64,000 nucleotides of DNA, taken from the NCBI RefSeq assembly GCF_000697965.2, contig NZ_CP015880.1, forward strand, positions 248,001 through 312,000. Reading direction: 5' to 3'. The translations under genes were made by a program, and so were the position numbers. Every line of letters starts with the position of its first letter. Within the stretch, counting starts at the first letter, position 1. Below the pieces are notes generated by a model. That model was given only the letters and a program-made list of their open reading frames with translations, was not told the origin of the DNA and made no database searches. Below are positions 1 to 64,000 of this stretch, piece after piece. The DNA is from Ensifer adhaerens (GTDB taxonomy: Bacteria > Pseudomonadota > Alphaproteobacteria > Rhizobiales > Rhizobiaceae).

Positions 1-145
1 CTACGGCATCCAGGGCATCGCCGGCAGCTTCGTGGTCAAGCTCGTCGGCTCCTACAGCAACGTCGTTGGCCTGCCGCTTTACGAAACCGTCAGCCTGCTT
101 GTCGGCGAAGGCTATGACGTGCACAATCGTTGGCTGGAAGGCTGA
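1..145 (+). CDS. maf: Maf-like nucleotide pyrophosphatase, C-terminal end (partial)
   Basis: Only the last 47 codons are present, read in the frame starting at base 2 and ending at TGA 143-145. The tail, with [21 protein letters not shown] and a closing LL-x-GE segment, matches the C-terminus of Maf/YhdE proteins, which hydrolyse non-canonical nucleoside triphosphates in the cytoplasm and were first described as septum-formation inhibitors. The gene is followed after 4 bases by yacG, an arrangement common in Rhizobiales. The upstream part lies outside the window, so length and catalytic residues cannot be checked. Confidence 0.85.
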
Positions 146-149
146 ACGA

Positions 150-362
150 GTGACCGACGAAACGAAGAAAAGCGCTTCGAACGTTGCGCCCCTGCGCGCA
201 CCGCGCCCGTGTCCGGAATGTGGCCGGCCGTCGCATCGGGAACACTATCCCTTCTGCTCCGACCGCTGCCGCAACGTCGACCTCAATCGCTGGCTCTCCG
301 GCTCCTACGCTATTCCGGTCGCCGACGACGAGGCGAAGGCCGACGACGGCGACGACCGCTAG
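150..362 (+). CDS. yacG: DNA gyrase inhibitor YacG (zinc-binding)
   Basis: This 70-aa protein carries the YacG zinc ribbon: C21-x2-C24 (CPEC) and C36-x3-C40 (CSDRC), followed by the conserved RNVDLNRWLSGSY stretch and an acidic tail. In E. coli YacG binds GyrB and inhibits gyrase. The start chosen is GTG at 150, four bases after the maf stop; a longer in-frame reading from TTG 66 would run through maf and is unlikely. The short gap from maf suggests co-transcription. Confidence 0.9.
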   Translation: MTDETKKSASNVAPLRAPRPCPECGRPSHREHYPFCSDRCRNVDLNRWLSGSYAIPVADDEAKADDGDDR

Positions 363-703
363 GCGTACCGCTGCGGCCGGACCCGCCGGTCCGGCTTTTC
401 CTTCCCCACATCCTCTTTGCCGCGAACGACGCCTCGAAGATCCTCGCGCGTCACCGGGTGCGTGCAATCATCTTTTTCGGCTTCCAACGGCCACTTTCCA
501 CGAAAAATGGACCAGGGAGAGAATGCGATCTCTCTGAAACTCCTCGCTTTTTCGGCGTTTCGATTGTCCACAGGATTTCGGTCAAAAAACTTTCATTTGG
601 CGCTGGACACCGCCGAACAAGATGCTATAACCCCGCTCGTTCCCAGGGCAAACACAAGCGCCCCGATGGTTCCGAAAGGAGCCGATGCCCGAAACGGCAG
701 GAT
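363..703. other. Intergenic region, tRNA-Phe promoter only
   Basis: No convincing gene is seen between yacG and tRNA-Phe. Several open frames here are GC-rich accidents without a ribosome binding site or recognisable content. The only element I can support is the tRNA promoter near 604-631. Confidence 0.5.
604..631 (+). promoter_or_regulatory. Predicted sigma-70 promoter of tRNA-Phe
   Basis: A -35 hexamer TGGACA (604-609) and a -10 hexamer TATAAC (626-631) are separated by 16 bases; each matches the consensus at 5 of 6 positions. Transcription would start near 638, about 65 bases before the mature tRNA. This is a sequence match only. Confidence 0.55.
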
Positions 704-779
704 GCCCGGATAGCTCAGTTGGTAGAGCAGCGGATTGAAAATCCGCGTGTCGGTGGTTCAAATCCGCCTCCGGGCACCA
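704..779 (+). tRNA. tRNA-Phe (anticodon GAA)
   Basis: The 76-base sequence folds as a tRNA. Acceptor stem GCCCGGA (704-710) pairs with TCCGGGC (769-775), followed by discriminator A776 and encoded CCA 777-779. The D-arm GCTCAGTTGGTAGAGC, the anticodon stem-loop CGGATTGAAAATCCG with GAA, and the T-arm GGTTCAAATCC are all present. It stands alone between yacG and a leftward LysR gene. No duplicate of its 3' end was noticed downstream, so there is no sign of use as an attachment site. Confidence 0.97.
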
Positions 780-856
780 TCTTTCTTCTCGAAGATCTTG
801 GTTCCTTCAAGCGCTGGCGTGTCGTTTCCTTGCGTCCACTATGCGGCTGCGCTCCC

Positions 857-1756
857 TCAATACGTCGTCCACTCCTGCACCAGCATCTCGCGAAAGCGGA
901 TGGCGGCCGGTGATAGTCTGCCGCCGCGGCGTTCGACGAGGCCGATGGTGCGGCTGACGGTGGGGGCGGTCAGCGGCACGGTGGCGATCACTGGGTGTTC
1001 GACCTGGGGTGTGGCCAGCCGCGGCATCACGGAGATGCCGAGGCCCGCCTCGACGAGGCCGAGCGAGGTCGACAGGTGGTTGACCTCGTAGAACCAGTTG
1101 AGCTGCACCTGGGCCGTTGTAAGCGCCCGGTCGAGCACGGCACGGTTGCCGCTGGTCTTGCTGACCCCGATCAGCGGGTGGCCGGTCAGATCCGCCCAGG
1201 TCAGTTGCTTCGAGGTCGCCAGCGGATGATCGCGGCGGCAGGCGAGCACGAACGGGTCGTCGACGAGCGGCGTGAAGCTGAGATCAGGGCGCGCCGCCCC
1301 AGTGATGTTGATGCCGAATTCGACCTCGCCGTTGGCGACCGCATCAAGCCCCTCATTGGCCGAGAGATCGAGGATTCGGAAGCGGATACCCGGGAATTTC
1401 TCGTTGAAGGATTGCACAACCCTGGGAAGAAAATAGAAGGCCGCGGTCGGGACCGAGGCGATGGTGACCTGGGCGCGGTGTCGCCCACCGAGGTCGCTGA
1501 TCGAGAGGATCGATTCCTCGAATTCGTCGACCAGACGCCTGACCAGTGGCAGAAGCTCCCGCCCGACCTGCGTCGGCGCCACGTGCCGGGTCGTGCGTTC
1601 GATCAACTGCGCGCCGACGGAGGCTTCAAAGCCCTTGATCCGCCGTGAAAGCGCAGGTTGTGAAAGATTGAGCTGGCGGGCAGCTTCGTTGAACGAGCCG
1701 AGGTCGAGTACGGCGAGAAAAGCCTTGAGGTCGAGGAATTCGAAATTATTGCGCAT
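857..1756 (-). CDS. LysR-family transcriptional regulator
   Basis: This 299-aa protein has the LysR winged helix-turn-helix at about residues 8-66 (FLAVLDLGSFNEAARQLNLSQPALSRRI) and a periplasmic-binding-like effector domain behind it. It is transcribed divergently from the prpF-like/tctCBA operon, so it most likely controls that operon in response to its substrate; this is inference from position. I chose ATG at 1756. The frame stays open to 1849, but that start would overlap the ribosome binding site of the divergent gene and adds an unusual 31-residue leader. A perfect T-N11-A inverted repeat covers this start codon, which suggests autoregulation. Confidence 0.85.
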   Translation of the reverse strand: MRNNFEFLDLKAFLAVLDLGSFNEAARQLNLSQPALSRRIKGFEASVGAQLIERTTRHVAPTQVGRELLPLVRRLVDEFEESILSISDLGGRHRAQVTIASVPTAAFYFLPRVVQSFNEKFPGIRFRILDLSANEGLDAVANGEVEFGINITGAARPDLSFTPLVDDPFVLACRRDHPLATSKQLTWADLTGHPLIGVSKTSGNRAVLDRALTTAQVQLNWFYEVNHLSTSLGLVEAGLGISVMPRLATPQVEHPVIATVPLTAPTVSRTIGLVERRGGRLSPAAIRFREMLVQEWTTY

Positions 1757-1768
1757 ATCGGAATAATT
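1744..1768. promoter_or_regulatory. Predicted LysR box (T-N11-A) at the divergent promoter
   Basis: AATTATT (1744-1750) and AATAATT (1762-1768) form a perfect 7-bp inverted repeat around an 11-bp spacer, giving the T-N11-A layout typical of LysR-type operators. It spans the LysR start codon (1754-1756) and lies about 90 bp upstream of the divergent prpF-like gene. Confidence 0.6.
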
Positions 1769-1854
1769 ACGCCATTCTTTGCATTTCACAACAGATTTGA
1801 TCCGTGAGATCCCTCCGATCAGCCGGTTGCGGCCGGTTCGAAGGAGCATGCGGA

Positions 1855-2925
1855 ATGGATGACTTGATCAGGATACCCTGCGTGATGATGCGCGGCGGAA
1901 CGTCGAAGGGACCGTTTTTTCTGTCTCGCGATCTTCCGGCTGATCCCGTCGAGCGCGACCGCCTGCTGATCGAAATCATGGGCTCCGGCCACCCGCTGCA
2001 GATCGACGGTCTCGGCGGTGGCAACTCGCTGACGAGCAAGGTCGCGATCGTCGGTCCGTCGAGCCGTCCGGAAGCTGATGTCGATTATCTCTTCGCCCAG
2101 GTGAAGGTGCTGGAGCGCAGCGTCGATACGGCGCCGAACTGCGGCAACATGCTCTCGGCCGTCGGCCCGTTCGCCATCGAGGCCGGCCTGGTTCTGCCGA
2201 CCGGCGACGAAACGGTCATCAAGGTTCACAACGTCAACACCGGCAAGATCATCGACGCCCGCATTCAGACCCCCGGCGGCGCGATCGCCTATCAGGGAGA
2301 GGCCGCCATCGACGGCGTGCCGGGCAAGGCCGCCCCTGTCTATCTGGCCTTTCGCGATGCGATCGGCGCCAAGACCGGCCGACTGCTGCCGAGCGGCAAG
2401 GCGACCGATGTCATTCTCGGTCTTGAAGTAACGCTGCTGGACGGCGCAACGCCGGTGGTGATCATCACCGCCGAGGATATGGGCTACAGCGGCTCGGAGC
2501 CCGCTGCAGCTTTCGACGCCGATGCGGCTTTCATGGCCCGGCTCGAGGAAATCCGGCGGGAGGCCGGAAGGCTGATGGGGATGGGGGATGTCAGCCAGTC
2601 GGTTCTGCCGAAGCCGGTGCTGATCGGGGCGCCCGCGAGCGGCGGCGATCTGGCCGTGCGCTATTTCACGCCCGCCAATTGCCACACCGCGCTTGCAACG
2701 ACCGGTGCCGTGAGCCTCGGTTTGGCGGCAACGATCCCGACCGGCCTCGTGGGTCGGCGTTTTCCGGAGCTTTCGCTGCCGGCGACGCTCGCCTTCGAGC
2801 ACCCGACCGGTGAACTGCGGGTGAGGGTCGAGAAGGCAATAGGAGACAATAGCCCGACTGTGTCTGTGATGCGCACCACGCGTCGGCTGTTTGAAGGTGC
2901 GGCTCTTGTTCGCAAAGACGCTTAG
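1855..2925 (+). CDS. PrpF/GalD family protein (4-oxalomesaconate tautomerase-like)
   Basis: The 356-aa protein begins with the family signature MMRGGTSKGPFF (Lys18 in TSKG) and contains APNCGNML, both typical of PrpF-fold isomerases. Members include 4-oxalomesaconate tautomerase GalD and the aconitate isomerase PrpF; all shift double bonds in unsaturated tri- or dicarboxylates. The length is close to characterised members (about 350-400 aa). ATG 1855 is preferred because AAGGAG lies 8 bases upstream, rather than the upstream in-frame 1804. It heads an operon with tctC, tctB and tctA, so its substrate is probably a tricarboxylate imported by them. Which acid is not visible in the sequence. Confidence 0.8.
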   Translation: MDDLIRIPCVMMRGGTSKGPFFLSRDLPADPVERDRLLIEIMGSGHPLQIDGLGGGNSLTSKVAIVGPSSRPEADVDYLFAQVKVLERSVDTAPNCGNMLSAVGPFAIEAGLVLPTGDETVIKVHNVNTGKIIDARIQTPGGAIAYQGEAAIDGVPGKAAPVYLAFRDAIGAKTGRLLPSGKATDVILGLEVTLLDGATPVVIITAEDMGYSGSEPAAAFDADAAFMARLEEIRREAGRLMGMGDVSQSVLPKPVLIGAPASGGDLAVRYFTPANCHTALATTGAVSLGLAATIPTGLVGRRFPELSLPATLAFEHPTGELRVRVEKAIGDNSPTVSVMRTTRRLFEGAALVRKDA

Positions 2926-2979
2926 GGTCTTGCAGAGCAACGTGTCGCGAATGCATTAACGAACTGGGAGGAGAACAAA

Positions 2980-3960
2980 ATGCCCATGAAATTTACCCGT
3001 CGCGTCGCCCTGGCCCTGTGCGGGGCCGCCATGACCATGTCGGTCGCAGCCCCTATGATGGCGCAGGATGCGTATCCGTCCAAGCCGATCACGCTGGTGG
3101 TTTCCTATGCCGCCGGCGGCGGCACAGATGCCATCGCCCGCGTCTTTGCCGCGCGGCTTGAAAAGGCGCTCGGCGGTCGCGTCATCGTCGAAAACCGGCC
3201 GGGTGCCGCCGCCAACCTTGGAACCGAAGTCGCCGCTGCGGCTGATCCCGACGGCTACACCCTGCTGATCGGCAATCAGGGCCCGATGGTCGTCAACCCG
3301 CATATCTTCAAGCTGAAGGCCGATCCGGGCACGGACCTCGATCCGATCGCGATGATCGCGGATGCGTCCCTCGTCGTCGTTGTCGGACCATCGCTCAAGG
3401 TCAACACGCTCGGCGAACTGGTCGAGGCGGCCAAGTCCGGCGAGCTGGTCTATGGTTCGGCCGGCAACGCCTCGGCCAGCCATCTCGGCGCGCTGCTGCT
3501 CGGCCAGACCGCCGGCATCAAGGTCAGGCACGTTCCTTACAAGGGCGCAGGCCCGGCGGTGAACGATCTCGTCGGCGGCCACATTGACTTCATGGTCACC
3601 ACCATTCCCTCGGCGATCGGGCTGATCGAGAGCGGCACGCTGAAGGCGCTTGCCGTCACCGGCGACAAGCGCTTTGCGAGCCTGCCGGATGTGCCGACCG
3701 CCATTGAAGCCGGCGTTCCGGGCTACACGGCCTCGGCCTGGTATGGCCTCGTCGGTCCGAAAGGCATGCCGGCGGACGTAAAGTCGAAGCTCGAGGCGGC
3801 GACGACCGAGACGCTCAGCGATGCCGACGTGCTCGACAAGCTGAAGAACGACGGCGCCGTGCCGTCCTCCATGGGCCCCCAGGCCTTTGCCGATTTCATG
3901 GCCAAGGAGCGCGCGCGCTGGGGCGACGTGGTGAAAGCGGCCGACATCAAGGTCGAGTAA
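2980..3960 (+). CDS. tctC: Tripartite tricarboxylate transporter substrate-binding protein (TctC/Bug family)
   Basis: This 326-aa secreted binding protein has a signal peptide ending near residue 29 (AAPMMAQ) followed by YPSKPITLVVSYAAGGGTD, the hallmark N-terminus of Bug/TctC solute receptors, and the VENRPGAAANLGTE motif. It binds a carboxylate in the periplasm and delivers it to the TctA/TctB membrane complex. A strong GGGAGGAG ribosome binding site precedes ATG 2980. Neighbours are the PrpF-like isomerase upstream and tctB, which begins two bases after its stop codon. Confidence 0.9.
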   Translation: MPMKFTRRVALALCGAAMTMSVAAPMMAQDAYPSKPITLVVSYAAGGGTDAIARVFAARLEKALGGRVIVENRPGAAANLGTEVAAAADPDGYTLLIGNQGPMVVNPHIFKLKADPGTDLDPIAMIADASLVVVVGPSLKVNTLGELVEAAKSGELVYGSAGNASASHLGALLLGQTAGIKVRHVPYKGAGPAVNDLVGGHIDFMVTTIPSAIGLIESGTLKALAVTGDKRFASLPDVPTAIEAGVPGYTASAWYGLVGPKGMPADVKSKLEAATTETLSDADVLDKLKNDGAVPSSMGPQAFADFMAKERARWGDVVKAADIKVE

Positions 3961-3961
3961 G

Positions 3962-4483
3962 ATGGAAGCCACGTCCACGAACACTGAAACCGAGCCCTCT
4001 GCGGGAGGGCTCGGCCGGGAGAGGCTTGCCGGCATCGTGCTGGTCGGCCTCGGCGGGCTTGGCCTGTGGGCCGGCTCCGATCTGCCCTTCATGACCTCGG
4101 AAGGCGTCGGCTCGGGGCTGATGCCGCGGCTGCTTTCCCTCGTCATCCTGGGGCTCGGGCTCCTGCAACTGGTGCTGAGCCGAAAGGATCCGGGGCCTTC
4201 GACCGGCCGCTGGGCGATCCGCGAGACGATCCCCGTCATCCTCGGCGTCGTTCTCTTTGCCGTTACGGTGCGTGGCTATCATCTCGGTCCGGTTACCATT
4301 CCCGGTCTCGGCCTCTCGATCGCCTGTCCGCTGGCGGTCGTCGCTTCCGGCCTGGCCGCGCGCGATGCCCGCCTTGGCGAACTTCTTGTCTTTGCCGCCG
4401 TGCTAACAGCCTTCTGCATCGGCCTCTTTCGCTATGCGCTCGGGCTTTCGGTTCCCGTTGCGCCCTGGCTTCTAGGATACTGA
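3962..4483 (+). CDS. tctB: Tripartite tricarboxylate transporter small membrane subunit (TctB)
   Basis: This 173-aa protein has four hydrophobic segments (around residues 24-40, 54-68, 86-100 and 112-160) after a short polar N-terminus, the usual layout of TctB. TctB is the small inner-membrane partner of TctA. It starts two bases after the tctC stop and ends two bases before tctA, so translation is likely coupled. Family assignment rests mainly on position and topology because TctB sequences diverge strongly. Confidence 0.85.
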   Translation: MEATSTNTETEPSAGGLGRERLAGIVLVGLGGLGLWAGSDLPFMTSEGVGSGLMPRLLSLVILGLGLLQLVLSRKDPGPSTGRWAIRETIPVILGVVLFAVTVRGYHLGPVTIPGLGLSIACPLAVVASGLAARDARLGELLVFAAVLTAFCIGLFRYALGLSVPVAPWLLGY

Positions 4484-4484
4484 G

Positions 4485-5990
4485 ATGCTGGACGTCTTTA
4501 TCAATCTCGGCCTCGGCATGACCGTGGCGTTCACCCTGCAGAACATCGCGCTCTGCTTCATCGGCTGTCTCATCGGCACGCTGGTGGGCGTGTTGCCGGG
4601 CGTCGGCCCGGTTGCCACCATCGCGATCCTGCTGCCGGTCACCCTCTCGCTCGATCCGACCGGCTCGTTGATCATGCTCGCCGGCATCTATTACGGCGCC
4701 CAGTACGGCGGCTCGACCACGGCGATCCTCGTCAACATTCCCGGTGAGGCAACCGCGGTCGTCACCGCCATCGACGGCCACAAGATGGCCCAGAAGGGCC
4801 AGGCGGGGCTTGCGCTCGGCCTGGCGGCGATCGGTTCGTTCTTTGCCGGCACGGTTGCCACCATCGTGATTGCCGCTCTCGGCGTTCCGATGACGCGCAT
4901 GGGCCTTCTCTTCGGCCCGACCGAGTATTTTTCGCTGATGATCATGGGCCTCGTTTTTGCCGTCGTGCTGGCGCACGGCTCGCTTCTGAAGGCGGTTTCG
5001 ATGATCCTCATCGGCGTGCTGCTCTCCTGTGTCGGCGCCGATATGGAAACGGGTCGCGAGCGCATGACCTTCGGCCTTGAAATGCTCCAGGACGGCATCG
5101 AATTCGTCGTGCTGGCCATGGGCATCTTCGGCTTCGGCGAGATCTTCAAGAACCTTGCCGATCCGGAATCCCGCGATGTCGTGCGCAGCCGCATCGGCCG
5201 CCTGTGGCCGACGCTGAAGGAGCTGAAGGATAACTTCCCGCCGATCCTGCGCGGCACCTTCCTCGGCTCTGTCCTTGGCGTTCTGCCGGGCAACGGCGCG
5301 ATCCTCGGCCCCTTTGCCAGCTATGCGGTGGAAAAGCGTATGTCGAAGCGGCCGCAGGACTTCGGCCATGGCGCACCGGCGGCCGTCGCCGGCCCGGAAA
5401 GCGCCAACAATGCCGGCGCGCAGACCTCGTTCATCCCGCTTCTCACCCTCGGCCTGCCGCCGAATGCGGTGATGGCGCTGATGGTGGGCGCGATGATGAT
5501 CCAGGGCATCGTGCCCGGGCCACAGGTGATCGAGCGCAATCCGGAACTGTTCTGGGGGCTCATCGCCTCGATGTGGATCGGCAACCTCATGCTGGTCATC
5601 ATCAACCTGCCGCTGATCGGTCTGTGGGTGAAGCTGCTGCGCGTGCCCTATCGCCTCCTGTTTCCGGCCATCGTCTGCTTCTGCTGCATCGGCCTCTACT
5701 CGATCGCCAACGATGCGGCCCAGGTAATGATGGCCGCCCTGTTCGGGATCATCGGCTACGCCCTCTACAAGCTCGAATTCGAGCCTGCGCCGCTGGCGCT
5801 CGGCTTCGTGCTAGGCCGCTTGCTCGAGGAGAAGCTGCGCCAGTCGCTGATCATCTCCGGCGGCAGCCCGCTGACCTTCCTGCAATCGCCGCTGTCGGCA
5901 ATTCTGCTGGCGATCGCCGTCATGGCGCTTGTGATCGCCATCTCGCCGTCGATGCGGCGAAACCGCGACGAGGTCTTCAAGGAAGCCTAA
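4485..5990 (+). CDS. tctA: Tripartite tricarboxylate transporter large membrane subunit (TctA)
   Basis: This 501-aa polytopic membrane protein contains the TctA signature GAQYGGSTTAILVNIPGE near residue 70 and a matching inverted half with GVLPGNGAILGPFASYAVEK. TctA is the cation-driven permease subunit of the three-component carboxylate transporter; TctC supplies the ligand. The size is normal for the family. It is the last gene of the operon; a strong 13-bp stem-loop follows 20 bases after the stop. Confidence 0.92.
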   Translation: MLDVFINLGLGMTVAFTLQNIALCFIGCLIGTLVGVLPGVGPVATIAILLPVTLSLDPTGSLIMLAGIYYGAQYGGSTTAILVNIPGEATAVVTAIDGHKMAQKGQAGLALGLAAIGSFFAGTVATIVIAALGVPMTRMGLLFGPTEYFSLMIMGLVFAVVLAHGSLLKAVSMILIGVLLSCVGADMETGRERMTFGLEMLQDGIEFVVLAMGIFGFGEIFKNLADPESRDVVRSRIGRLWPTLKELKDNFPPILRGTFLGSVLGVLPGNGAILGPFASYAVEKRMSKRPQDFGHGAPAAVAGPESANNAGAQTSFIPLLTLGLPPNAVMALMVGAMMIQGIVPGPQVIERNPELFWGLIASMWIGNLMLVIINLPLIGLWVKLLRVPYRLLFPAIVCFCCIGLYSIANDAAQVMMAALFGIIGYALYKLEFEPAPLALGFVLGRLLEEKLRQSLIISGGSPLTFLQSPLSAILLAIAVMALVIAISPSMRRNRDEVFKEA

Positions 5991-6010
5991 GGTTTGCTTC
6001 TAAACGTTGG

Positions 6011-6050
6011 GAAGGCCACGGGCACGCCGCGCCCGTGGCCTTCCTGTTTT
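6011..6050 (+). terminator. Rho-independent terminator after tctA
   Basis: GAAGGCCACGGGC (6011-6023) pairs perfectly with GCCCGTGGCCTTC (6031-6043) around a 7-base loop, followed by CTGTTTT. The 13-bp stem ends the tct operon. Confidence 0.8.
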
Positions 6051-6186
6051 CGGGCAGGCGCGCGAGGTATCGTCGCCGATCGGTCAAGAACATCGCTCTC
6101 TTCACAAGTGCGCGGAAGCGGCGTAATCTCCAAGGATATTCTTAAGTAGAAATAATTTAAGTAATAGATCCTGCGGGGACAAAGGA

Positions 6187-7233
6187 ATGGCTGCGACGGG
6201 AGCGCGCGGCGACAGGCGGGAGCAAATTGACGGGCTTCGCGTGATCGCCATGACGGGGGTATTGTACGTTCATTACTGGAACGAGCATCCCACACTTGAA
6301 TCTGTTCGAGTTTCACTCTTCTTCATCATCAGCGGCTTCTTGATCGGGGTGATCCTGCTGTCGGCAAAAGACACCCAGGCAACGATCAACGTCACCAATT
6401 TCTACATTCGCCGCTCGCTACGCCTGCTTCCGGCGCTGTTCCTGATGCTGTTCGTGGCGGCACTGTTCAACATGGATGGCATACGCAACAGCCTGGCGTG
6501 GCACACGTTTCAGATGTCGAGCCTGTATTTCGCCATCACTCAGGACTGGGAGCCCTGGGTTGCCGCGCATCTCTGGAGCCTCAACATCGTCGAGCAGTTC
6601 TACCTTACCGCTCCGCTGATCATCATCTTCCTGAGCCGGCGGCACATATTCGTGGCCTATGTCCTCATCTTCACGATGTCGGTGATCGCCCGAACCTATA
6701 GCGACGAGCTCGGTCTTCTCGCCTGGTCAAACATCGTTCTTGCCTTTGACCCGGTGGCGGCAGGGGCGATCCTGGCGCTGGTCAAGGACAATGCCGATGT
6801 GCGGGCGGTTCTGACGAGCAAGCTCAACAACCTCGCATCTGTCGCGATCATCGCGTCGCCTCTCTTCGTCGGTTTCAAGTTCGGCCATTCGGAAACCTAT
6901 AAGTTGCTTTGCATCTACGCGCTGGCCTCGATCGTTCTGAGTTCCTACATCGGATACAAGGGCGTGTCGGCCTATCTCCTGGCAAACCCCGTCACGCGCT
7001 TCCTCAGCCGCGTCAGTTACGCGACCTATGTGTACCACATGGCGCTCTGGTGGCTGGTCGCAGAACAGTGGCCGGCGCTCTACAGGGCGGGGCCGATGAC
7101 GTTCCTTATCATGAGCACCATCACGGTCATCGTCGCGACGATTTCCTGGCATCTGGTGGAAAAGCACTTCGACGCCCTGAAAGCCCTGTTCCCCGTAACC
7201 CAACCGGTGCCGCTGGCGGCCGAGCGTGCCTGA
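6187..7233 (+). CDS. Acyltransferase family 3 membrane protein (OafA/YrhL-like)
   Basis: The 348-aa protein begins REQIDGLRVIAMTGVLYVHYW, the characteristic first helix of acyltransferase-3 enzymes (DGLRAIA...H), and has about ten hydrophobic segments. Such enzymes move acetyl or other acyl groups onto exported sugars, lipids or peptidoglycan across the inner membrane. It stands alone between the tct terminator and an orphan flagellin gene 177 bases downstream; its upstream region is AT-rich. The target is unknown. Exopolysaccharide, LPS O-antigen, or a glycan on the nearby flagellin are possible; the last is speculation from position. Confidence 0.85.
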   Translation: MAATGARGDRREQIDGLRVIAMTGVLYVHYWNEHPTLESVRVSLFFIISGFLIGVILLSAKDTQATINVTNFYIRRSLRLLPALFLMLFVAALFNMDGIRNSLAWHTFQMSSLYFAITQDWEPWVAAHLWSLNIVEQFYLTAPLIIIFLSRRHIFVAYVLIFTMSVIARTYSDELGLLAWSNIVLAFDPVAAGAILALVKDNADVRAVLTSKLNNLASVAIIASPLFVGFKFGHSETYKLLCIYALASIVLSSYIGYKGVSAYLLANPVTRFLSRVSYATYVYHMALWWLVAEQWPALYRAGPMTFLIMSTITVIVATISWHLVEKHFDALKALFPVTQPVPLAAERA

Positions 7234-7321
7234 CCCCGCCTGCAGGGCGAGGAGCAAGGGCGCAATTATTGCCAACCATCGGAAGGGCTGACGCAATATT
7301 TGCGCCCCGAGGCGAGGTTTC

Positions 7322-7338
7322 TTAAGTCGGTGTTAACC
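7322..7338 (+). promoter_or_regulatory. CtrA-type box upstream of the orphan flagellin
   Basis: TTAA (7322-7325), seven bases, then TTAACC (7333-7338) fits the alphaproteobacterial CtrA consensus TTAA-N7-TTAAC exactly. It lies 72 bases before the flagellin ATG, a plausible distance for a CtrA-activated promoter overlapping -35. Confidence 0.6.
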
Positions 7339-7410
7339 ACGTATTTGGTTGTATCGCCACAATCACAGCGGCCCATGAAGGGCATTTTTCAATTTTAAGA
7401 TGTCACTAAT

Positions 7411-9174
7411 ATGGTCAGCATTCTCACGAACGCTGGAGCGATTTCTGCGCTCCAGACTCTGCGTACGATTAACTCCGACATGGCTCAGGTCCGCGGGCAA
7501 CTGAACTCGGGCCTGAGAATTCAGACGGCGGCCGACAACGCCGCCTATTGGTCGATCTCGACAACCATGCGCTCCGACGCCAAGGCCGTGTCTGCGGTCC
7601 AGGACGCGCTCGGGCTGGGAGCGGCCAAGGTCGAGACGGCCTATGCGGCGATGGATGCCGTTACCGGTATTCTCAGCGAGTTCAAGGCCAGGCTGGTGAC
7701 GGCGAGGGAGCCCGGCGTCGACAAGGGCAAGCTCCAGAAGGAGCTCGACCAGCTCAAGCAGCAGATCCTGAGCATCGTGGATTCGGCGAGCTTCAGCGGA
7801 CAGAACTGGCTGAGAACCAATGTCTCCGACATCTATGACAGCGATCTGAATCGCACGTCCGTCGCCTCCTCGTTTTCGAGAGACGCCCGAAACGGCGTGT
7901 CGCTGAACACGGCCGACTTTTTCCTGCGGGACTCCTCGCTGTTCAACAGCACCGGCGGCGGCATCCTGCAGGCCGACACGCGGGATCTGAGGACCGTCGG
8001 CGGGATCCGCTTCGTGACCTCGGTCGATGTCGACGGCTACACCACCAACAGCAACTACAACAACCGGGCGGGCCAGGCTGGCGAATTCGTGTTCCATTTC
8101 ACGGGGCCGCTCAGTTTTTCGAACGCGGGCGACAAGATCACGTTTGACGTCATCGTCGACAAGGACAGCAGCTCTCAAGGTCTCTCGCTGCCGCTACACG
8201 CCGGAAAGACGACCTCGGTCACCGTCGATCGCACCACCGTCGACACGGTGCTCGGCGCCACTGCCAACGGCGTGATATCGGACTACACGCAATATGCAGC
8301 AGTGCTCGACCACGCGGTCAAGCAGGCGGGGGCCGGCGCCACGGTCAAGACATATAGACACCCCTATGAGCCTTACGCCCCCATTATCAATCAAATCGGC
8401 TTCATGACACAGCAGAACTCCGGCCTCGACGGGTCCTATGTCGAGGTCGCCAATCTGGTCGTCAGCACGTCGAGCGGCGGCGGAGCTGGTCTCGTTGAAA
8501 ACTCGGATTTCGGCGAGCGCGGATCGGAGATGACGCTGACGTTCGAGCAATTCGAGGTCTACAAGGACGTCGTCGTATCCTTCAATTTTTCGGTGAACGG
8601 CGAAGCTCCCAGCACCCATTCCTTCGACCGCAATCAGGTGAACGCGCTGCTGGGCAAGGATACCGGCAAGATCGAAACGGTCGACGAGATGGTGACGGTG
8701 CTTCAGTCGCTCATCACCCGGCCGAACACCATCATTCAGAACAACGGCTCAGGCGGCATCCTGATAAAGTCCGATCCGGCCGTCGATCGGAAATCCGGTG
8801 CCGGAACCTTTATCGGCTTCACCAACATTGACGTGAACATCGAACCGATCGCCCGCAGAAACTTCCTTGACGTCGATATCGCGGCCAACCCGCAATCGGT
8901 CGATTCCTATCTCCACTACATCGAAGTCGTCCTGCAGCGGACCATCGACGGTGCAGCGGCGCTCGGTTCGCTGCTGTCGCGCATCGACATGCAAACGACC
9001 TTCGCTCAAACGCTGATGGCGACGATCGACAAGGGGGTCGGGCGCCTGGTGGATGCCGACATGAACGAGACATCGACGCGGCTGAAGGCCTTGCAGTCGC
9101 AGGAGCAGCTCGGCATTCAGGCTTTGCAGATCGCCAACTCCGACGCTCAGAACATCCTGCAGCTCTTCCGCTGA
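7411..9174 (+). CDS. Orphan long flagellin (587 aa)
   Basis: The N-terminus (residues 1-150: ILTNAGAISALQTLRTINSDM, AADNAAYWSISTTMRSD, ALGLGAAKVETAYAAM) and C-terminus (last 100 residues ending IANSDAQNILQLFR) are clear rhizobial flagellin D0/D1 domains. Between them is a unique region of roughly 330 residues rich in Ser, Thr, Asp and Val, with no cysteine noticed. The clustered flagellins at 55-59 kb are only 313-324 aa. It is far from the main flagellar cluster and lacks the shared flagellin leader, but has an exact CtrA-type box upstream. The ribosome binding site is weak. It could be a minor or alternative filament subunit, or a sheath- or glycan-bearing flagellin. Confidence 0.88.
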   Translation: MVSILTNAGAISALQTLRTINSDMAQVRGQLNSGLRIQTAADNAAYWSISTTMRSDAKAVSAVQDALGLGAAKVETAYAAMDAVTGILSEFKARLVTAREPGVDKGKLQKELDQLKQQILSIVDSASFSGQNWLRTNVSDIYDSDLNRTSVASSFSRDARNGVSLNTADFFLRDSSLFNSTGGGILQADTRDLRTVGGIRFVTSVDVDGYTTNSNYNNRAGQAGEFVFHFTGPLSFSNAGDKITFDVIVDKDSSSQGLSLPLHAGKTTSVTVDRTTVDTVLGATANGVISDYTQYAAVLDHAVKQAGAGATVKTYRHPYEPYAPIINQIGFMTQQNSGLDGSYVEVANLVVSTSSGGGAGLVENSDFGERGSEMTLTFEQFEVYKDVVVSFNFSVNGEAPSTHSFDRNQVNALLGKDTGKIETVDEMVTVLQSLITRPNTIIQNNGSGGILIKSDPAVDRKSGAGTFIGFTNIDVNIEPIARRNFLDVDIAANPQSVDSYLHYIEVVLQRTIDGAAALGSLLSRIDMQTTFAQTLMATIDKGVGRLVDADMNETSTRLKALQSQEQLGIQALQIANSDAQNILQLFR

Positions 9175-9270
9175 GACAAGCCGCAGAGGTGGATTTGGAG
9201 GGCGCGATTAAGAGGGGAAAATATCGTCGGCTCTGCCGACCTGGCTTCGACTGACCCGGGAACTTAACCC

Positions 9271-9288
9271 AGCCGAGACTCCTCGGCT
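9271..9288 (+). terminator. Hairpin downstream of the orphan flagellin
   Basis: AGCCGAG (9271-9277) and CTCGGCT (9282-9288) form a 7-bp stem with a 4-base loop 97 bases after the flagellin stop. No T-run follows, so it may be a weak terminator or an mRNA-stabilising stem. Confidence 0.3.
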
Positions 9289-9429
9289 GTCACCTGCGTT
9301 ACAGGCGTGTCGCAGCTTCTGCCTATTCTGGCGCCCGGGAGGACCTGAGCGGCGCAGTTCGTCGCCGCACAATTTAGGCCGCGACGTCCGGAAAAAACGG
9401 GGGCGCGGCCGGGTCAACGAGGATTAGAC

Positions 9430-9651
9430 ATGCGTAAACTTGCGACACTCTCTCTGGCAGCTTTGGTGACTGCGACGGTCGCCGTGGGCGGCGTTGCTCC
9501 GGCATTTGCCGGCGGAAGCTACTACAAGGGCGTATCGACAACGCCCATCAACGAAGGCCACAAGAGCGAGAAGTACAACCCTGAGGCCAAGGTCGTGAAC
9601 CGCCCGCCGCCGCGCAACGGCGCCTATTACAAGGGCATCATGCGCAAGTAA
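9430..9651 (+). CDS. Small secreted protein with YYKG motifs (unknown function)
   Basis: This 73-aa protein has a clean signal peptide (residues 1-27, cleavage after APAFA) and a mature part of only about 46 residues. The motif YYKG occurs twice, right after the cleavage site (SYYKGVS) and at the end (AYYKGIMRK), framing a basic, proline-rich middle (NRPPPRN). It is followed by a strong terminator. I do not recognise a family. It would be exported to the periplasm or outside. Its place between an orphan flagellin and a glycosyltransferase gives no firm clue to function. Confidence 0.75.
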   Translation: MRKLATLSLAALVTATVAVGGVAPAFAGGSYYKGVSTTPINEGHKSEKYNPEAKVVNRPPPRNGAYYKGIMRK

Positions 9652-9730
9652 TGCGGTATCCGTGGGGCGTGCGTGGTCAAGCGGCCTTTTTGCCCGTCGC
9701 GCTACCCGGCATAACCTGCGAAACAAACGA

Positions 9731-9757
9731 GGGCGCCAGCGGCGCCCTTTATATTTT
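9731..9757. terminator. Bidirectional terminator
   Basis: GGGCGCC (9731-9737) pairs with GGCGCCC (9741-9747) around a 3-base loop, followed by TTTATATTTT. It separates the rightward small secreted gene from the leftward glycosyltransferase ending at 9756. Confidence 0.8.
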
Positions 9758-11015
9758 AAAGCAGAACGTGGTTGAGGATGTCGCTTTCGCTGACCACTAG
9801 GTTCGGCAGGTGCCCCTTGCGAAGATAGTGCTTGCGATCGCTGTCGGCCGTGACGAAGACGGCGGTGCGGCCAATTTCGTCCGGCGTGAGTTCCGTTGTA
9901 CCGGGAACGACGGCGATATGGGAGCGCAGGCCAAGGTCACGCAACAGCTCTTCGATCGCACCATGGTCTTCGACGCCGTGCAGCACCAGACGATCGATCT
10001 CGGCGACCGCGTTCGTGTGCCACATCACCGTCTGCAGGGCGACCATGAGCGGCAGAACGCCCTTTGATCGCTGCAGTTCGGGATGGTGTTCGAAGCCGCC
10101 GAGCATCAGGCGAGTATAAAGCTCATAGGCGCGGATGTAGTCCTTCTTCGCGAGCCACATGCGCAGGGCGACCGTCATGCGCAGCATGGTGAAATCCCTC
10201 ACCTGCGCATCGAGATAGGCCCGGCGCTCCGGTGTTAGCCGCACGGCGCCGCGCTTGGCACCGGAATAGAGAAAATATTCAAGGCCGCCGCGGTAGCTGT
10301 CCCAGGCGGTGAGCACGTCGGCATGGCCGGCTTGCGGTCGGTCGCGGGCGATCTTCGAACGGGTGACCTGTCGGTAGAACGGCTTTCTCAGGAAGGCGAC
10401 GGCGCCCTGCTCCAGAAAATGGGCGAGATAGGCGAAGGCCCAGTAGGCGAAGTTCCTGGGCACCCAGGCCGACCGTAGCGCCGACGCCCGGTAGATGCCG
10501 ATTTCCGGAAACACGTGTCGCTCGCAGAGGAAGTCGAACACTTCCTCGGAAGCGCGCTTCTTGAACTTCGTGTCCTTGTCGACGATGTAGAACGGCGGAT
10601 CGTCGCGCTCCTCGACTTCGTCATGCGTGTACCAGGGCGCGTAGCAAGCGGTGACTTCCGGATTGAGATCCAGGTAGCGGATCGCCTCGCGCATGCCTTC
10701 GTTGATCAGGATGTCGTCGTCGGCGAGATAGAGCACATATTCGCCGGTCGCGCGGCTGAAGGCGCTGACGACGTTGGCGCCGGAACCGTAGTTCTCCGCC
10801 TGCCTGAGGTAGCGGATCGGCAGGCCCTTGGCGATGAAACGCTCGGCCACGTCGCGCGTGTCGTCCGTAGACGCGTTGTCGGAGATGATGATCTCGTACT
10901 TATAGGAGAATTGGTAAAGGTCGACGAAGTAGGCGAGCGACTTCTCGAGAAAGGCTGCGCGATTGTAGGTTGGAATGCAAATGCTCAGCTTAACCTGGCT
11001 CACGCGCCTCTCCAT
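9756..11015 (-). CDS. Glycosyltransferase family 2 protein
   Basis: This 419-aa protein opens with VKLSICIPTYNRAAFLEKSL and has EIIISDNASTDDT and the nucleotide-sugar DxD-type motif YLADDD near residue 100, the classic GT-A fold of family 2. A C-terminal region of about 200 residues is unassigned. Such enzymes add sugars to polysaccharides, lipids or proteins in the cytoplasm. ATG 11015 is chosen because the conserved fold starts 8 residues later; a longer frame to 11132 adds an Arg/Ala-rich leader. The gene diverges from a region with an exact CtrA-type box about 200 bp upstream, so a link to the flagellin next door is conceivable but unproven. Confidence 0.87.
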   Translation of the reverse strand: MERRVSQVKLSICIPTYNRAAFLEKSLAYFVDLYQFSYKYEIIISDNASTDDTRDVAERFIAKGLPIRYLRQAENYGSGANVVSAFSRATGEYVLYLADDDILINEGMREAIRYLDLNPEVTACYAPWYTHDEVEERDDPPFYIVDKDTKFKKRASEEVFDFLCERHVFPEIGIYRASALRSAWVPRNFAYWAFAYLAHFLEQGAVAFLRKPFYRQVTRSKIARDRPQAGHADVLTAWDSYRGGLEYFLYSGAKRGAVRLTPERRAYLDAQVRDFTMLRMTVALRMWLAKKDYIRAYELYTRLMLGGFEHHPELQRSKGVLPLMVALQTVMWHTNAVAEIDRLVLHGVEDHGAIEELLRDLGLRSHIAVVPGTTELTPDEIGRTAVFVTADSDRKHYLRKGHLPNLVVSESDILNHVLL

Positions 11016-11346
11016 GGTGCTTTTCTCGCGCGGTTTCCAGTCTCTTCGGACGTTGCCGTTGCCCGCATCGCCAGCCTTGGCGCTGCCCGCACGGCGCAGG
11101 TGTTCCGCGCATACAGGGAACGCCCCCTGCACATTCCTTATTCCGCTTCGATCTTGTGTGAGCCTTGTCTTGGATAGGCGATGTCGGCCCCCTCTCGGCG
11201 CCGGTCGAGCGCAGTTAACGCTTTGTTAACCATGCTGGCGCACTCTCGGATCAGGCTCACGCCGCCCCTTGTGCGACGGACCGGAGCTGCCGGACGGGAT
11301 ACGCCGTCGCGTTCGTTCCGATGGAGCCGAGGTAAGGGTGTACGAT
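11016..11346. other. Divergent intergenic region with a CtrA-type box
   Basis: This 331-bp gap lies between the leftward glycosyltransferase and the rightward 28-aa peptide gene. Apart from the CtrA-type box at 11215-11231 I see no gene, repeat or strong hairpin. Open frames here are short and lack ribosome binding sites. Confidence 0.5.
11215..11233 (+). promoter_or_regulatory. CtrA-type box upstream of a 28-aa membrane peptide
   Basis: TTAA (11215-11218), seven bases, then TTAACCAT (11226-11233) matches the full extended CtrA consensus. It lies 113 bases before the ATG of the small membrane peptide and about 200 bases upstream of the divergent glycosyltransferase start, and could serve either. 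Confidence 0.6.
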
Positions 11347-11433
11347 ATGGCAGAGCACATGATGAAAATGCTGATGAGCATCATGGCCGCGCTCTCGTTC
11401 GGCTCCCTGCTCTTTCTCGTGGCCATCCTCTAG
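11347..11433 (+). CDS. 28-aa single-pass membrane peptide (unknown)
   Basis: The frame ATG 11347 to TAG 11433 encodes 28 residues: a short Met-rich polar start (MAEHMMKMLMSIM) and a hydrophobic helix (AALSFGSLLFLVAIL) ending the protein. AAGGG at 11334-11338 is an 8-base-spaced ribosome binding site. A CtrA-type box upstream supports it being expressed. Peptides of this size often act as membrane regulators or complex subunits, but no function can be assigned. The call rests on the ribosome binding site, membrane helix and promoter, not on known homologues. Confidence 0.55.
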   Translation: MAEHMMKMLMSIMAALSFGSLLFLVAIL

Positions 11434-11473
11434 GGCTCTCTGCCCTCAAGGCCACCGCGTCCTTCGACGCCTG

Positions 11474-11860
11474 TCAGGGATAAAGGTAGAATTCGTCCCA
11501 GCTCTCGTGCGGCACAAGCTCGCCGATCTTGTATTCGAAGGACAGGACATCCAGGTGCTCGGCGTCGGTGCGGCACTTGAACTTCAGCTTGTACCATTCG
11601 CCCTTGCTGCGGAACACGGCGCCCGGCGCCTTCATCTTGTCTTCCTTCACGACCGGTTCGGCGAAAGTATAGGCAATCACCTTGTCCGGTTTGAAGCTCG
11701 ACTTGTCGGCGTTGATGCGCTCCATCGCTTCGGTGTCGCAGCGCTGCTCCAGGCGGGTCTGCGGGTCGAGCTTCTCGAACTGACGTACCAGGGACTGATC
11801 CATCGCCAGCGCCGGGGAGAATGTGGCGGTGAAGACGAGCGGGTACGCGAGTAGCTTCAT
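11474..11860 (-). CDS. DUF930 domain secreted protein
   Basis: This 128-aa protein has a signal peptide (MKLLAYPLVFTATFSPALA) followed by LVRQFEKLDPQTRLEQRCDTEAMERI, which matches the DUF930 domain common in Rhizobiales. Two cysteines (in EQRCDTEA and KFKCRTD) could form a disulphide in the periplasm. The start at 11860 has GGAG 8-12 bases upstream on the leftward strand; the frame extends 11 codons further without signal-peptide character. The role of DUF930 is unknown. The gene is monocistronic as far as can be seen. Confidence 0.82.
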   Translation of the reverse strand: MKLLAYPLVFTATFSPALAMDQSLVRQFEKLDPQTRLEQRCDTEAMERINADKSSFKPDKVIAYTFAEPVVKEDKMKAPGAVFRSKGEWYKLKFKCRTDAEHLDVLSFEYKIGELVPHESWDEFYLYP

Positions 11861-11980
11861 GCTTGACGGACTCCTAGGAACGGAAAGGACCAACCCGGCA
11901 AATCACTGCCGGGGCGCGCCTGCGGTTTCAGTTAAGCTTTGTGGCCATTCCAAGGCAGGCCCCGTATCCGCAACGGCAAA

Positions 11981-12442
11981 CTACGCTTCCGATACGTCGA
12001 TCCACTCGGCGCCGGTCAGCTCGGCGATGCGGGTCGGGCTGATGTGCACAGCCGCATTGGTGGCACCGGCGGCCGGCACGACGATGTCGTAGGCCTTGAG
12101 CGACAGGTCGCAATAGATGCTGTGCGGCTTGGCGAGACCGAAGGGGCAGACGCCGCCGACCGGGTGGCCGGTCTCGGCTTCCACCTCGTCGAACCCAAGC
12201 ATGCGGGCCTTTGTGCCGAAGCGGGCCTTGTACTTCTTGTTGTCGAGGCGGGCGTCGCCACGCGTGACGATCAGGATCACGTCGTCGCCGACGCGAAGCG
12301 CCAGCGTCTTGGCGATCTGGGCGGGCTCGACGCCGTGGCCCTCGGCCGCAAGAGCAACCGTGGCGGTGCTTTGTTGTAGCTCGATGACGTCGATATCTGG
12401 GGCGTGCTGGGAGAAGAAGTCTTTGACGGAGGTCAGGCTCAT
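11981..12442 (-). CDS. ybaK: YbaK/EbsC family aminoacyl-tRNA deacylase
   Basis: The 153-aa protein has the YbaK/ProX fold markers: IAKTLALRVGDDVILIVTRGDARLD, then GHPVGGVCPFGL, the loop typical of editing deacylases that hydrolyse mischarged Cys-tRNA(Pro) or related substrates in trans. Size is normal for the family. It is encoded leftward and followed by DUF930. The exact tRNA substrate cannot be deduced; YbaK, ProXp-ala and related subfamilies are close in sequence, so the symbol is approximate. Confidence 0.8.
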   Translation of the reverse strand: MSLTSVKDFFSQHAPDIDVIELQQSTATVALAAEGHGVEPAQIAKTLALRVGDDVILIVTRGDARLDNKKYKARFGTKARMLGFDEVEAETGHPVGGVCPFGLAKPHSIYCDLSLKAYDIVVPAAGATNAAVHISPTRIAELTGAEWIDVSEA

Positions 12443-12531
12443 GGCGAACAGTTCACGCTATTGAAAAGGCAAGGGGCGGCCGCCGCGGCGCAAGAAGCGC
12501 TATGGTCCTTCGTGCCGGGCGCGCAAATCTC

Positions 12532-12720
12532 TCAATCGTCGTTGGAAGCGTCAAGGTCTTCCGGGCGCAGACCTTCCTGCTGCGGTGGCAGGTAGCCGTG
12601 ATTGGTGAACCAGTTTTCGAGGATCGCGATGATCGCCTGATCCCGTGTCTGCATTCCCGGGTGATCCGCAATGAACGACTTGAGCGCCGTTTCGATCTTG
12701 TCGGTGTAAAGAGCGTTCAT
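12532..12720 (-). CDS. Small hypothetical protein (62 aa)
   Basis: This 62-residue protein has a predicted helix-turn-helix-like core (IETALKSFIADHPGMQTRDQAIIAILENWFTNHGYL) and an acidic tail (EGLRPEDLDASNDD). The helical core resembles the second part of ribbon-helix-helix DNA-binding proteins, but the N-terminal beta strand is short, so the resemblance is weak. The region just upstream of ATG 12720 has GAGGCGAGC as a ribosome binding site. No function is assigned. Confidence 0.6.
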   Translation of the reverse strand: MNALYTDKIETALKSFIADHPGMQTRDQAIIAILENWFTNHGYLPPQQEGLRPEDLDASNDD

Positions 12721-12847
12721 GCTCGCCTCCGTCTGGCTATGTGCGATGTCCCGTCCAGCAGATCACAGTGCTACAGCCCCCTTTGCGCGTCCAGATGGAA
12801 CGGCCGGGGATATCCCGGGCGCGAAGGGTACTGCGGCCGACGATGGG

Positions 12848-13102
12848 TCAGGCCTGTTTGACAATGCGGATCAGCACCAGAAGGATGACGGCACCGATCG
12901 TCGCGTGCAGGATCGCTGAAAGGATGCCGGTGCCGAGGCTGATACCGATCGCCGGAAAGAGGAAGCCGGCGATGAAGGCGCCGATGATGCCGACGACCAT
13001 ATTGCCGATGAGGCCGAAACCGCCGCCCTTGACAATGAGGCCGGCGAGCCAGCCGGCGACCGCGCCGACGATCAGGAAGACGAGAATGCTTTCAATGCCC
13101 AT
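12848..13102 (-). CDS. GlsB/YeaQ/YmgE family small membrane protein
   Basis: This 84-aa protein has three hydrophobic helices with glycine-rich turns (VGAVAGWLAGLIVKGGGFGLIGNMVVGIIGAFIAGF), matching the transglycosylase-associated GlsB/YeaQ/YmgE family. Members are stress-linked inner-membrane proteins of unknown mechanism. AAGGGAC precedes the ATG. It stands alone downstream of rhaI's hairpin on the same strand but about 155 bases away. Confidence 0.85.
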   Translation of the reverse strand: MGIESILVFLIVGAVAGWLAGLIVKGGGFGLIGNMVVGIIGAFIAGFLFPAIGISLGTGILSAILHATIGAVILLVLIRIVKQA

Positions 13103-13212
13103 GAACGGGTCCCTTTCCGTTGAATCTCCAAGGGAAAGATAGATCAGGAATTGAAATCAGATAGGGGGCAATTTCATCGCGCAGCGATTTTTTGAGCCGT
13201 CGAGCGTGGGAT

Positions 13213-13247
13213 GCGGCGCCGGGCCTCAAATGGCAGCCCGGCGCCGC
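13213..13247 (-). terminator. 12-bp hairpin downstream of rhaI
   Basis: GCGGCGCCGGGC (13213-13224) is a perfect complement of GCCCGGCGCCGC (13236-13247) with an 11-base loop, placed 12 bases past the rhaI stop on the leftward strand. The T-rich tail is poor, so it is either a terminator or a 3' stabilising stem. Confidence 0.55.
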
Positions 13248-13258
13248 TCGTTTCAGGG

Positions 13259-14554
13259 TCAGACGATACCGCCCCCGCCGCCGGCAACGGCCGGGCGCTC
13301 AGCCGCGACTTTCGCGCGGTAACCGCTCTTGCGATAGGCCGCGACAGGTGCGATTGCGCCGCCGCTTTCGAGCCGCGCCATTGCGAGAATAGGCTCGACG
13401 TCGGTGCGGAAGGCTACCTTCAGCGTCTCGCTCGCCATCAGCGCGTCGTTGTCGTCCTGGTAGCCCGCGAGCGCCTGGCGGTCGACAATCAGCGCCTGGG
13501 CATAGGCGCGGCAGACCTCGGTGGCACTCGTCATCAGGCTTTCGATCGGGTCGGTGACGTTGTGGCTCTGGTCGAGCATGTGCGCCGGCTCGAACCCCTT
13601 GGCCTTGCGGGTCTCCGCATCGACGAGTTCGTTGAAGACGAGGAACAGCCGGTAGGGATCGATCGAACCGGTGTCGAGATCGTCGTCACCATACTTCGAA
13701 TCGTTGAAGTGGAAGCCGCCGAGCTTGCCGAACTGGATGAGGCGGGCGACGATCATCTCGATGTTGACGTTCGGCGCATGGTGGCCAAGGTCGACAAGGC
13801 AGAAGGCCTTGGGGCCGAGCTCCTGGGCGATCAGGTAGTTGCTGCCCCAGTCCTGGACGACGGTCGAATAGAAGGCCGGCTCGAACATCTTGTGTTCGGT
13901 GTAGACGCGCCAGTCATCCGGCAGCGCCGCGTAGACCGATTTCATCGCGTCGAGATAACGCTCGAAAGCGCGGGTGAAGTTGCTCTGGCCGGGGAAGTTG
14001 GAGCCGTCGCCGACCCAGACCGTCAGCGCCTTGGACCCAAGCTGCCGGCCGATCTCGATGCATTCGAGATTGTGCTCCACCGCTTGGGCGCGCGTGGCGG
14101 CGTCGGCATGCGACAGCGAGCCGAACTTGTAGGAATGTTCCTGGCCCGGCGCGTCGGAGAAGGTGTTGGAGTTCATCGCATCGAAACCGAGGCCGAGCGA
14201 CGTGCCCTTCTCCTTTAGTTCGGAAATGTCGCTCACCTTGTCCCAGGGGATATGCAGCGAGACGGTCGGCGTCGCCCGGGTCAGCTGCTGGATGACCGCG
14301 CAATCCTCGAGCTTGTCGAAGATGTTGCGCGGTTCGCCCTTGCCGGGGAAGCGGGCAAAGCGCGTGCCGCCGGTGCCGACACCCCAGGAAGGGACGGCAA
14401 CACCGTAGGCGGTGACCTTCCGTTTGATCTCGTCGATCGCGATGCCGCGCCGGCTGAGCCTTTCGCCGAGGCTCTCATAATCCCGGCGAAGTGCAGTGAG
14501 CCGGCTTTCGTTCTCGGCCTCGACGGTCGCCTGGCTGATCATGGTGGTCGTCAT
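13259..14554 (-). CDS. rhaI: L-rhamnose isomerase / sugar isomerase RhaI
   Basis: This 431-aa enzyme belongs to the xylose-isomerase-like L-rhamnose isomerases of Pseudomonas/Rhizobium type. Visible metal-site segments include CLVDLGHHAPNVNIE and GGFHFNDSKYGDDDLDTGSIDPYRLF. It interconverts L-rhamnose and L-rhamnulose in the cytoplasm. The start ATG 14554 has GGAGAG upstream; the frame stays open to 14902 inside rhaD and that extension is rejected. It follows rhaD by 14 bases, forming a leftward rhaDI operon. The C-terminus ends in a Gly-rich tail (GGGGGIV). Confidence 0.92.
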   Translation of the reverse strand: MTTTMISQATVEAENESRLTALRRDYESLGERLSRRGIAIDEIKRKVTAYGVAVPSWGVGTGGTRFARFPGKGEPRNIFDKLEDCAVIQQLTRATPTVSLHIPWDKVSDISELKEKGTSLGLGFDAMNSNTFSDAPGQEHSYKFGSLSHADAATRAQAVEHNLECIEIGRQLGSKALTVWVGDGSNFPGQSNFTRAFERYLDAMKSVYAALPDDWRVYTEHKMFEPAFYSTVVQDWGSNYLIAQELGPKAFCLVDLGHHAPNVNIEMIVARLIQFGKLGGFHFNDSKYGDDDLDTGSIDPYRLFLVFNELVDAETRKAKGFEPAHMLDQSHNVTDPIESLMTSATEVCRAYAQALIVDRQALAGYQDDNDALMASETLKVAFRTDVEPILAMARLESGGAIAPVAAYRKSGYRAKVAAERPAVAGGGGGIV

Positions 14555-14568
14555 GAAACTCTCCTCGA

Positions 14569-16668
14569 TCAGCGGGTGAAGGACTGGGCGTTGCCCGCGT
14601 CGACATTGATGATGTTGCCGGTCGATTTCGCCGACATGTCGGAGGCGAGGAAATAGATCGCCTCGGCGATATCCTCGGGGAAGACGCTGAGCTTCAGCAT
14701 CGAGCGCTCGCGATAATGCGCCTCGAGGTCGTCCACATCCATCTTGTAGGCGGCGGCGCGCTGTTCCTTCCACTCGCCAGTCCAGATCTTCGAGCCGCGC
14801 AACACCGCGTCGGGGTTCACGACGTTGACGCGGATCTGCGCGCCAGCCCCTTCGAGCGCCAGGCAGCGGGCGAGGTGGATTTCGGCCGCCTTGGCGGTGC
14901 AATAGGCAGATGCGCCGGGGGAGGCGGCAAGACCGTTCTTGGAGGCGACGAAGACGACGTTGCCGCCGGCCTTCTGCTGGCGGAAGATGCGGAAGGCTTC
15001 ACGCGAGACGAGGAAGTAGCCGGTCGTCAGGATGTCGATGTTCTTGGTCCAGAGCGCCAGCGTCGTGTCTTCGATGGCGGCTGACGAGGCGAGGCCGGCA
15101 TTGGAGACCAGGATATCGAGGCCGCCGAAGGCGAGCAGAGCGTCGGCAAAACCGCCCTCGACCGCAGCTTCGCTGGTGACGTTCATGCTGACGGAGCGGA
15201 CGAAATCCTTGCCGTAGCGCTTGGACAGTTCGCCTTCGGCCGCCGCAAGCGCGGTCTCATCGATATCGGCGAGCACGACGCAGGCGCCTTCCTGCATCAG
15301 CCGGTTGGCCGTCGCCTTGCCGATACCGCCGGCGCCGCCGGTAACGAGCGCGATGCGGCCGGCGAGGCTCTTCGGCTTCGGCATGCGCTGCAGCTTTGCT
15401 TCCTCCAGCAGCCAGTATTCGATGTCGAAGGCTTCCTGTTCCGGCAGGCCGACATAGGTGGAAACGCCGGAGGCGCCGCGCATGACGTTGATGGCGTTGA
15501 CGTAGAACTCGCCGGAGATGCGGGCGGTCGCCTTGTCCTTGGCAAAGGTGATCATACCGACGCCGGGCACGAGATAGACGACCGCGTTCGGGTCGCGCAT
15601 GGCGGGGCTGTCTTCGTGCTTGCAGCGCTCGTAGTAGGCCGCATAGTCGGCGCGATAGGCGGCGATCGCTTCGGGCAGCGCTGCCAGCGTCTTGTCGACA
15701 TCGGGACTGGCCGGATCGAAATCGACCACCAGCGGCCGGATCTTGGTGCGCAGGAAATGGTCGGGGCAGCTGGTGCCAAGAGCGGCCAGCGGCTTCAGAT
15801 CCTTCGACGTGACGAAATCGAGCACGGCCTGGCTGTCGTCGAAATGGCCGACCTTCTTCTCGTCGGCGCTGATCAGCCCGCGGATGACCGGCATCAGCTT
15901 GCGGGCGACGTCGGCGCGGGCGGCCGCGTCGAGCGCCGGCTTCGCCGCGCCGCCAAAAGCAGGCTTGGTGTTCTCGGCCTCGAACCAGGCGATCGCCTTG
16001 TTGATGATCTCGACCGTCGTCTCGTAGGCTTCTTTCGCCGTGTCGCCCCAGGTGAAGAGGCCATGGCTTTCAAGCACCACACCGCGTGCGCGCGGGTTTT
16101 CCAGGCAGAACTTTTCCAGCCACAGGCCGAGCTCGTAGCCCGGGCGCTTCCACGGCAGCCAGCCGATGTCGTCGCCGAAGATCTTTGCCGTCAGCTCGCG
16201 GCTGTTCTTGGCCGCGGCAATCGCGATGATTGCGTCGGGATGCATGTGGTCGACATGCTTCTTCGGCACGTAGGCATGCAGCGGCGTGTCGATCGAGGCG
16301 GCGCGTGGATTGAGGTTGAAAGTGCAGTGCGGCAGGTAGCCGACCATCTCGTCTTCGAACGCGACACCGCGATAAATCGACTTCAGCGCGTTGAGCTTGT
16401 CCATATAGAGAGTGGCAAAACCGTCGAGCTTGATCGTTCCGACGTCGCCGCCCGAACCCTTGACCCAGAGCACCTCGACCGTGCCGCCCCCAAGCGGATC
16501 CTTCTCCATCACCTTGGCCGAGGTGTTACCGCCGCCGTAGTTGGTGATGCGCTTGTCGGAGCCGAGCAGGTTGGAGCGATAGAGCAGGCGCTCGGATTCG
16601 CTCATGCCGGCAGCCTTTGCCTCGTCCCAAAGGTTTGCAAGTCGCGCACCCTGCTGCTTGTCGAGCAT
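14569..16668 (-). CDS. rhaD: Bifunctional rhamnulose-1-phosphate aldolase / short-chain dehydrogenase RhaD
   Basis: This 699-aa fusion has an N-terminal class II aldolase domain (about 1-430; zinc-type HMHPDA segment and TNYGGGNTSAKV) and a C-terminal SDR domain (about 435-699) with the NAD motif TGGAGGIG and active-site Tyr in SAYCTAK. The aldolase splits L-rhamnulose-1-phosphate to dihydroxyacetone phosphate and L-lactaldehyde; the dehydrogenase is thought to oxidise lactaldehyde to lactate. The length equals that of R. leguminosarum RhaD as I recall it. ATG 16668 is preceded by GGGAGG. It heads the leftward operon, divergent from rhaR. Confidence 0.92.
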   Translation of the reverse strand: MLDKQQGARLANLWDEAKAAGMSESERLLYRSNLLGSDKRITNYGGGNTSAKVMEKDPLGGGTVEVLWVKGSGGDVGTIKLDGFATLYMDKLNALKSIYRGVAFEDEMVGYLPHCTFNLNPRAASIDTPLHAYVPKKHVDHMHPDAIIAIAAAKNSRELTAKIFGDDIGWLPWKRPGYELGLWLEKFCLENPRARGVVLESHGLFTWGDTAKEAYETTVEIINKAIAWFEAENTKPAFGGAAKPALDAAARADVARKLMPVIRGLISADEKKVGHFDDSQAVLDFVTSKDLKPLAALGTSCPDHFLRTKIRPLVVDFDPASPDVDKTLAALPEAIAAYRADYAAYYERCKHEDSPAMRDPNAVVYLVPGVGMITFAKDKATARISGEFYVNAINVMRGASGVSTYVGLPEQEAFDIEYWLLEEAKLQRMPKPKSLAGRIALVTGGAGGIGKATANRLMQEGACVVLADIDETALAAAEGELSKRYGKDFVRSVSMNVTSEAAVEGGFADALLAFGGLDILVSNAGLASSAAIEDTTLALWTKNIDILTTGYFLVSREAFRIFRQQKAGGNVVFVASKNGLAASPGASAYCTAKAAEIHLARCLALEGAGAQIRVNVVNPDAVLRGSKIWTGEWKEQRAAAYKMDVDDLEAHYRERSMLKLSVFPEDIAEAIYFLASDMSAKSTGNIINVDAGNAQSFTR

Positions 16669-16756
16669 CTCGAATTTCCTCCCGGTCTGATATCGCGCGG
16701 CTTGGCGACCGCGCAGAGATGTGGTTGGCATCAGATCACAGGACTTGAGCGTTAAA

Positions 16757-16774
16757 GTCAATCAAAAACGATCA
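16757..16774 (-). promoter_or_regulatory. Predicted RhaR operator, copy 1
   Basis: GTCAATCAAAAACGATCA here is the inverted copy of the 18-bp sequence at 16810-16827, matching at 16 of 18 positions. It lies between the two divergent rha operons, nearer rhaD. Confidence 0.6.
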
Positions 16775-16809
16775 AGTTCGCGCATATTGCGCTGCACAAT
16801 GAAAAAATA

Positions 16810-16827
16810 TGATTGTTTGTGATTGAC
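16810..16827 (+). promoter_or_regulatory. Predicted RhaR operator, copy 2
   Basis: TGATTGTTTGTGATTGAC contains two GATTG half-sites in direct repeat, 10 bp apart, as is common for DeoR-family operators. With copy 1 it forms an inverted pair whose centres are 53 bp apart, close to five helical turns. It lies 45 bases before rhaR. Confidence 0.6.
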
Positions 16828-16871
16828 AATGGTCGATCGTGATGGAAGCATGAACGCCATCGGAGGAACGC

Positions 16872-17684
16872 ATGCACGAGAAAGAAAGACACCGGATCAT
16901 TCAGTCGGCGGTTCAGGAAAAACCCGTCGTCACCGTCCAGGAGCTGGTCGATCTGACCGACAGTTCCGAGGCGACGATCCGGCGCGATATTGCAGCCCTC
17001 CACGTGCAGAAGAAGCTGCGACGGGTGCGCGGCGGCGCCGAGGCGATCAATCCGCCGCAATTCGTCGGCCTTGCCGGTCGTCCGTTCAAGGTCAACGAGG
17101 GCCTGCACGCCCGCGAAAAACAGGCGATCGCCAAGGAGGCGGTGGCGCTCTGCGAGGATGGCGAGCCGATCATCATCAATGGCGGCACCACGACCTTTCA
17201 GATGGTGCATTTCCTCAGCAATCGGCGAATGCAGGTTTTCACCAATTCCTTCCCGATCGCCGAGCATCTTTTGAAGCATTCGAAGAACACGGTGATGCTG
17301 TCGGGCGGCACGATCTACCGCGAGCAGAACATCATCCTCAGCCCCTTCGACAATGACGTGACGCGCAATTTCTATGCGCGCCGCATGTTCATGGGGGCAC
17401 AGGGCTTAGGCCCGCTCGGCCTGATGGAGGCGGATCCGCTGTTGATCCAGGCGGAGCAGAAACTGATCGACCAGGCCGACGAACTCGTCGTGCTGGTGGA
17501 CTCCTCGAAGTTTCACAAGCGGTCGAGCCTCATCCTTTGCGGGCTGAAGCGGATCGCCACTGTCATTACGGATTCAGGCATCGAGGACAGGCATGCCGCG
17601 ATGCTTGAAAATGCCGGTGTGCGGCTGGTCGTTGCCAGCTCGAGAGCCGGCACAGATGCGGAGAACATGTCCTCGTCCGCCTGA
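16872..17684 (+). CDS. rhaR: DeoR-family rhamnose repressor RhaR
   Basis: This 270-aa regulator has an N-terminal DeoR helix-turn-helix (VQELVDLTDSSEATIRRDIAALHVQKKLRRVRGGAE, about 20-56) and a C-terminal sugar-phosphate sensor domain (INGGTTTFQM, LVDSSKFHKRS). In R. leguminosarum the equivalent protein negatively controls the rha genes. GGAGGAACGC precedes ATG 16872. It is the first gene of the rightward operon and diverges from rhaD; paired operator-like sequences lie in the 203-bp gap. Confidence 0.92.
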   Translation: MHEKERHRIIQSAVQEKPVVTVQELVDLTDSSEATIRRDIAALHVQKKLRRVRGGAEAINPPQFVGLAGRPFKVNEGLHAREKQAIAKEAVALCEDGEPIIINGGTTTFQMVHFLSNRRMQVFTNSFPIAEHLLKHSKNTVMLSGGTIYREQNIILSPFDNDVTRNFYARRMFMGAQGLGPLGLMEADPLLIQAEQKLIDQADELVVLVDSSKFHKRSSLILCGLKRIATVITDSGIEDRHAAMLENAGVRLVVASSRAGTDAENMSSSA

Positions 17685-17801
17685 GGGGTGGGCGAGGAGA
17701 GGGGAAGGTGACGCTCACGGCCGGAGGGGCCGGGGCATCGCCAATGGAGGAAATCGCGCCGGCGACGCTTGTCGCGTGCCGGTCATTGGGAGGAAATGAG
17801 C

Positions 17802-18791
17802 ATGAAGATCCTGAAGTCACTGATGGTCACGGCCGCCGTTTCGCTGGCGCTGATGGCCAATGCCGCGCATGCGGAAAACAAGAAGATCGCGCTCGTGGTC
17901 AAGGCGCTCGGCATCGGCTTCTTCGAAGCCGCCAACAAGGGCGCGCAGGAAGCCGCCAAGGAGCTCGGCGACGTCGAGGTGATCTATACCGGCCCGACGA
18001 CGACGACCGCCGAAGGCCAGATCGAGGTGATCAACTCGTTGATCGCCCAGAAGGTTGACGCCATCGCCGTTTCCACCAACGACACCGACGCCCTCGTTCC
18101 GGCGCTGAAGAAGGCGATGGATCGCGGCATCAAGGTCATCTCCTGGGACTCAGGCGTCGCCAAGGATGGCCGCCTGATGCACCTGAACCCGTCGTCGAGC
18201 CCGCTGATCGGCAACATGATCATCAAGCTCGCCGCCGACAACCTGCCTGAGGGCGGCGATGTCGCGGTGCTTTCAGCAACGGCGACCTCGACCAACCAGA
18301 ACACCTGGATCGCCGAGATGAAGAAGGTCCAGGGCAACTACAAGGGCATCAATGTCGTCGCGACCGTTTATGGTGACGACCTCGCCGACAAGTCCTATCG
18401 CGAAACGCAGGGCCTTATTCAGTCCTATCCGAACCTGAAGGCGATCATCGCGCCGACCTCGGTCGGTATCGTTGCCGCCGCCCAGGCCGTCACCGACGCC
18501 GGCAAGATCGGCCAGATCAACGTCACCGGTCTCGGCCTTCCCTCGGAAATGGCCGGCCACGTGAAGTCGGGCGCCTCCAAGTCTTTCGCGATCTGGAACC
18601 CGATCGACCTCGGCTACTCCGCAACGATGGTCGCCTACGACCTGATCAACGGTGCCGAAGCCAAGCCGGGTGCTGAACTGAAGATGGGCCGCATGGGTGC
18701 CGTCAAGCTCGACGACAACAACGAAGGCGCGATGGCCGACCCGTTCGTCTACGATGCCAAGAATGTCGAGGAATTCGCCAAGATCTTCTGA
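17802..18791 (+). CDS. rhaS: Rhamnose ABC transporter substrate-binding protein RhaS
   Basis: The 329-aa precursor has a signal peptide (MKILKSLMVTAAVSLALMANAAHA, cleaved near residue 24) and the periplasmic sugar-binding fold of the ribose-binding/LacI type (VVKALGIGFFEAANKGAQEAAKELG, AIAVSTNDTDALVPALKKA). It would deliver L-rhamnose to the RhaT/P/Q importer. ATG 17802 is chosen because GGGAGG lies 8 bases upstream; ATG 17796 would be only 2 bases from it. Palindromic repeats follow before rhaT, suggesting separate control of binding-protein abundance. Confidence 0.93.
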   Translation: MKILKSLMVTAAVSLALMANAAHAENKKIALVVKALGIGFFEAANKGAQEAAKELGDVEVIYTGPTTTTAEGQIEVINSLIAQKVDAIAVSTNDTDALVPALKKAMDRGIKVISWDSGVAKDGRLMHLNPSSSPLIGNMIIKLAADNLPEGGDVAVLSATATSTNQNTWIAEMKKVQGNYKGINVVATVYGDDLADKSYRETQGLIQSYPNLKAIIAPTSVGIVAAAQAVTDAGKIGQINVTGLGLPSEMAGHVKSGASKSFAIWNPIDLGYSATMVAYDLINGAEAKPGAELKMGRMGAVKLDDNNEGAMADPFVYDAKNVEEFAKIF

Positions 18792-18804
18792 TCCGGCGAA
18801 AGCC

Positions 18805-18955
18805 CCTCATCCGCCTGCCGGTCCCTTCTCCCCGCTTGCAGGGAGAAGGGACAAGCGGCAACGGTTTGCCCCCCCCTTCCCGACGAGGAGGGAAGAGAGC
18901 GGCATGCCCGTGCCTTCTCACCGCATGCGGGGAGAAGGTTAGGGTGAGAGGCAAG
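18805..18955. repeat. Rhizobial intergenic palindromic repeats inside the rha operon
   Basis: Two related palindromes lie between rhaS and rhaT. The first has a perfect 12-bp stem, GTCCCTTCTCCC (18821-18832) with GGGAGAAGGGAC (18841-18852). The second is an 11-of-12 stem, from CCTTCTC at 18913 to GAGAAGG at 18938. Their cores (CCTTCTCCCCGC / GCGGGGAGAAGG) are typical of the REP-like mosaic elements scattered through Rhizobiaceae genomes. They probably fold in mRNA. Confidence 0.7.
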
Positions 18956-19018
18956 CCGCGCGGGCGGATACGAGGGCATACGAGGCCCGAACGACTTCGC
19001 GTTAATCGAAACGACTGA

Positions 19019-20557
19019 ATGGTGGACTGTCTCTTGCTGCAGGATACGCTCACATCGCGGATGAAGCCCGCCATTGCGCTCGAAGGGATCTCGAAGTCCT
19101 TTCCCGGGGTGAAGGCGCTCTCCGATGTTTCGCTGGCGCTCTATCCGGGGTCGGTGACCGCGCTGATCGGCGAAAACGGCGCCGGGAAATCGACGCTGGT
19201 GAAGATCCTGACCGGCATCTACCAACCGGACGAGGGCACGATCTCCGTCGGTGATCAGGAGGCTCATTTCCCGACGGCGCTGGCGGCCGCACGCGCCGGC
19301 GTCACCGCGATCCATCAGGAAACCGTGCTCTTCGATGAGCTCTCGGTCGCCGAGAACATTTTCCTCGGCCACGCCCCGCGCAATCGCTTCGGGCTGATCG
19401 ACTGGAAGAAGCTCAATGCCGATGCGCGTGCCTTGCTTTCGCGCGCCGGTGCCGATCTCGATCCGACCATCCGCCTGCGCGATCTCGGTATCGCCAAGAA
19501 ACATCTGGTCGCGATCGCCCGAGCGCTGTCGATCGATGCGCAGGTGGTGATCATGGACGAGCCCACGGCCGCCTTGTCGCACAAGGAAATCCACGAACTC
19601 TATGCCCTCGTCGAACGGCTGAAGGCAGACGGCAAGGCGATCCTGTTCATCAGCCACAAGTTCGATGAAATCTTCCGCATCGCCGACCGCTACACGGTGT
19701 TTCGCGACGGAACGATGGTCGACGAAGGGCTGATCGCCGATGTCAGCCAGGACGAACTGGTGCGCCTTATGGTTGGCCGCGCTGTCGGTTCGGTTTACCC
19801 GAAGAAGGATGTGGCGATCGGCGAACCGGTGCTCACGGTCTCCGGCTACCGCCACCCGACCGAGTTCGAGGACATCAACTTCGAGCTTCGCCGAGGCGAG
19901 ATCCTTGGCTTCTACGGCCTGGTCGGCGCCGGCCGTTCCGAGTTCATGCAGTCGCTGATCGGCGTCACCCGGCCATCGGCCGGTGCCGTCCGGCTCGATG
20001 GCGAGGTGCTGGTGATCCGCAGCCCGTCCGAAGCGATCCGGGCTGGCATCGTCTATGTGCCCGAAGAGCGCGGCCGCCAGGGTGCGATCATCGGCCTGCC
20101 GATCTTTCAGAACGTCACGCTGCCGTCGTTGTCGCGCACCTCGCGCTCGGGCTTCCTGAAGCTTGCCAACGAGTTCGCGCTTGCCCGCGAATACACCACG
20201 CGCCTCGACCTGCGCGCCGCCTCGCTCGATCAGGATGTCGGCACGCTTTCGGGCGGCAACCAGCAGAAGGTCGTGATCGCCAAGTGGCTGGCGACGAAGC
20301 CGAAGGTGATCATTCTCGACGAGCCGACCAAAGGCATCGACATCGGCTCCAAGGCCGCCGTGCACGCCTTCATGAGCGAGTTGGCGGCACAGGGCCTGAG
20401 CGTCATCATGGTCTCCTCGGAAATCCCGGAGATCATGGGCATGTCCGACCGCGTCATCGTGATGCGCGAGGGGCGGATCGCCGGGCGCTTCGAGCGCGCC
20501 GAACTGACGGCGGAAAAGCTGGTGCGTGCCGCAGCCGGCATTCAGGAGGCCGCGTGA
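19019..20557 (+). CDS. rhaT: Rhamnose ABC transporter ATP-binding protein RhaT
   Basis: This 512-aa protein contains two fused ATPase domains, as usual for monosaccharide importers. The first has Walker A GENGAGKSTL and Walker B VIMDEPTAALS; the second has a degenerate Walker A (GLVGAGRSEF), signature LSGGNQQK and Walker B IILDEPTKGID. The start is uncertain: ATG 19019 has no clear ribosome binding site, while ATG 19061 would begin right before the conserved IALEGISKSFPGVKALSDV. Its end overlaps rhaP by one base (TGATG). In R. leguminosarum rhamnose transport is reported to need the kinase RhaK as well. Confidence 0.9.
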   Translation: MVDCLLLQDTLTSRMKPAIALEGISKSFPGVKALSDVSLALYPGSVTALIGENGAGKSTLVKILTGIYQPDEGTISVGDQEAHFPTALAAARAGVTAIHQETVLFDELSVAENIFLGHAPRNRFGLIDWKKLNADARALLSRAGADLDPTIRLRDLGIAKKHLVAIARALSIDAQVVIMDEPTAALSHKEIHELYALVERLKADGKAILFISHKFDEIFRIADRYTVFRDGTMVDEGLIADVSQDELVRLMVGRAVGSVYPKKDVAIGEPVLTVSGYRHPTEFEDINFELRRGEILGFYGLVGAGRSEFMQSLIGVTRPSAGAVRLDGEVLVIRSPSEAIRAGIVYVPEERGRQGAIIGLPIFQNVTLPSLSRTSRSGFLKLANEFALAREYTTRLDLRAASLDQDVGTLSGGNQQKVVIAKWLATKPKVIILDEPTKGIDIGSKAAVHAFMSELAAQGLSVIMVSSEIPEIMGMSDRVIVMREGRIAGRFERAELTAEKLVRAAAGIQEAA

Positions 20558-21534
20558 TGGCAAACATCCTCAGGAATCGCGAACTGCTGCTGGTCGGCGC
20601 GATCGCCGTGCTGCTGGCGCTGATCACCTGGCGTTTCCCGCCCTTCGTCGCGCCCGCGAACCTCGGGCGCGTCTACAACGACACGTCGATCCTGATCATT
20701 CTGGCGCTTGGCCAGATGGCGGTGATCCTGACGCGCTGCATCGATCTTTCGATGGCCGCCAACCTCGCGCTCTCGGGCATGGTGGCGGCGATGCTGAACG
20801 CCGCCTTTCCGGGCCTGCCGATCCCGCTGATCATCCTTGCGGCAGTTGCGCTCGGCACTTTGCTCGGCATGATCAACGGCGCGCTCGTCTGGAAGCTTGA
20901 CATTCCGCCGATCGTCGTAACCCTCGGCACGCTCACCATCTATCGCGGCCTGATCTTTCTCTTGAGCGGCGGCAAGTGGATCAATGCCCACCAGATGAGC
21001 GACGCCTTCAAGGCATTGCCGCGCGACGAGCTCTTTGGTTTCCCGGTTCTCTCCTGGCTCTCGCTGGTGATGATCGCGCTCGTTTTCCTGCTGATGAGCC
21101 GCACGGCGCTCGGACGCGCCTTTTATGCGGTCGGCGGCAATCCGCACGCGGCGGTCTATACCGGCATCGATGTCGGCCGCACCCGCTTCTCGGCCTATTG
21201 CATATCCGGCGCGCTTGCCGGGCTCTCGGGCTATCTTTGGGTGTCGCGTTATGCCGTCGCCTATGTCGACATCGCCGCCGGCTTCGAACTCGACATCATC
21301 GCAGCCTGTGTGATCGGCGGCATATCGATCGCCGGCGGCATCGGCACGGTAGCAGGCGCGGTGCTCGGTGCGCTGTTCCTTGGCGTGATCAAGAACGCCT
21401 TGCCGGTCATCAATATCTCGCCCTTCGCCCAATTGGCGATTTCGGGCATGGTCATCATTGTCGCTGTTGCCGTCAACGCCCGCGCCGAGCGGCGCAAGGG
21501 CCGCGTCATCTTGAGAAAGGCGGAGGCTGTCTGA
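20557..21534 (+). CDS. rhaP: Rhamnose ABC transporter permease RhaP
   Basis: The 325-aa polytopic protein is a monosaccharide ABC permease of the RbsC type: it has the tail segment FELDIIAACVIGGISIAGGIGTVAGAVLGALFLGVI and GRAFYAVGGNPHAAVYTGIDV. ATG 20557 overlaps the rhaT stop; the longer open frame from 20284 lies inside rhaT and is rejected. It pairs with RhaQ, which starts at its own stop codon, to form a heterodimeric channel. Confidence 0.92.
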   Translation: MANILRNRELLLVGAIAVLLALITWRFPPFVAPANLGRVYNDTSILIILALGQMAVILTRCIDLSMAANLALSGMVAAMLNAAFPGLPIPLIILAAVALGTLLGMINGALVWKLDIPPIVVTLGTLTIYRGLIFLLSGGKWINAHQMSDAFKALPRDELFGFPVLSWLSLVMIALVFLLMSRTALGRAFYAVGGNPHAAVYTGIDVGRTRFSAYCISGALAGLSGYLWVSRYAVAYVDIAAGFELDIIAACVIGGISIAGGIGTVAGAVLGALFLGVIKNALPVINISPFAQLAISGMVIIVAVAVNARAERRKGRVILRKAEAV

Positions 21535-22538
21535 TGGCCGAGACGCACCTTACCCCACGACATATCCCCGATCGGCTGGAAGGCCGCAGCGCGCGCCTGC
21601 TGAAGAGCTGGGAAAGCCTGCTGCTTGTCGTCGCCTGCCTCATCTTTCTCGGCAACTCGCTGGCCTCGCCCTACTTCCTCGACCCGTGGAACCTCTCGGA
21701 CGCGACCTTCAACTTCACCGAAAAGGCGATGATTGCCTTCGCCATGGCGCTGGTGATCATTTCCGGCGAGATCGATCTGTCGGTGGCCTCGATCATCGCG
21801 CTCGCCTCGACGGCGATGGGCTATGCCGTGCAACTTGGCTTCGACACGCCGGCGCTGGTGGTGATCGGTCTCTCTGTCGGGCTTCTTTGCGGTGCGATCA
21901 ACGGCCTCTTGATCACCGGTCTCGGGTTGCCCTCGATCGTGGTGACCATCGGCACCATGAGCCTCTTCCGCGGTCTTTCCTTCATCATCCTCGGCGACCA
22001 GGCTTTCACCGGTTATCCCGACAGCTTCTCGTGGTTCGGCCAAGGCTATGTCTGGTGGGTGTTCTCCTTCGAGTTCACGCTCTTCGTTTCCCTCGCGGTC
22101 GTCTACGGCGTCGTCTTGCACAAGACAAATTTCGGCCGCGCGGTCTATGCCATCGGCAACAATCAGACGGCGGCGCTCTTCTCCGGCATCCGCGTTGCGC
22201 GCATCAAATTCATCCTCTTCCTCCTGACCGGGTTGATGGCCGGGCTTGCCTCGATCTGCCTGACCTCGCGCCTCGGCTCGACGCGCCCGTCGATCGCGCT
22301 CGGCTGGGAGCTGGAGGTGGTAACGATGGTGGTACTCGGCGGCGTCAACATTCTCGGTGGCTCCGGCACCATCCCGGGCGTCGTGCTGGCCGCCCTGATC
22401 ATGGGTATGGTGACCTTCGGTTTCGGCCTGCTCAACGTGCCGGGCATCGTCATGTCGATCTTCATCGGCCTGCTGCTGATCTCGGTGATCGCGCTCCCCA
22501 TTCTCTGGCGGCGCGCCCGTCAGCGTCTCGCACATTGA
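21534..22538 (+). CDS. rhaQ: Rhamnose ABC transporter permease RhaQ
   Basis: This 334-aa membrane protein is the second RbsC-type permease: [24 protein letters not shown] near residue 80 and [36 protein letters not shown] toward the end. ATG 21534 overlaps the rhaP stop by one base. The long reading from 20976 runs through rhaP and is rejected. With RhaP it forms the inner-membrane pore for rhamnose. Confidence 0.92.
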
Positions 22539-22545
22539 GGATCCG

Positions 22546-22860
22546 ATGGAAAAATACGCGTTCCGTATGCGCCTGAACCCAGGCATGGCCGCCGAATACA
22601 GGGCGCGGCACGATGCCATCTGGCCGGAACTGGCCACCCTGCTGAAGGAGGCCGGCGTCTCCGACTACTCCATCCATCTGGACGAGGAGACCAGTCTGCT
22701 TTTCGGTGTGCTCTGGCGGACCGACGATCACCGCATGGCCGACCTGCCGTCCCATCCCATCATGCAGAAATGGTGGGCCTATATGGCCGATATCATGGAA
22801 ACCCATGGCGATAACGAACCGGTGGCGGTGCCGCTGACGACCGTTTTCCATTTGGACTGA
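22546..22860 (+). CDS. rhaU: L-rhamnose mutarotase RhaU
   Basis: This 104-aa protein has the RhaM/RhaU dimeric alpha-beta barrel sequence [26 protein letters not shown]; His22 corresponds to the catalytic histidine of the E. coli mutarotase. It speeds alpha/beta anomer exchange of L-rhamnose so that the isomerase receives the right form. It lies 7 bases after rhaQ and 4 bases before rhaK, within one operon. Confidence 0.93.
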
Positions 22861-22864
22861 AAAG

Positions 22865-24253
22865 ATGCGGGTTGTTGGCGTTATCGATATCGGCAAGACC
22901 AATGCCAAGGTCGCAGCCGTTGATCTCGACCGTTTCGAGGAGATCGCCGTCCGCAAGACGGCGAATGCGGTGCTGACTGATGGTCCTTATCCGCATTTCG
23001 ATGTCGAGCGTCTCTGGGCCTTCCTGCTCGAAAGCCTCGCGTCACTCCATGCCGAACACGCCTTTGAGGCGATCTCGATCACCACCCACGGCGCGACCGC
23101 CGTCGTGCTCGACGCATCAGGCAACCTGGCGCTTCCGGTTTTAGACTATGAGCACGCCGGTCCCGACAGCCTCGCCGCCGAGTATGATAATGTCAGGCCG
23201 CCCTTTTCCGAGACCGGCTCCGCGCGCCTGCCGATGGGCCTCAATGTCGGCGCCCAGCTCTATTGGCAGCAGAAGACCTTTCCCGACGACTTCGCCAGGG
23301 TCGCCTCGGTCCTCACCTATGCGCAATATTGGACCTATCGACTGACAGGTACGCTCTGTAACGAGCTGACCTCGCTCGGCTGCCACACGGATCTCTGGAC
23401 CCCACGGGCAGGGACATTCTCGTCTCTTGTCGAAAGCCAGGGCTGGACGCCCCTCTTCGCACCGGTGTTGAAGGCGAGCGATATCGCCGGAACGCTACTG
23501 CCAGAGCTTTGTTCGGCAACGGGCATTGCATCAGGGACCCCCGTCTATTGCGGCATTCACGATTCCAACGCCTCGCTGCTGCCGCATCTCCTGACACGTA
23601 CCTCGCCCTTCTCGGTGGTCTCAACCGGCACCTGGGTGGTGATGCTTGCGGTCGGTGCCGAGGCGAAGATGCTCGATGAACACCGCGACACGCTGATCAA
23701 CGTCAACGCGCTTGGCGATCCCGTACCCTCCGCCCGCTTCATGGGCGGCCGCGCCTTCCAGCTTCTGTTGGGGGAGGGGGCGCGCCCTGTGTCGCCGCAA
23801 ACGGAAGAGGCCGTGGCCGGGGCCGGCCACATGCTGCTGCCGTCCATTCCCGAGGGATCCGGTCCCTTTCCGGCCGCAAAAGCGATCTGGACGACGGACG
23901 AACGGGAGCTTGGCCCCGCCGAACGCTTTGTCGTCGTCTCGTTCCATCTGGCGCTGATGACAGCCACCTGTCTCGACCTGATCGGCGCGCGCGGCGATAT
24001 CGTCGTCGAAGGGCCCTTTGCTTCCAACAGGACCTATCTGCGCATGCTCGCCGCAGCGACGGGCCGGCCGGTCTTTGCCGATCCCCACAATATCACGGGT
24101 ACGAGCCTCGGTGCTGCGTGTCTGGTTAAGGGATCCGCGGTCAGGACCGGGGTCGAGCCGCTTGCGGGCGAGATCGCGGAGAGCCTCGCCGCCTATGCGC
24201 AGGCATGGCAAAAGGCGACGCAGGACCATGTGTGCAAAGAAAAGCGGCCGTAG
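22865..24253 (+). CDS. rhaK: Rhamnulokinase RhaK (FGGY family)
   Basis: This 462-aa kinase starts VVGVIDIGKTNAKVAAVDL, the phosphate-binding loop of FGGY carbohydrate kinases, and has the substrate-loop segments YCGIHDSNASLLPH and VVSTGTWVVML. It phosphorylates L-rhamnulose (or L-rhamnose, as proposed in R. leguminosarum) in the cytoplasm. It is the last gene of rhaRSTPQUK. A short CGGGC/GCCCG hairpin lies at 24301-24314. Confidence 0.92.
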   Translation: MRVVGVIDIGKTNAKVAAVDLDRFEEIAVRKTANAVLTDGPYPHFDVERLWAFLLESLASLHAEHAFEAISITTHGATAVVLDASGNLALPVLDYEHAGPDSLAAEYDNVRPPFSETGSARLPMGLNVGAQLYWQQKTFPDDFARVASVLTYAQYWTYRLTGTLCNELTSLGCHTDLWTPRAGTFSSLVESQGWTPLFAPVLKASDIAGTLLPELCSATGIASGTPVYCGIHDSNASLLPHLLTRTSPFSVVSTGTWVVMLAVGAEAKMLDEHRDTLINVNALGDPVPSARFMGGRAFQLLLGEGARPVSPQTEEAVAGAGHMLLPSIPEGSGPFPAAKAIWTTDERELGPAERFVVVSFHLALMTATCLDLIGARGDIVVEGPFASNRTYLRMLAAATGRPVFADPHNITGTSLGAACLVKGSAVRTGVEPLAGEIAESLAAYAQAWQKATQDHVCKEKRP

Positions 24254-24315
24254 AACATCCGTCCCCGGCCGCAGAGATGCCTGGTTGTGTCAGTAAGAGA
24301 CGGGCTAAAGCCCGA

Positions 24316-24429
24316 TCAAAACACAGAGCTGCGCTTTGCCGACCGGTTGTGCTCGATGTTGAGCACGATCGATACTGCCATCATTGTCAGGATTGCTGTG
24401 AGTGCGGCGCCAATGCCAAGAACAATCAT
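24316..24429 (-). CDS. 37-aa membrane peptide (unknown)
   Basis: The leftward frame from ATG 24429 to TGA 24316 encodes 37 residues with one hydrophobic helix (IVLGIGAALTAILTMMAVSIVLNI) and a basic tail (HNRSAKRSSVF). CAGGAAAC lies about 6 bases upstream as a ribosome binding site, and a 5-bp hairpin (24301-24314) follows directly after the stop. No family is recognised. The call rests on these features only. Confidence 0.45.
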   Translation of the reverse strand: MIVLGIGAALTAILTMMAVSIVLNIEHNRSAKRSSVF

Positions 24430-24816
24430 TGTTCGTTTCCTGTAAGCGCATCGTCATGATGTCGCTTTGCGTGATGCGAAGGTTTCTTCGCGCATGCAGC
24501 GCCCACTTCACTTTCGCTTCGATACGCGAGCGCAAGTCGAAGTACAATTCTAAACTCTTGTGATTGAGAACCTGTTGGTTTCAGGCGTGTTTATTACAGT
24601 TTTGTTGCAGCGCAAAAATGGCGCGTGAAAACACCCTGTGAATTTTAGTGATTCCGATTAGAGGCGAGGGACCGTTAACCTTCAAGCAAGGAATTAACCA
24701 TAAACATGGTCCCACACGTCGGAATGGGATAATTCACAAGTCTCCTCAAGGCATGATGCCGCCCCGCCGTACCGGTTCCGGTCCGGTATCCATTCTTCAC
24801 CGAATTTACTTGCGGG
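24430..24816. other. Promoter region of the chemotaxis operon
   Basis: This 387-bp gap precedes icpA and is AT-richer than its surroundings between 24540 and 24710. TTAACC occurs at 24675 and 24694, but the spacing (15 bases between) does not fit a CtrA box. No gene or strong hairpin is seen. It presumably carries the che promoter. Confidence 0.45.
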
Positions 24817-26559
24817 ATGAACGACAGCAGACGCTTTTCGGCGGAGGCTGATCTCATCGATGTGGCGTGCACGTCCGGTGGACCGTGGCTCTCCCTGATG
24901 CTCCCCAGGCAAGTTCCGAACGTGCAGCACCGGGGATCAGCGTTGAGGCAGGAAGCATCGTCAGAACAGGCAAAAAAGGGCCAGGCAGGCAGCCTGCTGG
25001 AGCGCCTGCGCTTTGCCGGGCTCGACGACGAGAGCTGCAACCGCGTCCGCGATCACAGGCAAAAGCTTTCTCCCCGGATTGATCAGGCGCTTCGCGACCT
25101 CTTCCAGCGCCTCCAGACCTATCCCGACGCCGCCCGCCATTTCGACAGCGACCGCCAGATCGACCGCCTTCAGGATCTTCAGTCGTCGCACTGGAACGTG
25201 CTGACCGACGCACGCTTTGACGGGCTTTATGCCGAGCGCATCAAGGTGCTCGCAGACACCGCAAGCCGCATGGGCCTCGACCCGCGCTGGCAGATGGCAA
25301 GCCATGCCGTCGTGCTCGAACATCTCATCGTCGGACTGATCGAAGACGCCTGGCCGCGATCCTTCCTGCCGATTGGCAAGGCGCGCCGCCGCGAACTTTG
25401 CGACCTCGTCGCCGCTCTGGTGCGCACGACCTTCGTCGACAGCGAGATCGGCGTTTCGCTCCGCTTCAACGCCCTCCGCCAACAGCACCAGCGGCAGCTC
25501 GCCGAGCAGCGCAGCGCCGACGAGCTGGAGGTCAAGGCGCTCTTCGGCGACTTTGCCGAAGGCGTGAGCCAGGGTGATCTCGGCGCGCGGTTGCCGGAAA
25601 CGGCGGTCGAAGCCTATCAGCCGATCGTGGCGAGCCTGAACGCGGCACTCGAACAGATCCAACAAAGTCTTCAGGCCTCCGATCAGCGCAGCCAGGCTGC
25701 CGGGGTACTGGTCGACCGCATGCGCGACGGCGCGACAGCCTTCACGGACAAGGCGAGCGCTGAAGCCGACGCGCTTTCCGGGCAGCTTGCCGTGCTCTCC
25801 GACATGGCCGGACGCATGGCGACCGGTTCGGGCCGGATCAGCGCCACGGAAACGAAGGCCAACGAGACCCGCATTGCCGTCGAGCGCAGCGGCGAGATAG
25901 CCGGCCAGGCGATTTCCGCCATGGCCGACATCGAGGCGTCGGCCGAAAAGATCGGCCAGATCATCGGCGTCATCGACGAGATCGCCTTCCAGACCAATCT
26001 TTTGGCGCTCAACGCCGGCATCGAAGCGGCGCGCGCCGGCGACAGCGGTCGCGGTTTTGCCGTCGTCGCCCAGGAAGTGCGTGCGCTGGCACAGCGCTCC
26101 GGCGAAGCGGCGCGCGAAATCAAGCAGCTCGTTTCCGGCACCAAGGCGCAGGTCGAGACCGGCGTCGAGATTGTCGGCCGCACCCAGGACGCGATCAGCA
26201 GCATCGTCGAGCAGGTCACGTCGATCAATTCCGCCGTCTCCGGCATCGCCCGCGAGGCGGAGCAGCAGGTCGGCGACCTCCGCGGCGTCGCGACCGAGAT
26301 CGGCACGATCTCCAGGGGTGTCGAGGCAAGTGCCGCGCTGGCCGGCGAAACCGTCCGTTCGTCGGACGATCTTCATACGGTCATCGTCGAGCTCGGCGAG
26401 ACCATCCGCCAGTTCCGCCTGGAGCGTCGCCATCCGGCCGCATCGGCGCGCGCCGGCCGCGAGCCCTTCCGTCACACATCCGCCGTCGTTGCCGAAGAGC
26501 CGGCCGCACCGTTGTTTGACGACGGGCTGCAGCGGCAGCTCGCCGGTTGGCAGCGCTGA
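24817..26559 (+). CDS. icpA: Cytoplasmic chemoreceptor IcpA with degenerate globin domain
   Basis: This 580-aa transducer lacks transmembrane helices. Residues 60-200 resemble the globin-coupled sensor domain ([30 protein letters not shown]), but where heme sensors have HxRIGL this protein has ASRMGL, so the proximal histidine appears lost. A linker (about 200-270) leads to the methyl-accepting domain with the conserved hairpin [49 protein letters not shown] split over residues 380-430. As in S. meliloti it is the first gene of the che operon. The C-terminus has no CheR-docking pentapeptide. Confidence 0.88.
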
Positions 26560-26600
26560 TATCAAGGGCAGTAGAGAGTTAGCAGTCGAGGAAGACAGAA

Positions 26601-26894
26601 ATGGCCAGCAAGAAGACCGCCCAGAAGACGCTTAGCCTCGCTCCGGTTCTGGACCTGAATGAGGCAACGGCACTGCACGAGAAGCTGCTCGCGCTCAAGG
26701 GCAGCGATATCGTGATCGACGCTTCCGCGGTCGAGCGGGTCGGGACGCTTTGTGTCCAGGTGCTGATGGCCGGCGCCAAGACCTGGGAAGAGGAACATTT
26801 GTCTTTCACCTTCAGCAAGGTGTCGGACGCTTTCGAGAAAACGACACAGCTCATCGGGGTCGAGATCGACCACCTGATGGCAAAGGAGATTTGA
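26601..26894 (+). CDS. cheS: STAS-domain chemotaxis protein CheS
   Basis: This 97-aa protein is a single STAS domain (ATALHEKLLALKGSDIVIDASAVERVGTLCVQVLMAGAKTW). In S. meliloti the equivalent CheS binds CheA and helps drain phosphate through CheY1. It lies between icpA and cheY1, starting 41 bases after icpA and ending 4 bases before cheY1. The usual phosphoacceptor serine position of anti-anti-sigma STAS proteins is not evident (VERVGTLC). Confidence 0.88.
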   Translation: MASKKTAQKTLSLAPVLDLNEATALHEKLLALKGSDIVIDASAVERVGTLCVQVLMAGAKTWEEEHLSFTFSKVSDAFEKTTQLIGVEIDHLMAKEI

Positions 26895-26898
26895 GAAA

Positions 26899-27264
26899 AT
26901 GAAGAAGCGAGTTCTGACGGTCGACGACTCCCGGACGATCCGAAACATGCTGCTGGTCACGCTGAACAATGCCGGTTTCGAAACGATTCAGGCCGAGGAC
27001 GGCGTCGAGGGTCTTGAGGTCCTGGAAGAAGCCAATCCGGACGTGATCGTCACCGACATCAACATGCCGCGTCTCGACGGCTTCGGCTTCATCGAAGGCG
27101 TGCGCAAGAACGATCGCTACCGCGCCATTCCGATCCTGGTACTGACCACCGAAAGCGACGCGGAGAAGAAGAACCGCGCGCGTCAGGCGGGTGCAACCGG
27201 CTGGATCGTCAAGCCGTTCGACCCGACCAAACTCATCGATGCAATCGAGCGCGTAACGGCCTGA
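26899..27264 (+). CDS. cheY1: Response regulator CheY1
   Basis: This 121-aa single receiver domain has acidic pocket D9-D10 (TVDDSR), phosphoacceptor D53 (VTDINMP), T/S switch region (LTTES) and Lys in KPFDP. In two-CheY rhizobia, CheY1 acts as a phosphate sink that takes phosphate back from CheY2-P through CheA. It sits between cheS and cheA, in the order found in S. meliloti. Confidence 0.92.
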   Translation: MKKRVLTVDDSRTIRNMLLVTLNNAGFETIQAEDGVEGLEVLEEANPDVIVTDINMPRLDGFGFIEGVRKNDRYRAIPILVLTTESDAEKKNRARQAGATGWIVKPFDPTKLIDAIERVTA

Positions 27265-27283
27265 AGTCCGGGGATAGCCTCCA

Positions 27284-29575
27284 ATGGATATGAACGAAAT
27301 CAAAGAGATCTTCTTCCAGGAATGCGAGGAACAACTCGCCGAACTGGAATCGGGTCTGCTGAAGCTCAATGATGGCGACCGCGACCCGGAAACGGTCAAT
27401 GCCGTTTTCCGTGCGGTGCACTCCATCAAGGGTGGCGCCGGCGCCTTCGGGCTGGACGACCTCGTCTCCTTCGCGCACGTGTTCGAGACGACCCTTGATT
27501 GCGTTCGTTCCAATAGGCTCGATCCCGGACCGGAAGTTCTGAAGGTGATGCTGAAGTCGGCCGACGTACTCGCCGACCTCACCAACGCTGCGCGCGATGG
27601 CGGCAGCGTCGACGAGGCGCGCAGCCGCCAGCTGATCAAGGAACTCGAGGCGCTCGCAAACGGCGAAGTTCCACAGGCGTCGGCAGCGCCGGCCGAACCG
27701 GTTGCCAAGCCCGTCGCTGCCGTGGCTCCGCCGCCCGTCAACGACGAAGGCTTCCAGCCGGTCGCCTTCTCCTTCGATGACTTCGACGCGGCTGAAGAGC
27801 CGCCGCTGATGGAAATGCCCACATATGAGATCGTCTTCAAGCCGAAGTCCGATCTCTACGCCAAGGGCAACGAGGCAACGCTGCTTCTGCGCGACCTCTC
27901 GCGCCTTGGCGAGATGAGCATCCATTGCGACATGGGCGCACTGCCGACGCTCGATCGGCTGAGCCCGGAGAGCGCCTATTTCTTCTGGAAGATCTCGCTC
28001 AAGACCGACAAGGGCGAGGACGCGATCCGTACGGTTTTCGAATTCGCCGAGTGGGATTGCGACCTGGAGATTTCGCTGGTCGAAGACGAGGCGACGCAGT
28101 CGGGCGAAGAGCTGCCGATGCAGCCCGTTCCCTTCGACCTGTCGATCCTTGACGACGAACCGGCGGTATCGGTCGGTGTCGTCGAGGAAGAAGAACAGCT
28201 TGCCTCCCAGCAGCAGGATCGCGACGCCGCGGTTTCAGCCGCCGGCACGGCCAGCAACGTGCTGCAGATGGCGCAGTCCGCCGCCCGCGCACCGGCTGAG
28301 AAGGCAGCTCCCGCGGCCAGCGCCGCCGCCCAGAGCGCTGCCGCCCAGCAGGCCGCTGCATCGGCTGCAACGCCGACCATTCGCGTCGATCTCGATCGCG
28401 TCGACCGCCTGATCAACCTTGTCGGCGAACTCGTGATCAATCAGGCGATGCTCTCGCAGAGCGTCGTCGAGAACGACACCAACGGCACGTCCTCGATCAA
28501 CATGGGCCTCGAAGAGCTGCAGCAGCTCACCCGCGAGATCCAGGATTCGGTGATGGCGATCCGCGCCCAGCCGGTGAAGCCTGTCTTCCAGCGCATGTCG
28601 CGTATCGTTCGCGAAATCGCCGACATGACCGGCAAGTCGGTCCGCCTGATCACCGAAGGCGAGAACACCGAAGTCGACAAGACGGTCATCGACAAGCTCG
28701 CCGAGCCGCTGACCCACATGATCCGCAACGCGGTCGACCACGGCCTCGAAACGCCGGAGAAGCGCCTTGCCGCCGGCAAGAGCGCCGAAGGCACTGTGCG
28801 CCTGACGGCAAAGCACCGTTCCGGCCGCATCGTCATCGAGCTTGCCGACGACGGTGCCGGCATCAACCGTGAGAAGGTGCGCCAGAAGGCGATCGACAAC
28901 GACCTGATTGCCGCTGACGCCAACCTCTCGGACGAAGAGATCGACAACCTGATCTTCCACGCCGGCTTCTCGACGGCCGACAAGATCTCTGACATCTCCG
29001 GCCGCGGCGTCGGCATGGACGTGGTCAAGCGCTCGATCCAGGCGCTCGGCGGCCGCATCAACATCTCCTCGAAGCCGGGCCACGGCTCGGTCTTCACCAT
29101 GAGCCTGCCGCTGACGCTCGCCGTGCTCGACGGCATGGTGGTCACCGTCGCCAACCAGACACTGGTAGTGCCGCTGACGGCAATCGTCGAAACGCTGCAG
29201 CCGGAAGCCGCAGCGATCCATTCCTTCGGTTCCAACCAGCGGCTGATCTCGATCCGCAACTCCTTCTGCCCGCTCGTCGACGTCGGCCGGATCCTGAATT
29301 TCCGTGCCATCCAGGCGAACCCGGTCGAAGGCGTCGCCCTGCTCGTCGAATCGGAAGGTGGCGGCCAGCGCGCCCTGATGGTCGATGCGATCCAGGGCCA
29401 GCGCCAAGTGGTGATCAAGAGCCTCGAGGCCAACTACACCCACGTGCCGGGCATCGCCGCGGCGACCATTCTCGGCGACGGCCGCGTGGCGCTCATCCTC
29501 GATGTCGACGCGATCGTCGCCGCCTCGCGCGGGCATTCGCTGAAACCTGAAATGTCACTGGCTGCAGTCGGATAA
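27284..29575 (+). CDS. cheA: Chemotaxis histidine kinase CheA
   Basis: This 763-aa kinase has the HPt domain with phosphorylated His46 ([13 protein letters not shown]), a CheY-binding region (about 150-270), an Ala/Gln-rich linker (300-360), a dimerisation domain, the ATPase with N-box [13 protein letters not shown]1 DDGAGI and G2 GRGVGMDV, and a CheW-like regulatory domain at the end. It sends phosphate to CheY1, CheY2 and CheB at receptor arrays. Its stop codon overlaps the cheW start. The length is normal for the rhizobial type. Confidence 0.95.
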
Positions 29576-30051
29576 TGACAATGACCTATGCCGCAAAAAA
29601 TCTGACCACGGACGGACGGGAGCTGATCGCTTTCCGCGTCGGTGATCAGGAATTCTGCGTAAACATCATGCAGGTGCGCGAGATCCGTGGCTGGACGCCT
29701 GCGACATCCATGCCGCATGCGCCATCCTATGTGCTCGGTGTCATCAACCTTCGCGGTGCGGTGCTGCCGATCGTCGATCTCTCGGCCCGGCTCGGCATGA
29801 CTCCGGCCGACCCGACCGTGCGTCACGTCATCATCGTCGCGCAGGTCAAGAGCCAGGTCGTCGGCCTTCTGGTCGACGCCGTCTCCGACATCCTGACGAT
29901 TACAGACGACAAGATCCAGCCGACGCCGGATGTCATCTCGTCGGAGTTCGAAAAGAGCTTCGCGCGCGGTGTGCTTGCGATCGAAGGCCGGATGATCTGT
30001 CTCATTGAACTCGAAGCGATCTTCCCGCAGGAAGAAAGGGAAGCCGCATGA
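29575..30051 (+). CDS. cheW: Chemotaxis coupling protein CheW
   Basis: The 158-aa protein is a CheW domain: [54 protein letters not shown]. It links receptors to CheA. ATG 29575 overlaps the cheA stop (TAATG); a second ATG two codons later is also possible. Its end overlaps cheR by 4 bases. Confidence 0.94.
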
Positions 30052-30956
30052 GAAGTCAGCCCATCGCTGAACAGAAACTGTCGCCGGACGAGTGCCTGGC
30101 GAGCGGCGAGTATCCGTTGACCCGCCGCGATCTTACCGAGATCGCTGCGATGATCTATGCGGATGCCGGCATCTATCTCAACGAGACCAAGGCGTCGCTT
30201 GTTTATTCGCGGCTGTCGAAGCATATCCGCAATCTCGGGCTCAGGGGCTTCCGCGAATATTGCCAGCTGGTCGCTTCGCCCGCCGGTGCGGCCGCGCGGC
30301 GCGACATGCTTTCGCATCTGACCACCAACTTCACGCGGTTCTTCCGCGAGAACCATCACTTCGAGCACCTGAAGACCGACGTGCTGCCGGAGCTCATCGC
30401 GCGCGCTAAGGCCGGCGGCCGGGTGCGCATCTGGTCGGCCGCCTGCTCGGACGGCCAGGAGCCCTATTCGATTGCGCTGACGGTTCTGTCGCTGCTGCCG
30501 AATGCGGCCGACTACGACTTCCGGATCCTGGCAACCGACATCGACCCGAAGATCCTGGCGCTCGCCCGCGCCGGTGCCTACGACGCAACCGCGCTCGAAA
30601 CCGTCAATCCGGCCATGCGCAAGCAATATTTCTCCGAGGTCAACAGCGGCGGCCGCTTCAAGTGGCAGGTCGACGATCGGGTCAAGCGGCTGATCACCTT
30701 CAACGAACTGAACCTGATGGCGCAATGGCCGTTCAAGGGGCCGTTCGACGTTATCTTCTGCCGCAACGTCGTCATCTATTTCGACGAGCCGACGCAGATG
30801 AAGATCTGGTCGCGCTTCGCCGGCATGCTGAACACCGACGGTCACCTTTATATCGGCCATTCCGAACGGGTGTCCGGTGACGCGAAGGCGCACTTCGACA
30901 ACATCGGCATCACCACCTACCGCCACACCGGCAAATTTCATGGAGGACGGGCATGA
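30048..30956 (+). CDS. cheR: Chemoreceptor methyltransferase CheR
   Basis: This 302-aa enzyme has the N-terminal helical domain and the SAM-binding core [20 protein letters not shown], then [15 protein letters not shown] and [16 protein letters not shown]. It methylates glutamates of chemoreceptors for adaptation. It overlaps cheW and cheB by 4 bases on each side (ATGA), indicating translational coupling. Confidence 0.95.
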
Positions 30957-32011
30957 CCACTCCCGCTCGCGTTCTCGTCGTTGACGACTCCGCCACGATG
31001 CGTGGCCTGATTACAGCCGTGCTCAACGCGGATCCAGACGTGACCGTCGTCGGCCAGGCGGCCGACGCCATGGAAGCGCGCCAGGCGATCAAGCAACTCG
31101 ATCCCGATGTCGTCACCCTCGACATCGAAATGCCGAACATGAACGGCCTAGAATTCCTCGACAAGATCATGCGGTTGCGGCCGATGCCGGTCATCATGGT
31201 CTCGACGCTTACCCACAAGGGCGCTGAAGCCACGATCGCAGCACTCGAGATCGGCGCCTTCGATTGTGTCGGCAAGCCGCATCCGGGCGATCCCCATCCC
31301 TTTGCCGGCCTCGTCGACAAGGTAAAGGCGGCCGCCCGCTCGCAGCGCAAGTTCATCATCACCGGCAATAAGGTCGCGGCGCCGGCTCCGGCCAATGCGA
31401 ATACGGCGTCCGAGTACCGGGCCGGCCGCAAGATCATCGCCATCGGCGCCTCGACAGGCGGCGTTGAAGCCCTGATCACGGTGCTCCAGAAGTTCCCGGC
31501 CAATTGCCCGCCGACGGTCATCACGCAGCACATGCCGCACACCTTCACCAAGAGCTTCGCGGAGCGGCTGAACCGTCTCTGCGCGCCGGCGGTGCAGGAA
31601 GCGACGGACGGCGCGCGGCTCGAAATCGGCAAGGTCTACCTGGCGCCCGGTGGCGAGCGCCATCTGCAGGTCGCCAACCCGACGGCACCCTGCTGCCGCC
31701 TGGTGGACCGCGACCCGGTCAACGGGCATCGGCCTTCGGTCGACGTGCTGTTCGATTCGGTCGCCGAGCTTGCCGGACGCAATGCGATCGGTGTCATTCT
31801 GACCGGCATGGGGCGCGACGGCGCCTCCGGTCTCCTGAAAATGCGGCATGCCGGAGCAAAGACCTTCGGCCAGAACGAAAAGACATGTGTCGTCTACGGC
31901 ATGCCGAGAGTCGCCTATGAATTGGGCGCCGTTGAAACCCAGCTCCCCCTCGGATCCATCGGGGAGGAGGTCCTGAAAGCAGCGGCGCTCCGCAAGGAAG
32001 GAAGCGAATAA
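30953..32011 (+). CDS. cheB: Chemotaxis methylesterase/deamidase CheB
   Basis: This 352-aa protein has an N-terminal receiver domain (D11-D12, phosphoacceptor D57 in TLDIEMP) and a C-terminal methylesterase with catalytic Ser in [10 protein letters not shown], His in TQHMPHTFT and Asp in GMGRDGASG. It removes receptor methyl groups when phosphorylated by CheA. It overlaps cheR and cheY2. Confidence 0.95.
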
Positions 32012-32400
32012 TGTCCATCGCCGAAAAAATCAAAGTTCTGATCGTCGACGATCAGGTGACGAGCCGCCTGCTCCTGGGTGACGCCCTGCAGCAGCTCGGC
32101 TTCAAGCAGATCACCGCCGCCGGTGACGGGGAGCAGGGCATGAAGATCATGGCTCAGAACCCGCACCACCTCGTGATCTCCGACTTCAACATGCCGAAGA
32201 TGGACGGACTCGGCCTGCTGCAGGCGGTCCGCTCCAACCCGGCGACCAAGAAGGCGGCCTTCATCATCCTGACGGCCCAGGGCGACCGTGCCCTGGTTCA
32301 GAAGGCAGCGGCCCTCGGTGCCAACAACGTTCTGGCCAAGCCCTTCACCATCGAAAAGATGAAGGCTGCGATCGAAGCCGTATTCGGGGCGCTCAAATGA
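32011..32400 (+). CDS. cheY2: Response regulator CheY2
   Basis: This 129-aa receiver has D13-D14 (IVDDQVTSR), phosphoacceptor D58 (ISDFNMPK), a Thr in ILTAQGD and Lys in KPFT. In S. meliloti CheY2-P is the main regulator that slows the flagellar motor. The start overlaps the cheB stop and its end overlaps cheD. Confidence 0.93.
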
Positions 32401-32951
32401 ACATGGAAGCCGCCGGCAAGCGCGTGCATGTCATCCAGGGTGAGTACAAGGTCTTCAACGATCCGAACATCGTGCTGTCGACCATTCTCGGTTCCTGTGT
32501 GGCAGCCTGCATGCGCGATCCCGTGGCCGGCGTCGGCGGCATGAATCACTTCCTGCTGCCAGGTTCCGCGACGTCGCCCATGTCCGGCGGCGACGCGACC
32601 CGCTACGGGGTCCACCTCATGGAATTGCTCATCAACGGTCTCCTGAAACAGGGCGCCCGGCGAGATCGTCTCGAAGCCAAGATCTTCGGCGGCGCCAAGA
32701 CCATCGCGCGGTTTTCCAATGTCGGCGAACAGAACGCCGCCTTCGCGCGCCAGTTCCTGCTCGACGAGGGCATCCGCATCGTCGGCGAGAGCACGGGCGG
32801 CGAGCACGGCCGCAAGCTCGAATACTGGCCGTCGTCTGGCCGCGCCCGGCAATACGCCCTGACCGGCGTCGAGACGCAGCGCACGGTGCAACTGGAGGAA
32901 CGGCCGATCGTCGCGCCGAAGCCGGCCGAAAGCTCCATCGAATTCTTCTGA
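32397..32951 (+). CDS. cheD: Chemoreceptor glutamine deamidase CheD
   Basis: The 184-aa protein has the CheD catalytic features: Cys34 in [11 protein letters not shown] and His51 in [10 protein letters not shown]. It deamidates glutamines in chemoreceptors to prepare methylation sites. It is co-transcribed with cheY2 (4-base overlap) and followed after 73 bases by cheT. Confidence 0.94.
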
Positions 32952-33024
32952 TGCTGCGAGGCAGACGCCTCGCAGGCCTGAAATACGACTTCTACCGCAG
33001 CCCCGAGCCACGTGAGACATACAC

Positions 33025-33417
33025 ATGCAGACCGACTACCTGGGCCACATGCCGCACGTGGAAGAAGCGCTCCCCGAAGTGCTGATGCGCATCGTCACCG
33101 AATTGCATGACGTCGCCTATCTGATCGAGCGGATCGAGCCGCAACTGGCCGGTGACCACGGCGCCGATGCGCTTGCCAATCCCGACAAGATGATGGTGCT
33201 GCAGGGCATCGACCTTGCCGTGCAGAAGACCCGCGGGCTGGCCGAATTCATCGACACGATTACCGCATCGATCCCGGACGCCTGGATGGTCGACGTCACC
33301 ACGGCCGTCAATCTGGTAAAGCTTGCCGATATGAAAAAGGCACTTGGCAACGGCATGTTGCGCCACGGCCACTCCCAACCGCTGACGAAGGCGGCCGGTG
33401 ATTTCGAAGCCTTCTGA
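33025..33417 (+). CDS. cheT: Chemotaxis protein CheT
   Basis: This 130-aa, largely helical protein corresponds by position and size to CheT, the last gene of the S. meliloti che operon. The helix MVLQGIDLAVQKTRGLAEFIDTI distantly recalls the CheZ QD-x-x-Q signature, but the catalytic Asp/Gln pattern is not intact. CheT has been linked to CheR in S. meliloti (recalled, not checked). The short hairpin at 33416-33434 follows directly. Confidence 0.82.
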   Translation: MQTDYLGHMPHVEEALPEVLMRIVTELHDVAYLIERIEPQLAGDHGADALANPDKMMVLQGIDLAVQKTRGLAEFIDTITASIPDAWMVDVTTAVNLVKLADMKKALGNGMLRHGHSQPLTKAAGDFEAF

Positions 33418-33434
33418 CGCTCCCAGAGAGCGTC
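33416..33434 (+). terminator. Hairpin at the end of the che operon
   Basis: GACGCTC (33416-33422) and GAGCGTC (33428-33434) form a 7-bp stem with a 5-base loop, overlapping the cheT stop codon. No T-run follows; it may only attenuate read-through to fliF. Confidence 0.4.
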
Positions 33435-33776
33435 GCAGGACGCGGGTTCAAGAAACATCCATTTAAAATCAATGACTTGCTGCGCCGAATTCTGACGCGG
33501 CCGCGACTTTGTGCGCAGGTTTGGCTTCGTCCGACGGTCCGTTTCGCCCCAGTGGATAAGTTTTGCGGCGGCGCCTCCGCCGCTTCGGTCGGGCGCATCA
33601 AGCCAAGTTCGCGCAAGTTTCGTTTCCTACGGTCCGGATCGGGACTGGTGGATTCGCGCGCATTGGAAGTCGATACTCGGCATGTCGATACCCAGAAAAC
33701 CCGAATGTTGGAACTGCGCAGGGCGCTCGGCCGATGATCGGCCCGTTGACCTTGCGATACTGGGTGCGGAAACAGA
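33435..33776. other. cheT-fliF intergenic region
   Basis: This 342-bp stretch contains several short open frames of Arg/Ser-rich composition that look spurious. No CtrA-type box, repeat or strong hairpin is seen. It probably holds the fliF promoter. Confidence 0.4.
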
Positions 33777-35453
33777 ATGAGTCTGTTGGATCAACTCTCG
33801 ACGTTCACGAAGAACCTGAGCAGTCTCGGGCAAGGCAAGCTGATCGCGTTGGCGGCGGCTGGCATTGTCGCGGTCGGCATGGTGCTCGGGGCCGGAATTT
33901 ACGTCAACAGACCCTCGTTCGAGACGCTCTATGTCGGGCTCGAACGCAGCGATGTCACTCAGATCAGCATCGCGCTGGCCGAGGCCAACATCGACTTCAA
34001 TGTCGGGGCTGACGGCGCCAGTCTGCAGGTTCCCGTTGGCATGACCAGCAAGGCGCGCCTGCTGCTCGCCGAGCGTGGCCTGCCGAGCAGCGCCAATGCC
34101 GGTTATGAACTCTTCGACAATGTCGGCTCGCTCGGCCTCACCTCCTTCATGCAGGAAGTGACCCGCGTGCGTGCCCTCGAAGGCGAAATCGGCCGCACCA
34201 TCCAGCAGATTTCCGGTATCGCCGCCGCCCGCGTCCACATCGTGATGCCGGAGCGCGGCAGCTTCCGCAAGGCAGACCAGAACCCCACCGCCTCGGTCAT
34301 GATTCGCGCCAGCGCCACGGTCGGCCGCAGCGCCGCCGCTTCGATCCGTCATCTCGTCGCCTCGTCCGTACCGGGGCTCGACGTCGATGACGTGACCGTG
34401 CTCGATTCGACCGGCCAGCTTCTCGCATCGGGCGACGATCCGGCCAACAGCGCCCTCAACCAGTCGCTCGGCGTCGTCCAGAACGTCCAGACCGAGCTTG
34501 AGAAGAAGATCGACAACGCGCTCGCTCCGTTCCTCGGCATGGACAACTTCCGTTCGAGCGTCACGGCACGTCTGAACACCGACACGCAGCAGATCCAGGA
34601 AACGGTGTTCGATCCGGAATCGCGGGTCGAACGCTCTACGCGCGTGACCAAGGAAGAGCAGAAGTCCAGCCAGCAGCAGCCGGACAATGCAGCGACGGTG
34701 CAGCAGAACATTCCTCAGGCCGCCCCGAAAGGCGGTGCCGGCCCGCAGTCGAGCGACCAGGCCGAGAAGAAGGAAGAGCAGACCAACTACGAGATCAACA
34801 GCAAGACGATCGCCACCGTCAAGAACAGCTATACGGTCGAGCGGCTCTCCGTTGCCGTCGTCGTCAACCGCGGCCGCCTGGCAGCGATGGTCGGCGAACC
34901 GGCCGATCAGGCCAAGATCGACGCCTATCTCGCTGACATGCAGAAGATCGTCGCTTCGGCTGCCGGACTCGATACCAACCGCGGCGACGTCGTGACCCTG
35001 ACCGCCATGGACTTCGTCGAGACGCAGCTGCTCGACCAGGCGGTTGCCGGTCCGGGTGTGATGGAGACGCTCACTCGCAATCTCGGCGGCATCATCAACG
35101 CGCTGGCCTTCATCGTCGTCGCCTTCCTGGTGGTCTGGATGGGCATGCGACCGCTGGCACGCCAGCTCGGTCTCGGTGGCGGTGCCGGTCAGATCCAGGG
35201 CGAAGCAGCCGGCCTCGAACTGCCCGACTTCTCTCCGGCCAATGCCGGTGCCGGTGGCGCGCTCATGGACGGCTTCGGCTCGGACTTCGGCTTCGACAGC
35301 ACCGACGACCTGCTCAGCATGGGCGACGACAGCGGCGGCTTCAACCGCCGCGTCAAGGAAGGGCCGGAGCGGCGCCTGGCCCGCATGGTCGAGATCAGCG
35401 AAGAGCGCGCGGCGAAGATCCTGCGCAAGTGGGCTCTCGACAAGGCGGCCTGA
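33777..35453 (+). CDS. fliF: Flagellar MS-ring protein FliF
   Basis: This 558-aa protein has two membrane segments, at residues 21-43 (LIALAAAGIVAVGMVLGAGIY) and about 441-460 (ALAFIVVAFLVVWMGM), flanking a large periplasmic part with ring-building motifs (TSKARLLLAERGLPSSANAGYELFD). The C-terminus (ERAAKILRKWALDKAA) is the FliG-binding helix. FliF forms the MS ring on which the motor and export apparatus are built. A strong terminator follows, so it appears to end its transcription unit. Confidence 0.95.
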   Translation: MSLLDQLSTFTKNLSSLGQGKLIALAAAGIVAVGMVLGAGIYVNRPSFETLYVGLERSDVTQISIALAEANIDFNVGADGASLQVPVGMTSKARLLLAERGLPSSANAGYELFDNVGSLGLTSFMQEVTRVRALEGEIGRTIQQISGIAAARVHIVMPERGSFRKADQNPTASVMIRASATVGRSAAASIRHLVASSVPGLDVDDVTVLDSTGQLLASGDDPANSALNQSLGVVQNVQTELEKKIDNALAPFLGMDNFRSSVTARLNTDTQQIQETVFDPESRVERSTRVTKEEQKSSQQQPDNAATVQQNIPQAAPKGGAGPQSSDQAEKKEEQTNYEINSKTIATVKNSYTVERLSVAVVVNRGRLAAMVGEPADQAKIDAYLADMQKIVASAAGLDTNRGDVVTLTAMDFVETQLLDQAVAGPGVMETLTRNLGGIINALAFIVVAFLVVWMGMRPLARQLGLGGGAGQIQGEAAGLELPDFSPANAGAGGALMDGFGSDFGFDSTDDLLSMGDDSGGFNRRVKEGPERRLARMVEISEERAAKILRKWALDKAA

Positions 35454-35483
35454 CACTCAGAAAACAGCTTTGGAATTTCTTGC

Positions 35484-35513
35484 AAATCCCGCCCTCGTGG
35501 CGGGATTTTTCTT
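35484..35513 (+). terminator. Rho-independent terminator after fliF
   Basis: AAATCCCGCC (35484-35493) pairs with GGCGGGATTT (35499-35508) around a 5-base loop and continues into TTCTT. It is 31 bases past the fliF stop. Confidence 0.85.
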
Positions 35514-36295
35514 GTCCCCGCTGCCTGTGATCGCGCTCGCGATGGATTTCGATGTTCGGAGCAAATATTGCGGGAGTCCGGCCGCCGGTTTTCATCTGGC
35601 TTCAAAATTGCTTCAAGTTTCGAAGGGAGCTCGCGTGAGTCCCGGTGGAATCCCGGATGGTAATATTTTAACGATATCTTAATTTATAGATTCCGCGCGC
35701 CCGCATGACGTGCATTGTGCTGTGTCATCTACTATGACGGATTCGAGCAATACAGAGTTCAATCGAAATATATCTTTGTTATAGCCGAAATTAATTCTAT
35801 GGCTTTCACAATTTATATATCGGTAAAATGAGCGTTGTCTGAAAATAGGCTGGTGCATTTGAGCAACAGCTATGTAAACAAAGTATAATATCGCGCCAGT
35901 TCGAAATTCTCTGTGCGCGAAGAACCGTCCTTTTTTGGGATGAAATTCCGCTATTTTCCACTTGCAACGCTGCATCGAATCCCGCCTGAGGCGCGGAAAC
36001 CGCGGATTTTCAAGAGAAAAGCCTCGGTTTTTCAATGTGTTGCGATGCCGCGCCGGTTCCGGCGGTGGCGCAGGGGCGTTGGCAGGGGTGACTGATCGCG
36101 AATCGCGACATGCCAGCGGCACGAAGTAAATAGCCAGAAGAGGGCGATGTTTTTTTTCTCGCGTCGATGTACATTTTTAGCAGTTGATTCGTGTCCTGAT
36201 CTGCGACTGGTGGTGATATTCGGCTTCGGCCGGCTGTTGGCGGCGGCAGCGCAAATGCAGTTCCGGGATGTGGATCCGGCACAGGGGCTGAACTC
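35514..36295. other. Long AT-rich region upstream of visN
   Basis: About 780 bp separate the fliF terminator from visN. From 35640 to 35960 the DNA is much more AT-rich than the rest of the window. It contains an exact CtrA-type box at 35668-35682. The only sizeable open frame, 35679-36122 leftward, has Pro/Arg-rich then Phe/Tyr-rich content without a ribosome binding site and is not taken as a gene. The region probably integrates several regulators of the motility master genes. Confidence 0.5.
35668..35682 (+). promoter_or_regulatory. CtrA-type box in the visN upstream region
   Basis: TTAA (35668-35671), seven bases, TTAA (35679-35682) matches the CtrA consensus. It lies about 610 bases before the visN ATG, inside an AT-rich stretch, so a chance match is more likely than for the flagellin boxes. 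Confidence 0.45.
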
Positions 36296-37036
36296 ATGGA
36301 CATTTCGCAAGCAGACATTGCTGTCTGGCCTTTGCCGACGGCACCGACACGCGCACGCGGCGGCGGGTTTTCGCGCGAGCAGCTTTTGCGACGACTGGGC
36401 GAAGTCGCCGGGCGCGGTGCTCTCGGAAGCGGCCTTTCGGCGCTGACGGAATATGTCGGCGCAAGCCATTATCTGTTGGCGCGCTATGATCTGTCACAGG
36501 ACAGCGGTCTCGACCATGTGGTCTGCTCGGACTGGCCTTTCGACGTCGTCCGGCGGCTTTCCGGCGTGATCACCGCGCTTCATGCCAAGACCACCGAACT
36601 GGAAAAGTGCCTCGCGGTGTTGCAGCCGTGTTTTCATGCGCTGCCAGACAATACCGAGCTTCCGCGCGGCATCAGCCGCGAATATTGCGCGATCACCTTC
36701 AATGTCGGGCGCCTGCGTTTCTCCCTGATGCTTCTGGTCCCGGAAGACGTGATCCTGTCGCAGGAGAGCCTGCGTGACGTGACGTTGCTGGCGGGCTATC
36801 TGGCAAGCTTCACCACGCGCGCCGAAGTCCGCCATGACCGCGATTTCGAGCTTACGGAGCGCGAACTCGAGTGCCTGTTCTGGATTGCCGAAGGCAAGAC
36901 GAGCGAAGAGATCGCGGTGATCCTCGGCATTTCGCGCAACACCATCAACAACTACATCACCAGCGTCATGCGCAAGACTGCGACCAGGACGCGGTCGGAA
37001 GCGATTGCCTACGCGGTGCGCAACAATCTTGTGTAA
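36296..37036 (+). CDS. visN: LuxR-type motility regulator VisN
   Basis: This 246-aa protein has an N-terminal sensor-like domain and a C-terminal LuxR/GerE helix-turn-helix (FELTERELECLFWIAEGKTSEEIAVILGISRNTINNYITSVMRKTATRTRSEAIAYAVRNNLV). With VisR it forms the master activator of flagellar, motility and chemotaxis genes in S. meliloti, acting through Rem. visR follows 12 bases after the stop. The upstream region is unusually long and AT-rich. Confidence 0.92.
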   Translation: MDISQADIAVWPLPTAPTRARGGGFSREQLLRRLGEVAGRGALGSGLSALTEYVGASHYLLARYDLSQDSGLDHVVCSDWPFDVVRRLSGVITALHAKTTELEKCLAVLQPCFHALPDNTELPRGISREYCAITFNVGRLRFSLMLLVPEDVILSQESLRDVTLLAGYLASFTTRAEVRHDRDFELTERELECLFWIAEGKTSEEIAVILGISRNTINNYITSVMRKTATRTRSEAIAYAVRNNLV

Positions 37037-37048
37037 GGGACGGGCGCG

Positions 37049-37795
37049 ATGACGCATTTTCTTGGCGGCGGGCGGATCGAGGACGAGCAGAAGCTCGCGA
37101 GGAACGGCAACCGCGCCGCGCGAGCGGCCACCTTGGTCACGCGCCTGCAAGCCATGCAGCGTCAGATCAACGCCAAGCACTTTGCAGTCCTGCGGCTCAA
37201 CGGCAAGGGAACCGGCTGCGCCCGAAAGCTCACCTGTGTCCTCGACAACTGGGGCGTTGCTGCCGAAGCGAACGCCCATGATCTCGTCAATGCCTATGGC
37301 GAAGAACTCGTCGCTCATCTCGACCAGTCGCTGCTGCCGGTCCTTTGGGACGGCGCCGGCGAGCACCAGGCGGCAGAGCTTTCCGAGCTGGCGCCTTTCG
37401 CGCATCGCCTGAAGGGCCGCAAGCTTCCCTATTCCGGCATCGCCTTTCCCGTCAGGCTCGGCGCCCAGGGCAACGGCTATGTCGTCTTCGCAGGCAGCTA
37501 TGTGGACGCCTCCACCGAGCAGGTGGTCGATCTGCACGGCCGCAGCTGCATGATCATGACCGATCTGCTGGCGGCCGACGAGAAGCGTGTCGCACCGGCG
37601 GAAACCTTGAGCGACCGCGAGATCGCCTGCCTGCAGATGGCGGGCGACGGTCACATCAGCGAAGAGATCGCCGAGCGCATGGGACTTTCGGTCCACACGG
37701 TCAACGCCTATCTGGGCGCGGCGACGACGAAGCTCGATTCGGTCAACCGCATCCAGGCGATCGCCAAGGCAATCCGCCTCGGCTACATCAGCTGA
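37049..37795 (+). CDS. visR: LuxR-type motility regulator VisR
   Basis: This 248-aa partner of VisN has the same architecture: a variable N-terminal domain and a C-terminal GerE helix-turn-helix (ETLSDREIACLQMAGDGHISEEIAERMGLSVHTVNAYLGAATTKLDSVNRIQAIAKAIRLGYIS). VisN and VisR are thought to act as a heteromer. The two genes form a short operon, with visR ending about 100 bases before the convergent leftward flagellar block. Confidence 0.92.
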   Translation: MTHFLGGGRIEDEQKLARNGNRAARAATLVTRLQAMQRQINAKHFAVLRLNGKGTGCARKLTCVLDNWGVAAEANAHDLVNAYGEELVAHLDQSLLPVLWDGAGEHQAAELSELAPFAHRLKGRKLPYSGIAFPVRLGAQGNGYVVFAGSYVDASTEQVVDLHGRSCMIMTDLLAADEKRVAPAETLSDREIACLQMAGDGHISEEIAERMGLSVHTVNAYLGAATTKLDSVNRIQAIAKAIRLGYIS

Positions 37796-37901
37796 ATCTG
37801 AACTAGACGGGTCGCTCCGGCCTTTTGAGCAGCGGCGCCGACGGAATTTAACCTGCCAGCGTCAATCGCACGTCCGCACGAGACCCGTCGGAGCGGTGCT
37901 T

Positions 37902-38342
37902 TCAGCTCGCCAGCGGCAACTCATAGGACTTGATGAATTTCGCCTCTGCCAGGCTCCGAGCCAGGAAGGCCGTGTTCTCGTGCGGGTCGGACGAGGGGTT
38001 CTGGAAATTGATGTGGCTGATCTCGATCCCGGCCGTCTCGTTGCCGAGCGACAGGCGGACATAGATGGTCACGCCGCGGGGTTTCAGTTCGAGGTCGAGC
38101 ACGATTTCCGGCTCGCTGTCCCAATCCAGATTGTAGTTGCCGCCGAGGCCGAAATTGACCGTGCCGGGCAGAAAATAGAGCTCCGCTGCCGATTCGACGA
38201 GGTCAGCGAGGCTGGCATAGGACTCGAACCGCAATAGCGCGATGAAATCGGCGGCGTCGATGAGACGCAGTTCGGTCGCCACGGGGCGAATTGCTTCAGC
38301 TACGATCTGTTCCCGCTTCTCGGAGAATTCGCACTTTTTCAT
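37902..38342 (-). CDS. Hypothetical protein linked to flhB (146 aa)
   Basis: This 146-aa protein starts MKKCEFSEKREQIVAEAIRPVATELRLIDAADFIALLRFE and lacks a signal peptide or membrane helix. Sequence such as LYFLPGTVNFGLGGNYNLDWDSEPEIVLDLELKPRGVTIYVRLS suggests a mixed beta protein. It lies 5 bases downstream of flhB on the same strand and is the last gene of the leftward motA-flhB block, so a role near the motor or export gate is possible. I do not recognise a named family. Confidence 0.8.
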   Translation of the reverse strand: MKKCEFSEKREQIVAEAIRPVATELRLIDAADFIALLRFESYASLADLVESAAELYFLPGTVNFGLGGNYNLDWDSEPEIVLDLELKPRGVTIYVRLSLGNETAGIEISHINFQNPSSDPHENTAFLARSLAEAKFIKSYELPLAS

Positions 38343-38347
38343 CGGAG

Positions 38348-39424
38348 TTATGTCATCCGTTTTGGTTGCGACGCATGCACCCGGTGAATGAGTTCGGCAA
38401 CAGCCTTGTAAAACACCGGTGGAATCACACTATCGACCGAGACTTGTGCAAACATGGAGCGTGCAAGCGGCGGATCTTCGAAGACCGGAACACCGTTTTT
38501 CTCCGCAATCTCACGGATTTTGAGGGCAACCAGGTCCTGGCCCATTGCTACGACCACGGGGGCGTCGCTCTCCTCGCGGACATAACGCAAGGCGACGGCA
38601 TAGTGGGTCGGGTTGGCGATGACGAGCGTGGCGCGCGGCACAGACGAGATCATGCGCTTGCGCGCCCGGTCGCGTTGCATCGAGCGCAGGCGCGATTTGA
38701 CGATCGGGTCGCCCTGCGCCTGTTTCATTTCCTCCTTCACTTCCTGCTTGGTCATCATCAGTTCGGTGTACCAATGGTGCCGCGACCAGAAGAGGTCGGC
38801 GATCGCCAGCACAGCGGTCGACAGCAGAATGACGATCATTATCTCGTTGAGGTCGCTCGCCATCGTCGAGAACATCGTGACCGGATCAGAAAACATCAGG
38901 TCGAGCGTGGCGAAATAGTCGTTCCAGAGCACCAGAACGACGACGACTGACACGATGATGATCTTGAACAGCGACTTGCCGAATTCGACCAGGCCCTGGA
39001 TGCCGAAGATCCGCTTGAGCCCGGCCATCGGCGAAACCCGATTGAGCTTTGGCTGGATGCGGTCGAGAACCGGCACGGGCAGGTTCTGGAAGATGGAGGC
39101 GCCGACGCCGAAGACGATGAGCAGGACGAAAGCCGGGACAACCAGGGCTGTCGATTTCCAGATAAGATGGGTGATCAGTGCCACGACGTCGGTGGCGTTT
39201 TCCAGCCGCCAGGCCTCCGGTTGCTCGAAGATATCCTTGAGCGCTTCGGTGAGGGTGGCGACGCCGTCGGTCAGGAAGAAGACGAAGAAAATGTAGATCG
39301 CGAGCGTCGATGCGAACATCGTGGCTTCACGAGAAAAGGGCACGTTACCCTTTTCGGCGGCGTCGGAGATCTTCTTCTCTGACGGGGCTTCTGTTTTGCT
39401 GTCTTTATCCTGATCGTCCGACAT
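38348..39424 (-). CDS. flhB: Flagellar export protein FlhB
   Basis: This 358-aa protein has four membrane helices in its N-terminal half and the self-cleaving motif NPTH (in [13 protein letters not shown]) in the cytoplasmic C-terminal domain. FlhB belongs to the flagellar type III export gate and switches export from hook to filament proteins after cleavage. It is encoded after fliG with about 200 bases between, interrupted by a 12-bp hairpin. Confidence 0.95.
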
Positions 39425-39528
39425 GAGACAGGACGGCTCCCGGTTCCTCTACAGCGACGCGCGTCCGGCGGACATACGCCCTGCATTGCGCCTCCTGTAG
39501 TGGACCGAGCGCGGGAACCAGGCAAGAG

Positions 39529-39556
39529 TTGAGCCCCGGCATTCGCCGGGGCTCAA
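39529..39556 (-). terminator. Perfect 12-bp hairpin between fliG and flhB
   Basis: TTGAGCCCCGGC (39529-39540) and GCCGGGGCTCAA (39545-39556) form a perfect 12-bp stem with a 4-base loop. On the leftward strand it lies 67 bases after fliG. The tail (CTCTTGCC) is weakly T-rich. It would limit read-through into flhB or protect the upstream message. Confidence 0.55.
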
Positions 39557-39622
39557 CAGAAATTACCCTTTGGGGAGCGGTAGCCCGGCCGCTTTGTGCG
39601 GCTCGTCAGACGGAGGCAGGCC

Positions 39623-40654
39623 TCAGGCCGCCTGCACGTCCTTTTCCTTGAGCTCGAGCTGTCCGTTCGCAGCCAACCTGATGGCTTCCTGCGTGATCGA
39701 GCGGCGTGCGATGGCGATATCGCGCGGATTGATGCCGGCATCGCCCATGGCGAGATCGGACTCGATCATGCGGCGCTGGCGCGCGCCGATCGAGGCGAGT
39801 ACCGATTCGCGCAGTTCCGACGTCGAGCCGCGCAGCGCCATCGTGATGATGTCGGTCGACACGTCGTTGAAGAGCTGAACGCGGCTGCGCTGTGGCATGT
39901 AGAGCACGTCGTCGAAGAGGAAGATCTTCGGGCGTACCTTGTTGGCGGAGGCGGTGCTGAGCGATTCGAGCGAGGCGAGCAGCGTATCGACCTGCGGCTT
40001 GTCGAGTTCGTTCATCACCTCGGCGATCTTGGCCGGGCCCGCCGAATTGCGTTCCGCTTCCATCTCGCCGATCATTTCCATGACGCGGTTTTCGATGATC
40101 GCAGCGGCCTTCGGGTTGACGTCCTTCATGTTGACGGCGCGCTTCAGGATGTCCGGGCGCTGTTCTTCCGACAGCTGCAGCAGCACCTTGGCGCCGAAGC
40201 TGGAAGGCATCATCGACAGCACGTAAGCGATTGTCTGCGCATGTTCCTTGGCAAGCTGGACGGAAACGGCAACCGGGTCGCACTCCTGGAGGCGATCCCA
40301 GATGTTGGCTTCGTAGGACTGGAAGGTGGCGCGTCGGCCGAGCAGGCCATCGACTTCGTCCGGCGTCAGGCCTTCTTCGAGAATGCTCTCGATCGCCTTG
40401 GCGTTGTCCATGAGGCCGGCACCCTCGGTGAAGAGGTCTTCGAACTCGTTGACGAGCGCTTCGAGCTCATGCGGCGGAATGGCGCGCAGCGACTGCGCCG
40501 AGGCGATGATCGACTGCAGCTCGCTCTGGGTGAAGAACTTCAACAGCTTGCTGGCGACGCCCTTGCCCATGGCAAGCAGAACGGCCGCCGCCTTGTCCGT
40601 CTGGCTGAGCGGCCTTGATAGCGCCTGAGCCTCGAAACTTTCGAAATCCATCAT
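39623..40654 (-). CDS. fliG: Flagellar motor switch protein FliG
   Basis: This 343-aa protein matches FliG: N-terminal FliF-binding region (SQTDKAAAVLLAMGKGVASKLLKFF), middle domain with the EHAQTIAYVLSMMP segment (EHPQTIA in others) and C-terminal torque helix region (LFDDVLYMPQRSRVQLFNDV...LRGSTSELRESVLASIGARQRRMIESDL) with charged residues that face MotA. It is the rotor part that contacts the stator. It follows fliN by 29 bases. Confidence 0.95.
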   Translation of the reverse strand: MMDFESFEAQALSRPLSQTDKAAAVLLAMGKGVASKLLKFFTQSELQSIIASAQSLRAIPPHELEALVNEFEDLFTEGAGLMDNAKAIESILEEGLTPDEVDGLLGRRATFQSYEANIWDRLQECDPVAVSVQLAKEHAQTIAYVLSMMPSSFGAKVLLQLSEEQRPDILKRAVNMKDVNPKAAAIIENRVMEMIGEMEAERNSAGPAKIAEVMNELDKPQVDTLLASLESLSTASANKVRPKIFLFDDVLYMPQRSRVQLFNDVSTDIITMALRGSTSELRESVLASIGARQRRMIESDLAMGDAGINPRDIAIARRSITQEAIRLAANGQLELKEKDVQAA

Positions 40655-40683
40655 GGATTCATCCTTCGCCCAATCATTGGGCC

Positions 40684-41292
40684 CTACGACTTCTTATTGC
40701 CCTTGATCTCGATGAGTTTGACGCCGAAGCGGGTATCGTCGCCTTCGAGAACGGTAATTTCGCCACGGCCGATCACGCGACCGTTGACCATGATCTCCAC
40801 CGGCTCGCCGATGCGGCGATCCAGCGCGATCGTTGCGCCTTCGCTGAGGTTCATGAGGCCCGAAACCTGCATCCGGCTCGAGCCGAGCACGATCTGGACG
40901 TCGATCGGAATGTCCATGATCAGGTCGAGATTGGCGTTCATGCCGCTGCCGGGCGGTGTATCGACGGCCACATCAGCGCTGTCGAAGGACGTCGCGGCAA
41001 AATCCGTGCCGCCGAAGTCGCTCGTCGCGGCCGCGCCGCCGAGGTCGGCGCCGAAGTCGCTGGAGCCGAAATCGCCGCCGAATGCGTCGAGGCCGCCAGC
41101 GGCCGGTGCGCCAAAATCACTGCCGAAATCGGTCGTGCCAAGCGTTTCGGCGCCGAATTCGGAGCCGAAAGCATCAGGCGTGTCGGAATCCTGCTTCAGG
41201 ACACCGCGCAGGTCATTGATCGCCTGGTCGAGTTCCATGTCTCCGACAGCGACTTCGGCCTGTTCGTTGATGGGTGCTTTTTTGGGTGCCAT
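40684..41292 (-). CDS. fliN: Flagellar motor switch protein FliN with DFG-rich N-terminus
   Basis: The last 80 residues ([52 protein letters not shown]...RFGVKLIEI) are a standard FliN/SpoA domain of the C-ring. Residues 40-110 are low-complexity, rich in Phe-Gly and Asp-Phe-Gly units ([32 protein letters not shown]). At 202 aa it is much longer than E. coli FliN (137 aa). ATG 41292 is chosen, with GGAA ten bases upstream; ATG 41328 is an alternative without a ribosome binding site. It lies between fliM and fliG. Confidence 0.92.
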
Positions 41293-41352
41293 GTGAGAAC
41301 TATTCCAGTTGAAGCTTGCCTCAGGCATGCTGCGAGCGCGCGGCAGGCCGAT

Positions 41353-42288
41353 TTAACTCATGATGTGGCGAAGGATGTCCTGTTCGGATCCGTGCGTATC
41401 CTTGACCCGAACCGTGTATTTCGATCCGGCGCGCCCGAATTCGCAGACATAGAGGTCGCGGCCATTGGCGTTGACGTCGACGCGAACGTCCTGGGCGTCG
41501 AGGAAGGGAATGACGTCGCCCGGTTGCAGGCGGCTGATCGTGTCGAGCGTCAGGCTTTCGAGCCGGATGCGCGCCTCGATCGTCACCGCCGAACGGCGAA
41601 CCTGTTCTTCCAGCTGCTCCGTCCACTCGGCCTTCGCCTTGCGCTGCTGTCCGCTTCCCTTGGGGAAGACGATCGTTGTCTTCAGAAGCACGCTTTGCGG
41701 AACGATGATCGAGAAGGTGGAAAGCACGGGGCCGAAGCCGATCGTCATGTCGATGGCGCCGGCGTGAACGTCCTCGATCATCGGATCGGGCTTGGCGCGC
41801 GCCACGCTGTTGAGCGGGCGTTCGACGATCGGCTCGAAACCGCCGGGGGCATTGACGGCGGTCCTGAGCACGTCGGCGATCTTCTCGAACAGCGGCACGG
41901 CCACGTCGATCTCGATCTGGGAGAGCGCGCGCGGCTGCGGCTCTTCGATGCCGGCGGGCTCGGCGCCGAGCAGCGCCTCCACCAGAGCGATGATGATCGG
42001 GCTGTCGCAGCCGATCTGAAAGTCCGTGCACCAGTTACGCAGCGAAACCTCGCTGATGAGCACGCCGGTGCCCATCGACGCGATCAATTCGCGGCGCATG
42101 CCGGTCCGATGGCCGGCATAGCCGATGGTGATGTCGAGACCCGTCTCCGCTCGGCAGATATCCGGCAGGAATTCGCCGAAGACCTGGCCGAGTTCGAGGG
42201 CCAGTCGGCCGATCACCCGGTCGTCGCCGAGCGCGCCGGTCATGCGCGCCAGAAGTTTACGGTCGAATGCGTGAACGTTGGAGGTCAT
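41353..42288 (-). CDS. fliM: Flagellar motor switch protein FliM
   Basis: This 311-aa protein has the FliM middle domain (GALGDDRVIGRLALELGQVFGEFLPDICRAETGLDITIGYAG) and a C-terminal SpoA domain (VRRSAVTIEARIRLESLTLDTISRLQPGDVIPFLDAQDVRVDVNANGRDLYVCEFGRAG). It binds CheY-P and changes motor output. ATG 42288 is preferred over an upstream in-frame start at 42321, which overlaps motA. The CheY-binding N-terminal peptide of enteric FliM (LSQxEIDALL) is not obvious. Confidence 0.9.
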   Translation of the reverse strand: MTSNVHAFDRKLLARMTGALGDDRVIGRLALELGQVFGEFLPDICRAETGLDITIGYAGHRTGMRRELIASMGTGVLISEVSLRNWCTDFQIGCDSPIIIALVEALLGAEPAGIEEPQPRALSQIEIDVAVPLFEKIADVLRTAVNAPGGFEPIVERPLNSVARAKPDPMIEDVHAGAIDMTIGFGPVLSTFSIIVPQSVLLKTTIVFPKGSGQQRKAKAEWTEQLEEQVRRSAVTIEARIRLESLTLDTISRLQPGDVIPFLDAQDVRVDVNANGRDLYVCEFGRAGSKYTVRVKDTHGSEQDILRHIMS

Positions 42289-42292
42289 CAGA

Positions 42293-43171
42293 TCAAGCCG
42301 CCTTGCTTTCGCCGCCGCCACCGGGGTTCATCATTTCCTGCTCGACTGCGTCGATCGACGGACGCTCGTAGGCCGAGATGGTCTTGCGGCCATATTCGAG
42401 AGCAACCTGCGGAACCGAACCGTTCATGTAGGCAAGCAGCGTCTGCTTGACGATGATGTAGAGGCGGTTCTGCTTTTCACGCACCGATTTGACGTTGGCG
42501 ACCAGCGGCGCGACGATCGAATAGGAGAGAAACACGCCGAGCAGGGTGCCGACGAGGGCGGCCGCGATCTTGGCGCCCAGAACTTCCGGCGCCTCGCTGA
42601 TAGCACCCATCGCCTTGATGACGCCGAGAACGGCTGCGACGATACCGATCGCCGGGAAGGCGTCGCCCATCGTGTTCAGCGCGTGATAGCACTTCATCTT
42701 GTCGTGGGTGATGGTCTGGATTTCCTCGTCCATCAGCGCTTCGATCTCGTGCGAACGGGCGTTGCCGATGATGATCAGGCGCACGTAATCGCAGATGAAA
42801 GCGGTCAGTTCCTTGTTCTTCAGAACCGTCGGGGCCGACTGGAAGATCGAAGATTCCTCGGGGTTGTCGATGTGGCTTTCGATCTCGTTGCGCGACTTGG
42901 TGCGCAGGTCGCGCATCAGCGAATAGAGAACGCCGAGTGTGTCGAGATATTCGCGCTCTTTCGGCACCTTGTGGCGAAAGGCTTCGCCGAGCGCCTTGCC
43001 GGTATCCTTCACCACCTTCATGGAGTTGGCCATGATGAAACCGCCGACGCCGGCGCCACCGATGATCAACAGTTCGAAGGGCTGGTTGAGGACTTCCATG
43101 TGGCCGCCCATCGCCAGATAGCCGCCGAGGATACAGCCGAACGTCACAAGAAGCCCGATGATGATATTCAT
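42293..43171 (-). CDS. motA: Flagellar stator protein MotA
   Basis: This 292-aa membrane protein has four helices: two at the start ([42 protein letters not shown]) and two later ([41 protein letters not shown]), with a large charged cytoplasmic loop. It forms the proton channel with MotB and pushes FliG. It is first in the leftward block motA-fliM-fliN-fliG-flhB and diverges from the DUF1217 gene. Confidence 0.95.
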
Positions 43172-43353
43172 TTTCGATACCTGCCGCGATCTTATTTTCC
43201 GCTAACGGGATACGGTTTCATCCTTGCGTGAGGCTGGCCGGTCCTGGCGACAAGGCCACCTGGCGGAACAGGTTCGCGCAAGGCTGTCCGGTCAGGATTT
43301 GTCAGGGCAGGCTCAGGGGCTGCCTGTCTCATTCCGGCAGGGGCGGAGCGATC

Positions 43354-44133
43354 GTGACCACGACCTATACGAGCTACAAGCTGATTACGGCCGACTTGAC
43401 GAAGTCGCTGGCCCGCGTTGCCGAGCAGCCGGATGTGGCGCGCGAGACCGCGTACTATCTGTCGAAGATCGGCGACGTCAAAACGATCGACGACTTCTTT
43501 GCCGATACCCGCCTCTACAATTACGCGATGAAGGCGCATGGCCTGGAAGACATGGCCTATGCCAAGGCCTTCATGCGCAAGGTGCTGACCGAAGGCGTCG
43601 ACAACGAAGATGCCTTTGCCAACAAGCTGACCGACAACCGTTACAAGCAGCTCGTCGAATCGCTGAATTTTGCCGCCCACGGCGCGGCCGCCACATCCTT
43701 CGACCGTGCGCAGAAGGGCGTCGCAGAAAAATACACGCGCCAGACCTTGGAACAGGACGCAGGCGAAGAGAATGCCGGCGTCAGGCTTGCCCTTTATTTT
43801 TCGCGCATGGCGCCGACGATCAACAGCGGCTACGCCATCATCGCCGATGAGGCGATTGCCCAGGTGGTGCGCACGGCCCTGCAGCTGCCCGACGAATTCG
43901 CAGCGACCAATGTCGATCGCCAGGCCGAAACCTATGAACAGGCGCTCGATTTCAAGGACTTCCAGGACCCGACCAAGGTAGCCGAGTTTCTCGACCGGTT
44001 CACCGCGCTCTGGGAAACCAAAAATTCAACGGACGGTTATGATCCGCTCGCGGTCTTCGGCTCATCGAGCGGCTACGGCATTTCTTCCGATCTTCTCCTG
44101 TCCATCAACAGCCTGAAACTCGGGGGAAACTGA
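43354..44133 (+). CDS. DUF1217 flagellar-locus protein
   Basis: This 259-aa protein has the repeated helical pattern of DUF1217, found mostly next to flagellar rod genes in alphaproteobacteria (TYTSYKLITADLTKSLARVAEQPDVARETAYYLSKIGDVKTIDDFFADTRLYNYAMKAHGLEDMAYA). No signal peptide or membrane segment is visible. I chose GTG 43354, with GGCGGAGCG just upstream; the frame also opens at 43228, but that leader looks non-coding. It lies two bases before flgF and probably acts in rod assembly, though the function is not established. Confidence 0.83.
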   Translation: MTTTYTSYKLITADLTKSLARVAEQPDVARETAYYLSKIGDVKTIDDFFADTRLYNYAMKAHGLEDMAYAKAFMRKVLTEGVDNEDAFANKLTDNRYKQLVESLNFAAHGAAATSFDRAQKGVAEKYTRQTLEQDAGEENAGVRLALYFSRMAPTINSGYAIIADEAIAQVVRTALQLPDEFAATNVDRQAETYEQALDFKDFQDPTKVAEFLDRFTALWETKNSTDGYDPLAVFGSSSGYGISSDLLLSINSLKLGGN

Positions 44134-44135
44134 GC

Positions 44136-44861
44136 GTGCAAACCGGTCTTTACGTCGCGATTTCGTCGCAGATGGCGCTTGAAAAGCGCCTCAATACGCT
44201 TGCCGACAACATCGCGAACGCCAACACCGTCGGCTTCCGCGGCACCGAGGTGAAGTTCAACGAGATGCTCGGCGACACGAAGCCGACCAAGGTTGCCTAC
44301 GTCAACAAGGGCGAGGAGTTCCTGAACACCAGCAACGGTTCGCTGACGCGCACCGGCTCGGCGCTCGACTTCGCCGTCAAGGGCGATGCCTGGTTCCAGA
44401 TCGAGACGCCCGCCGGCCCGGCGCTGACGCGCGACGGGCGGTTCACGCTGACGGATACCGGCGAACTCGTCACCATTCGCGGCTATCCGGTTCTCGACGC
44501 CGGCGGCGCGCCGATCCAGCTCAACGGCAACGGCGGCGACATCACCGTCGGCGCCGATGGTGCGCTTCACCAGAACGGTGTCGCGGTCGCCTCGCTCGGC
44601 CTTTACGAGGCCGATTTCAGCAAGGGTTTCATCCGTCTCGACAACAGCGCCGTTCAGCCGGCGGCACAGGTCGAGCCGGTCGTCGACCGTTTCGATGTAG
44701 GCGTCATGCAGGGCTTCCTCGAGGAGTCCAACGTCAATGCCATTCAGGAAATGTCGCAGCTGATCATGGTCACCCGCGCCTTCGACAACATCACCGCCCT
44801 GCTGCGCGACAGCGAAGGATCGCTCGAAGAAGCGGTCAAGACGCTTGGCGGCAGCCGCTAA
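44136..44861 (+). CDS. flgF: Flagellar proximal rod protein FlgF
   Basis: This 241-aa protein has the rod signature LADNIANANTVGFRGTEVKFNEML near its start and the C-terminal FlgG-like tail LEESNVNAIQEMSQLIMVTRAFDNI. It is exported without a signal peptide through the flagellar type III system and forms part of the proximal rod. It begins with GTG 44136 behind a strong GGGGGA site. Confidence 0.93.
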   Translation: MQTGLYVAISSQMALEKRLNTLADNIANANTVGFRGTEVKFNEMLGDTKPTKVAYVNKGEEFLNTSNGSLTRTGSALDFAVKGDAWFQIETPAGPALTRDGRFTLTDTGELVTIRGYPVLDAGGAPIQLNGNGGDITVGADGALHQNGVAVASLGLYEADFSKGFIRLDNSAVQPAAQVEPVVDRFDVGVMQGFLEESNVNAIQEMSQLIMVTRAFDNITALLRDSEGSLEEAVKTLGGSR

Positions 44862-44864
44862 TCT

Positions 44865-46271
44865 GTGACGGACATCGGCATGCAAAGCGAAGGCCAGAAA
44901 ACGAGCACGGGATCGACATCTCTGGCGGCACTTGCCGGCCTGGTCGAACGCTATGCCAAACCCGAATTCTCGATCGCGCCCGGCGGTCACGTCCAGACGA
45001 TCTCGCCTGGCCACTATACGGTGACTGGCCTGTCGCGGCATGTCCGGCTCGGCGATTTCGTCGCCCACAAGAGCGTCACCGGAACCCATCTCGGCGAGGT
45101 CGTTCGGGTCGAGCCGGAGCGGGTGGTCGTCTGCCCGATCGAGCCCGGCGATCCGATCGGCATCCACGACACGGTCATTCGCAAGGGCGCCTTCCGTGTC
45201 GCGCCGACCGACCAATGGTGCGGCCGCGCGATCAATGCGCTCGGCGAGCCGATCGATGGTCTCGGACCTCTCCAGCAGGGCGACGTGCGCCGCTCGATCA
45301 CCAACACCGCGCCGCCGTCGATGACGCGCAAGCGAGTCGAGAAGGGCTTCCTGACCGGCGTGCGCGCGATCGACATTTTTTCGCCGCTCTGCCTTGGCCA
45401 GCGTCTCGGCATCTTTGCCGGTTCGGGCGTCGGTAAGTCGACGCTGCTCTCCATGCTGGCGCGCGCCGATGCCTTCGACAAGGTGGTGATCGCGCTGGTC
45501 GGCGAACGTGGCCGTGAAGTGCGCGAATTCATCGAGGATACGCTGGGCGATAATCTGGCGAAGTCCGTCGCGGTCGTCGCGACCAGCGACGAAAGCCCGA
45601 TGCTGCGCAAGATGGCGCCGCTGACCGCCGTCACCATCGCCGAGCATTATCGTGACAACGGCGACAATGTTCTTCTGATCGTCGACAGCGTCACCCGCTT
45701 CGCCCACGCGATCCGCGAGGTCGCAACCGCGTCCGGCGAGCCGCCGATCGCGCGCGGCTATCCGGCCTCGGTCTTCACCGAACTGCCGCGCCTTCTGGAG
45801 CGCGCCGGCCCCGGCACCGAAGGCGCCGGCACGATCACGGCGATCATCTCCATCCTCGTCGACGGCGACAACCACAACGATCCCGTCGCCGACTCGACGC
45901 GCGGTATCCTCGATGGGCACATCGTGCTCGAGCGCAGTCTTGCGGAGGAGGGGCGGTATCCGCCGATCAATCCGCTCGCCTCTATCTCGCGCCTGGCGCG
46001 CAAGGCCTGGACCCCCGACCAGGAGAAGCTGGTCTCGCGCCTGAAGGCGCTGATCCACCGCTTCGAAGAGACCCGCGACCTTCGCCTGATCGGCGGCTAT
46101 CGCCCGGGTGGCGATCCGGATCTCGACATGGCGATCAAGCAGGTGCCGGTCATCTACGAGGTACTGACGCAGACCGCCGGTGAGCGCCCGGCACAGGATG
46201 CCTTTTCCGATCTCGCCAACGCGCTGAAGGCGGCGGCGATGGGCAATCAGCCGGGTGCGAGAGCGAGGTGA
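44865..46271 (+). CDS. fliI: Flagellum-specific ATPase FliI
   Basis: This 468-aa ATPase has the Walker A motif GSGVGKSTLL near residue 185, Walker B NVLLIVDSVTRFAHA and the F1-beta-like RGYPASVFTELPRLLERAG. It powers unloading of export substrates at the flagellar type III gate. GTG 44865 is chosen; ATG 44880 is an alternative. Its stop overlaps the next gene by one base. Confidence 0.95.
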   Translation: MTDIGMQSEGQKTSTGSTSLAALAGLVERYAKPEFSIAPGGHVQTISPGHYTVTGLSRHVRLGDFVAHKSVTGTHLGEVVRVEPERVVVCPIEPGDPIGIHDTVIRKGAFRVAPTDQWCGRAINALGEPIDGLGPLQQGDVRRSITNTAPPSMTRKRVEKGFLTGVRAIDIFSPLCLGQRLGIFAGSGVGKSTLLSMLARADAFDKVVIALVGERGREVREFIEDTLGDNLAKSVAVVATSDESPMLRKMAPLTAVTIAEHYRDNGDNVLLIVDSVTRFAHAIREVATASGEPPIARGYPASVFTELPRLLERAGPGTEGAGTITAIISILVDGDNHNDPVADSTRGILDGHIVLERSLAEEGRYPPINPLASISRLARKAWTPDQEKLVSRLKALIHRFEETRDLRLIGGYRPGGDPDLDMAIKQVPVIYEVLTQTAGERPAQDAFSDLANALKAAAMGNQPGARAR

Positions 46272-46825
46272 TGACCATGACCGATTATGATGCGGACGAG
46301 ATGGTACATCAGCGCAAGCGCAGCCGCATGCCGATGACCGACAAGTTCCTGGCCGCGACCGGCGTGGCGCTTGCCGCTTTCGCGACCTTCTTTCCCTGGT
46401 ATGCCTTCTTCCACCAGGACAAGTTCACCATGCCGCCTTTGTGGCAGGGCTCTACCCGTGATCTGCCGGAACGCACCGCGCGCAACGTCGTCTCGGTTTC
46501 TCCGCTCGCCATGCCCGACGCGGACGGCGACACCGTGGCCGCCATCGACCAGTTGACGACGGCGACCGTGCCGGGCATCGGCGCTGGTCCGGGACCGGAA
46601 GGTACGGCTGCCGAAGAGGGACTGTCGCAGCCCTTTCCCGGCAAGTCCGGCTTCAAGCTGATGCATGTCGCCAACGGCCGGGCGCTGATCGAGGATGCCA
46701 GCGGCATGTATATCGTGCGCATCGGCTCGGTTCTGCCCGACAACACGCGTCTTGCCACGCTCGAGCAGCGGGATGGCCACTGGGTCATGATCACCTCGTC
46801 CGGCGAAATGTACCAGGCCAACTGA
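46271..46825 (+). CDS. Membrane-anchored hypothetical flagellar-locus protein (184 aa)
   Basis: The protein has a basic cytoplasmic N-terminus (HQRKRSRMPMTDK), one membrane helix (FLAATGVALAAFATFFPWYAFF, about 26-47) and an external part ending with a small beta-rich domain (GFKLMHVANGRALIEDASGMYIVRIGSVLPDNTRLATLEQRDGHWVMITSSGEMYQ). It starts at ATG 46271, overlapping the fliI stop. It is placed between fliI and flgB in the rod operon. I do not recognise a named family. Confidence 0.82.
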   Translation: MTMTDYDADEMVHQRKRSRMPMTDKFLAATGVALAAFATFFPWYAFFHQDKFTMPPLWQGSTRDLPERTARNVVSVSPLAMPDADGDTVAAIDQLTTATVPGIGAGPGPEGTAAEEGLSQPFPGKSGFKLMHVANGRALIEDASGMYIVRIGSVLPDNTRLATLEQRDGHWVMITSSGEMYQAN

Positions 46826-47004
46826 CGTAGACCCGCATTCCTTGCCCGTGACCGCCGCGCCATCTCTGACGGATGACGCGGCTTTCCGTCTTTTGCAGGC
46901 GATCTCCGACAGCAGAGGCCCCGATCCCTTGGGCATCGCTTTCCGACGAAAGTCCCACGCAAGATTACCGGCCTAGGTTCGCATCACCAAGCATGGAGCT
47001 TTTG

Positions 47005-47385
47005 ATGCAACCGATTCAGCTTTTCGAACTCGCGTCCCGGCAGGCCCAGTGGCTGACCGTTCGCCAGAACGTGGTGGCCGGCAACATCGCCAATGCGAAC
47101 ACGCCGCACTACAAGGCCAAGGACGTCAAGCCGTTCGAAAGCGTGCTGCAGGACGCCGGCATCCAGATGGCGGCGACCAACAAGATGCACTTCACGGACG
47201 GCCTCGCAGCCTCTCAGGTGGCTGAAGTCGGCATGGTCGACGGTGTGCAGATCCAGCAATCCGGCAACAGCGTCGCGATCGAGCAGGAAATGATGAAGAC
47301 CGGCGAAATCAAGCGCGACTACGAGCTCTCCGCCGGCCTTGTGAAGGCCTTTCACCGAATGATGCTAATGGCGGTACGGAAGTAA
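47005..47385 (+). CDS. flgB: Flagellar proximal rod protein FlgB
   Basis: This 126-aa protein has the rod motif [27 protein letters not shown] 47005 is chosen because GGAG lies 6 bases upstream; the frame extends to 46873, and ATG 46993 is an alternative without a ribosome binding site. It begins the flgB-flgC-fliE-flgG-flgA-flgI-motE-flgH-fliL-fliP series. Confidence 0.93.
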
Positions 47386-47390
47386 GAACC

Positions 47391-47810
47391 ATGGATCCAT
47401 TGACCTCGGCCCTCAAGGTATCGGCCTCCGGCCTGCAGGCGGAATCGACTCGCCTGCGCATCGTCTCCGAAAACATCGCCAACGCCCGCTCCACCGGCGA
47501 TACGCCGGGCGCGGATCCCTATCGCCGCAAGACCATCAGCTTTGCAGCCGAAGTGGACCGCGCAAGCGGCGCCTCGCTGGTCGAGATTGAGCGGCAGGGC
47601 ACGGACGATTCGGATTTCAACATCGAGTTCGATCCGGGCAATCCGGCCGCCAACGAAAAGGGCATGGTCAAGCTGCCGAACGTCAACATCCTGGTGGAGA
47701 TGGCCGATATGCGCGAAGCCAACCGCGCCTATGAGGCGAACCTCCAGACCATCAAGCAGTCCCGCGACCTGATTTCCCAGACAATCGACCTGTTGAGAGC
47801 CTCGCAATAA
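47391..47810 (+). CDS. flgC: Flagellar proximal rod protein FlgC
   Basis: This 139-aa protein has [24 protein letters not shown] near the start and [34 protein letters not shown] at the end, both typical of FlgC. It builds the proximal rod after type III export. It follows flgB by 5 bases and overlaps fliE by one. Confidence 0.94.
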
Positions 47811-48151
47811 TGATCGATGCAGTTAAATCCCTCGGCGCCTTCTCGGTCACCAAAGAGACCGACGGCACCCACTCCACGTCATCCTCGTCGTCGATCTTCG
47901 GCATGCCGGCCGCCACCCAGGGCGTGCCGCAGGGGCAGAGCTTCGCTTCGGTTCTCGGCGACATGGCAAGCGACGCCATCGGCGCCATGAAGAAGGCCGA
48001 AGGCATGTCACTCGACGGCATTCGCGGCCAGGCAAACACCCGTGAGGTCGTCGATGCGGTGATGAGCGCCGAACAGTCGCTGCAGACCGCGATCGCGATC
48101 CGCGACAAGGTGGTCACCGCCTACCTCGAAATCGCGCGCATGCAGATCTGA
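47810..48151 (+). CDS. fliE: Flagellar hook-basal body protein FliE
   Basis: This 113-aa protein has the conserved FliE C-terminus ([37 protein letters not shown]). FliE connects the MS ring to the rod. It starts at the flgC stop codon and is followed by flgG after 11 bases. Confidence 0.93.
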
Positions 48152-48162
48152 AGGAACGAGAC

Positions 48163-48951
48163 ATGAAGGCCCTTTCCATTGCCGCCACCGGCATGAACGC
48201 CCAGCAGCTGAACCTCGAAGTCATCGCGAACAACATCGCGAACATCAACACGACGGGTTACAAGCGCGCGCGCGCCGAGTTCTCCGATCTGCTTTATCAA
48301 ACCGAACGCGCCCAGGGCGTGCCGAACCGCTCCAACCAGGCGATCGTTCCGGAAGGCGCGATCATCGGTCTCGGCGTGCAGACGGCGGCCGTACGTAACC
48401 TTCACATCCAGGGCAGCATGGTTTCGACCGGCAACGAGTACGACCTGGCGCTGATCGGTCGTGGCTGGTTCCAGGTCGAGACGCCCGATGGCGAGACAGT
48501 CTATACCCGTGCCGGCGCCTTCAACAAGAATGCGCAAGGCCAGCTCGTGACGATCGACGGCTACACCGTTGTTCCGGGCATCACCGTTCCGCAGGACGCG
48601 ACCGACATCGTCTTCACGAGCTCCGGCCAGGTGATGGTGCGCATCGGCAACGACCCCGCCATGCAGGAAATCGGCCAGCTGACGATCGCCAACTTCGTCA
48701 ACGAGGCGGGCCTCGAGCCGCAGGGCGAAAACCTCTTCAAGCAGACGCCGGCCTCCGGCGACGCGATCGTCGGCACGCCTGCCGATCCGGGCTTCGCGCA
48801 GATCAAGCAGAAGTATCTCGAAGCGTCCAACGTCGATCCGGTCAAGGAAATCACCGACCTGATCTCGGCGCAGCGCGCCTACGAGATGAACTCCAAGATC
48901 ATTCAGGCCGCCGATGAAATGGCGGCCACGGTGAGCAAGAACCTCAGGTAA
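48163..48951 (+). CDS. flgG: Flagellar distal rod protein FlgG
   Basis: This 262-aa protein matches Flg[24 protein letters not shown] near residue 30 and the tail [36 protein letters not shown]. It builds the distal rod inside the P and L rings. The length is standard. Confidence 0.96.
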
Positions 48952-48968
48952 CGAAAGAGGGGGCAAAC

Positions 48969-49478
48969 ATGACGTTTCGCCGATCCGCAGACATCAAGGC
49001 TTCGAAGGCCGGCCGCGCCAGCGCGCGGCGGCTGGTGGCTGGCGCGCTCTTCGCCGCCGCTTTCCTGTTGCCTTCGGCAGGTTATGCGGAACGGTTGACG
49101 GCGGTGATCCCCACGCAGACCATCTATCCGGGCGAAACCGTCGATGCGAGCCGCGTCGAAGTCGTCGACGTCACCAACCCTGATCTCGCCGACGGCTACA
49201 TCAGAACCCTGGGCGAGATCGACGGCAAGGTCACCAAGCGCACGCTTCTTCCCGGCCGGGTGATCTTGGCGAGCGCGCTTCGCGAGCAATATGCCGTCGA
49301 GCGCGGTTCGACCGTGCGCCTCGTCTTTAGCAATGGCGGCCTGACCATCAGCGCTGCCGGATCGCCGCTCCAGGACGCCGCCGTCGGCGAACTGATCCGG
49401 GCGCGCAACATCGATACCGGCGTCATCGTTTCCGGAACGGTGATGGCCGACGGCACTGTCCATGTGGTGGCGAAATGA
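48969..49478 (+). CDS. flgA: Flagellar P-ring assembly chaperone FlgA
   Basis: This 169-aa protein has a long signal region (to about residue 40, SAGYA) and a SAF-like C-terminal domain (VIPTQTIYPGETVDASRVEVVDVTN, RVILASALREQYAVERGSTVRLVF). FlgA helps FlgI assemble into the P ring in the periplasm. It overlaps flgI by 4 bases. Confidence 0.93.
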   Translation: MTFRRSADIKASKAGRASARRLVAGALFAAAFLLPSAGYAERLTAVIPTQTIYPGETVDASRVEVVDVTNPDLADGYIRTLGEIDGKVTKRTLLPGRVILASALREQYAVERGSTVRLVFSNGGLTISAAGSPLQDAAVGELIRARNIDTGVIVSGTVMADGTVHVVAK

Positions 49479-50590
49479 AAATGCTTGCATGCAAATGGTT
49501 CCTGTCGCTGGCTGTCGCGTTCTCCATGGCGCTGACGCCCGCCTTCGGCGCATCCAGGATCAAGGACGTCGCCTCGCTTCAGGCGGGCCGTGACAACCAG
49601 CTTATCGGATACGGCCTCGTCGTCGGCCTGCAGGGCACGGGCGACAGCCTGCGCTCGTCGCCGTTCACCGACCAGTCGATCCGCGCGATGCTGCAAAATC
49701 TCGGCATCTCCACCCAGGGCGGCGAGTCCCGGACGCGCAACGTCGCGGCCGTACTGGTGACGGCGAACCTGCCGCCTTTCGCCAGCCCCGGCAGCCGCGT
49801 CGACGTGACCGTCGGCTCGCTCGGCGACAGCACGTCGCTGCGCGGCGGCACGCTGGTCATGACCTCGCTTTCGGGTGCAGACGGCCAGATCTATGCGGTC
49901 GCGCAAGGCTCCGTCGTCGTCACCGGCTTCAACGCGCAGGGCGACGCCGCAACCCTCAACCAGGGTGTCACGACGTCCGGTCGCGTGCCGAACGGCGCCA
50001 TCATCGAGCGTGAGCTGCCGTCGAAGTTCAAGGACGGCTTCAACCTCGTGCTGCAGCTGCGCAATCCTGATTTCTCGACCGCCGTCGGCATGGCCGCAGC
50101 GATCAACAAATACGCGGCCCAGCAATATGGCGGCCGCATTGCGGAAGCGCGCGACAGCCAGGCCGTTCTCGTCGAAAAGCCGAAGATGGCGGACCTCGCG
50201 CGGCTGATGGCCGACATCGAAAACATCGTCATCGAGACCGACGTGCCTGCGCGCGTCGTCATCAACGAACGCACCGGCACGATCGTCATCGGCCAGGATG
50301 TCCGGGTCAACGAGGTGGCGGTCAGCTACGGAACATTGACCGTGGAAGTCAGCGAGACGCCGACAGTGGTGCAGCCGCTGCCCTTCTCGCGCGGGCAGAC
50401 GGTGATGGAACCGAACACGACGATCAACGCGCAGTCCGACGGCGGCACGGTGGCGATCCTCAACGGTTCGAGCCTTCGCTCGCTCGTCGCCGGACTCAAC
50501 AACATCGGCGTCAAGCCGGACGGCATCATCGCCATCCTGCAGAGCATCAAGACGGCCGGTGCCCTCCAGGCGGAGCTCGTGCTGCAATGA
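49475..50590 (+). CDS. flgI: Flagellar P-ring protein FlgI
   Basis: This 371-aa precursor has a signal peptide ending in PAFGA (about residue 28) and the FlgI pattern SRIKDVASLQAGRDNQLIGYGLVVGLQGTGDS...FTDQSIRAMLQNLG. It forms the P ring in the peptidoglycan layer. It overlaps flgA and motE by 4 bases each. Confidence 0.95.
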   Translation: MKMLACKWFLSLAVAFSMALTPAFGASRIKDVASLQAGRDNQLIGYGLVVGLQGTGDSLRSSPFTDQSIRAMLQNLGISTQGGESRTRNVAAVLVTANLPPFASPGSRVDVTVGSLGDSTSLRGGTLVMTSLSGADGQIYAVAQGSVVVTGFNAQGDAATLNQGVTTSGRVPNGAIIERELPSKFKDGFNLVLQLRNPDFSTAVGMAAAINKYAAQQYGGRIAEARDSQAVLVEKPKMADLARLMADIENIVIETDVPARVVINERTGTIVIGQDVRVNEVAVSYGTLTVEVSETPTVVQPLPFSRGQTVMEPNTTINAQSDGGTVAILNGSSLRSLVAGLNNIGVKPDGIIAILQSIKTAGALQAELVLQ

Positions 50591-51126
50591 TCGCAAACGA
50601 CAATCATTCTCTCGGCCGGACCCGCAGGCTGCTGCTCGCCGCGGCGGCTGTCGCGTCCATGCTTTCGATGCCGGGCGCCTTTGCCCAGGACGTCACGGCG
50701 CCGCCCGCAAGCGACGCGACCCAGAACGAGATCCAGCAGTTCTGCACCAACATCGCCGACGCCGCGCGCGACCAGCGTTATGTGCTGCAGCGCAAGGATC
50801 TCGAAACGCTGCAGGCAAGCATCGACGAGCGCATCGCCACGCTCGAAAAGCGCCGCGAGGAATACGAAGACTGGCTGAACCGCCGCAACGATTTCCTGAA
50901 ACAGGCGGAACTCAACCTCGTCGGCATCTACAAGACGATGAAGCCGGACGCAGCCGCCGGCAAGCTTGAGATGGTGAGGCCCGAGATTGCCGCCGCCATC
51001 GTCATGCAGCTGCCACCGCGCCAGTCATCGCTGATCCTGAGCGAAATGAGCGATGAGAAGGCGGCGATCCTTACCAACATCATCTCGAGCGCCAGCGACC
51101 CGAACACCTCGAAGGAACCATCATGA
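50587..51126 (+). CDS. motE: MotC chaperone MotE
   Basis: This 179-aa protein has a signal peptide (to AFAQ, near residue 34), a coiled-coil (LETLQASIDERIATLEKRREEYEDWLNRRNDFLKQ) and a MgtE-N-like helical end (LEMVRPEIAAAIVMQLPPRQSSLILSEMSDEKAAILTNII). In S. meliloti MotE is a periplasmic chaperone specific for MotC. It lies between flgI and flgH with overlaps of 4 bases on both sides. Confidence 0.9.
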   Translation: MIANDNHSLGRTRRLLLAAAAVASMLSMPGAFAQDVTAPPASDATQNEIQQFCTNIADAARDQRYVLQRKDLETLQASIDERIATLEKRREEYEDWLNRRNDFLKQAELNLVGIYKTMKPDAAAGKLEMVRPEIAAAIVMQLPPRQSSLILSEMSDEKAAILTNIISSASDPNTSKEPS

Positions 51127-51836
51127 AAACGCGTCTAACGGCTATACTGACCGGGGCCGCCCTCCTTGCGGGATGTCAGAACCAAGCGCTCAACGAAATC
51201 GGCCGCGCGCCGTCGATGAGCCCGATCGGCAGCGGTCTGCAATATTCGCAGACGCCGCAGCTCGCCATGTATCCGAAGCAGCCGCGCCAGATGGTGAATG
51301 GCTATTCGTTGTGGAACGACCAGCAGGCAGCGCTCTTCAAGGACGCGCGCGCGATCAATGTCGGCGATATCCTGACGGTCGACATCAAGATCAACGAAGG
51401 CGCAACCTTCGACAACAAGACGGACCGTAGCCGCAAGAACTCGAGTGGCTTCAACGTCGGCGCCAGCGGCAAGTCTCAGACGAGCGATTTCGGCTGGTCC
51501 GGCGACCTGAAATACGGCTCGAATACCAAGACCGAAGGTGACGGCACGACGGAGCGTTCGGAAAAGCTGCGGGTGCTCGTTGCCGCCGTTGTCACCGGCG
51601 TTCTCGAAAACGGCAACCTGTTGATCAGCGGTTCGCAAGAAGTGCGGGTCAACCACGAGCTGCGCATCCTGAACGTCGCCGGTATCGTCCGGCCGCGGGA
51701 CGTCGATGCCGACAACGTCATCTCCTACGACCGCATCGCCGAGGCGCGCATCTCCTATGGCGGCCGTGGTCGCCTGACCGAAGTGCAGCAGCCGCCCTAC
51801 GGCCAGCAGTTCATGGATCTATTTTCGCCGATCTGA
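51123..51836 (+). CDS. flgH: Flagellar L-ring lipoprotein FlgH
   Basis: This 237-aa lipoprotein has the lipobox LLAGC (Cys18) and the FlgH signature RAINVGDILTVDIKINEGATFDNKTDRS, ending with RLTEVQQPPYGQQFMDLFSPI. It builds the L ring in the outer membrane. It overlaps motE. Confidence 0.95.
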   Translation: MKTRLTAILTGAALLAGCQNQALNEIGRAPSMSPIGSGLQYSQTPQLAMYPKQPRQMVNGYSLWNDQQAALFKDARAINVGDILTVDIKINEGATFDNKTDRSRKNSSGFNVGASGKSQTSDFGWSGDLKYGSNTKTEGDGTTERSEKLRVLVAAVVTGVLENGNLLISGSQEVRVNHELRILNVAGIVRPRDVDADNVISYDRIAEARISYGGRGRLTEVQQPPYGQQFMDLFSPI

Positions 51837-51854
51837 TCGGCAGGGAACGGCAAG

Positions 51855-52349
51855 ATGGAAGAACTCGATTCCAACGCTCCGAAGCCGCCGTCGAAGGTGC
51901 TGACCATCGCGGCCATCGCCGTGCTGACGCTGCTTGCCGGCGGCGGCGGCTGGCTGGTGGGCGGCCTGCTCGCACCACCGCCTCCGAAGGAGCAGGTGGA
52001 AGCGACCAAGGAGCCGGCCGCCAATGCGACCGGCGAAGAAGGCCTGCCGAAGGTAGCGACCGAAGCGAACGGCGTCGTCCAGCTCGACCCGATCACCACC
52101 AACCTTGCCTATCCCTCTGAAAACTGGATCCGCCTGGAAGTGGCGCTGCAGTTCGACGGCCTGCCTGACCCCAAACTCGCCGAGCAGATCCACCAGGATA
52201 TCGCCGCCTACCTGAAAACCGTTTCCCTGCAACAAATCCAGGGACCACGCGGCTTTCAATATCTCCGGGATGACATCCAGGAGCGGGTTGACCTGCGCTC
52301 CGATGGGCGCGTAACCAATGTGATGTTCAGAACCTTCGTCATCCAATGA
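51855..52349 (+). CDS. fliL: Flagellar basal body protein FliL
   Basis: This 164-aa protein has one membrane helix near residues 15-38 (VLTIAAIAVLTLLAGGGGWLVGGLL) and a periplasmic domain (PITTNLAYPSENWIRLEVALQFDGL...GPRGFQYLRDDIQERVDLRSDGRV). FliL rings support the stators. It lies between flgH and fliP. Confidence 0.9.
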   Translation: MEELDSNAPKPPSKVLTIAAIAVLTLLAGGGGWLVGGLLAPPPPKEQVEATKEPAANATGEEGLPKVATEANGVVQLDPITTNLAYPSENWIRLEVALQFDGLPDPKLAEQIHQDIAAYLKTVSLQQIQGPRGFQYLRDDIQERVDLRSDGRVTNVMFRTFVIQ

Positions 52350-52357
52350 TTCGATAA

Positions 52358-53095
52358 ATGGTCCGGCTAGTCGCCTTTATAGTTGCCATGATGGCGATGT
52401 CCGGTATTGCCGGCGCCCAGAGCTTCCCCTCTGATATCCTGAATACGCCTATCGACGGCTCTGCCGCCTCGTGGATCATCCGCACCTTCGGTCTTCTGAC
52501 CGTGCTGTCGGTGGCCCCCGGCATCCTGATCATGGTCACCAGCTTTCCGCGCTTCGTGATTGCCTTTGCGATCCTGCGCACCGGCATGGGCCTGGCGACC
52601 ACGCCATCCAACATGATCATGGTTTCGCTGGCGCTGTTCATGACCTTCTATGTCATGGGGCCGACCTTCGATCGCGCCTGGCGGGACGGCATCGACCCGC
52701 TGATGAAGAACCAGATCACAGAGGCGGAGGCGATCCCCCGGATCACCGAGCCTTTCCGCGACTTCATGCTCGCCAATACGCGCGACAAGGACCTGCAGCT
52801 CTTCATCGACATCGCCAAGGAAAAGGGCCAGACGGTCGTCGTCGACGACAAGGTCGATCTGCGCGCGGTCGTGCCGGCCTTCATGATCTCGGAAATTCGC
52901 CGCGGCTTCGAAATCGGCTTCCTGATCATGCTGCCGTTCCTGGTGATCGATCTGATCGTCGCTACCATCACCATGGCCATGGGTATGATGATGCTGCCGC
53001 CGACGGCGATCTCGTTGCCGTTCAAGATTCTCTTCTTCGTCTTGATTGACGGCTGGAACCTCCTCGTCGGCAGTCTGGTGCGCTCCTTCAGTTAG
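52358..53095 (+). CDS. fliP: Flagellar export gate protein FliP
   Basis: This 245-aa protein has a signal-like N-terminus and the FliP pattern TFGLLTVLSVAPGILIMVTSFPRFVIAFAILRTGMGLATTPSNMIMVSLALFMTFYVMGP and later FLIMLPFLVIDLIVATITMAMGMMMLPPTAISLPFKILFFVLIDGWNLLVGSLVRSF. It forms the export pore. It is the last gene of the rod operon before a strong convergent terminator. Confidence 0.96.
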   Translation: MVRLVAFIVAMMAMSGIAGAQSFPSDILNTPIDGSAASWIIRTFGLLTVLSVAPGILIMVTSFPRFVIAFAILRTGMGLATTPSNMIMVSLALFMTFYVMGPTFDRAWRDGIDPLMKNQITEAEAIPRITEPFRDFMLANTRDKDLQLFIDIAKEKGQTVVVDDKVDLRAVVPAFMISEIRRGFEIGFLIMLPFLVIDLIVATITMAMGMMMLPPTAISLPFKILFFVLIDGWNLLVGSLVRSFS

Positions 53096-53257
53096 AGCTG
53101 TCGCACGGAGAGTGCGCGGCGCGCTAGCGACGGCGACAAATCAAAAGCTCAAAGAGAAGAGCCGCATCCCGAAAACCGCGATGCGCTTGCCTTCGGCGCA
53201 TGGCGCTCCGGATCATCCGCGCCATCGGGCTTTGCGATCCTCGAAACGGGACAACAA

Positions 53258-53290
53258 AAAAGGCAGCGCCGCGGCGCTGCCTTTTGTCTT
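53258..53290. terminator. Bidirectional terminator between fliP and the GT41 gene
   Basis: AAAAGGCAGCGCC (53258-53270) and GGCGCTGCCTTTT (53273-53285) form a 13-bp stem with A- and T-runs on the outside, suited to stop transcription from both sides. Confidence 0.85.
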
Positions 53291-53307
53291 TCAGGGATGA
53301 TCGCCGT

Positions 53308-55221
53308 TCAGCGTTCGAACGACCCGATGCGCGGCGGCAATGCCGGAACGTCGATGTGATCAGGTGCCAGTCCGCGCTTGGCGCGGTCGGCCATCATTTC
53401 GTAGCCCGTTTCCAGGTGCTGGCAGAAACGCTCCGCATCGAATAGCGGCATCCGGAACCGGTTCTCGTCCAGCCTCTTTCGATAGTCGGCGATCTTGTCA
53501 CGGTTGTTGTAGAGCGCGACAGCTTCCTTGACGTAGTCCTCCGGCCCCGTGGCCACGAGTTCCGGCACGCCGATGGCGTTCAGCAGGCTCTCGCTCACGC
53601 GTGAAGCGAAGTTCGTGCCCTTGAAGGACAGCACCGGCAGGCCTGCCCAGAGCTGTTCGGATGTGGTCGTGTGGCCGTTATAGGGATAGGTGTCGAGGCC
53701 GAGATCGGCGAGCGGAACGCGGTCGACGTGGTTCTGGTAGGCGAACTTGCCGCAGATGACGATGCGCTTGGTATCGATGCCGGCGCTTTTGAACTTGGCC
53801 AGCAGATTTGTGCGTGCATCCGCCCTGTCGCACAGCACCCACAGCAGGCTTCCGGGCGTCTGGCGAAGGATGTCGATCCAGAGATTGACCGTCTGAAGCG
53901 AAATCTTGCGATTTGCGTTGAAGGAGGCAAATACGAATGCATCCTCGGGAAGGCCGACATCCTTGCGCGACATCGCCCGGGGCCGGGCGCGCTCGTAGGG
54001 ATCGTTGGGCTGGTAGGTCTCCGGCAGGCGGCAGTATTTTTCATAATAATGCGCCTTGCTGCTGTCCGGAAGCACACAAGGGTCGCCGATGATGTAGTCG
54101 AGATCGACGTTGACGGTGGTCCCAGGGAAGCCCAGCCAGCCCACCTGCACGGGCGCTGCAGCCCGGTTGAAGATGGAGACTCGGCTTTCGAGCGTATGCC
54201 CCTTCAGGTCGACGAGAATGTCGATATTTTCCTGGCGAATGACATGCGCAGCCTCGTCGTCGGAGAGGTCGCCGATCTCGACGATCCTGCCCCATCTTGC
54301 GCGTATGTCCTGGTCGCGCGCCGCAAGCGCGCTCTTGGTATGGCAGAAGAGGGTGACGTCGAAGCGCGTCTTGTCGTGCGCCATCAACACCGCCTTCAGC
54401 AGCTTCATCGTCGCATGGTCGTCCCAGAAGTCGGCGGAAACATAACCGATGCGAATGCGCTCGCCCCAGCGGTGCGGCGCGGCGCGGCGTACTTCCGTCA
54501 GGCTGCTCGGGAACGGGTTGAGCTGTGCGCCGGCAACCCGGTTGAAGCTTTCGTCGCCACACCAGGTCGCATGATAGTAGGGCGCTTCAGCTGCAAGAAT
54601 TTCGGTCTGCCCGGCTTTCAGTGCCCGTTGGATGTCGCGTTCGTGCTTCTCGACCTCGGCATAGTCGTTGGCCTCACGCGCATAGACGAGATGGGCCGAC
54701 CGCAGCGTGGTGTTCTTCGGGTTGTTGCGGAAGAGATTGGCGAGCGCGTCACGATCTTGCAGATCGTTGATTTCGGCGGTCAACAGCTTGAAGGCAAGCG
54801 CATTGTGCAGACGGTTGGTGCTCAGGGTCAGCGGCGCCTTGAAAAGCCCCAGGATTTCCTTTTCGCCGCGCTTGAGGAAGATCGAGGCGATGATGAAGGC
54901 GATCTCGGCATCTGTCTTGGCCTTCTCCAGAAGCGGCAGTCCGATGCTCAGTGCCTCGTCCTCCTGCCCGTTCGCGAAGTAGAGTTTCATGGCGTCGGTG
55001 AGGTAATCTTCCGCCCGCGAGCCGCCGGCTTCACCGGCGAGCTGGTAGGCACGGGCCGCCTCAGCCTTGAAACCGAGTTTCACGAGGACCTTCGCCAGAA
55101 GCACATAGGTCTTGGTGTCGCGGTTGATCTCCATCAGCACATTCAGCTGGTTGAGCGCGTCCGTGTACTGCCCCTTCTGGTATTGCCGGGAGGCGGTCGA
55201 AAAGATGGCTTGGGCGTTCAC
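53308..55221 (-). CDS. TPR-containing GT41 (OGT-like) glycosyltransferase in the flagellin locus
   Basis: This 637-aa protein has N-terminal helical/TPR repeats (about 1-200, YTDALNQLNVLMEINRDTKTYVLLAKVLVKLG) and a C-terminal GT41 domain like O-GlcNAc transferase: IRIGYVSADFWDDHATMKLL, APVQVGWLGFPGTTVNVDLDYIIGD, SFNANRKISLQTVNLW (Lys as in OGT) and LGLDTYPYNGHTTTSEQLWAGLPVLSFKG. Such enzymes add a sugar to Ser/Thr of proteins in the cytoplasm. It diverges from flaA, with a CtrA-type box between them, and converges on fliP. Flagellin is the obvious substrate candidate; this is inference. Confidence 0.88.
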   Translation of the reverse strand: MNAQAIFSTASRQYQKGQYTDALNQLNVLMEINRDTKTYVLLAKVLVKLGFKAEAARAYQLAGEAGGSRAEDYLTDAMKLYFANGQEDEALSIGLPLLEKAKTDAEIAFIIASIFLKRGEKEILGLFKAPLTLSTNRLHNALAFKLLTAEINDLQDRDALANLFRNNPKNTTLRSAHLVYAREANDYAEVEKHERDIQRALKAGQTEILAAEAPYYHATWCGDESFNRVAGAQLNPFPSSLTEVRRAAPHRWGERIRIGYVSADFWDDHATMKLLKAVLMAHDKTRFDVTLFCHTKSALAARDQDIRARWGRIVEIGDLSDDEAAHVIRQENIDILVDLKGHTLESRVSIFNRAAAPVQVGWLGFPGTTVNVDLDYIIGDPCVLPDSSKAHYYEKYCRLPETYQPNDPYERARPRAMSRKDVGLPEDAFVFASFNANRKISLQTVNLWIDILRQTPGSLLWVLCDRADARTNLLAKFKSAGIDTKRIVICGKFAYQNHVDRVPLADLGLDTYPYNGHTTTSEQLWAGLPVLSFKGTNFASRVSESLLNAIGVPELVATGPEDYVKEAVALYNNRDKIADYRKRLDENRFRMPLFDAERFCQHLETGYEMMADRAKRGLAPDHIDVPALPPRIGSFER

Positions 55222-55382
55222 TAAGAGCTCCGTCGAAGAGGCGCGGCGACCGGCGCCGGCTTGCTAGTCCTTGTTCGAAGCCGAGTTTACCCGGGGGAGC
55301 TTGCCTCAGGCAGGAGCGAACCACCGTCCGACACATCTTTGCTGGCGGCAGCGGGGCTGTGATCTCAGCATCCGTGGCAGCA

Positions 55383-55397
55383 TTAAAGTCTTGTTAA
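55383..55397 (+). promoter_or_regulatory. CtrA-type box upstream of flaA
   Basis: TTAA (55383-55386), seven bases, TTAA (55394-55397) followed by G. It lies about 193 bases before flaA and 160 bases from the divergent GT41 start. Confidence 0.55.
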
Positions 55398-55535
55398 GTA
55401 TAAGTTATCTCGGCCCAAGCTGCCTTGGGCATTTAATCAATTCGCAAGCTTTGCACGCGATAGTCCCTTTCACATGACGGGTTTGGTTTCTTCCGAGATA
55501 GTTGGAACCGAGTGGCATGAAGCCGATCCGCCATC

Positions 55536-55590
55536 ACCGGGAAGTCCGGTATGTCCCCTAAATCGTCTAAAGTAATCAAGGGACACTCTA
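55536..55590 (+). promoter_or_regulatory. Structured flagellin leader of flaA (SD-sequestering)
   Basis: ACCGG (55536-55540) and CCGGT (55546-55550) form a small hairpin. It is followed by TGTCCC (55552-55557), which is the exact complement of GGGACA (55580-55585) covering the Shine-Dalgarno region before ATG 55591. The same layout precedes two other flagellins. Confidence 0.6.
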
Positions 55591-56532
55591 ATGACGAGCA
55601 TCATCACCAATTCTTCCGCCATGGGCGCACTCGCCACCCTGCGTTCGATCAACTCCTCGATGGAAACCACCCAGGAGCGTATTTCGTCGGGTCTGCGCGT
55701 CGGCACCGCGGCTGACAACGCTGCTTACTGGTCGATCGCGACCACCATGCGTTCGGACAACAAGGCCCTCTCGGCTGTTCAGGACGCCCTCGGCCTCGGC
55801 GCTGCCAAGACCGACGTTGCTTCGTCGGCCATGGAAAACTCCAAGGACGTCGTCGACGAAATCAAGAAGAAGCTGGTAACCGCCAGCGAGCCGGGCGTTG
55901 ACAAGAGCAAGATCCAGAAGGAAATCAAGGAGCTGCAGAACCAGCTCGTGAGCATTGCCAAGTCGGCCTCGTTCTCCGGCGAAAACTGGGTTTACACCGA
56001 CCCGAACAACGCTGCCGGCACGAAGTCGGTCGTTGGTTCGTTCAACCGCGACGCCAAGGGCAATGTCAGCCTGACGACGCTGCAGTACGACACCAACAAG
56101 AGCTCGCTGATCGAAGTGAACGCTTCGGGTGCCAACGTCACCAACGGCACGGGCCTGCTCTCCAGCAACATCTCCTACACCGACACGACCGGTGCGACCG
56201 TATCGCTGACCTTCAGCGTTCTGTCGCTCGACATCACCAGCATGACGAACGGCGCTCTGTCGCAGGCTCTGTCGGGTGTTGACTCGGTCCTGACCCAGAT
56301 GACCGACGCTGCCGCCGACCTCGGTGCGCTCAACAGCCGTATCGATCTGCAGAAGGGCTTCGTCGAAAACCTCTCGGACTCGATCGAGAAGGGCGTTGGC
56401 CGTCTCGTCGACGCCGACATGAACGAGGAATCGACCCGCCTGAAGGCTCTGCAGACGCAGCAGCAGCTCGGCATCCAGGCACTGTCGATCGCCAACTCGA
56501 ACTCGCAGAACATCCTGTCGCTGTTCCGTTAA
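55591..56532 (+). CDS. flaA: Flagellin FlaA
   Basis: This 313-aa flagellin has N-terminal TNSSAMGALATLRSINSSMETTQERISSGLRV and the tail STRLKALQTQQQLGIQALSIANSNSQNILSLFR. It is exported through the type III system to form the filament. I count about 15 amino-acid differences from FlaB, mostly in residues 187-240. In S. meliloti FlaA is the essential main subunit. A CtrA-type box and structured leader precede it, and a terminator follows 52 bases after the stop. Confidence 0.95.
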   Translation: MTSIITNSSAMGALATLRSINSSMETTQERISSGLRVGTAADNAAYWSIATTMRSDNKALSAVQDALGLGAAKTDVASSAMENSKDVVDEIKKKLVTASEPGVDKSKIQKEIKELQNQLVSIAKSASFSGENWVYTDPNNAAGTKSVVGSFNRDAKGNVSLTTLQYDTNKSSLIEVNASGANVTNGTGLLSSNISYTDTTGATVSLTFSVLSLDITSMTNGALSQALSGVDSVLTQMTDAAADLGALNSRIDLQKGFVENLSDSIEKGVGRLVDADMNEESTRLKALQTQQQLGIQALSIANSNSQNILSLFR

Positions 56533-56583
56533 TCGACGGGTTGAAAGGGGGCGGGCCACGGTCCGCACCCGATGCAAAATACG

Positions 56584-56617
56584 AAACCGCGCTTCGCAAG
56601 AGGCGCGGTTTTTCTTT
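56584..56617 (+). terminator. Rho-independent terminator after flaA
   Basis: AAACCGCGC (56584-56592) pairs with GCGCGGTTT (56603-56611), followed by TTCTTTG. Confidence 0.85.
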
Positions 56618-56659
56618 GTCGCCAATGCACTGATAAAACTTCGAAAAGTTTCTCTGGGT

Positions 56660-56676
56660 TTTAGGGTTCGTTAACC
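56660..56676 (+). promoter_or_regulatory. Near-consensus CtrA-type box upstream of flaB
   Basis: TTTA (56660-56663), seven bases, TTAACC (56671-56676): one mismatch to TTAA-N7-TTAACC. It lies 145 bases before flaB. The spacing and position agree with the other flagellin boxes. Confidence 0.45.
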
Positions 56677-56762
56677 ACGATGGTGTTTGTTGTAACCATC
56701 GAAACGACGGGTTGACCCGAACAGATTAAAGCGTCAGCAGGCATGAGGCTGACCGTCGTTTC

Positions 56763-56821
56763 CCGGTAATCCCGGAATGTCCCTTTCCATTTCATCTTTG
56801 CCAACAAGGGGCACTCAGCCA
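56763..56821 (+). promoter_or_regulatory. Structured flagellin leader of flaB (SD-sequestering)
   Basis: CCGG (56763-56766) and CCGG (56772-56775) form the small hairpin. TGTCCCTT (56778-56785) can pair with AAGGGGCA (56806-56813), with one G-U pair, covering the Shine-Dalgarno sequence ahead of ATG 56822. Confidence 0.6.
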
Positions 56822-57763
56822 ATGACGAGCATTCTGACCAACTCTTCCGCCATGGGCGCACTCGCCACCCTGCGTTCGATCAACTCCTCGATGGAAACCA
56901 CCCAGGAGCGCATCTCCTCGGGTCTGCGCGTCGCCACCGCGGCTGACAACGCCGCTTACTGGTCGATCGCGACCACCATGCGTTCGGACAACAAGGCCCT
57001 CTCGGCCGTTCAGGACGCCCTCGGCCTCGGCGCTGCCAAGACCGACGTTGCTTCGTCGGCCATGGAAAACTCCAAGGACGTCGTCGACGAAATCAAGAAG
57101 AAGCTGGTAACCGCCAGCGAGCCGGGCGTTGACAAGAGCAAGATCCAGAAGGAAATCAAGGAGCTGCAGAACCAGCTTCTGAGCATTGCCAAGTCGGCCT
57201 CGTTCTCCGGCGAAAACTGGGTCTTCACCGACCCGAACAACGCTGCCGGCACGAAGTCGGTCGTTGGTTCGTTCAACCGCGACGCCAAGGGCAATGTCAG
57301 CCTGACGACGCTGCAGTACGACACCAACAAGAGCTCGCTGATCGAAATGAACGCTTCCGGCGCGTTCGTCACGACCGGCACGGGCCTGCTCTCCAGCAAT
57401 ATCTCCTACACCGACACGACCGGCGCGACCGTAGCGTTGACCTTCAGCGTCATGACGCTCGACATCACCAACATGACGGGCGGCGCTCTGTCGCAGGCTC
57501 TGTCGGGTGTTGACTCCATCCTGACCCAGATGACCGACGCTGCCGCTGACCTCGGTGCGCTCAACAGCCGTATCGATCTGCAGAAGGGCTTCGTCGAAAA
57601 CCTCTCGGACTCGATCGAGAAGGGCGTTGGCCGTCTCGTCGACGCTGACATGAACGAGGAATCGACCCGCCTGAAGGCTCTGCAGACGCAGCAGCAGCTC
57701 GGCATCCAGGCACTCACGATCGCTAACACCAACTCGCAGAACATCCTGTCGCTGTTCCGTTAA
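56822..57763 (+). CDS. flaB: Flagellin FlaB
   Basis: This 313-aa flagellin is almost identical to FlaA. Visible differences include I5L, G38A, NVTNG to FVTTG, and several in the segment that begins VALTFSVMTLDITNMTGG. The start ATG 56822 has AAGGGG upstream; a longer frame from 56777 would run through the leader and is rejected. It is a filament subunit. It is a separate transcription unit from flaA, with its own leader and terminator. Confidence 0.95.
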   Translation: MTSILTNSSAMGALATLRSINSSMETTQERISSGLRVATAADNAAYWSIATTMRSDNKALSAVQDALGLGAAKTDVASSAMENSKDVVDEIKKKLVTASEPGVDKSKIQKEIKELQNQLLSIAKSASFSGENWVFTDPNNAAGTKSVVGSFNRDAKGNVSLTTLQYDTNKSSLIEMNASGAFVTTGTGLLSSNISYTDTTGATVALTFSVMTLDITNMTGGALSQALSGVDSILTQMTDAAADLGALNSRIDLQKGFVENLSDSIEKGVGRLVDADMNEESTRLKALQTQQQLGIQALTIANTNSQNILSLFR

Positions 57764-57778
57764 TCGATCGACCGAACA

Positions 57779-57850
57779 TGACGGGCGATCCTCGCCCGTC
57801 ACTTCGAAAAGAAGCCGCACATCCCCCGTGGATCGTGCGGCTTTTTCGTT
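57779..57850 (+). terminator. Tandem hairpins terminating flaB
   Basis: The first stem is TGACGGGCGA (57779-57788) with TCGCCCGTCA (57792-57801). The second is AAGCCGCAC (57812-57820) with GTGCGGCTT (57835-57843), followed by TTTCGTTTT. The second has the form of a Rho-independent terminator. Confidence 0.8.
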
Positions 57851-57987
57851 TTGCGCTCCGGTATTCCATGCCCGCCAGGCGTACCGTATGCCGCCGGCAT
57901 TCGTTCCATGGGTGACGGTACGCATCTTAACGCTTCGTCCATCTTCCCTTATTTTTGTTCACCTTTGTTACCGACTTCCTAACGGCA

Positions 57988-58003
57988 TTAACCATTTGTT
58001 AAC
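57988..58003 (+). promoter_or_regulatory. CtrA-type box upstream of the third flagellin
   Basis: TTAA (57988-57991), CCATTTG, TTAAC (57999-58003) matches the consensus exactly. Weaker copies lie 20 bp upstream and 26 bp downstream, giving a tandem cluster. Confidence 0.6.
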
Positions 58004-58090
58004 TATGAGATCGTTACATATTGGTTAAGAGCGAAGGGTCGCCTCCAGGGCAAAACAGGGGCGATTCGCATGATGCCAGTCCCATCGCTG

Positions 58091-58140
58091 CCGGTAACAC
58101 TCCGGAATGTCCTTAGGAATTCATTCGGGACAGGTGACCA
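58091..58140 (+). promoter_or_regulatory. Structured leader of the third flagellin (SD-sequestering)
   Basis: CCGG (58091-58094) and CCGG (58102-58105) form the small hairpin. TGTCC (58108-58112) pairs with GGACA (58128-58132), extendable by a U-G pair, across the Shine-Dalgarno region before ATG 58141. Confidence 0.55.
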
Positions 58141-59115
58141 ATGACAAGCATCATGACCAACACCGCCGCCATGGCGGCTCTCCAGACATTGCGTTCGATC
58201 AACTCCGACATGGCGGAAGTCCAGGACCGCATCTCCTCGGGCTACCGCGTGCAGACGGCTGCCGACAACGCCGCCTATTGGTCGATCGCGACCACCATGC
58301 GCTCCGACAATGCCGCGCTCTCCACCGTTCAGGACGCCCTCGGCCTCGGCGCCGCCAAGATCGACACGGCCTATGCGGCGATGAATTCGTCGATCGAGGT
58401 CGTCAGCGCGATCAAGAGCAAGCTCGTCGCGGCGAGTGAGCCGGGCGTCGACAAGCTGAAGATCGACAAGGAAATCACCGAGCTCAAGAACCAGCTTATC
58501 TCGGCCGCCCAGTCCGCATCCTTCTCCAGCGAAAACTGGCTCTACAACGCCGCCACAGCTCCGGTCGGCACGAAGTCCGTCGTGGCCTCGTTCAACCGTG
58601 ACGCCAACGGCAATGTGTCGGTCACGACGCTCGACTTCGACACCTCGCAGTCGATGCTGATCGACAAGCAGAACGCGAGCCGAGGCATCCTGACCAGGAA
58701 CTACGACGCCTCCCAGCTCACCTCTCCGCCCGGCACGGCGGGCGCGCGCCTGTACCACCTGATCGGCGCACCGGCGACGACGCCGATCGGTACGACGGCG
58801 GAAGTCAAGCTGACCGCATCGACGACGCCTGCCGAAATGGCCGATATGATCAGCGTCGTCGAACGTATCCTCAACCAGCTGACGGACGCCGGCTCCACGC
58901 TCGGCGCCATCACCAAGCGCATCGAGTTGCAGGAGGGCTTCATCGCCAACCTGATGGATACGATCGACAAGGGCGTCGGTCGTCTCGTCGATGCCGACAT
59001 GAACGAGGAATCGACACGGCTGAAGGCGCTGCAGACGCAGCAGCAACTGGGCATCCAGGCGCTCTCGATCGCCAACACCAATTCCGAAAACATCCTGCGC
59101 CTGTTCCAGCAGTAA
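58141..59115 (+). CDS. flaC: Flagellin (third clustered copy)
   Basis: This 324-aa flagellin keeps the D0/D1 ends (MTNTAAMAALQTLRSINSDMAEVQDRISSGYRVQTAADNAAYWS; QQQLGIQALSIANTNSENILRLFQQ) but has a different centre (LDFDTSQSMLIDKQNASRGILTRNYDASQLTSPPGTAGA). In S. meliloti the cluster has flaA, flaB, flaD, flaC; only three copies lie here, so the letter is approximate. It is a minor filament subunit by analogy. Its start is preceded by GGGACAGG. Confidence 0.93.
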   Translation: MTSIMTNTAAMAALQTLRSINSDMAEVQDRISSGYRVQTAADNAAYWSIATTMRSDNAALSTVQDALGLGAAKIDTAYAAMNSSIEVVSAIKSKLVAASEPGVDKLKIDKEITELKNQLISAAQSASFSSENWLYNAATAPVGTKSVVASFNRDANGNVSVTTLDFDTSQSMLIDKQNASRGILTRNYDASQLTSPPGTAGARLYHLIGAPATTPIGTTAEVKLTASTTPAEMADMISVVERILNQLTDAGSTLGAITKRIELQEGFIANLMDTIDKGVGRLVDADMNEESTRLKALQTQQQLGIQALSIANTNSENILRLFQQ

Positions 59116-59566
59116 GGCGCAGCGGAGGACAGCGGCCGGAAGCGGCCGCCGATCCGCCAAACTGAGCCCATCACCCCGCATGCGGGTAACGGCACTTTGA
59201 GTTCTGCCACGTCGTCGGTCACGGCACCCGGTGGAAACGGTTGGACCGCGCTAATTGCCCTGGCGCGGTCCAACACATTCATTTTCGCACAAGTTTGACC
59301 GAATAGCCTTCCCTCGCAGTCCTGTCGGATGACTGCCGGCCAAAATGACCTTTGCGCCGCCGCCTGCATCAGATCGCTCCGGGAACAACCGACCCCGGAT
59401 CACGCTGATGTACGTCAAGAATGCTGGGTCTGCCGTATCCGACGGTCGGGCCCGAGGGAGACATGTCAGCAGTGCCAGGAGCAATGGAAGTCCGCGCCAG
59501 GGAGCGCCACCTCTCAAGCAGATGGGGATCGCCGCATTGCCGCAGGTCCGCTGCAGGGGGCCGGCC
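59116..59566. other. Gap between the third flagellin and the fliH-like gene
   Basis: The 451-bp region contains the terminator hairpin at 59241 and an open frame from 59345 that runs into the fliH-like gene. That extension is Arg/Ser-rich and unlike FliH, so I treat it as untranslated. No CtrA-type box is seen. Confidence 0.45.
59241..59280 (+). terminator. Terminator after the third flagellin
   Basis: TTGGACCGCGC (59241-59251) pairs perfectly with GCGCGGTCCAA (59263-59273), an 11-bp stem with an 11-base loop. CACATTCATTTT follows. Confidence 0.65.
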
Positions 59567-60220
59567 ATGAGTGCAATGCTCTCCCGTTATCTCAAGGACT
59601 TCAGCGCACCGAAAGTCGAGCTGTCGTTGATGCCTCCGAAATATTTCCCCGATCTGGATACCGACTATGCCGATGGCGAGCGCCTCGGCGCGAGACCAGC
59701 CATGCCGGAAATCGATATCGACGCCGAACGCCGGCGCGCCTTCGCCGAAGGGCGGGCCGAGGCGACCGCCGAACTCGTCTTCGAACAGGAAAAGCAGATA
59801 GCCGAACTTCAGGCGGCGCACGCGGCCGAACTCGAGGCGCTGACGCGGCGCTTCGAAGAGGAAACCGCGATCCGTCTCGCGCTGCGCATCGACGAAATGA
59901 CCGAGGGGCTTGCCGTCGCACTCGGCGATCAGGCCGCCCGCGTGCTCGCGCCCGTCATGGGCGATGCCCTCATGCAGCGCGCCGTTGCCGATATGGCGCA
60001 GATGCTGCGCCAGGGACTTGTGGCCGGCGAAGGCTGCACCATCGTCGTCAAAGGCCCGGCGTCTCTCTTCGAGGCGCTGAAGCGCCAGCTCGGAGAAGAC
60101 ATGCCGTCCTTGCGGCACGTCGAATCCGACGATGTCGATCTCGCCGTCGAGATGGATGGCACCATCCTCGTGACGCGCATGGCCGCTTGGGCCGATACAG
60201 TTCGGAAAGTTCTCGCATGA
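59567..60220 (+). CDS. fliH: FliH-like flagellar export protein
   Basis: This 217-aa protein has a coiled-coil middle ([46 protein letters not shown]) and a C-terminal domain ([38 protein letters not shown]) like FliH, the regulator that binds FliI. ATG 59567 is chosen, with AGGGGG upstream; the frame opens at 59345. It overlaps motB by 4 bases. FliH sequences diverge strongly, so the name is tentative. Confidence 0.72.
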
Positions 60221-61488
60221 GCGACGAAAACCACCACAACGGCAAGCACGAGATCATCATCGTCAAGCGCCACAGCGGCAGCCATGATGGTCACCACGGC
60301 GGCTCCTGGAAGATCGCCTATGCCGACTTCATGACGGCGATGATGGCCTTCTTCCTCGTGATGTGGCTGATCAATGCCGCCAACGAAGAGACGAAGGCGG
60401 CGATCGCTTCCTATTTCAACCCGGTGCAATTGACCGACCAGAAGCCTGCCGAACGTGGCCTGAAGGACCCGGCCAAGGATGCGCAGGGCGAAGAAACGCA
60501 GCAACGTTCGAAGGTTGACGGCGAGCAGGAAAAGTCCGGTGGCTCGGCCAAAACCGGCGATCAGCTGACGGCGACGTCGGGCGAAGAGACGAAGTACTCC
60601 GACGCCGACTTCTTCGAAAACCCCTATTCCGTTCTTTCCGAGATTGCGCGCGAGGTCGGCCAGCAGGCCAACATCAGCGTCAAGGGCGAGGGCGGTGCGG
60701 CCCAGTCCGGCCCGGCCACCGGCGCCGATGGCGGCGAAGCCTATCGTGACCCGTTCGATCCGGACTTCTGGACCAAGCAGGTCGAAGTGAAGGACGCCGG
60801 CAACACTGCCGAAACCGTTGCTGCCCTTGCCGACAAGTCGACGGAGCCCGCAGGCGCGACGCCGGCCGTCAAGAAGTCTGAGGCGGACGCGTCGCAGGAG
60901 CCGCATGAAGCGGCCGACAAGCAGGCCGGTGACGGCAAGGACACCGATACGGGAGCTGGCAAGGACCCGGCGGACGCCGCAGCTGGCGAAAAGCCGAAGA
61001 CCGAGGTCGCCGAGGCCGACGCCAAGGAGCAGGCGGCCGAACTTCAGGCCGAGTTGAAGAAGCAGCTTGCCGGCGAGGCGGGTCAACTGGCCGAGGGACT
61101 TGTCGTGACACCCGCTGAAGGTGGCCTGATGGTGACGATCAGCGAGCGGACCGATGCGCAGATGTTTGCCATCGGCTCGGCCGTGCCGCAGAAGGAACTG
61201 GTACTGGCGATGGAAAAGATCGGCCGTCTGCTGGCTGAGCGTCAGGGTGTGGTTGCAATCCGCGGCCATACCGACGGCCGTCCCTTCAAGGATGGCACTT
61301 ATGATAACTGGCGCCTCTCCGCCGCCCGCGCCCAGAGCGCCTATTACATGCTCGTCCGCGGTGGCCTGAAGGAAGATCGCGTCAGCCAGATCAGCGGCTT
61401 CGCCGACCGGCGGCTGCAGATCCCCGGCGATCCCTACGCCCCGGGTAACCGCCGCATCGAGATCCTCTTGCAATCGGCTCCGGGTTAA
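60217..61488 (+). CDS. motB: Flagellar stator protein MotB
   Basis: This 423-aa protein has a basic N-terminus, one membrane helix with the proton-carrying Asp37 ([21 protein letters not shown]), a long charged linker (about 80-280; Glu, Lys, Ala-rich) and an OmpA-like peptidoglycan-binding domain ([10 protein letters not shown]...[20 protein letters not shown]). It anchors the stator with MotA. The start overlaps the fliH-like gene. The linker is longer than in enteric MotB, consistent with MotC binding in rhizobia. Confidence 0.94.
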
Positions 61489-61493
61489 GCGCC

Positions 61494-62795
61494 ATGCTGA
61501 GACGCCTGCGAACCGCTCTGATGGCCTGCTGTGTGCTGGCGACCCCCGTTTTAACCGGAGGTGCCAGGGCGAACGATATCGAGGAGCTCGCACCCTTCAA
61601 GATGATCCGGTCGCTGCAATATGTGCAGGACTCGGTCGTCCTTGGCGACCATTCGGCGATCGAAATGCAGCGCTTCATGCTGGGCGCCATCGACAAGCGC
61701 CTGCGTGCGGCCGACGCGGCGGTCTTCCGTGATCCGCGCAACGTCGATGCGGCGCTGGTCTATGCCATGAGCGGCGGCAATCCGGAGACGCTGAAGTACC
61801 TTGCGGATCACGATGTGGCCGGGAACTTCGATTCCCGCGTCACCGAGGCGCTGACGCAATATCTGAATGGCAAGGGCGGCCTGATCGTCGAGAGCCTGTC
61901 CAAGGCCGCGCCTGAGTACCGCAGCGCCCGCATCGGCCCCTATCTCTACCTCATCCTCGGCAACGCGACATCGCAGCAGGATCCTGTGGGCGCGATGAAG
62001 TACTACGACTGGGCCCGTCTCGCGGCCCCGGGTACGATCATCGAAGAGGCTGCCCTGCGTCGCTCGGTTTTCCTCGCGGTGCAGGCGGGCGACGCGGACA
62101 AGGGCTTCCGCTATGCGCTGACCTATGCCCGCCGCTACCTGACCTCCCCCTATGCCAGCCAGTTCGCGGATGTCTTCGTCGAACTCGCCGTCGCCCATTT
62201 CGATGGCGGGGCGCAGGGGCGAATTTCGGAGATCCTGGGTTTCATGGACGCGCCGCGCCAGCGCGAAGTCTTCCTTCGCGTCGCCCGCCGCGCGGCGATC
62301 GCCGGCAAGCAAGAACTCGCAAAGCTCGCGTCTGAACGCGCCGAGGCGCTCGGCGCAGACGGCGCGCCGCAGCCGAAACTGCTTGCCAGCTTCTATGCCG
62401 GATTGGCCTCGGTGCCTTCCAATGACGTGTTTGCCGCGACGGCGAGCCTGGCGGCGATATCGGATGCGGAGCTTTCGCCGCGCGACCGCGCCTTGCGCGA
62501 CGCTGCAAAGGCGGTTGCGGACGCCGTCGTCCGGCCACCTGTCGGTGAAAGCCTCACGCAAGCGTTTGCGTCTAAACCCGATAGACCGGTTGAGGCGAAC
62601 GCGTCGGCCGCAAGCGAGGAAACTGGCAGCGGCATGAGCCCCTTTGGAAGCGGGCAGACCCCGGCGGTTGCGCCGGAGACCGTGGCCGCATCCGGCGCTG
62701 ACGAGGTGGCGGACCCGAAGCACGATGGCTTCGTGGCGAAAGGACGATCGAAGATCGAAGAGATCGACGCTCTCCTGAAGGGAGAAGACAAATGA
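61494..62795 (+). CDS. motC: Motor protein MotC
   Basis: This 433-aa precursor has a signal peptide (MLRRLRTALMACCVLATPVLTGGARA) and a periplasmic helical domain (DIEELAPFKMIRSLQYVQDSVVLGDHSAIEMQRFMLGAIDKRL). In S. meliloti MotC binds the periplasmic part of MotB and sets motor speed; MotE (50587-51126) is its chaperone. It lies between motB and fliK; its stop overlaps fliK. Confidence 0.93.
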   Translation: MLRRLRTALMACCVLATPVLTGGARANDIEELAPFKMIRSLQYVQDSVVLGDHSAIEMQRFMLGAIDKRLRAADAAVFRDPRNVDAALVYAMSGGNPETLKYLADHDVAGNFDSRVTEALTQYLNGKGGLIVESLSKAAPEYRSARIGPYLYLILGNATSQQDPVGAMKYYDWARLAAPGTIIEEAALRRSVFLAVQAGDADKGFRYALTYARRYLTSPYASQFADVFVELAVAHFDGGAQGRISEILGFMDAPRQREVFLRVARRAAIAGKQELAKLASERAEALGADGAPQPKLLASFYAGLASVPSNDVFAATASLAAISDAELSPRDRALRDAAKAVADAVVRPPVGESLTQAFASKPDRPVEANASAASEETGSGMSPFGSGQTPAVAPETVAASGADEVADPKHDGFVAKGRSKIEEIDALLKGEDK

Positions 62796-64000
62796 GGGCT
62801 GAGGACACCCTGCGCATGCCTCCGACACCTGTCGGCACGGGAAGCGGACGAGCGGGCGGCAAGGAGCAGGCCGGTGGTGCATCGGCCGGCGCGTTTGAAG
62901 ATGCCGTGGCCAATGCCGGGCGGCAAAGAAACAACGACCAGCCGGGTTCAGGCAAAGGCGGCAACGACGCCGCTGCCGGCAGCGACGCGGAGGCGGGAGC
63001 CTTGATCGACAAGGACAATATTGCCAAGGCCGCGGGCAGGGCTCTGACACGCAGCATCAGCCTTGGTCGCAACGACCAGTTCGACGAACACGCGCTGCGC
63101 GACCATTTCCAGGCGGCCGAGCGCGGCGTTGGCGGCAAACGTGCCGTCGACAAGACCGATCCGGCCAAATCGGCTGCCGTGTCCGATGATCTGGCTCAAG
63201 TGGAGGTCGATGAAGAACTCGCCAAGCGCATTGCCACCTTGACGAAAGGCATTGGCAAAGCGCCGGCAGATGGCGCCTCGGTCGATGGCGACGTCAACGC
63301 CGGCGGCGAGGGCGCTGAAGCCAAGCAGACAGCTACAGCGATGGACGATCTGCTGACGCTGCTGGGCGGTGCCCAGGCGACGCAGCCTCAGGGACAGGCG
63401 GCGGCCGCGCGCCAGGCAGCGGATGGCCAGATTGAAGGCGCGGCGCCCGTTGCCGGTGGCAGCGAGCATGGCGCGAAAGCCGAGGCACAGGCGGGCGAGA
63501 ACGACCCCGACCGGCTCTTCCGCTTCGCCCGGGCTGACGGCAAGGGACAGGCCGTTTCCATGAGTCTCTCGAAGGACGGTGATGCGGCGTTCGACGCTGC
63601 CCGCTCGCAAGGCTCCGCCAAGGTCGAGAATGTCACCGTGCTCGAGGCCCGGCGTTATCTCGGCATCTCGATGAGCCCGAACACCAGCGCCGTGGCAGAC
63701 GCCATCGCCGGTGAGGCCACCACTTCCCTGCAGCCAAGTGCTGCACTCGGTCAGCCGGGCGCGTGGACGCAGGCCGGCAAAACGCTCAACACCCTGAAGA
63801 TCCAGCTTCACCCGATCGAGCTTGGCCTTGTCACGGCCACGCTGCGCCTGAAGGATGACGAACTGCAGGTCGAGCTGAAGGTCGAGAACGGCGACGCCTT
63901 CCGGCAGTTGCGCGACGACCAGAACGACTTGGTCAAGGCGCTGCGCGCTCAGGGCTTTGCGGTCGATCAGGTGAACATCGTATTCAACTCCGGCGGCGAC
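62792..64000 (+). CDS. fliK: Flagellar hook-length control protein FliK (partial, cut by window end)
   Basis: The frame from ATG 62792 is open to the end (403 codons). The N-terminal part is Ala/Gly/Lys-rich and polar; the last 60 residues (LHPIELGLVTATLRLKDDELQVELKVENGDAFRQLRDDQNDLVKALRAQGFAVDQVNIVF) are the Flg_hook C-terminal domain. FliK measures the hook and triggers the export switch through FlhB. GGGAGA precedes the start, which overlaps the motC stop. The end lies beyond the window. Confidence 0.9.
   Translation, partial: MRAEDTLRMPPTPVGTGSGRAGGKEQAGGASAGAFEDAVANAGRQRNNDQPGSGKGGNDAAAGSDAEAGALIDKDNIAKAAGRALTRSISLGRNDQFDEHALRDHFQAAERGVGGKRAVDKTDPAKSAAVSDDLAQVEVDEELAKRIATLTKGIGKAPADGASVDGDVNAGGEGAEAKQTATAMDDLLTLLGGAQATQPQGQAAAARQAADGQIEGAAPVAGGSEHGAKAEAQAGENDPDRLFRFARADGKGQAVSMSLSKDGDAAFDAARSQGSAKVENVTVLEARRYLGISMSPNTSAVADAIAGEATTSLQPSAALGQPGAWTQAGKTLNTLKIQLHPIELGLVTATLRLKDDELQVELKVENGDAFRQLRDDQNDLVKALRAQGFAVDQVNIVFNSGGD

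Follow-up and report, generated by a model that had tools for sequence, protein, structure and literature searches.

A candidate two-module leader of flagellin mRNAs in Hyphomicrobiales that may occlude the Shine-Dalgarno sequence

The three clustered flagellin genes of Ensifer adhaerens raise the question of whether their mRNAs share a 5' leader that can hide its own ribosome-binding site, and what might open it. They lie in the window, i.e., the whole stretch of 64,000 nucleotides analysed here (contig NZ_CP015880.1, positions 248,001 to 312,000), and flagellin identity holds for all three downstream genes. The reading we prefer, with a probability of roughly 0.55, is that flagellin mRNAs in Hyphomicrobiales carry a two-module leader that occludes the Shine-Dalgarno (SD) sequence and is perhaps acted on by FlbT. 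From 5' to 3', the leader comprises a box RCATGANGY, a gap of 12-14 nt, the hairpin P1 (CCGG..CCGG), a single nucleotide, AUGUCCC, a loop and the SD. The second hairpin, P2, consists of AUGUCCC paired with the SD GGG(A/G)CA, with a loop of 8-28 nt between the arms. In the window, the elements are arranged as follows:

55514..55524, + strand: flaA palindromic promoter-like box GGCATGAAGCC (sequence read)
55536..55550, + strand: flaA hairpin P1, ACCGG-GAAGT-CCGGT, with CCGG arms at 55537-55540 and 55546-55549 (sequence, folding)
55552..55557, + strand: flaA P2 5' arm TGTCCC, the anti-SD (sequence, folding)
55578..55585, + strand: flaA SD and P2 3' arm AAGGGACA, with GGGACA at 55580-55585
55591..56532, + strand: flaA flagellin, 313 aa, ATG at 55591
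56740..56750, + strand: flaB palindromic box GGCATGAGGCT (sequence read)
56763..56775, + strand: flaB hairpin P1, CCGG-TAATC-CCGG, with arms at 56763-56766 and 56772-56775 (sequence, folding)
56778..56785, + strand: flaB P2 5' arm TGTCCCTT (sequence, folding)
56806..56813, + strand: flaB SD and P2 3' arm AAGGGGCA (sequence, folding)
56822..57763, + strand: flaB flagellin, ATG at 56822, 313 aa when read from here
58067..58077, + strand: third flagellin, palindromic box CGCATGATGCC (sequence read)
58091..58105, + strand: third flagellin, P1, CCGG-TAACACT-CCGG, with arms at 58091-58094 and 58102-58105
58108..58112, + strand: third flagellin, P2 5' arm TGTCC (sequence read)
58128..58132, + strand: third flagellin, P2 3' arm GGACA (sequence read)
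58132-58137, + strand: third flagellin, alternative SD AGGTGA, overlapping the P2 3' arm (sequence read)
58141..59115, + strand: third flagellin, 324 aa, ATG at 58141

Direct reading of the sequence reproduced exactly the coordinates and pairings given in the initial annotation, including P1 loops of 5, 5 and 7 nt and P2 spacers of 22, 20 and 15 nt (flaA, flaB and third gene, respectively). Its proposal that all three flagellins carry the same leader holds in part: the motifs are present in each and flaA and flaB match the scheme, but the third gene is a poor fit and has another SD. At 28 °C, the computed probability that the SD is unpaired is 0.28 in flaA with P1 and the anti-SD and 0.72 without both, and 0.04 and 0.38, respectively, in flaB. 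The minimum-energy fold of the third gene lacks the proposed P1 and P2 pairings, and its GGGACAG has a probability of being open of 0.44 when the upstream part is included and 0.49 when it is left out (28 °C; 0.39 and 0.56, respectively, at 37 °C). A base change in flaB had been put forward as covariation-like; it is an A-to-G change opposite an unchanged U, and because only one side changed, yielding a U-G wobble, it does not count as covariation. In the list of open reading frames, flaB is entered from 56777, which is the AUG within the anti-SD box. A leader peptide starting at the AUG of AUGUCC was considered and rejected because flaB is the only one of the three genes whose flagellin shares this reading frame. 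The pattern GCATGANGC-N10-25-CCGG-N2-20-CCGG occurs six times in the window compared with 0.08 expected, which is more than chance would give, namely in the three flagellin leaders, once before a chemoreceptor gene and twice on the minus strand.

A covariance model, whose training includes the three window leaders, gave three strong matches in the 7.27 Mb genome of this strain (46.5, 43.8, and 35.9 bits), and the next match, at 24.9 bits, is not before a flagellin. Protein homology retrieved the Rhizobiaceae flagellins that constitute the unbiased set, and most of these have the element. The model further reaches flagellin starts in 11 other families of the order (matches of at least 30 bits), and the pairing counts of these order-wide additions are biased because they were found with a model containing the structure. 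Every match of at least 30 bits in the order search begins a flagellin. Eight of the fetched matches below 30 bits are not at a flagellin start (L173, 29.6 bits; L186, 27.2 bits; L187, L189, L190, L192, L195, and L196); another below this value, L182, runs into a contig edge. Outside the order, the best match in a model search of 385 class genomes reached at most 24.2 bits, the noise level of the E. adhaerens genome, and none of the 28 loci checked from this search has a flagellin start at the match. Flagellin was found in 70 of 114 class genomes, and the element was seen by eye in none of 18 leaders from outside the order (all that passed the filter, which was given 30 loci and 19 stretches of sequence; four more rows were from the own genome). 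Of 227 starts, 13 were dropped; L038_8001 and L069_8001 were removed for lack of a motif and L160_5725 as misanchored.

Are the two arms of P2 conserved as a helix, or do they merely happen to match? Two separately conserved sequences could be complementary by chance, one being CCGGNATGTCC as a DNA element of the promoter or early transcript and the other the SD, and the spacing of the box is what one would expect of DNA elements: of 214 leaders, 209 contain RCATGANGY, and in 196 of these 209 a gap of 12-14 nt separates it from the first CCGG. Judged from sequence and computation, P1 has been conserved as a stem, and its distance from a promoter-like box is fixed. Of 207 distinct leaders, 156 carry the full pattern CCGG-N2-20-CCGG-N-ATGTCCC-N8-35-GGG[AG]C; in a set of 208 leaders, none of the six core P2 pairs is broken in 179 and no more than one in 204. 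Under a tree-aware whole-helix null, 105.7 ± 32 leaders would keep all six P2 pairs, and 832.7 ± 44.5 of 1040 P1 cells would be paired compared with the 950 observed; none of 500 simulations was as high in either case. Moreover, core P2 pairs are formed in 93% of cells, compared with 40-54% for slid partners, which argues against chance complementarity, and the substitutions inferred in these pairs mostly keep the pairing.

Stems that have been re-sequenced and still pair argue in the same direction. By eye, P1 shows four kinds of compensatory change, spread over several lineages: GCTGCT/AGCAGC in L179 (fold computed), GGCC/GGCC or GGCT/AGCC in L034, L041, and L043, CCAGC/GCTGG in L310, and ACGG/CCGT in L045 and L046. 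In P2, TGTTCC/GGAACA (RNA GUUCC/GGAAC) was seen by eye in G265 (L172 = L280), G248 (L176 = L281), G776 (L252), and G849 (L253), four genomes that represent three genera; L280 and L281 are second entries for the same genes as L172 and L176. A genus search around G265 gave a close match in 3 of 119. The compensatory changes that the initial annotation had called for in an alignment of many species are thus present in both helices, but no P2 pair was significant in an R-scape-like pairwise test of the protein-retrieved set, in which no column pair fell below an E-value of 0.05. The core P2 pairs give no such signal because they hardly vary. This absence of significant covariation in P2 by itself speaks for chance complementarity, as do single folds: the folding energies of the window leaders are not better than those of shuffles (z of -0.86, 0.01, and 0.34). 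Against it, the P1 closing pair ranks first among 666 column pairs (E-values of 0.16 and 0.045). Cells of P2 with both sides changed number 12, compared with 3.9 ± 1.9 in shuffles (0 of 300 as high), and this count is below all six slid controls (16-35). RNAalifold, run on 75 leaders, predicted P2 and not P1. On balance, we regard chance complementarity as improbable.

The SD-occluding leader finds further support in computed accessibility. The median probability that the SD is unpaired is 0.20 in 209 leaders, with a mean of 0.29 in shuffles that keep the SD fixed, and 133 of the 209 leaders lie below their own shuffle mean (p = 2.4e-11). Flagellin leaders are also less accessible than other genes, whose median is 0.38 (n = 150, p = 3.9e-14), although those genes were required to have an SD score of at least 9 and the flagellin leaders were not. 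Core P2 pair probabilities have medians of 0.97 (n = 213) and 0.93 (n = 46). In most full leaders, the SD is predicted to be largely closed. Conservation, pairing counts and accessibility agree with the shared RNA leader and its second hairpin over the SD as originally proposed.

In general form, P2 resembles RNA thermometers, in which a short helix containing U-G pairs covers the SD. Opening on warming is nevertheless very unlikely here, since the predicted SD accessibility is flat between 20 and 45 °C (0.28-0.30 in flaA, 0.04 in flaB) and no Rfam 15 family exceeded its cut-off in the scan, which covered the leaders of the window and of seven fetched loci. We give equally little credence to a trans-acting small RNA that would pair with AUGUCCC or the SD and thereby free or block the other strand: the AUGUCCC box is short, nearly invariant and adjoins a hairpin, as a target might, but the P2 loop sequences vary among leaders.

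Some leaders depart from the scheme. The anti-SD box is absent by pattern in 31 of 209 leaders, which are not consistently closed. In L255 and L258_1501, a hairpin begins at the same AUG and leaves the SD outside (fold computed for L255), so that covering the SD may not be its sole role. By eye, L302, L306, L309, L249, and L285 retain P1 with a weakened or missing P2, and both helices are absent in three leaders (L260, L318, and L321). The AUGUCCC box and P1 might be mainly a binding structure for FlbT, FlaF or some other protein, or a determinant of mRNA decay, with the SD pairing a by-product that causes no occlusion in vivo. The persistence of P1 and of the AUG-start hairpin fits this reading, as does a review in which FlbT binding in Caulobacter speeds decay of the target mRNA. 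The reduced accessibility of the SD relative to SD-fixed shuffles and other genes argues against it, as do the pairing-preserving and two-sided changes in P2, and we consider it a doubtful alternative. Outside Rhizobiaceae, in leaders found with the model, the AUG of the box can also pair upstream and lengthen P1. All four extra pairs are present in 28 of 47 such leaders, compared with a mean of 16.3 in shuffles, and none of 2000 shuffles was as high; P2 and the lengthened P1 both exceed 0.1 in 15 of 46, the alternative being the minority state in computed ensembles.

Which factor might act on the SD-occluding leader? By analogy with Caulobacter, where FlbT binds the flagellin 5' region, it could serve as a hook-completion switch, as suggested initially. 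An FlbT gene lies about 14 kb downstream of flaA (PF07378, 142.7 bits, G000:C1:317880-318251). FlbT is encoded in 43 of 44 chosen genomes of the order, including all ten judged P2-poor by eye, and its presence therefore cannot discriminate and is uninformative as a correlate of P2. It is also encoded in five of seven class genomes outside the order, where the leader model gives only noise. In published accounts, FlbT is an activator of flagellin production in Brucella, a translational inducer of LafA1/LafA2 in Bradyrhizobium and a repressor in Caulobacter, and a lost-motility screen in A. fabrum picked up flbT and flaF. Because the sign differs, the Caulobacter model is not simply transferable. 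The two systems share post-transcriptional control, a flagellin 5' region and FlbT encoded near flagellins, whereas the leader element is at noise level outside the order; Caulobacter's own leader was outside the comparison.

Within the order, a comparable known structure is Rfam RF01736 (flg-Rhizobiales), also a structured leader of a flagellar gene. Its sequence differs, it sits elsewhere in G035 and G143, and its example L323 precedes FlgF (437.8 bits; one downstream protein scanned) and not a flagellin. It has no match on the window leaders or the seven fetched loci (gathering cut-off 55 bits), and its best score in the E. adhaerens genome is 21 bits, below cut-off and away from the leaders; identity with RF01736 was rejected on these grounds. 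SD-occluding leaders in general, such as riboswitch expression platforms and ROSE or fourU thermometers, close the SD with an upstream anti-SD strand, and the flagellin leader shares this arrangement. It differs from them in having no Rfam match above cut-off among the leaders scanned, and from thermometers in that the predicted occlusion in flaA and flaB is not temperature dependent. A literature search, older rhizobial flagellin papers aside, found no description of the leader in the parts of the sources available.

Taken together, we propose that transcription would start just 5' of P1, making P1 a 5'-end hairpin, and that closed P2 would by default limit the translation of flagellin. FlbT, whose gene lies in the same flagellar region, might then open P2 or hold an open form in this order, so that flagellin production would follow the demands of the assembly programme; the action of FlbT on the leader is the least certain step. 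A tentative extension, which we think more likely wrong than right, is an order-wide switch that accounts for the opposite signs of FlbT: it would open P2 and activate where P2 is present and repress where P2 is absent, and the AUG/P1 alternative could provide two exclusive states. Natural relatives with P1 and P2, P1 alone, or neither would tell which module FlbT needs and test whether P2 decides between activation and repression. The leader is a candidate new RNA family that could help to annotate the genomes of rhizobia and their relatives; its second hairpin, lying over the ribosome site, probably restrains synthesis of the filament until the filament is needed.

The flagellin mRNA leader consists of a box (RCATGANGY), a hairpin P1 (CCGG..CCGG), the anti-Shine-Dalgarno (anti-SD) box AUGUCCC, a loop and the SD sequence GGG(A/G)CA, which pairs with AUGUCCC to form helix P2. 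Direct reading of the sequence found three such layouts where the initial annotation had placed them, upstream of flaA (ATG at 55591), flaB (56822) and a third gene (58141), each encoding a flagellin with PF00669 and PF00700. Among the best 80 of 512 matches, the closest named flagellins belong to Ensifer adhaerens strains (100% and 93% identity), which places the window in the order Hyphomicrobiales. These leaders are the only strong covariance-model matches in the genome (7.27 Mb, three contigs), which contains six PF00669 matches, one at C1:316458. The element is absent from two of the PF00669 matches besides the three, namely a 148-aa truncated flagellin (L227, C1:657181 region, - strand), which has a GGCATCATGACG stretch upstream without P1 or P2, and a gene outside the main cluster:

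7411-9174, + strand: 587-aa flagellin; box, P1 and P2 all absent

The proposal that the window's flagellins share an SD-covering leader is carried by flaA and flaB, where removal of P1 and the anti-SD box raises SD openness (computed, 28 C) from 0.28 to 0.72 and from 0.04 to 0.38, respectively. The third gene is equivocal: the proposed pairing is missing from the minimum-energy fold of its weak leader, AGGTGA overlaps GGGACAG, and GGGACAG is 0.44 open with the upstream part and 0.49 without it (computed, 28 C). The base change in flaB, initially taken as covariation, is one-sided only (U-A to U-G), and single-leader folds were no better than shuffles. Upstream of the third flagellin, TTAA-N7-TTAA at 57988-58002 fits a CtrA-type site; CtrA motifs are reported at S. 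meliloti flaA, flaC and flaD (PMC3616915). A GT41-type glycosyltransferase gene (53308-55221, - strand) adjoins flaA. Its product also matches the ANAPC3 repeat weakly, below the cut-off, and its layout is similar to that of FlmG, a flagellin glycosyltransferase of Caulobacter with TPR and GT domains (PMC7591256).

Leaders were collected from 72 named loci reached through the flagellin protein (best 80 of 512 matches) and from the window. Of the 227 candidate starts there, 214 were usable and gave 207 distinct leaders. CCGG-N2-20-CCGG is found in 195 of these, ATGTCCC in 164 and the complete order P1-ATGTCCC-GGG[AG]C in 156. Purely sequence-based anchors allowed alignment of 208 of the 210 leaders, taken in their 100-nt form. 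The four pairs of P1 are kept in 207, 201, 207 and 204 of them, while the P2 core retains all six pairs in 179 and at least five in 204, with loops of 2-17 nt in P1 and 8-28 nt in P2. When 297 genomes of the order Hyphomicrobiales were searched with the model, 194 had a match at E<=1; many of these matches are noise. Matches of at least 30 bits occur in Rhizobiaceae and 11 other families of the order, and every one directly precedes a flagellin start codon; eight fetched matches below 30 bits are not before a flagellin start. In 385 alphaproteobacterial genomes, matches outside the order were only at noise level, none of 28 class-search loci checked had a flagellin start at the match, and inspection by eye showed no element in the 18 leaders obtained from loci of the class beyond the order. 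In two leaders outside the order (L239, L242) an ordinary SD carries, by eye, a small hairpin of the TCCTT-AGAA-GGA type, possibly an independent SD occlusion.

Rewritten stems that keep pairing were read by eye in the printed leaders. P1 appears as GCTGCT/AGCAGC (L179), GGCC/GGCC or GGCT/AGCC (L034, L041, L043), CCAGC/GCTGG (L310) and ACGG/CCGT (L045, L046), and P2 as TGTTCC/GGAACA in four genomes spread over three genera (L172 = L280, L176 = L281, L252, L253) and as TGCTTT/AGGGTG (L034). After 294 leaders had been thinned to 229, pairing was kept in 1003/1111 cells of P1 (slid partners 8-71%) and in 1275/1366 cells of the P2 core (93%; slid partners 40-54%). In 75 leaders less than 80% identical, 86.3% of cells pair versus 82.7% after shuffling (0/500). 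Cells changed on both sides number 67 in P1 versus 3-15 with slid partners. P2 has 12 such cells, against 3.9 (sd 1.9) in column shuffles (0/300), but this is fewer than in six slid controls (16-35) and hence this measure gives P2 no clear support. RNAalifold predicted P2 and did not predict P1. In an R-scape-style test, which redistributes substitutions along the flagellin protein tree, the 208 leaders retrieved through the protein yielded no pair with E below 0.05; the P1 closing pair ranked first of 666 (E 0.16) and reached E 0.045 after 53 further leaders from model-found loci were added. The P2 pairs give no covariation signal because they hardly change. A whole-helix test on the tree gives a stronger result than this pairwise test: all six P2 pairs are intact in 179/208 versus 105.7 (sd 32) and P1 pairs in 950/1040 cells versus 832.7 (sd 44.5), both 0/500. 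The null used here distributes changes according to branch length and could exaggerate how often pairs break.

SD accessibility was computed for 209 leaders (293 in all, 215 after thinning). The SD unpaired probability has a median of 0.20 compared to a mean of 0.29 in SD-fixed shuffles, and for 133/209 leaders the value is lower than the mean of the leader's own shuffles (Wilcoxon 2.4e-11). Control genes (n=150 of 176) have a median of 0.38 and shuffles of 0.39, with 78/150 below the shuffle mean (p 0.82). Flagellin and control SD openness differ (p 3.9e-14), a good SD being demanded of controls and not of flagellins. The median P2 core pairing probability is 0.97 in Rhizobiaceae (213 leaders, 163 of them above 0.5) and 0.93 in other families (46 leaders, 39 of them above 0.5). 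By pattern the anti-SD box is gone in 31/209 leaders, which are not consistently closed; several of them still have P1, and thus P1 and P2 are separable in loss. L255 (1440-1515) carries P1 and then a perfect AUGAUCA/UGAUCAU hairpin that begins at the same AUG and does not include the SD.

No Rfam 15 family reached its cut-off on the leaders scanned. RF01736 precedes flgF where checked (L323) and has a different location in two genomes (G035, G143); it was rejected as this leader and is a separate element. No published description turned up in the open full-text papers searched. We class the element as a putative SD-occluding mRNA leader, provisionally new against that literature.

RCATGANGY is present in 209/214 leaders, 12 to 14 nt upstream of the first CCGG in 196/209. 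A box, GGCATGATGCC, and a P1-like hairpin also occur at 24750-24787 (+ strand), upstream of a protoglobin/MCP chemoreceptor gene (24817-26559) before which the AUGUCC anti-SD box is absent:

24771-24787, + strand: P1-like hairpin ACCGG-N7-CCGGT before the chemoreceptor gene
36550-36585, - strand: further box and CCGG..CCGG match from the pattern search
44658-44709, - strand: further box and CCGG..CCGG match from the pattern search

P1 seems common to the chemotaxis promoter and the flagellin leaders. We infer that the box and P1 are part of the promoter and 5' end of late genes, P2 being the addition specific to flagellins.

The FlbT gene lies ~14 kb downstream of flaA, and FlbT is present in 43/44 chosen genomes of the order, missing in one that is 89% complete (G801). 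Genomes of family f35, 7-8 Mb in size, also have the leader at a pair of tandem flagellins (301 and 303 aa); to judge from their size and arrangement, these flagellins may be Bradyrhizobium LafA-like. In Caulobacter, FlbT is reported to repress the translation of flagellin (PMC3930126; PMC7591256). For Brucella an activator role has been proposed (PMC4347634; PMC9812332), with the mode of action termed unclear (PMC4347634), and in Bradyrhizobium diazoefficiens FlbT is reported to induce LafA1 and LafA2 at the translational level (PMC8429497, citing Mongiardini 2017); flbT and flaF were among the genes found in an Agrobacterium lost-motility screen (PMC9812332). The simplest joint reading, we infer, is that P2 would hold the SD shut and FlbT would assist in opening it.
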